Assembly (NCBI GenBank): GCA_015494385.1
Contig: WGBJ01000498.1
Location: 1 to 14,208, forward strand
DNA length: 14,208 nucleotides
Origin: Marinosulfonomonas sp.
GTDB taxonomy: Bacteria > Pseudomonadota > Alphaproteobacteria > Rhodobacterales > Rhodobacteraceae
Direction of reading: 5' to 3'
How positions within the stretch are numbered: position 1 is the first letter of the stretch; each line of letters begins with the position of its first letter. Below are positions 1-14,208 of the stretch, piece by piece. The position numbers and the translations under genes were made by a program. The notes below the pieces were generated by a model. The model had not been told where the DNA came from and made no database searches. It saw nothing but the letters and a program-made list of their open reading frames with translations.

Positions 1-731
1 AGGTGAACTGGCTTACACCAAAAGACATGGGCAAGATGGCTGGGAAATACATTAATACCACGCCGCGAAAAATTACCGAACTGGGTCTTGCCAAATCTTC
101 AGCCAAATTAGCAAACCCAATGTCAGTCATCATGTCTACCCGCGCACCAATTGGGCATCTTGCTATCAATCAAGTGCCGATGGCTTTCAACCAAGGTTGC
201 CGAGGGTTAGAGCCATCCTCTGATTTAGACGTGCATTTTCTATACTATTTCCTTGATGCGAATGTTGCCGCCTTAAATGAGCTTGGAACTGGAGCAACGT
301 TCCGCGAACTCTCTGCAAAAGCTTTGAAATCGTTTCAAATCCCCCTCCCGCCCCTCGCCGAGCAAAAGCGGATTGTGGCTGTGTTGGATCAAGCCTTTGC
401 GGGGATCGAGCAGGCCCTTGCGGCGGCCCGCAAAAACCTCGCCAACGCCCGCGAATTGTTCGAAACCACCCTGAACGCCACCTTCACCCAAAAGGGCGAA
501 GACTGGGTGGAAAAGGCTTTGGTCGAATTTTGTGAGAAAATAACAGTTGGCCATGTTGGCTCTATGGCCGCAAAATACAAAGAAACTGGAATCCCGTTTT
601 TACGATCCCAAAATGTTCGACCGTTCAGAATTACGTTGGAAGGTGTGAAATTCATCGATGAAGAGTTTAATCTGTTTTTGAAAAAATCACTATTGAAGCC
701 CGGCTATGTAGCAATTGTTAGAACTGGGTAA
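1..731 (+). CDS. hsdS: Type I restriction-modification specificity subunit HsdS, 5'-partial and C-terminally truncated
   Basis: HsdS gives type I restriction-modification complexes their DNA sequence specificity through two target-recognition domains (TRDs) joined by conserved helices. The frame is open at the window's left edge, and residues are counted from the codon at position 3, which need not be a start. Visible in order are the end of TRD1 (NWLTPKDM, STRAPIGH, FNQGC), the conserved central region PLPPLAEQKRIVAVLDQAF with its long helix (about residues 114-162), and the first part of TRD2 (about 168-242). The protein ends at YVAIVRTG. Intact family members continue from this motif through the rest of TRD2 and a second conserved helix, so the C-terminal part is missing. 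None of the three downstream frames resumes HsdS-like sequence, which argues for a deletion or rearrangement junction near 728 rather than a simple frameshift. The central region is visibly GC-richer than the two TRDs, as expected from TRD exchange. It is probably non-functional, although half-size HsdS proteins that dimerise do exist. No hsdM or hsdR is in the window. Confidence 0.85.
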   Translation, partial: VNWLTPKDMGKMAGKYINTTPRKITELGLAKSSAKLANPMSVIMSTRAPIGHLAINQVPMAFNQGCRGLEPSSDLDVHFLYYFLDANVAALNELGTGATFRELSAKALKSFQIPLPPLAEQKRIVAVLDQAFAGIEQALAAARKNLANARELFETTLNATFTQKGEDWVEKALVEFCEKITVGHVGSMAAKYKETGIPFLRSQNVRPFRITLEGVKFIDEEFNLFLKKSLLKPGYVAIVRTG

Positions 732-913
732 CACTCGCGAAGGCGTTGATATTTGACCGTATCATTTGCCGATAGTCTTGGCGGTTTCATAATGATTAGG
801 CCAAAGAGTTCATTAACCTGAAGGGTTTAATTCACTCGTTCCGGCAGCCCGGTTTCCCAGGCCGTCTTTCACAGTCGAGGGATGAACAGGCATTTGAATC
901 TCAATATACGGGG

Positions 914-952
914 CTGGGTGGCCATGAGCATTGCCAATGGCCACCCCGTTTT
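914..952. terminator. Hairpin between convergent genes, probable terminator
   Basis: A perfect 10-bp inverted repeat (GGGTGGCCAT at 916-925 and ATGGCCACCC at 937-946) encloses an 11-base loop. It is followed on the + strand by CG and TTTT at 949-952. The TAG stop of the - strand 1496-residue gene lies directly next to it at 953-955. In the + direction it has the form of a rho-independent terminator for transcription coming from hsdS. In the - direction the stem lies just after the stop codon but no T-run follows it, so termination or mRNA 3'-end protection on that strand is less certain. Confidence 0.6.
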
Positions 953-3900
953 CTACGGACCGTCTTTAGGTTTGCTCCCCGAGCCACCGATGGTGATCGA
1001 CACGTTCGTGCAGCCAAGCAATGGGTGACGGGGGCGACCATTCGGGCAGGCCTGACGGGGTTTTACACAGCCCTTGCCGCTTACATATTCCGTGCCTTTG
1101 GGGCAGGCGGCGGGTTTCGGGGCCGGTGTATCGGGTTTGCCGGATGATGTTGCGACGCATCCTTTGCCTGCCACAAAACGGGTGCCGCGCACGCAAGCGC
1201 AGGCGTTGTTCCCTTTTCTGACCATGCGCGCATACCGGCAGACGCATTCCCCGTCGCGGGCAACAGTTGTGTCGCGGTTGCATTGCAACAACGGTTTCGG
1301 CATCGGGGGCAGGTCCACGGTAACACATTCTTTTGCCTGGTCTGTTGCTGTGGACAGCCCCAGTGCGGCAAAAAGTGTTGTGTCGATTTTACCGGTGGGC
1401 TCCAGCCCGAGCTGCTGTTGCAGCAACCGCAGGCCGGCGCGGGTTTTGCGCCCGGGTTTGCCATCGACGGGGCCACCGTCAATCCCGCGCATCTGCATGA
1501 TCCGTTGCAGGATCATTGCCTGATCGCGCAGGTTATCCGTCACACCCAGCGAGGCACAGTTTTCAAACTGCCCACCCTGCGGCAGACCTGGCAGTGTCAG
1601 GGTCACATCCAGCCCGCCGGTTTCACCAACCCCCAGGATTGCCCGATCTGTCTGGCAGGTGCTGCCATCAGCAGAGGCCGGATTGCAGGACCAGCCGTCA
1701 CCGGTTCCGGTTAGGCGCAACGGGGCCGGTTTGCCGAATATCTCGCTTAGGACCAGGGGACCTGAAAATGCGCCGTTGCCCCGGTTCGCCACTTCGAGAC
1801 GGAAATCGCAAGTATAGCTTTGCGATGCCCGGTTGACCGAACAGGGGCCGTTGGCGGTTTTGCTCAGCACCAGCCGAGGCACACCATCACCGGTTGGTAA
1901 TTGTATGCGCTGGCCTTGCTCATAGGTTTCGACATCACAGTTGTTGGTCAGATATGCAGCGGTATTCCCCCCGTTTGTGACCCAGTTCACATCCCCGCAA
2001 TTGCGCCAGGTGGTGGTTTCACCGGTATCGGGGCCAGAGATCACCACGTTGAACACCGCCGTATCGCCGGTGCCGAAATTGGCACTGTCGATGATGCAGG
2101 AGTTGTTGTTACAGCTCCAGCCGCCGTTGGGTGGTATGATACTGGCAAGGGTTCCGGTGCTGCCCGCAACCTGATGGATCATATCAATGATGCGCAGCTC
2201 GTGGGTAAAGTCATTGAGCGCCTGAACGGTGATCGTGCAGGACATCTCCAGCCCGCCGGCATTGGCAATGATCGGTTCACATTGCTTTTCTACCGTGATT
2301 TCGGGTTGCACCGGTTCCACGGCCTGTTCGCCGTGGATTGTGACACAAGCGGAATTGTTCTGTGTATTGGTTTCCGCAAGGGGATCAGGGTTGCTGCCCG
2401 AGTAGACCGCAACATTGGCACAATTTGTGCTGTCCACGGCAGGGTCGTTTACCGCAGGCCACAGGATCGCCGGCGGGTTGGCCGGTCCATCGGCGGGCAC
2501 GGTATAGCTGCAGGTCATATCGCTGCCGCTCATGGTGCAGAACCACGGGGCGGGTGCATAGGGCGCTCCGAAGAAGGTGATGCCCGATTGACCGCTGGCC
2601 GGGTCGGTAACGGTGATCACATCACCGGCCTGCAAAGATCCAACCACCTGGCTGACGTCGATGATATAGCCATGCGGCGGGATCTGGGCATTGTCCCCGG
2701 GTTCGAGCGCGCCAAGGAAATCGGCACCCGCAGCCCAGGTTTTGGCGATGGCCATATCGATTTCACCGCCGGTGTCCGTCTGGCCGGTATCATCAGGCAC
2801 ATCGAACCACACACAGGATTCACCCATCATGCCGCCCTGCAACATTTCCGTCATCTGGGGCGGGAAATTCGGTGGAGTGGCATACTGGTTGAACGAATAA
2901 TCCCCCGCTGCGATGGCGTTGCCCGCAGGCAGGCTGCGGATGTAGGCACAGTTTTCACCGCTTTCGGCCACCACCTGATTTTGCGGTGATTGCGGGGTGA
3001 TGCTTATGGTGTAGCTGATCGAGCCATTGGCCGGCAGGTTTACCGGCACCACACAAAACAGGGGATTGGCCGGCAGGTTTGCCCCGCAACCCGCTGTGGG
3101 CGGGGATATTGCGGTGATGTCGAAGGCAGGCACATTGGTGCTGTCCATCAACAGCACATTGCCGCTGAAGGGTTGATCACCGGCGCTGATGGTGATGGTG
3201 AAATCACAGGTTTCCCCGATGGCACATTGCGACGGGCCGGTTTTTTCCAGTGACAACCGCGGTGGCTGGAACTGGACTGTGGCGCAATCCTGCGAGGAGC
3301 TGCCGTCATCTGTCGCAAGCTCGACACAGTTTTCCAGACTGTAATCGCCATTCGCAAGCGCATAGGGCGGCGGCACATAGCTGACGGTGTAGGTCTGGCT
3401 TTGGCCGGCACCCAGCGACAGGGCGGCATTGCAGGAGCCGCTGTTCAGTTCTGCCGCTGTGCACAGCGGCGGGTCCATGGAAACGATACCGCCATCCGTG
3501 GGCGTGAAGGACCCGTTACCGGACGTGAAATCCAGCACATCGGAGAGCATTACGCCACCGTCGAAATTCTGGTCTGTGCTGGTGTTGGTGATGGTATAGG
3601 TGAATTCGCAAGGCTCGCCCAGATAGCATATTTCCGGTCCGGTTTTGCCGATTTCGAGTTGCGGAATATCGTTTGACCAGCAGTCCTCGGCACTGACGTC
3701 GCCGATGCTGACGCTGGCGCAGTTTTCAAAGCCGTCCGGCAGCGGGAAATCACCCGGAATATCGCTTGTTACAACCGGAATGGTCAGGGTCGAGGTCCAG
3801 TCGCTCCAGTCTGTGCCGGGGGCATCGCTTTCGGAGATGGTGCAACCGAGGTTTTCGGCGTCCGTGCCCGTGCATTGCCAGTTGTCGCCCGAGGACAGCG

Positions 3901-5443
3901 GCATTCCAAGGGTCGCCCCGCCGGATGTCAGCATCTCCCCGATGGTAATCGGGTTTGTATCCGTCGGTGCTGGCCCCTCGTAATGGACAATAATCTCGCA
4001 CCAGGGCGATTGATAGACAGGGTGGTCCGACACCTGATGGCATATCTTGTCGATTTCCAGCAGGGGGGCCTTTTCACAGGTGAAATCCTGCGGGATTTCA
4101 AGCTCGATTTCACCCAGACAGCATTTGTCCAGCCCCGGCGCACTGCCGCCGCCGGTTTCCACGGCGTCAATCAGCAGGGACAGGGTTTGGCCGGGAACAA
4201 CACCGGACAGGGCCACCAGCATCGGGTTGGAGGGATCGGGGCTGCTCAGGCCGACCCCCGATGTCTGGGATGTAACCTTTACATCATCTGCACCGAAACT
4301 GCCCGAAAGGGTGTTGGAGAGCACAACCTCGATCTGGCCGGTTTTCGTGTTGCAGGACAGTTCGGGTTCAAAGGCAAGGCATTGCACCGGTTCGGGCTGT
4401 TCGGGCAGGTCGATGCGCACACAGCTTTCCTCGATGGTGTGTGGCTCGGTGCCGGCAATTTCAAAGGTGCCATCGGCACAGTTATACAGGCCCTCGGGCG
4501 GGGTATCGGCGGGGAATGTCATGGTGACATCTATCGTCGAAGCCCCGGATGCCGGTATGTCCGACACCGGCAAGGTGCAGGCAACATCCAGTGAGCCGCC
4601 CGAAACGCTGTCGGTGCAGGCCCAGTTTTCAGTCGAGTTGATCGCGCTGACTGCTGCTGTGTTCAGGGTGAAACTGTCATTGATGGAAATTGTGCTGGGG
4701 AATGGCTCGCTTGCCTGCACGTTCAGATGGCAGGCCAGCACAAAGTCGCCGTTTTCCGCATATTCGATCGGATCGCAGATCTTCTGCACCCCGACATCGG
4801 TCAGCGGTTCGGGGTCGGGGATCGGATCATGGGGGAAATCTTCGTGTTCGGTGCAACTTGGCCCGAAGTTCACAAAGGCGTTGTCCATGTTCATGTTGTC
4901 GTCCATCTGCACATGGAAACGGTAGGTTGTATTGGCAGTCAGGGTCGTGGTGAAACTGGCCAGTGTCCAAGGATCGGTGCCCGATGTGCCACCAGGCAGG
5001 TTTACAGTTGCCGGTGCTGAAATGTCGGTGCTGCCTGTCGCATCCTTGATTGTGACAACGGCAGTCCCGTCTCTGTTGTCGCGGGTGGAAAAATAGGCGC
5101 CGAACTGCACTTCACCACTGCAAAGGGGGGTGAATTCCTGATAGAAATCATTGGAACCACCAGCAATGTCGAGGTAATGGCCCGCCCCGCCGGTGGCGTC
5201 AAAACCCGGGCCGAGATTGGCATTTTCATATGAGGTCTGTCCGCCAGGTCCGTCTACGCTGACGACATTGGACGAGTTGCCGCCGCCCAACACCCACGGG
5301 GAAATATCCCAGCCGATATGGTTGCCATAGCCGCCGGGCGGGTTCTGTTCAAAGCCGCCATTGGTCAGCACAGGGTTGGATAGTGCAACCGTGCCGAAAA
5401 ACACGCCGGAAAGGATGGTGCTGATAAAACAGGTTCTGTTCAT
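953..5443 (-). CDS. Giant secreted multi-repeat protein with DUF11-like repeats, an inserted peptidoglycan-binding domain and a Cys-rich tail
   Basis: This 1496-residue exported protein is predicted to sit in the periplasm or at the cell surface; its function is unknown. Residues 1-22 form a Sec signal peptide (FISTILSGVFFGTVALS). Residues 23-197 resemble a jelly-roll, carbohydrate-binding-like domain (NPVLTNGGFE start). About seven degenerate DUF11-like beta-sandwich repeats follow (roughly 215-347, 460-595, 596-726, 728-882, 895-1037, 1047-1175, 1189-1378). They usually open with L-x-(I/L)-x-K-x-x-x-x-x-C and close with NC(A/V)...C. A separate Cys module (355-456) lies between repeats 1 and 2. 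A PG_binding_1-like domain (about 1309-1362; LQRIMQ, PVDGKPGRKTR, LQQQLGL, TGKID) interrupts repeat 7. The tail (1388-1478) carries Cys motifs such as CPKGTEYVSGKGC. The start is supported by AAGGAG seven bases upstream. It begins one base after the stop of the propeller gene, so coupled translation is likely. The domain calls are by eye; a stalk or adhesin-like envelope role is inferred. Confidence 0.88.
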   Translation of the reverse strand: MNRTCFISTILSGVFFGTVALSNPVLTNGGFEQNPPGGYGNHIGWDISPWVLGGGNSSNVVSVDGPGGQTSYENANLGPGFDATGGAGHYLDIAGGSNDFYQEFTPLCSGEVQFGAYFSTRDNRDGTAVVTIKDATGSTDISAPATVNLPGGTSGTDPWTLASFTTTLTANTTYRFHVQMDDNMNMDNAFVNFGPSCTEHEDFPHDPIPDPEPLTDVGVQKICDPIEYAENGDFVLACHLNVQASEPFPSTISINDSFTLNTAAVSAINSTENWACTDSVSGGSLDVACTLPVSDIPASGASTIDVTMTFPADTPPEGLYNCADGTFEIAGTEPHTIEESCVRIDLPEQPEPVQCLAFEPELSCNTKTGQIEVVLSNTLSGSFGADDVKVTSQTSGVGLSSPDPSNPMLVALSGVVPGQTLSLLIDAVETGGGSAPGLDKCCLGEIELEIPQDFTCEKAPLLEIDKICHQVSDHPVYQSPWCEIIVHYEGPAPTDTNPITIGEMLTSGGATLGMPLSSGDNWQCTGTDAENLGCTISESDAPGTDWSDWTSTLTIPVVTSDIPGDFPLPDGFENCASVSIGDVSAEDCWSNDIPQLEIGKTGPEICYLGEPCEFTYTITNTSTDQNFDGGVMLSDVLDFTSGNGSFTPTDGGIVSMDPPLCTAAELNSGSCNAALSLGAGQSQTYTVSYVPPPYALANGDYSLENCVELATDDGSSSQDCATVQFQPPRLSLEKTGPSQCAIGETCDFTITISAGDQPFSGNVLLMDSTNVPAFDITAISPPTAGCGANLPANPLFCVVPVNLPANGSISYTISITPQSPQNQVVAESGENCAYIRSLPAGNAIAAGDYSFNQYATPPNFPPQMTEMLQGGMMGESCVWFDVPDDTGQTDTGGEIDMAIAKTWAAGADFLGALEPGDNAQIPPHGYIIDVSQVVGSLQAGDVITVTDPASGQSGITFFGAPYAPAPWFCTMSGSDMTCSYTVPADGPANPPAILWPAVNDPAVDSTNCANVAVYSGSNPDPLAETNTQNNSACVTIHGEQAVEPVQPEITVEKQCEPIIANAGGLEMSCTITVQALNDFTHELRIIDMIHQVAGSTGTLASIIPPNGGWSCNNNSCIIDSANFGTGDTAVFNVVISGPDTGETTTWRNCGDVNWVTNGGNTAAYLTNNCDVETYEQGQRIQLPTGDGVPRLVLSKTANGPCSVNRASQSYTCDFRLEVANRGNGAFSGPLVLSEIFGKPAPLRLTGTGDGWSCNPASADGSTCQTDRAILGVGETGGLDVTLTLPGLPQGGQFENCASLGVTDNLRDQAMILQRIMQMRGIDGGPVDGKPGRKTRAGLRLLQQQLGLEPTGKIDTTLFAALGLSTATDQAKECVTVDLPPMPKPLLQCNRDTTVARDGECVCRYARMVRKGNNACACVRGTRFVAGKGCVATSSGKPDTPAPKPAACPKGTEYVSGKGCVKPRQACPNGRPRHPLLGCTNVSITIGGSGSKPKDGP
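1358..1519 (-). other. Peptidoglycan-binding (PG_binding_1-like) domain inside the 1496-residue protein
   Basis: Residues about 1309-1362 match the PG_binding_1 pattern by eye. A first helix carries LQR, then comes the G-P-V-D-G-K-P-G-R-K-T hallmark, a second helix with LLQQQLGL, and the closing TGKIDTTLFAAL. The domain sits between the NCA strand (residues 1295-1297) and the closing ECVTVDLP strand (1372-1379) of the last DUF11-like repeat. In the other repeats this connecting loop is much shorter. It would tether this end of the protein to the cell wall. Many proteins use such domains for localisation, so this one need not imply wall cleavage. Confidence 0.75.
4076..4381 (-). other. Cys module shared with the propeller protein, copy in the 1496-residue protein
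   Basis: Residues 355-456 show the pattern C-x8-C-(N/D)-T-x-TGQ, then D-x-x-K, L-x-G-x-x-PGQT, G-x3-(D/K)-CC and a closing P-x4-C. The same pattern occurs in the same order, with nearly the same length, at the C-terminus of the 716-residue protein (residues 609-711). Five Cys positions correspond: two near the start, the CC pair and the final one. Family membership is not recognised. Confidence 0.6.
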
Positions 5444-5444
5444 T

Positions 5445-7595
5445 TTACTGCTCCTTCACTTCGCAGGCGGCTTCGGGCACGCGGAAATTGACGGTTGTGT
5501 TGCAGCAGTCATAGGGCTGCCCCGTTGACTGTTGCGCACTGTCAAAGGCGCACAGATCAATCTGGCCGGTCTGGCCAGGACTTAAACCGGTGAGCGGTAA
5601 AGTGGTTGTTGCCGGAAATGCCGTCTGGGCGGGCAGGGCGGCAATGCTGTTTGACGGGTCAATCAGTTTTAACCGGTCCAGCGCAGTCGTCGTCGGGTTC
5701 TGCGCGTTGATATCCACAACATATTGCCCCGTGGTGGTGTCGCACCGGACATCGGCGCTGACATCGGCGCAGATGGCAGGGTCATCGCCTCCGAAACACA
5801 GTGAAGGGTTGATCAGGCAAAGTACCAGAATACAACTGCCCCCCGGACACAGGTCCGGTGATGGCGGCAGGGTTTCGGGGGGAGCTGTCGTATTGTTTGC
5901 CAGCAGCGGGGGCAACATTCGCCCGCCACCGCCGCGGCATCCCAATACCTCGACATCGCCCATCCAGCCGGATCGCTGATCCTGCGGATAGGATTTGTCC
6001 TGATCCAGAAAATAGGAAACCCAGGGCGGGCTGTTGTATTCCTGACGCAAATCGACCGGCTGGGCCTGAAGGCCGTCCACCGGCAGCGCGCCGCCGGGTT
6101 TCAGTGCTTTTTCCAGATCGGACCGGTTGCGCAGTTCTTCGCCGGTTGTCCACAGGGTGTCACGGCAGGAACGCATGTCCGTGCGCCCGCGCCCGTCATA
6201 GCCCGGCCCCAATGCCAGACCGCCGGTGCCCGCGCGCCCTTGCATGGCGAAACCGGTGTCATAGCTGTTCTCCATCCAGATCCAGTCCGACGGGGTAAGT
6301 TTGGCGGCCGGATCTTTCGGGTCTTCCAGAACGAAACGGATGATGGCGGCTTCGCCAGCCTTGGCCAGTTGCTTGTAATCAAAGGCCCCCTTGCGCGGTC
6401 CGCGTTGGGCCAGCAGCATTTCCCCCCGCGCACTAAAGGCGATGTCCGAAACCTCGGAACGGGGCAGGTCTTCGGGCAGGGTCAGTTCCCAGCGCGCGGT
6501 GTCGTCCAGCAGACGGCCCGTTTTGCGGTCAATGGCAAGCGACCAGATTTCGGGCCGGTCCGCCTGACCCTGTGCAACGCTGTAATACAGCCGCCCGGCA
6601 TGCACAGCCATCCCCCAGACGCGCCGCGCATCAGTGGCAAAGCCCCATGTGTCGGGGTTTGTGCTGTCAAAGGCCGGGCCGGTGATGTCGGTTCCGGTGG
6701 TATCGGGCATGGCAACAGGGGGCAGCGTTTCGGCGGGCCGCCCGTCAACACCGTGATCCCATTGCTGCAAATCCTCGCCCTTCAGGTTCAGCCGGTGGAT
6801 CAGGCCGCTTTCCAGATCGGAAACGAACAGTTGTTCATGCGTCCGGTCATAGGCGATATTGCCAAGGCCCGGGGCGCTGTTGTCTTTGCCGTCGTGACGG
6901 ATGTTGGCAAACAGGCTGACCTGTCCGCTCATCCCGTCAACCCGCCAGACAGAACCTGGGCCTGCATCGGGGTGGGGGCCGAATTGCCCCGCCATCCAGC
7001 GCGCATCCGGCTGGCCGCGCAACAGACGGTCCGGCAGAAGATCACCGTTGGCGTCCGGCCCGACGATTTGCAGTCCGAAGGCGGAAGTGGCCGCAAGATA
7101 AAGGTCTGGTTGCGGTTTGTCGCTGAGGGCGATGCCGAACACCTGCCCGACATCGCGTGCCTTCAGCGTGTCATAGGGCAGGGTGGTGATTTCATGCCCG
7201 TTGGGGGCAAACCCCATATCGGAAATGGCGGTCAATGTGACCGACACCCCGTCAGGGTCAATGAAACGGTAGGCCACATCGGGCAGGCGCCGCGCGCCGA
7301 TTTCCAGCACGGGTTTTTCGACCGCCGTGCCCGAGAACCCGCTTGCAACAGCCGTAACACCGCGAAATAGCGGTGCAACAGGGCGGTTGTCAGGGACAAG
7401 CCGTGTCGTGCTTTGCGTCATTGGCGCAGGGGTCTGGGCCAAGGCTGTTTGCGGCAATGCAAAAACCGTGGCCGCGCCGATTACCAGACGCAAAATCAAA
7501 TCTGCCAGTTTGTTTTTTCCAGTGATGTTTGACGTATTCGTAACGGTTTTAAACGCAATTGAGCCGCGGGAATCCCGCGCGTTCAAAGTATTCAT
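5445..7595 (-). CDS. Secreted beta-propeller-like protein with C-terminal Cys module, function unknown
   Basis: This is a 716-residue exported protein. Residues 1-29 are polar; 30-53 form a signal peptide core ending ALPQTALA before QTPAP, so cleavage is expected near residue 53. Residues about 75-560 contain repeated short strand motifs typical of six- or seven-bladed propellers (FGIALSD, GNIAYD, LFVSDLESGLIHRL, VWGMAVHAGRLYYSV, VSDIAFSARGEMLLAQ). This is a fold guess from pattern, not a family match. A Gly/Pro-rich linker (554-585) leads to a Cys cluster (583-609). Residues 609-711 are the Cys module also present in the downstream 1496-residue protein. The start has GGAGAG at 7603-7608, seven bases upstream of the ATG. 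A later start would cut into or shorten the signal peptide. It is the first gene of a two-gene operon. A ligand-binding or scaffold role at the envelope is inferred; no catalytic motif was recognised. Confidence 0.85.
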   Translation of the reverse strand: MNTLNARDSRGSIAFKTVTNTSNITGKNKLADLILRLVIGAATVFALPQTALAQTPAPMTQSTTRLVPDNRPVAPLFRGVTAVASGFSGTAVEKPVLEIGARRLPDVAYRFIDPDGVSVTLTAISDMGFAPNGHEITTLPYDTLKARDVGQVFGIALSDKPQPDLYLAATSAFGLQIVGPDANGDLLPDRLLRGQPDARWMAGQFGPHPDAGPGSVWRVDGMSGQVSLFANIRHDGKDNSAPGLGNIAYDRTHEQLFVSDLESGLIHRLNLKGEDLQQWDHGVDGRPAETLPPVAMPDTTGTDITGPAFDSTNPDTWGFATDARRVWGMAVHAGRLYYSVAQGQADRPEIWSLAIDRKTGRLLDDTARWELTLPEDLPRSEVSDIAFSARGEMLLAQRGPRKGAFDYKQLAKAGEAAIIRFVLEDPKDPAAKLTPSDWIWMENSYDTGFAMQGRAGTGGLALGPGYDGRGRTDMRSCRDTLWTTGEELRNRSDLEKALKPGGALPVDGLQAQPVDLRQEYNSPPWVSYFLDQDKSYPQDQRSGWMGDVEVLGCRGGGGRMLPPLLANNTTAPPETLPPSPDLCPGGSCILVLCLINPSLCFGGDDPAICADVSADVRCDTTTGQYVVDINAQNPTTTALDRLKLIDPSNSIAALPAQTAFPATTTLPLTGLSPGQTGQIDLCAFDSAQQSTGQPYDCCNTTVNFRVPEAACEVKEQ
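5451..5456 (-). promoter_or_regulatory. Ribosome-binding site of the 1496-residue gene, inside the end of the propeller gene
   Basis: AAGGAG lies within the last codons of the 716-residue gene, seven bases before the next ATG. Stop and start are separated by one base. Ribosomes ending the first gene can therefore reinitiate directly, giving linked synthesis of the two secreted proteins. Confidence 0.7.
5463..5771 (-). other. Cys module shared with the giant protein, copy in the propeller protein
   Basis: Residues 609-711 carry C-x8-CDTTTGQ, D-x-x-K, L-x-G-x-x-PGQT, G-x3-DCC and P-x3-C in the same order and with nearly the same length as residues 355-456 of the 1496-residue protein. It is C-terminal here and internal there, consistent with a mobile module that could mediate pairing or anchoring. 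Confidence 0.6.
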
Positions 7596-7658
7596 TCAAT
7601 CTCTCTCCAGTTGTAATTCTAACCGTTACTCAATCACTGCGCACATTTCCAAGAATCA

Positions 7659-7688
7659 ACTATTCTGAAAATATTACTAATTGGTCAA
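7659..7688 (-). promoter_or_regulatory. Candidate sigma70-type promoter of the secreted-protein operon
   Basis: Read on the - strand, TTGACC (7688-7683) is a good -35 box. It is followed after 18 bases by AATAGT (7664-7659), a four-of-six match to the -10 box, about 64 bases upstream of the start codon. The spacing is acceptable but the -10 box is weak and the region is AT-rich, so a chance match is possible. Confidence 0.35.
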
Positions 7689-8086
7689 GTTTTTTCTGAA
7701 TGTTTTTCGATATAAAAAGGCTTTGTGCGATGTTTGTCGGTCAAACCGCGCGAAACGCTTTCTATTCTGGACCGGGTGGTAAGGTGTTCGGGTGTTTGCA
7801 ATATTTTCAACCGCAGATCACCAAGCGGAAATGGTTTAGGGAAGGCTTGGCTTTCGTCAATGATGCAGATCAGGTTTTTGCCGATTTTGCCGCAATCCAG
7901 CTATGCATAATTGTGCGTTCTAGCTATTCGCTTATTCGCATATGATGATCTTGTAAAATAGTCATCAAATCGGATGGCTTGGTAAGAGTGGCGGTGGTCA
8001 CCATTGAAAAATCTGACCCGCCGCCTGCTTTGATCAGGCACGGTTGTTTTGGCCCCGCTTTGTGGGCAATCGACAAAGAGGGGACG

Positions 8087-8122
8087 TTGCAAACTTCCGG
8101 TTTGGATAAACGGAAGTTGCAA
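8087..8122 (+). promoter_or_regulatory. 5' leader hairpin that sequesters the ribosome-binding site of mnhE
   Basis: TTGCAA (8087-8092) and CTTCCG (8094-8099) pair with CGGAAG (8111-8116) and TTGCAA (8117-8122), leaving a single bulged A. After a bulged G, TTT pairs with AAA around a GGAT tetraloop (8104-8107). The stem therefore has 15 base pairs and ends two bases before the ATG at 8125. The likely Shine-Dalgarno sequence GGAAG (8112-8116) lies entirely in the 3' arm. Translation of the first operon gene should be blocked while the stem is formed, unless something opens it. That the hairpin regulates is inferred. Confidence 0.55.
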
Positions 8123-8124
8123 CT

Positions 8125-8622
8125 ATGGTCTTAACCCGGGAATTCACCAAACCGTTTGCGGCGCTGCTGTTCTTCTGGATATTGCTGAACGGAACGCTGG
8201 CCCCCGATACCCTTCTGATCGGGGTGGTGGCGTCATTCGCCATTGTCTGGTTTTTGCGCGAAAGCATGTCGTTCCTGAACGAATTTCGCGCCACACCGCA
8301 GGCCTTTATCGCGGCCTTTAAATACACCGGCTATTTCCTGAAGGAATTGGTGAAATCCAACATCGCGCTGGCGCGGGTTGTGTTGTCGCCGGACCTGCCG
8401 ATCAATCCGGGCATCGTTAAGGTGCGCACCCGTTTGAAAAGCAAAATGGGGCGGCTGCTTTTGGCCAACTCGATCACCCTGACCCCCGGCACCCTGACCG
8501 TCGAGATCGAGGGCGAATATCTGTACATCCACTGGGTCAATATTGAATCTGACGACATCGACGCGGCGACCGAAAGTATCGTCGCCGGTTTCGAGAAATA
8601 TCTAGAGGTAATCTATGGCTGA
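8125..8622 (+). CDS. mnhE: MnhE/MrpE-family subunit (MbhA/MbxA-like) of a membrane complex
   Basis: This 165-residue membrane subunit belongs to the MnhE family found in Mrp Na+/H+ antiporters and as MbhA/MbxA in archaeal membrane-bound hydrogenase and sulfane reductase. The N-terminus holds two hydrophobic helices (about 11-45; FFWILLNGTLAPDTLLIG), followed by an amphipathic segment. The cytoplasmic domain carries the family signature ANSITLTPGTLTVEIEG and the YIHWV strand. Its length is normal for the family. The start ATG lies just after a hairpin that hides its ribosome-binding site. It is the first gene of the operon and overlaps mnhF by 8 bases. The family assignment is firm; whether the complex moves Na+, H+ or both cannot be told from this subunit. 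Confidence 0.95.
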   Translation: MVLTREFTKPFAALLFFWILLNGTLAPDTLLIGVVASFAIVWFLRESMSFLNEFRATPQAFIAAFKYTGYFLKELVKSNIALARVVLSPDLPINPGIVKVRTRLKSKMGRLLLANSITLTPGTLTVEIEGEYLYIHWVNIESDDIDAATESIVAGFEKYLEVIYG

Positions 8623-8875
8623 TTTTCTGGTATATCTGGCCGCTGTTCTGGCGGGCGGGGCATTTTTGCTTGCGCTGTTTCGCTTCTTGCGTGGCCCATC
8701 GCCGGTTGACCGTGTGGTCGCCTTTGATGTGCTGACCGTGATCGCCATCACCGGCATTATTCTGGCGGCTGTGGTGGCTGACAGGGTGATCTATCTGGAT
8801 GTGGCGCTGGTCTATGCGTTGTTGTCGTTCCTCGGGGTGATCGTGGTTGCCCGTTATCTGGAAAGGGGCGCGTGA
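8615..8875 (+). CDS. mnhF: MnhF/MrpF-family subunit
   Basis: This is an 86-residue protein with three membrane helices (about 4-24, 34-56, 60-82). It shows the MnhF signature RGPSPVDRVVAFDVLT after helix 1 and YLDVALVYALLSFLG in helix 3. The conserved Asp residues in these motifs (D32, D38 and the Asp of YLDVAL) lie in or near the membrane and are part of the ion path in solved Mrp/MBH complexes (family knowledge). GAGG upstream supports the ATG at 8615. It overlaps the mnhE end by 8 bases and the next gene by a few bases, so it is co-translated. Confidence 0.95.
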   Translation: MADFLVYLAAVLAGGAFLLALFRFLRGPSPVDRVVAFDVLTVIAITGIILAAVVADRVIYLDVALVYALLSFLGVIVVARYLERGA

Positions 8876-9219
8876 TGGGGCCGTTATTCGATATTCTGGG
8901 CGGTCTGGTTCTGGTGGCCGGCACAGCGTTTTTGCTGCTGGGCGGGCTGGGTCTGAACCGGATGCCCGATGTGTTCAACCGTATTCAGGCAGGCACCAAG
9001 GCGACGACGCTTGGCACCATCCTGACGCTGACCGGCATTGCCATGATGCACCCCGACTGGGCGCTGAAACTGCTGCTGATCGGCATGTTCCTGCTGTTCA
9101 GCAACCCGCTGTCCTCGCAGGTGCTGGCACGGGCGGCGGAACGCACCCACGTTCATAAAACCAGCCGCACCCGTATTGACCGGTTTGAACAGGATCACGA
9201 TCAGGGGGAAGAAGCATGA
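8875..9219 (+). CDS. mnhG: MnhG/MrpG-family subunit
   Basis: This is a roughly 114-residue protein with three membrane helices (about 5-25, 40-57, 62-80). It carries MnhG hallmarks: LGGLGLNRMPDVFNRIQAGTK, the TLGTILTLTG helix and FLLFSNPLSSQVLARAA. A charged C-terminal tail (TSRTRIDRFEQDHDQGEE) faces the cytoplasm. The ATG at 8875 overlaps the mnhF stop by one base (TGATG) and is six bases from AAAGGGG. A GTG at 8872 would add one residue but sits only three bases from that site, so the ATG is preferred. Its stop overlaps the next ATG by four bases. Confidence 0.93.
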   Translation: MGPLFDILGGLVLVAGTAFLLLGGLGLNRMPDVFNRIQAGTKATTLGTILTLTGIAMMHPDWALKLLLIGMFLLFSNPLSSQVLARAAERTHVHKTSRTRIDRFEQDHDQGEEA

Positions 9220-9473
9220 GCACGCTGACACTATTGATGGCCGTTCTGGCGGCGGTGGCAATGCTGGGGGGCGCGGCGGTGGCCGTGGCCAGCAAAAGCA
9301 CACCGGTTGCCATTCTGGCGGCGGGGCTGGTCAGTCTGATGGCCTCGGTTTTGTTCGTGCTGCTGGCCGCGCCCGATGTGGCAATGACCGAAGCGGCGAT
9401 TGGCAGCGGGCTGACCACCTTTTTGTTTTTCTTTGTGCTGGGCCGCGTGAAAGAGGAGCAGGATGATGACTAA
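9216..9473 (+). CDS. DUF4040/MbhD-like membrane subunit
   Basis: This is an 85-residue protein with three hydrophobic helices (about 4-24, 29-50, 57-77). The segment AAPDVAMTEAAIGSGLTTF is the hallmark shared with MbhD of archaeal membrane-bound hydrogenase and with the C-terminal part of MnhA/MrpA. In normal Mrp operons this element is fused into the large MnhA protein; here it is a separate small subunit, as in mbh/mbx-type operons. The acidic residue in PDVAMTE is conserved in the family. The C-terminus is short and acidic (EEQDDD). It overlaps mnhG by four bases and the next gene by eleven. Confidence 0.9.
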   Translation: MSTLTLLMAVLAAVAMLGGAAVAVASKSTPVAILAAGLVSLMASVLFVLLAAPDVAMTEAAIGSGLTTFLFFFVLGRVKEEQDDD

Positions 9474-10170
9474 CCGATTGCTGACTGTGGCGTTTCTGGC
9501 GGGTCTGGCTGTGATTTTCATCCAGTTGCTGTCGGGCTATGCGCCTGACACCGACCTGAACCTGACTGCCAGCTATTACGCCAACCAGACCGCGCCGGAT
9601 CTGGGCGCGCAGAACATCGTGACCGGCATTATCGTTACCTATCGCGGGCTGGATACACTGGGCGAAGTCACCGTGTTGTTCCTGACCGCTGCCATCGTGG
9701 CGCTGGTGCTGGTGCATGGCCGCGCATTAGAGGCCGAACGCGGCCCCAAACCTTTTCCCGCCGGTGAATTGCTGCAAACAGGCAGCCGCCTGCTGGCGCC
9801 GATGATCCTGCTGCTGGGCATCTATGTGTTCGTGAACGGCCACCTGACACCGGGTGGCGGGTTTCAGGGCGGGGCGATCGTGGCCTCGGCCGTTCTGCTG
9901 CTGTTGCTGACCGACCCGATGCGCCGCTTCTCGCATCGCCTGATCTCGCGGATCGAATCCACGGCCGGATTGTTGTTCGTGGCAATCGGTCTGCTGGGCC
10001 TGCTGTTTGCAGGCGGATTTCTGGATGCGCGGTTCTTGCCGCAGGGCTGGTTCGGGGCGCTGTTTTCCGCCGGTGCCATCCCGCTGATCTATTCCCTGAT
10101 CGGCCTGAAGGTGGGGGCTGAATTCAGCTCGATGTTGCTAAGCCTGTCCGAGACGGAGGATGAAAAATGA
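9463..10170 (+). CDS. mnhB: MbhE-MnhB fusion subunit
   Basis: This 235-residue protein has two parts. Residues 1-85 match the MbhE type: one helix, then an external segment (YAPDTDLNLTASYYAN), then NIVTGIIVTYRGLDTLGEV with its R-G-x-D-T-L-G-E core and a second helix. Residues about 105-229 are an MnhB/MrpB domain with the signature GHLTPGGGFQGGAI and four helices. In Mrp the first part belongs to the MnhA C-terminus; in archaeal MBH it is a separate subunit. Fusion to MnhB resembles what is recalled for mbx operons. Two adjacent ATGs (9463, 9466) follow GAGGAG; the first was kept. It overlaps both neighbours. The subunit likely forms part of the ion-translocating core next to MnhC. Confidence 0.92.
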   Translation: MMTNRLLTVAFLAGLAVIFIQLLSGYAPDTDLNLTASYYANQTAPDLGAQNIVTGIIVTYRGLDTLGEVTVLFLTAAIVALVLVHGRALEAERGPKPFPAGELLQTGSRLLAPMILLLGIYVFVNGHLTPGGGFQGGAIVASAVLLLLLTDPMRRFSHRLISRIESTAGLLFVAIGLLGLLFAGGFLDARFLPQGWFGALFSAGAIPLIYSLIGLKVGAEFSSMLLSLSETEDEK

Positions 10171-10529
10171 GCCTTGTAACCCTTGCAATGGCGGGCGGTT
10201 TCGCGCTGATCCTGATTGGATTGTATGGCGCGCTGAACAACCGCAATATCCTGCGCATCATCATTGCCTTTACCCTTGCCAATACGGGCGTGCATCTGGT
10301 GCTGGTGGCGGTGGGATACATGCCCGGACGCACAGCCCCCATCCTTGACGCCGCAGTGCCGGTTGATCAGGCAAACGCCCTGATTATCGACCCTGTGCCA
10401 CAGGCCCTTGTTCTGACCGCGATTGTGATCGGCCTTGGGGTAACTGCCCTGATGCTGGCCTATGCGCTGCGTCTGTTCGCCAGCCGTCACACGCTGGATA
10501 TTTCCAAATTCACGGAGTTGAAATGGTGA
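10167..10529 (+). CDS. mnhC: MnhC/NuoK-like subunit
   Basis: This is a 120-residue protein with three helices (about 4-22, 29-52, 72-98) and the family signature PVPQALVLTAIVIGLGVTA, in which PQALVLTAIVI is nearly invariant. It is homologous to NuoK of complex I and links the NuoH-like subunit to the pump subunits. The helix 2 region (ILRIIIAFTLANTGVHLVLV) has no Glu where NuoK has its key membrane Glu, as in other MnhC proteins. The start overlaps the previous stop by four bases (ATGA), with GGAGG upstream. The stop overlaps the start of the large pump gene. Confidence 0.94.
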   Translation: MSLVTLAMAGGFALILIGLYGALNNRNILRIIIAFTLANTGVHLVLVAVGYMPGRTAPILDAAVPVDQANALIIDPVPQALVLTAIVIGLGVTALMLAYALRLFASRHTLDISKFTELKW

Positions 10530-13500
10530 TGCCAAATATCATTCTTATCATCGCCACCGGTCTGGGTGCGGCATTTCTGTTGGGTCTTTTGCGCGAGGAA
10601 AAGCGCCTGAGCGCCTATCTGATCACCCTTGCCGCCCTTGCCTTCATGAGCCTGATTTCAGGGCTGTGGCTGATTGCTTTTGCTGGCGGAGCTGCCCCGA
10701 TCGAGGTGACCACAGCGGGCACGCCTGCGCCCTTTGCCATCAACTTTAAAATGGGTCTGGCCGAGGCCGCGTTGCTGTTGCTGATCAATCTGACGGCGCT
10801 GTTGTCGGCCATCTATATGCAGCAAACCATGCTGCGGCTGGGGCGCCGTATTATGGCGGTGTTCCTGATTGCGGTGATGGCGGTATCGGGCATCATCCTG
10901 ACCCGCGACGTGTTCAACCTGTTTGTGTTCCTTGAACTGGTGGTGATCGCCAGCGGTGGTCTGGTGCTGATGTCCACCGACAAACGCGCGCTGGGGGCCG
11001 GGTTCAAATACCTGATGGTTTCGGAATTTATCACCGTGTTCCTGCTGATCGGTATCATCTTTGCCTATCACGCCAGCGGCAGCCTGAATATCGACACGAT
11101 GGCGGCCTCTGACATGCTGGCCAAACAGGGCGGAGCCTTGGCGTTTTTCCTGATCCTGATCGCCCTGATTGCCGAGTTGAAACCCTTTCCCGCCAATGGC
11201 TGGGCGCTGGATATCTACGAATCCGCACACCCCGGTTTTTCGGCGCTGTTTTCCGCCGTCTTTGCCACCGGCGCGTTGTTCGCCGTGGACAAGGTTCTGC
11301 TGATGGGCGGCACCACATGGTTGCCACTGGCAACCGGCATCGGGCTGTTGACCTTTGTCGCCTCGAACATCATGGGGCTGGCGCAACATAATGACCGCCG
11401 CTTGCTGGGCTATTCGTCCATCGCGCAGGTTGGTCTGGTGTTGGCCATTATCGGCCAGCGCGAGGTGCTGGGCGACAGTTACCTGTTCGTCGCCGGCGGG
11501 ATCCTGCTGGCCCATGCGGTGGCCAAGGCCGGTCTGTTCTGGATGTCCGGCATGTTCGAGGCCCGCGATTTGAAGGACTGGACCGTGCTGCGGCAAAAAC
11601 CGCTGATGGTCGGTATCTTTATCACCTTCATCGCCATGCTGACGGGTCTGCCGCCATTTCCCGGGTTCTATGCCAAATGGGAACTGGTCCACGGGCTGAT
11701 TGCGCACAATCAATTCTGGCTGGTTGCGGTGATCCTGTTTGGCGCGCTGATCGAGGTCACCTATCTGATGCGCTGGTTTGGCTATGTGATCAAACGTGAC
11801 GCCCCGCGCTATACCGAGGACACGCCATTCCACAAGGAACTGGTGGTGGTTCTGGCCGCTGCTGCGGGCTGGGTTCTGGCCTATGTCTGGGGCGAACTAT
11901 CGGCCTATCGCAACCTGCTGTCGCTGGCAGAGGGCAACCTGCTGGTGGTTCTGCCGCTGATGTTTGCATTGCTGTTCTTTATGATCGACGGCTTGCCCGC
12001 GCGGATCAAGAACATCATCGCGATTGCCGGAATGGTGGCCTATTTCATTGCCAGCTATTCCAGCTATGATCCGCTGCAACTGATCTTTGGCTCGATCATC
12101 CTGCTGGGTGGCGCGGTGATCATGCTGGCCAGTTTCCATGCCGAGGGGCGGCGCACGGGGTTCTACCCGTCCGCCATGCTGATGTATGCCGGATTGGCAC
12201 TGCTGATCATCGCTGAAAACAGTTTCGCGTTTTTCGCCGCGTGGGAGATGCTGACAATCGGCTCTTACTTCCTGATCTTGCGGGGCAAGGCGTCGGAACC
12301 ACACGCGCTGTCCTACATCATCTTTTCACTGGGCGGGGCGTTTGCCATCCTGACCGGCTTTGCGCTGGCGGCGCACGGGCAGGCGCCGTTCGAGATCGCC
12401 TCGCTGGCCGATGTGCGCGAAGATGTGGCCCCCTATGTGTTCATCCTGCTGGCTGTCGGCTTCATGACCAAAACCGCCGCCATCGGACTGCACATCTGGC
12501 TACCCGGTGCCCATGCCGAGGCCGAAACCGATGTGTCGCCCATGGTATCGGGTGTGTTGCTGAAGGCTGGCCTGTTCGGGCTGTTCACCCTGCTGATGAC
12601 CATGGGTCGCCAGCATCTGGGACCGGTTGACCTGACGCTGGTTCTGCTGTGGATCGGTGCGCTGACCGCCCTGCTGGGCAACCTGATGGCCGCCTTTCAG
12701 GAGGATGCGAAACGCTTGCTGGCCTATTCCTCGATCGGGCAGATGGGTTATGCGCTGTTTGGTTTGGCGCTGATGAACAAACTGGGTTGGCTGATGGCGC
12801 TGTTGTTCGTGATCAACCACTACATCTATAAATCCATGTTGTTCCTGTCGGTTGGCGGCGTGGCCAAACGCACCGGCACGCGGGCGATGTATAAAATGGG
12901 CGGGCTGATTGCCCTGATGCCGCTGTCCTTCATCGCCGTGATGATCGGGATTATCGCCATGTCGGGCGTGCCACCGCTGTCGGGTTATGGCGGGCGCTGG
13001 GTTTTCTATAACGCGATTATGTCGGCCGAACACCGGCTGCCGATGATCCTGATCTTCCTGTCGGGTCCAATCGGGTTCCTGTATCTGTTCCGGCTGGTGC
13101 ACACGATATTCCTGGGTCAGCTAAAGGATGAACACCGCCGCCTGAAAGAAGCGCCGTTCTGGATCATCCTGCCGCAAATGATCTATGTGCTGTTCCTGCT
13201 GGGCTTTGCCGTGGTGCCCGGATTGGCGTTGCGTCGGGTGGATGCCTATCTGACCCGGTTCTTCCCGAATGAATTCGGACTGGACTGGACCGGCCCAGCG
13301 ATTACCAGCGAATACGGCTATTGGGCGCCGGTTTCGATCATGATTGTGATCGGCGTGATCTTCTGTCTGGTGCTGGGGTGGATGTTGTTCCTGAACCGTA
13401 ATGCCCAGAAGGTAAAACAGTTCAATATCGTCTATTCGGCGGAACGGCCCTACCGGCCCGAAACCACCCACTATGCGTGGAACTTCTATGCACCTTATCG

Positions 13501-13681
13501 CAAGGCGCTGGGGTTCATGGTGCAACCCTTTGTCACCAACTTCTGGAACGGCATCGCCACGGCGTTGCATAATCTGGGCGACTTTAGCCGGCGCCTCTAT
13601 ACCGGCAATGGCCAGACCTATGCCTTCCAGATGCTGATCTTTGTTGTGATGGCCTATCTTGTCTCGAGGGGGATGATCTGA
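10523..13681 (+). CDS. Fused double antiporter-like pump subunit (two MnhD/NuoL/M/N-type modules; MbxH-MbxH'-like)
   Basis: This 1052-residue protein is about twice the usual length of MnhD/NuoM. It holds two complete Proton_antipo_M-type modules, about residues 1-490 and 500-930. Module 1 shows E138 (VFLELV), K220 (ELKPF), RRLLGYSSIAQVG (292-304), K335 (HAVAKAGLF) and K385 (GLPPFPGFYAKWE). Module 2 shows E575 (AWEMLT), K650 (FMTKTA), H657 (LHIWLPGAHAEAE), K681 (SGVLLKAGLFG), RLLAYSSIGQMG (731-742), K770 (NHYIYKSMLF) and GVPPLSGYGGRW with R825. These are the Glu/Lys positions of the proton channels in complex I pumps. By eye, module 1 has T249 where module 2 has K681. The C-terminus (about 955-1052, ending YTGNGQTYA and a last helix) resembles the lateral-helix end of NuoL/HycC proteins. 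The ATG at 10523 has GGAG at 10514-10517; an ATG at 10529 (TGATG) is an alternative. No stop interrupts the join, so the fusion is genuine in this sequence. Confidence 0.92.
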   Translation: MVMPNIILIIATGLGAAFLLGLLREEKRLSAYLITLAALAFMSLISGLWLIAFAGGAAPIEVTTAGTPAPFAINFKMGLAEAALLLLINLTALLSAIYMQQTMLRLGRRIMAVFLIAVMAVSGIILTRDVFNLFVFLELVVIASGGLVLMSTDKRALGAGFKYLMVSEFITVFLLIGIIFAYHASGSLNIDTMAASDMLAKQGGALAFFLILIALIAELKPFPANGWALDIYESAHPGFSALFSAVFATGALFAVDKVLLMGGTTWLPLATGIGLLTFVASNIMGLAQHNDRRLLGYSSIAQVGLVLAIIGQREVLGDSYLFVAGGILLAHAVAKAGLFWMSGMFEARDLKDWTVLRQKPLMVGIFITFIAMLTGLPPFPGFYAKWELVHGLIAHNQFWLVAVILFGALIEVTYLMRWFGYVIKRDAPRYTEDTPFHKELVVVLAAAAGWVLAYVWGELSAYRNLLSLAEGNLLVVLPLMFALLFFMIDGLPARIKNIIAIAGMVAYFIASYSSYDPLQLIFGSIILLGGAVIMLASFHAEGRRTGFYPSAMLMYAGLALLIIAENSFAFFAAWEMLTIGSYFLILRGKASEPHALSYIIFSLGGAFAILTGFALAAHGQAPFEIASLADVREDVAPYVFILLAVGFMTKTAAIGLHIWLPGAHAEAETDVSPMVSGVLLKAGLFGLFTLLMTMGRQHLGPVDLTLVLLWIGALTALLGNLMAAFQEDAKRLLAYSSIGQMGYALFGLALMNKLGWLMALLFVINHYIYKSMLFLSVGGVAKRTGTRAMYKMGGLIALMPLSFIAVMIGIIAMSGVPPLSGYGGRWVFYNAIMSAEHRLPMILIFLSGPIGFLYLFRLVHTIFLGQLKDEHRRLKEAPFWIILPQMIYVLFLLGFAVVPGLALRRVDAYLTRFFPNEFGLDWTGPAITSEYGYWAPVSIMIVIGVIFCLVLGWMLFLNRNAQKVKQFNIVYSAERPYRPETTHYAWNFYAPYRKALGFMVQPFVTNFWNGIATALHNLGDFSRRLYTGNGQTYAFQMLIFVVMAYLVSRGMI

Positions 13682-14208
13682 TGACTTTTGAATGGATGAA
13701 AATCCCCTATTCACTGCTGACCCTGTTCATCGTGTTGAACTATGGTCTGCTGATGACCGCGATCATCGCCAAAATCGGCGCGCGGGCAGGGCGCAGGATC
13801 GGGATACCGTTTTACCAGAACTATATCGACCTGCTGAAAAACTATGCCCTACGCAGCAAAATCACGCATGGCTATATGTTCTACCTCGGGCCGGTGTTCC
13901 GGCTGACCGGCGGCATTGGCCTGCTGTTGTTCGTGCCGACGATCTATGGCTCGGAAATGTTCTCGAACCTGTCGTTCTCGGGTGATCTGATCCTTGCGCT
14001 GTATTTCATCTTTTTCGGCACCCTTGGCATGGCGCTGGGGGCTGGCGAAAGCGGATCACCCCATGCGGCCATCGGTATTTCGCGCGGGCTGTCACAGGTG
14101 ACCATGGCTGAATTGCCGCTGACACTGGCGGTGTTTGCCATCGCGCTGCAATACCAAACCCTGTCGGTGACCGAAATCGTCGCCGCGCAACAGGGCGGTA
14201 TCCTGAAC
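13681..14208 (+). CDS. NuoH/complex I subunit 1-like membrane subunit (MbhM/MbxM/HycD-like), 3'-partial
   Basis: The frame stays open for 176 residues to the window's right edge. Residues 8-30 are helix 1 (PYSLLTLFIVLNYGLLMTAI). They are followed by ARAGRRIGIPFYQNYIDLLKN, which matches the R-x-G-P-x-x-QP-x-x-D-x-x-K loop of NuoH and group 4 hydrogenase subunits. Later, GTLGMALGAGESGSPHAAIG and ISRGLSQVTMAELPLTLAV match the conserved G-S-x-x-A-x-x-G-x-x-R and E-L-P-L motifs. NuoH anchors the peripheral electron-transfer arm to the membrane and passes conformational energy to the pumps. NuoH-like subunits are absent from Mrp antiporters, so this gene shows that the operon encodes a respiratory-type complex. 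The ATG overlaps the previous stop by one base (TGATG). Confidence 0.93.
   Translation, partial: MTFEWMKIPYSLLTLFIVLNYGLLMTAIIAKIGARAGRRIGIPFYQNYIDLLKNYALRSKITHGYMFYLGPVFRLTGGIGLLLFVPTIYGSEMFSNLSFSGDLILALYFIFFGTLGMALGAGESGSPHAAIGISRGLSQVTMAELPLTLAVFAIALQYQTLSVTEIVAAQQGGILN

Follow-up and report, generated by a model that had tools for sequence, protein, structure and literature searches.

The closest described relatives of the locus analysed here are the MBS (MBX) complex of Pyrococcus furiosus and its bacterial homologues. An older view of P. furiosus Mbx as a ferredoxin:NADP+ oxidoreductase is repeated in the available text of PMC6349859, so that a link between Mbx and pyridine nucleotides is not new. 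Among bacteria, the mbx operon of Thermotoga maritima is described as having been gained by transfer (PMC2246101, extract), and a Hyf/Mbx-like cluster of six genes that lacks NiFe ligands has been reported from more than 300 bacteria (PMC4053972). A proteobacterial “Mrp-Mbx” has been named in print as well, as a putative complex of Endoriftia (PMC11636981), and the basic kind of complex treated below is thus already known; the accessible portion of the paper on Sideroxydans ES-1 (PMC8788666) does not mention Mrp.

The stretch of DNA analysed (14,208 nucleotides, hereafter the window) is an entire contig (G000:C498) of a Marinosulfonomonas assembly. From position 8125 to the window end it carries eight overlapping ORFs, all on the plus strand, which the first-pass annotation had read as an Mbx-type membrane arm. 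The Pfam search bears this reading out, seven ORFs receiving the names proposed for them and the eighth being assigned to NADHdh:

8125..8622, plus strand: MrpE/MnhE-type subunit (MbsA); PF01899 (MNHE), 144 bits
8615..8875, plus strand: MrpF-type subunit (MbsB); PF04066 (MrpF_PhaF), 60 bits
8872..9219, plus strand: MrpG-type subunit (MbsC); PF03334 (PhaG_MnhG), 81 bits; TIGR01300, 79.9 bits, exceeding the cut-off of 63.1
9216..9473, plus strand: MbhD-type subunit (MbsD); PF13244, 58 bits
9463..10170, plus strand: MbhE-MrpB fusion (MbsE); PF20501 and PF04039 (MbhE and MnhB)
10167..10529, plus strand: MrpC-type subunit (MbsG); PF00420 (Oxidored_q2, MnhC), 77 bits
10523..13681, plus strand: fused double antiporter-like pump of 1052 aa; two Proton_antipo_M stretches (Pfam)
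13681..14208, plus strand: NuoH/MbsM-type membrane anchor, ended by the contig edge; NADHdh PF00146, 69.7 bits

The fifth product is of a kind also described for P. furiosus MbsE (PMC8415708, extract). The pump is encoded by a single fused ORF rather than by two genes, its N-terminal half being MbsH-like and its C-terminal half MbsH'-like; chain H of 6u8y is the top chain with its best stretch in the N-terminal half, and chain X of 6u8y is the best solved structure for residues 471–1048. This ORF spans at least 1000 aa in 58 of the 68 extracted copies, and nine of the ten shorter copies are open at the 5' end.

The first-pass annotation had also predicted that the operon continues past position 14208, and rightward extension located the expected genes. 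On the minus strand of contig C21 of the same genome, 142 of the final 151 bases of the window recur identically, with the amino acids unchanged, and this contig carries the remainder of NuoH followed by NuoB (PF01058), NuoC (PF00329), a NuoD-like protein (PF00346) and the start of NuoI, which leads into a GltD-like domain. The two contigs are probably contiguous, judging by this overlap and the matching gene order in relatives, and the nine mismatches point to an assembly of mixed strains. The missing GltD half was sought across the genome's own bin and is absent from it; the candidates on other contigs, at only 29–43% identity, read as other flavoproteins or ferredoxin-type proteins. Since NuoB, NuoC, NuoD and NuoH genes lie in the same operon, a stand-alone Mrp antiporter was rejected.

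Of the systems compared, Pyrococcus MBS gives the best match, above complex I or hydrogenase, for NuoB (MbsJ, 219 vs 130 bits), NuoH (MbsM, 137 bits, the next 51), the pump (MbsH' for its C-terminal half, 188 vs 142), the NuoI part (MbsN, 80.5 vs 46) and the NuoD-like subunit, whose profile scores 329 bits with MbsL, 221 with Nqo4 of complex I and 158 with MbhL. The sulfane-reductase type, one of three options left by the first-pass annotation, is thus the closest. A NuoD tree built by a quick method agrees with this placement: all MBX rows stand apart from complex I with a support of 100, and the 81 type-I rows cluster with a support of 98. In the NuoB-type subunit, the positions of MbsJ C28, C93 and C123 are conserved as cysteine in all 73 aligned proteins, while C25 is replaced by Gly (69) or Ala (4); the first three are ligands in MbsJ and C25 is not (PMC7684303, extract), and the subunit is accordingly predicted to hold a three-cysteine proximal cluster of the MBS kind.

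Relatives carry NuoI as a fusion with a GltD/NfnB-like flavoprotein, residues ∼148–600 of the fusion being matched by chains of the NfnL/GltD kind; the complete fusion is seen only in relatives. No mention of it was found in the open-licence PMC literature, as far as the accessible text of that collection goes. The NADP motif YRR occurs in none of the 72 aligned fusions, its place being taken by ALE (64), AME (4), CLE (3) or TRK (1). In the related DsrL, YRR accompanies NADP(H) and its loss accompanies NAD(H) (PMC7596348, extract). The absence of the motif leads us to predict that the fused GltD part uses NAD(H).

The operon recurs in many sulfur-oxidising bacteria, and its gene order is identical in all 54 loci that have all 12 core genes. 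Its carriers include Thiothrix caldifontis, Magnetovibrio blakemorei and Thiohalocapsa marina. A rubrerythrin-like gene usually comes next, downstream of the operon, in most loci. Clustering of 501 neighbouring ORFs outside the operon yielded no cluster suggestive of a substrate partner, the largest (nine loci) reading by eye as a sensor protein and the next (seven loci) as an ABC ATPase. Measured against control genomes that were not matched for relatedness, carriers more often have above-cut-off matches to soxB (42/50 vs 23/200) and dsrA (42/50 vs 51/398), as well as RuBisCO (39/50 vs 63/200; 11 of the 50 carriers are without a match). Both soxB and dsrA are missing above cut-off from four of the 50 carriers, one of which (G206) has soxB pieces. 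When the draw of 398 genomes was searched instead, an MBX-type NuoD was present in six, each with a dsrA match; these counts overlap with those of the carriers, as G316 and G251 share dsrA coordinates with the genomes of loci L042 and L077. The genome of the window itself has RuBisCO and a piece of dsrA, truncated by the contig end and for that reason under the cut-off; soxB gave no match there at 1e-100.

Taken together, the operon, whose front part lies in the window, is predicted to encode a membrane-bound, ion-moving respiratory complex of the MBS/MBX type with an NAD(H) module of its own on the electron-entry subunit. We consider it fairly probable, from the sequence evidence, that in sulfur oxidisers this complex acts as an ion-translocating NAD(H):sulfane-sulfur oxidoreductase, and it may connect NADH directly with sulfur chemistry. 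Electrons would pass between NAD(H) and the GltD part with its FAD and Fe-S clusters, between this part and the two NuoI clusters, and between the latter and the proximal cluster that three cysteines would form in the NuoB-type subunit. At the proximal cluster, sulfane sulfur, as polysulfide or as a persulfide of low molecular weight, would be reduced or formed, the redox step being coupled to the movement of H+ or Na+. An ion gradient could then drive NAD+ reduction as a quinone-free reverse electron transport, in sulfur oxidisers most of which bear RuBisCO. This NAD+-reducing direction receives slightly over half of the weight given to NAD(H)-sulfane chemistry and is, within it, slightly the more likely. 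The NADH of lithoautotrophic sulfur oxidisers is usually attributed to a reversed electron flow via quinone and complex I. That rDsr sulfur oxidisers drive electrons from sulfide or persulfides to NAD+ by the gradient, bypassing quinone and spending only a fraction of what the quinone-complex I route costs, is offered as a tentative proposal only. A conserved complex in which an NAD(H)-type flavoprotein and a sulfur-active ion pump of the MBS type are joined would offer a direct and testable alternative route to NADH, and would extend the MBS family beyond sulfur reduction in archaea to mesophiles that oxidise sulfur.

The most serious competitor, to which we assign a minor though appreciable likelihood, is the same chemistry run in the opposite direction, that is, a polysulfide/sulfane reductase that depends on NADH and either conserves energy with stored sulfur as the acceptor (under anoxia, in the dark) or releases sulfide for rDsrAB. 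Sulfur storage is frequent in rDsr organisms, which would suit such a role. Archaeal MBS runs in this direction, with ferredoxin (PMC7684303), and T. maritima mbxA is up 4.36-fold after S0 (PMC9431562); the extract of the Endoriftia paper refers, for the putative Mrp-Mbx, to S0 reduction in other organisms and places the genes near those of the rTCA rather than the CBB cycle (PMC11636981). Against this, textbook potentials give only ∼10 kJ/mol per two electrons passed from NADH to sulfane, a small energy yield per electron pair, and the RuBisCO found in 39 of the 50 carriers implies that reductant is needed for CO2 fixation.

The association with dsrA could also mean that the partner is not a small sulfane compound but a protein or a different thiol carrier, such as a DsrC-type trisulfide or a heterodisulfide. 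We regard this as improbable, since the hydrophobic chamber that houses the MBS cluster is accessible to substrates of polysulfide size (PMC7684303, extract) and no recurrent gene reading as a carrier protein adjoins the operon among the clustered neighbour ORFs. Still less credit is due to an NADH:quinone oxidoreductase, an alternative complex I, even though the NuoD-like protein scores above the NuoD threshold of NCBIfam (PRK06075, 395 vs 360 bits) and NuoB clears two NuoB thresholds there: the residues aligned with the quinone positions H38 and Y87 of Nqo4 are Thr (HPGIT) and Val (RICV), both being missing from MbsL too, and complex I is encoded in this genome by a cluster of its own on contig C457. 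Finally, a group 4 NiFe hydrogenase, which the first-pass annotation had listed and which the subunit plan shared with MBH and the MbhL match might recall, is refuted by the incomplete NiFe cysteines, only that in R-(I/V)-C being retained and the other three positions holding other residues in all 81 NuoD-like proteins, with the motifs of MbhL presumed to mark the positions. In place of the two NiFe-binding CxxC pairs looked for, all 81 have R(I/V)CVPEPD and (L/F)H(T/I)YPPEIER, with Tyr at the position of MbsL C385. P. furiosus MbsL retains C85 and C385, and the double mutant is still active (PMC7684303, extract).

The preferred NAD(H):sulfane-sulfur oxidoreductase can thus be set beside the known systems. 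With complex I it shares the NuoH, NuoB, NuoC, NuoD and NuoI homologues and the pumps; it differs in that its 13 genes include none of the NuoE, NuoF or NuoG type, in the lost quinone residues and in the Mrp-like subunits. DsrL and NfnB, described as soluble enzymes and belonging to the GltD family, likewise have Fe-S clusters beside an FAD/NAD(P)H domain, but are not known to be fused to the NuoI of a membrane complex. The name Ehr, also suggested at first, fits as an umbrella word, covering group 4-like complexes without NiFe ligands and with Mrp-like subunits (PMC6349859, available text). T. maritima MBX resembles the present complex, by description, as an S0-induced MBX homologue (PMC9431562). 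A further proteobacterial MBX is the 380-aa type of tubeworm symbionts, to which the putative Mrp-Mbx of Endoriftia (PMC11636981) probably belongs, judging by matches in Lamellibrachia and Escarpia symbionts. In genome G502, a relative of this type likewise combines NuoI with GltD parts, and a ferritin-like match lies downstream; the NuoD-like protein of the 380-aa type, in contrast, is 45% identical to that of the window's operon and ends in SLDACPPEVDR, so that C385 is kept. The likeness is closest to P. furiosus MBS, which shares with it the subunit set A-B-C-D-E-G-H-H'-M-J-K-L-N including the MbsE fusion, the RICVPEPD and PP(E/D)I(E/D)R motifs and the three proximal-cluster cysteines, and likewise has no NiFe site. 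Unlike in MBS, H and H' here form one chain, NuoI and a GltD-like flavoprotein are fused, MbsJ C25 and MbsL C385 are lacking, a rubrerythrin-like gene follows in most loci, the context is that of rDsr and Sox, and the electron donor, ferredoxin in MBS, may be replaced by NAD(H), as the fused GltD part suggests.

The window spans contig C498 of draft genome G000 in full. From position 8125 to the contig end, it is occupied by eight overlapping plus-strand genes, which carry the Pfam labels MnhE, MrpF, MnhG, MbhD, an MbhE-MnhB fusion and MnhC, followed by a protein of 1052 aa that contains two stretches of antiporter type (Pfam) and a NuoH-like ORF truncated by the contig end. The ion-moving sulfane reductase (MBS) of Pyrococcus furiosus is described in excerpts of PMC8415708 as consisting of subunits A (MrpE), B (MrpF), C (MrpG), D (MbhD), E (MbhE fused to an MrpB-like subunit), G (MrpC), the pumps H and H', M, J, K, L and N. 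The window matches the order A-B-C-D-E-G-(H+H')-M, including the fusion in E. The other genes in the window are as follows:

3-731, plus strand: type I restriction-modification specificity subunit, cut (PF01420)
953-5443, minus strand: 1496-aa protein, only Pfam match peptidoglycan-binding domain PF01471
5445-7595, minus strand: 716-aa protein, no Pfam match

By eye, the 1496-aa protein contains repeated-looking blocks; the 716-aa gene lies just upstream in the same direction, and the two are possibly a pair.

The first-pass annotation had predicted that the operon would extend past 14208 into NuoB-, C-, D- and I-like genes, and these are present on an overlapping contig (C21) of the same draft genome (G000; 3.04 Mb, 540 contigs, 91.9% complete, 4% contaminated). 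C21, read on its reverse strand, opens with the last 151 bases of the window (142 identical, protein the same) and proceeds through NuoH, NuoB, NuoC and NuoD-like genes to a NuoI-type protein that runs into a GltD-like domain, inside which the contig ends; the remaining part of this domain was sought in the G000 bin and not found. The nine mismatches between window 14058-14208 and G000:C21 are all silent at the protein level, which suggests that more than one strain contributed to the draft genome. In a comparison of G000 contigs only, the window, C21, the dsr and RuBisCO contigs and C457 are alike in GC (0.557-0.581) and tetranucleotide correlations (0.87-0.93), which weakly supports that they belong together. 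C457 bears a separate complex I cluster, its NuoH a Pfam match and nuoG, I, J, K, L, M and N assigned by reading of ORFs.

Among solved structures, the MBS entry 6u8y was the best match of the NuoD profile (329 bits vs 221 for the next), NuoB (219 vs 130 bits), NuoH (137 vs 51 bits) and the pump, the C half of which aligns with MbsH' (188 vs 142 bits). For the NuoI part of the NuoI-GltD fusion MbsN was the best chain (80.5 vs 46 bits); the top structure matches of the whole fusion were GltD/NfnL-type flavoprotein chains (at most 257 bits). NuoB and NuoD also exceed the NCBIfam cut-offs of complex I models, as homologues are expected to. A quick maximum-likelihood NuoD tree (111 rows), of the kind proposed at first pass, separated all MBX rows from the five complex I rows (support 100). 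The 81 rows of the window's operon type (type I), including G000, group together at a support of 98, or 100 when the second copy of genome G183 is included, and the G000 copy sits beside a Hyphomicrobiales bin (support 94); the deeper order is unsure, the program having flagged long branches in the rest of the MBX rows. Across 58 aligned pump sequences, both halves have an invariant TM5-type Glu and TM12-type Lys, the TM7-type Lys is invariant in the N half and variable in the C half, and the TM8-type Lys is invariant in the C half and missing from the N half; the helix labels and residue roles are assumed to carry over from complex I.

A profile of 14 NuoD-like proteins, searched against a collection of one genome per species (84,980 species), found 187 stretches encoding a relative, the best 80 of which were fetched. 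Genera among these 80 include Magnetovibrio, Thiothrix, Thiohalocapsa, Halochromatium, Lamprobacter, Sedimenticola, Sideroxydans, Gallionella, Rhodoferax, Rhodobium and Celeribacter, alongside numerous bins whose names lack a genus. Matches to the complete set of 12 core genes were obtained in 54 of the 80 loci, and in every one of these 54 the gene order was identical, on one strand. Twenty-five of the other 26 begin within the operon (first match at most 175 bases from the stretch start; our own count), and L028, from a Thiorhodovibrio bin, holds the NuoB-to-ferritin part with about 4.4 kb upstream of NuoB giving no NuoH or pump match. The fusion is an ORF of at least 560 aa in 72/80 loci; six of the eight shorter ORFs run off the contig end and two (L025, L030) do not. 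By a script rule, a rubrerythrin-family gene (the Magnetovibrio copy matches PF02915) lies directly downstream of the operon in 65/80 loci, upstream in three (L041, L045 and L058, all Chromatiaceae), is cut off in seven and gave no match in five despite room for the gene. As a guess, its product may protect an oxygen-sensitive cluster. No neighbour beyond the operon recurs in more than nine loci; in Magnetovibrio blakemorei (L010, 13540-21165) the operon is followed by genes reading by eye as NiFe hydrogenase subunits.

An MbsL search revealed a second type in proteobacteria, about 380 aa long, with a NuoD-like protein 45% identical to that of the window, under the names of tubeworm endosymbionts, Chromatiaceae and others. 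In genome G502, its relative comes with NuoI and GltD parts as well as a ferritin-like match. At this locus (L122, G502:C10, 7485-11315) the NuoI match is in a different frame from the GltD match, which shares one open frame with the ferritin-like match, and the stretch is possibly misassembled; one TAA counted in the NuoD match is placed at its upstream edge by the ORF list. The third type is represented by an additional MBX copy in G183, the genome of L016; it comprises a full set with the fusion, and no ferritin match was found at its operon. This divergent operon (L123, G183:C1, 4210-14766; 42-68% identity) starts in the order E-F-D-G, and its genome carries a type-I copy as well. Among the best 120 relatives listed for the third-type fusion, most are at about 70% identity. 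The fusion was found in all three types inspected, the second and third from one locus each.

Fifty carrier genomes were picked out of the 80 for longer contigs. Against phylum samples unmatched for relatedness, soxB was above cut-off in 42/50 carriers vs 23/200, dsrA in 42/50 (44 at E 1e-50) vs 51/398, and RuBisCO was found in 39/50 vs 63/200, 41 of these 63 coming from one family (f21; our own count); soxB and dsrA were both below cut-off in four carriers. In the 398-genome draw, the six genomes with an MBX-type NuoD all had a dsrA match at 1e-50, vs 47 of the 392 others (Fisher p 4e-6; 3e-5 without G000; 2e-4 for type I alone without G000); the six come from a small number of lineages, with G231 and G235 in one family, and one (G502) carries the second type. 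G316 and G251 apparently correspond to L042 and L077, with which they share dsrA coordinates, so the draw and the 50-carrier set are not independent counts. In a sample of the window's order, one of 176 genomes reached the MBX level, G000 itself (860 bits), the next scoring 229, as for complex I. In G000, a RuBisCO gene is present and a piece of dsrA lies at the end of a contig; soxB gave no match at 1e-100. By eye, neighbouring genes on the G000 dsr contig look like additional dsr genes, and a DsrL-like gene there matched the GltD query at 35%.

The Magnetovibrio fusion shows 4Fe-4S dicluster matches in its NuoI part, a Fer4_20 domain and pyridine-nucleotide/FAD domains. In the related DsrL, according to excerpts of PMC7596348, YRR accompanies NADP(H) use and its loss NAD(H) use. 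YRR occurs in none of 72 aligned fusions, the position reading ALE (64), AME (4), CLE (3) or TRK (1), so that on the DsrL precedent NAD(H) is the predicted cofactor. By textbook potentials, NADH to sulfane yields about 10 kJ/mol per two electrons vs about 83 for NADH to ubiquinone. Reverse operation, with sulfide reducing NAD+, would consume perhaps one or two ions, where reverse complex I would need four or more, and this direction fits because the carriers are mostly sulfur oxidisers with RuBisCO. Nearly as likely is the forward run, NADH-driven sulfane reduction; for its putative Mrp-Mbx, the excerpted Endoriftia paper (PMC11636981) refers to S0 reduction by other organisms.

As to the substrate, the excerpted text of PMC7684303 places MBS catalysis at the proximal cluster, which is held by MbsJ C28, C93 and C123, with C25 too distant; MbsL retains two of the four NiFe cysteines (C85, C385), the double mutant of which is still active, and MBS is described there as lacking the complex I residues H38 and Y87. 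Equivalents of C28, C93 and C123 are kept in 73/73 aligned NuoB proteins, and the C25 position is Gly in 69 and Ala in four. The inspection of NiFe cysteines suggested in the first-pass annotation gave a uniform answer: in all 81 NuoD-like proteins the C85 position is kept (RIC 66, RVC 15) and the C385 position is Tyr. The H38 position is Thr in 81/81, and that of Y87 is Val (motif RICV/RVCV). Given this pattern, an MBS-like, sulfur-active proximal cluster is the simplest reading, and quinone is an unlikely substrate. A hydrogenase is excluded by the residues at the NiFe cysteine positions of the NuoD-like proteins.

The complex of MBS/MBX kind is real, widespread and conserved. The family itself is known, a proteobacterial member has already been mentioned in the literature (PMC11636981), and Mbx has previously been proposed to be linked with NADP (PMC6349859), as far as the excerpts of both papers go. 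No mention of the NuoI-GltD fusion or of an MBX-rDsr link was found in the literature searched. Relative to known MBS/MBX, the novelty lies in the built-in flavoprotein module, for which NAD(H) use is predicted.
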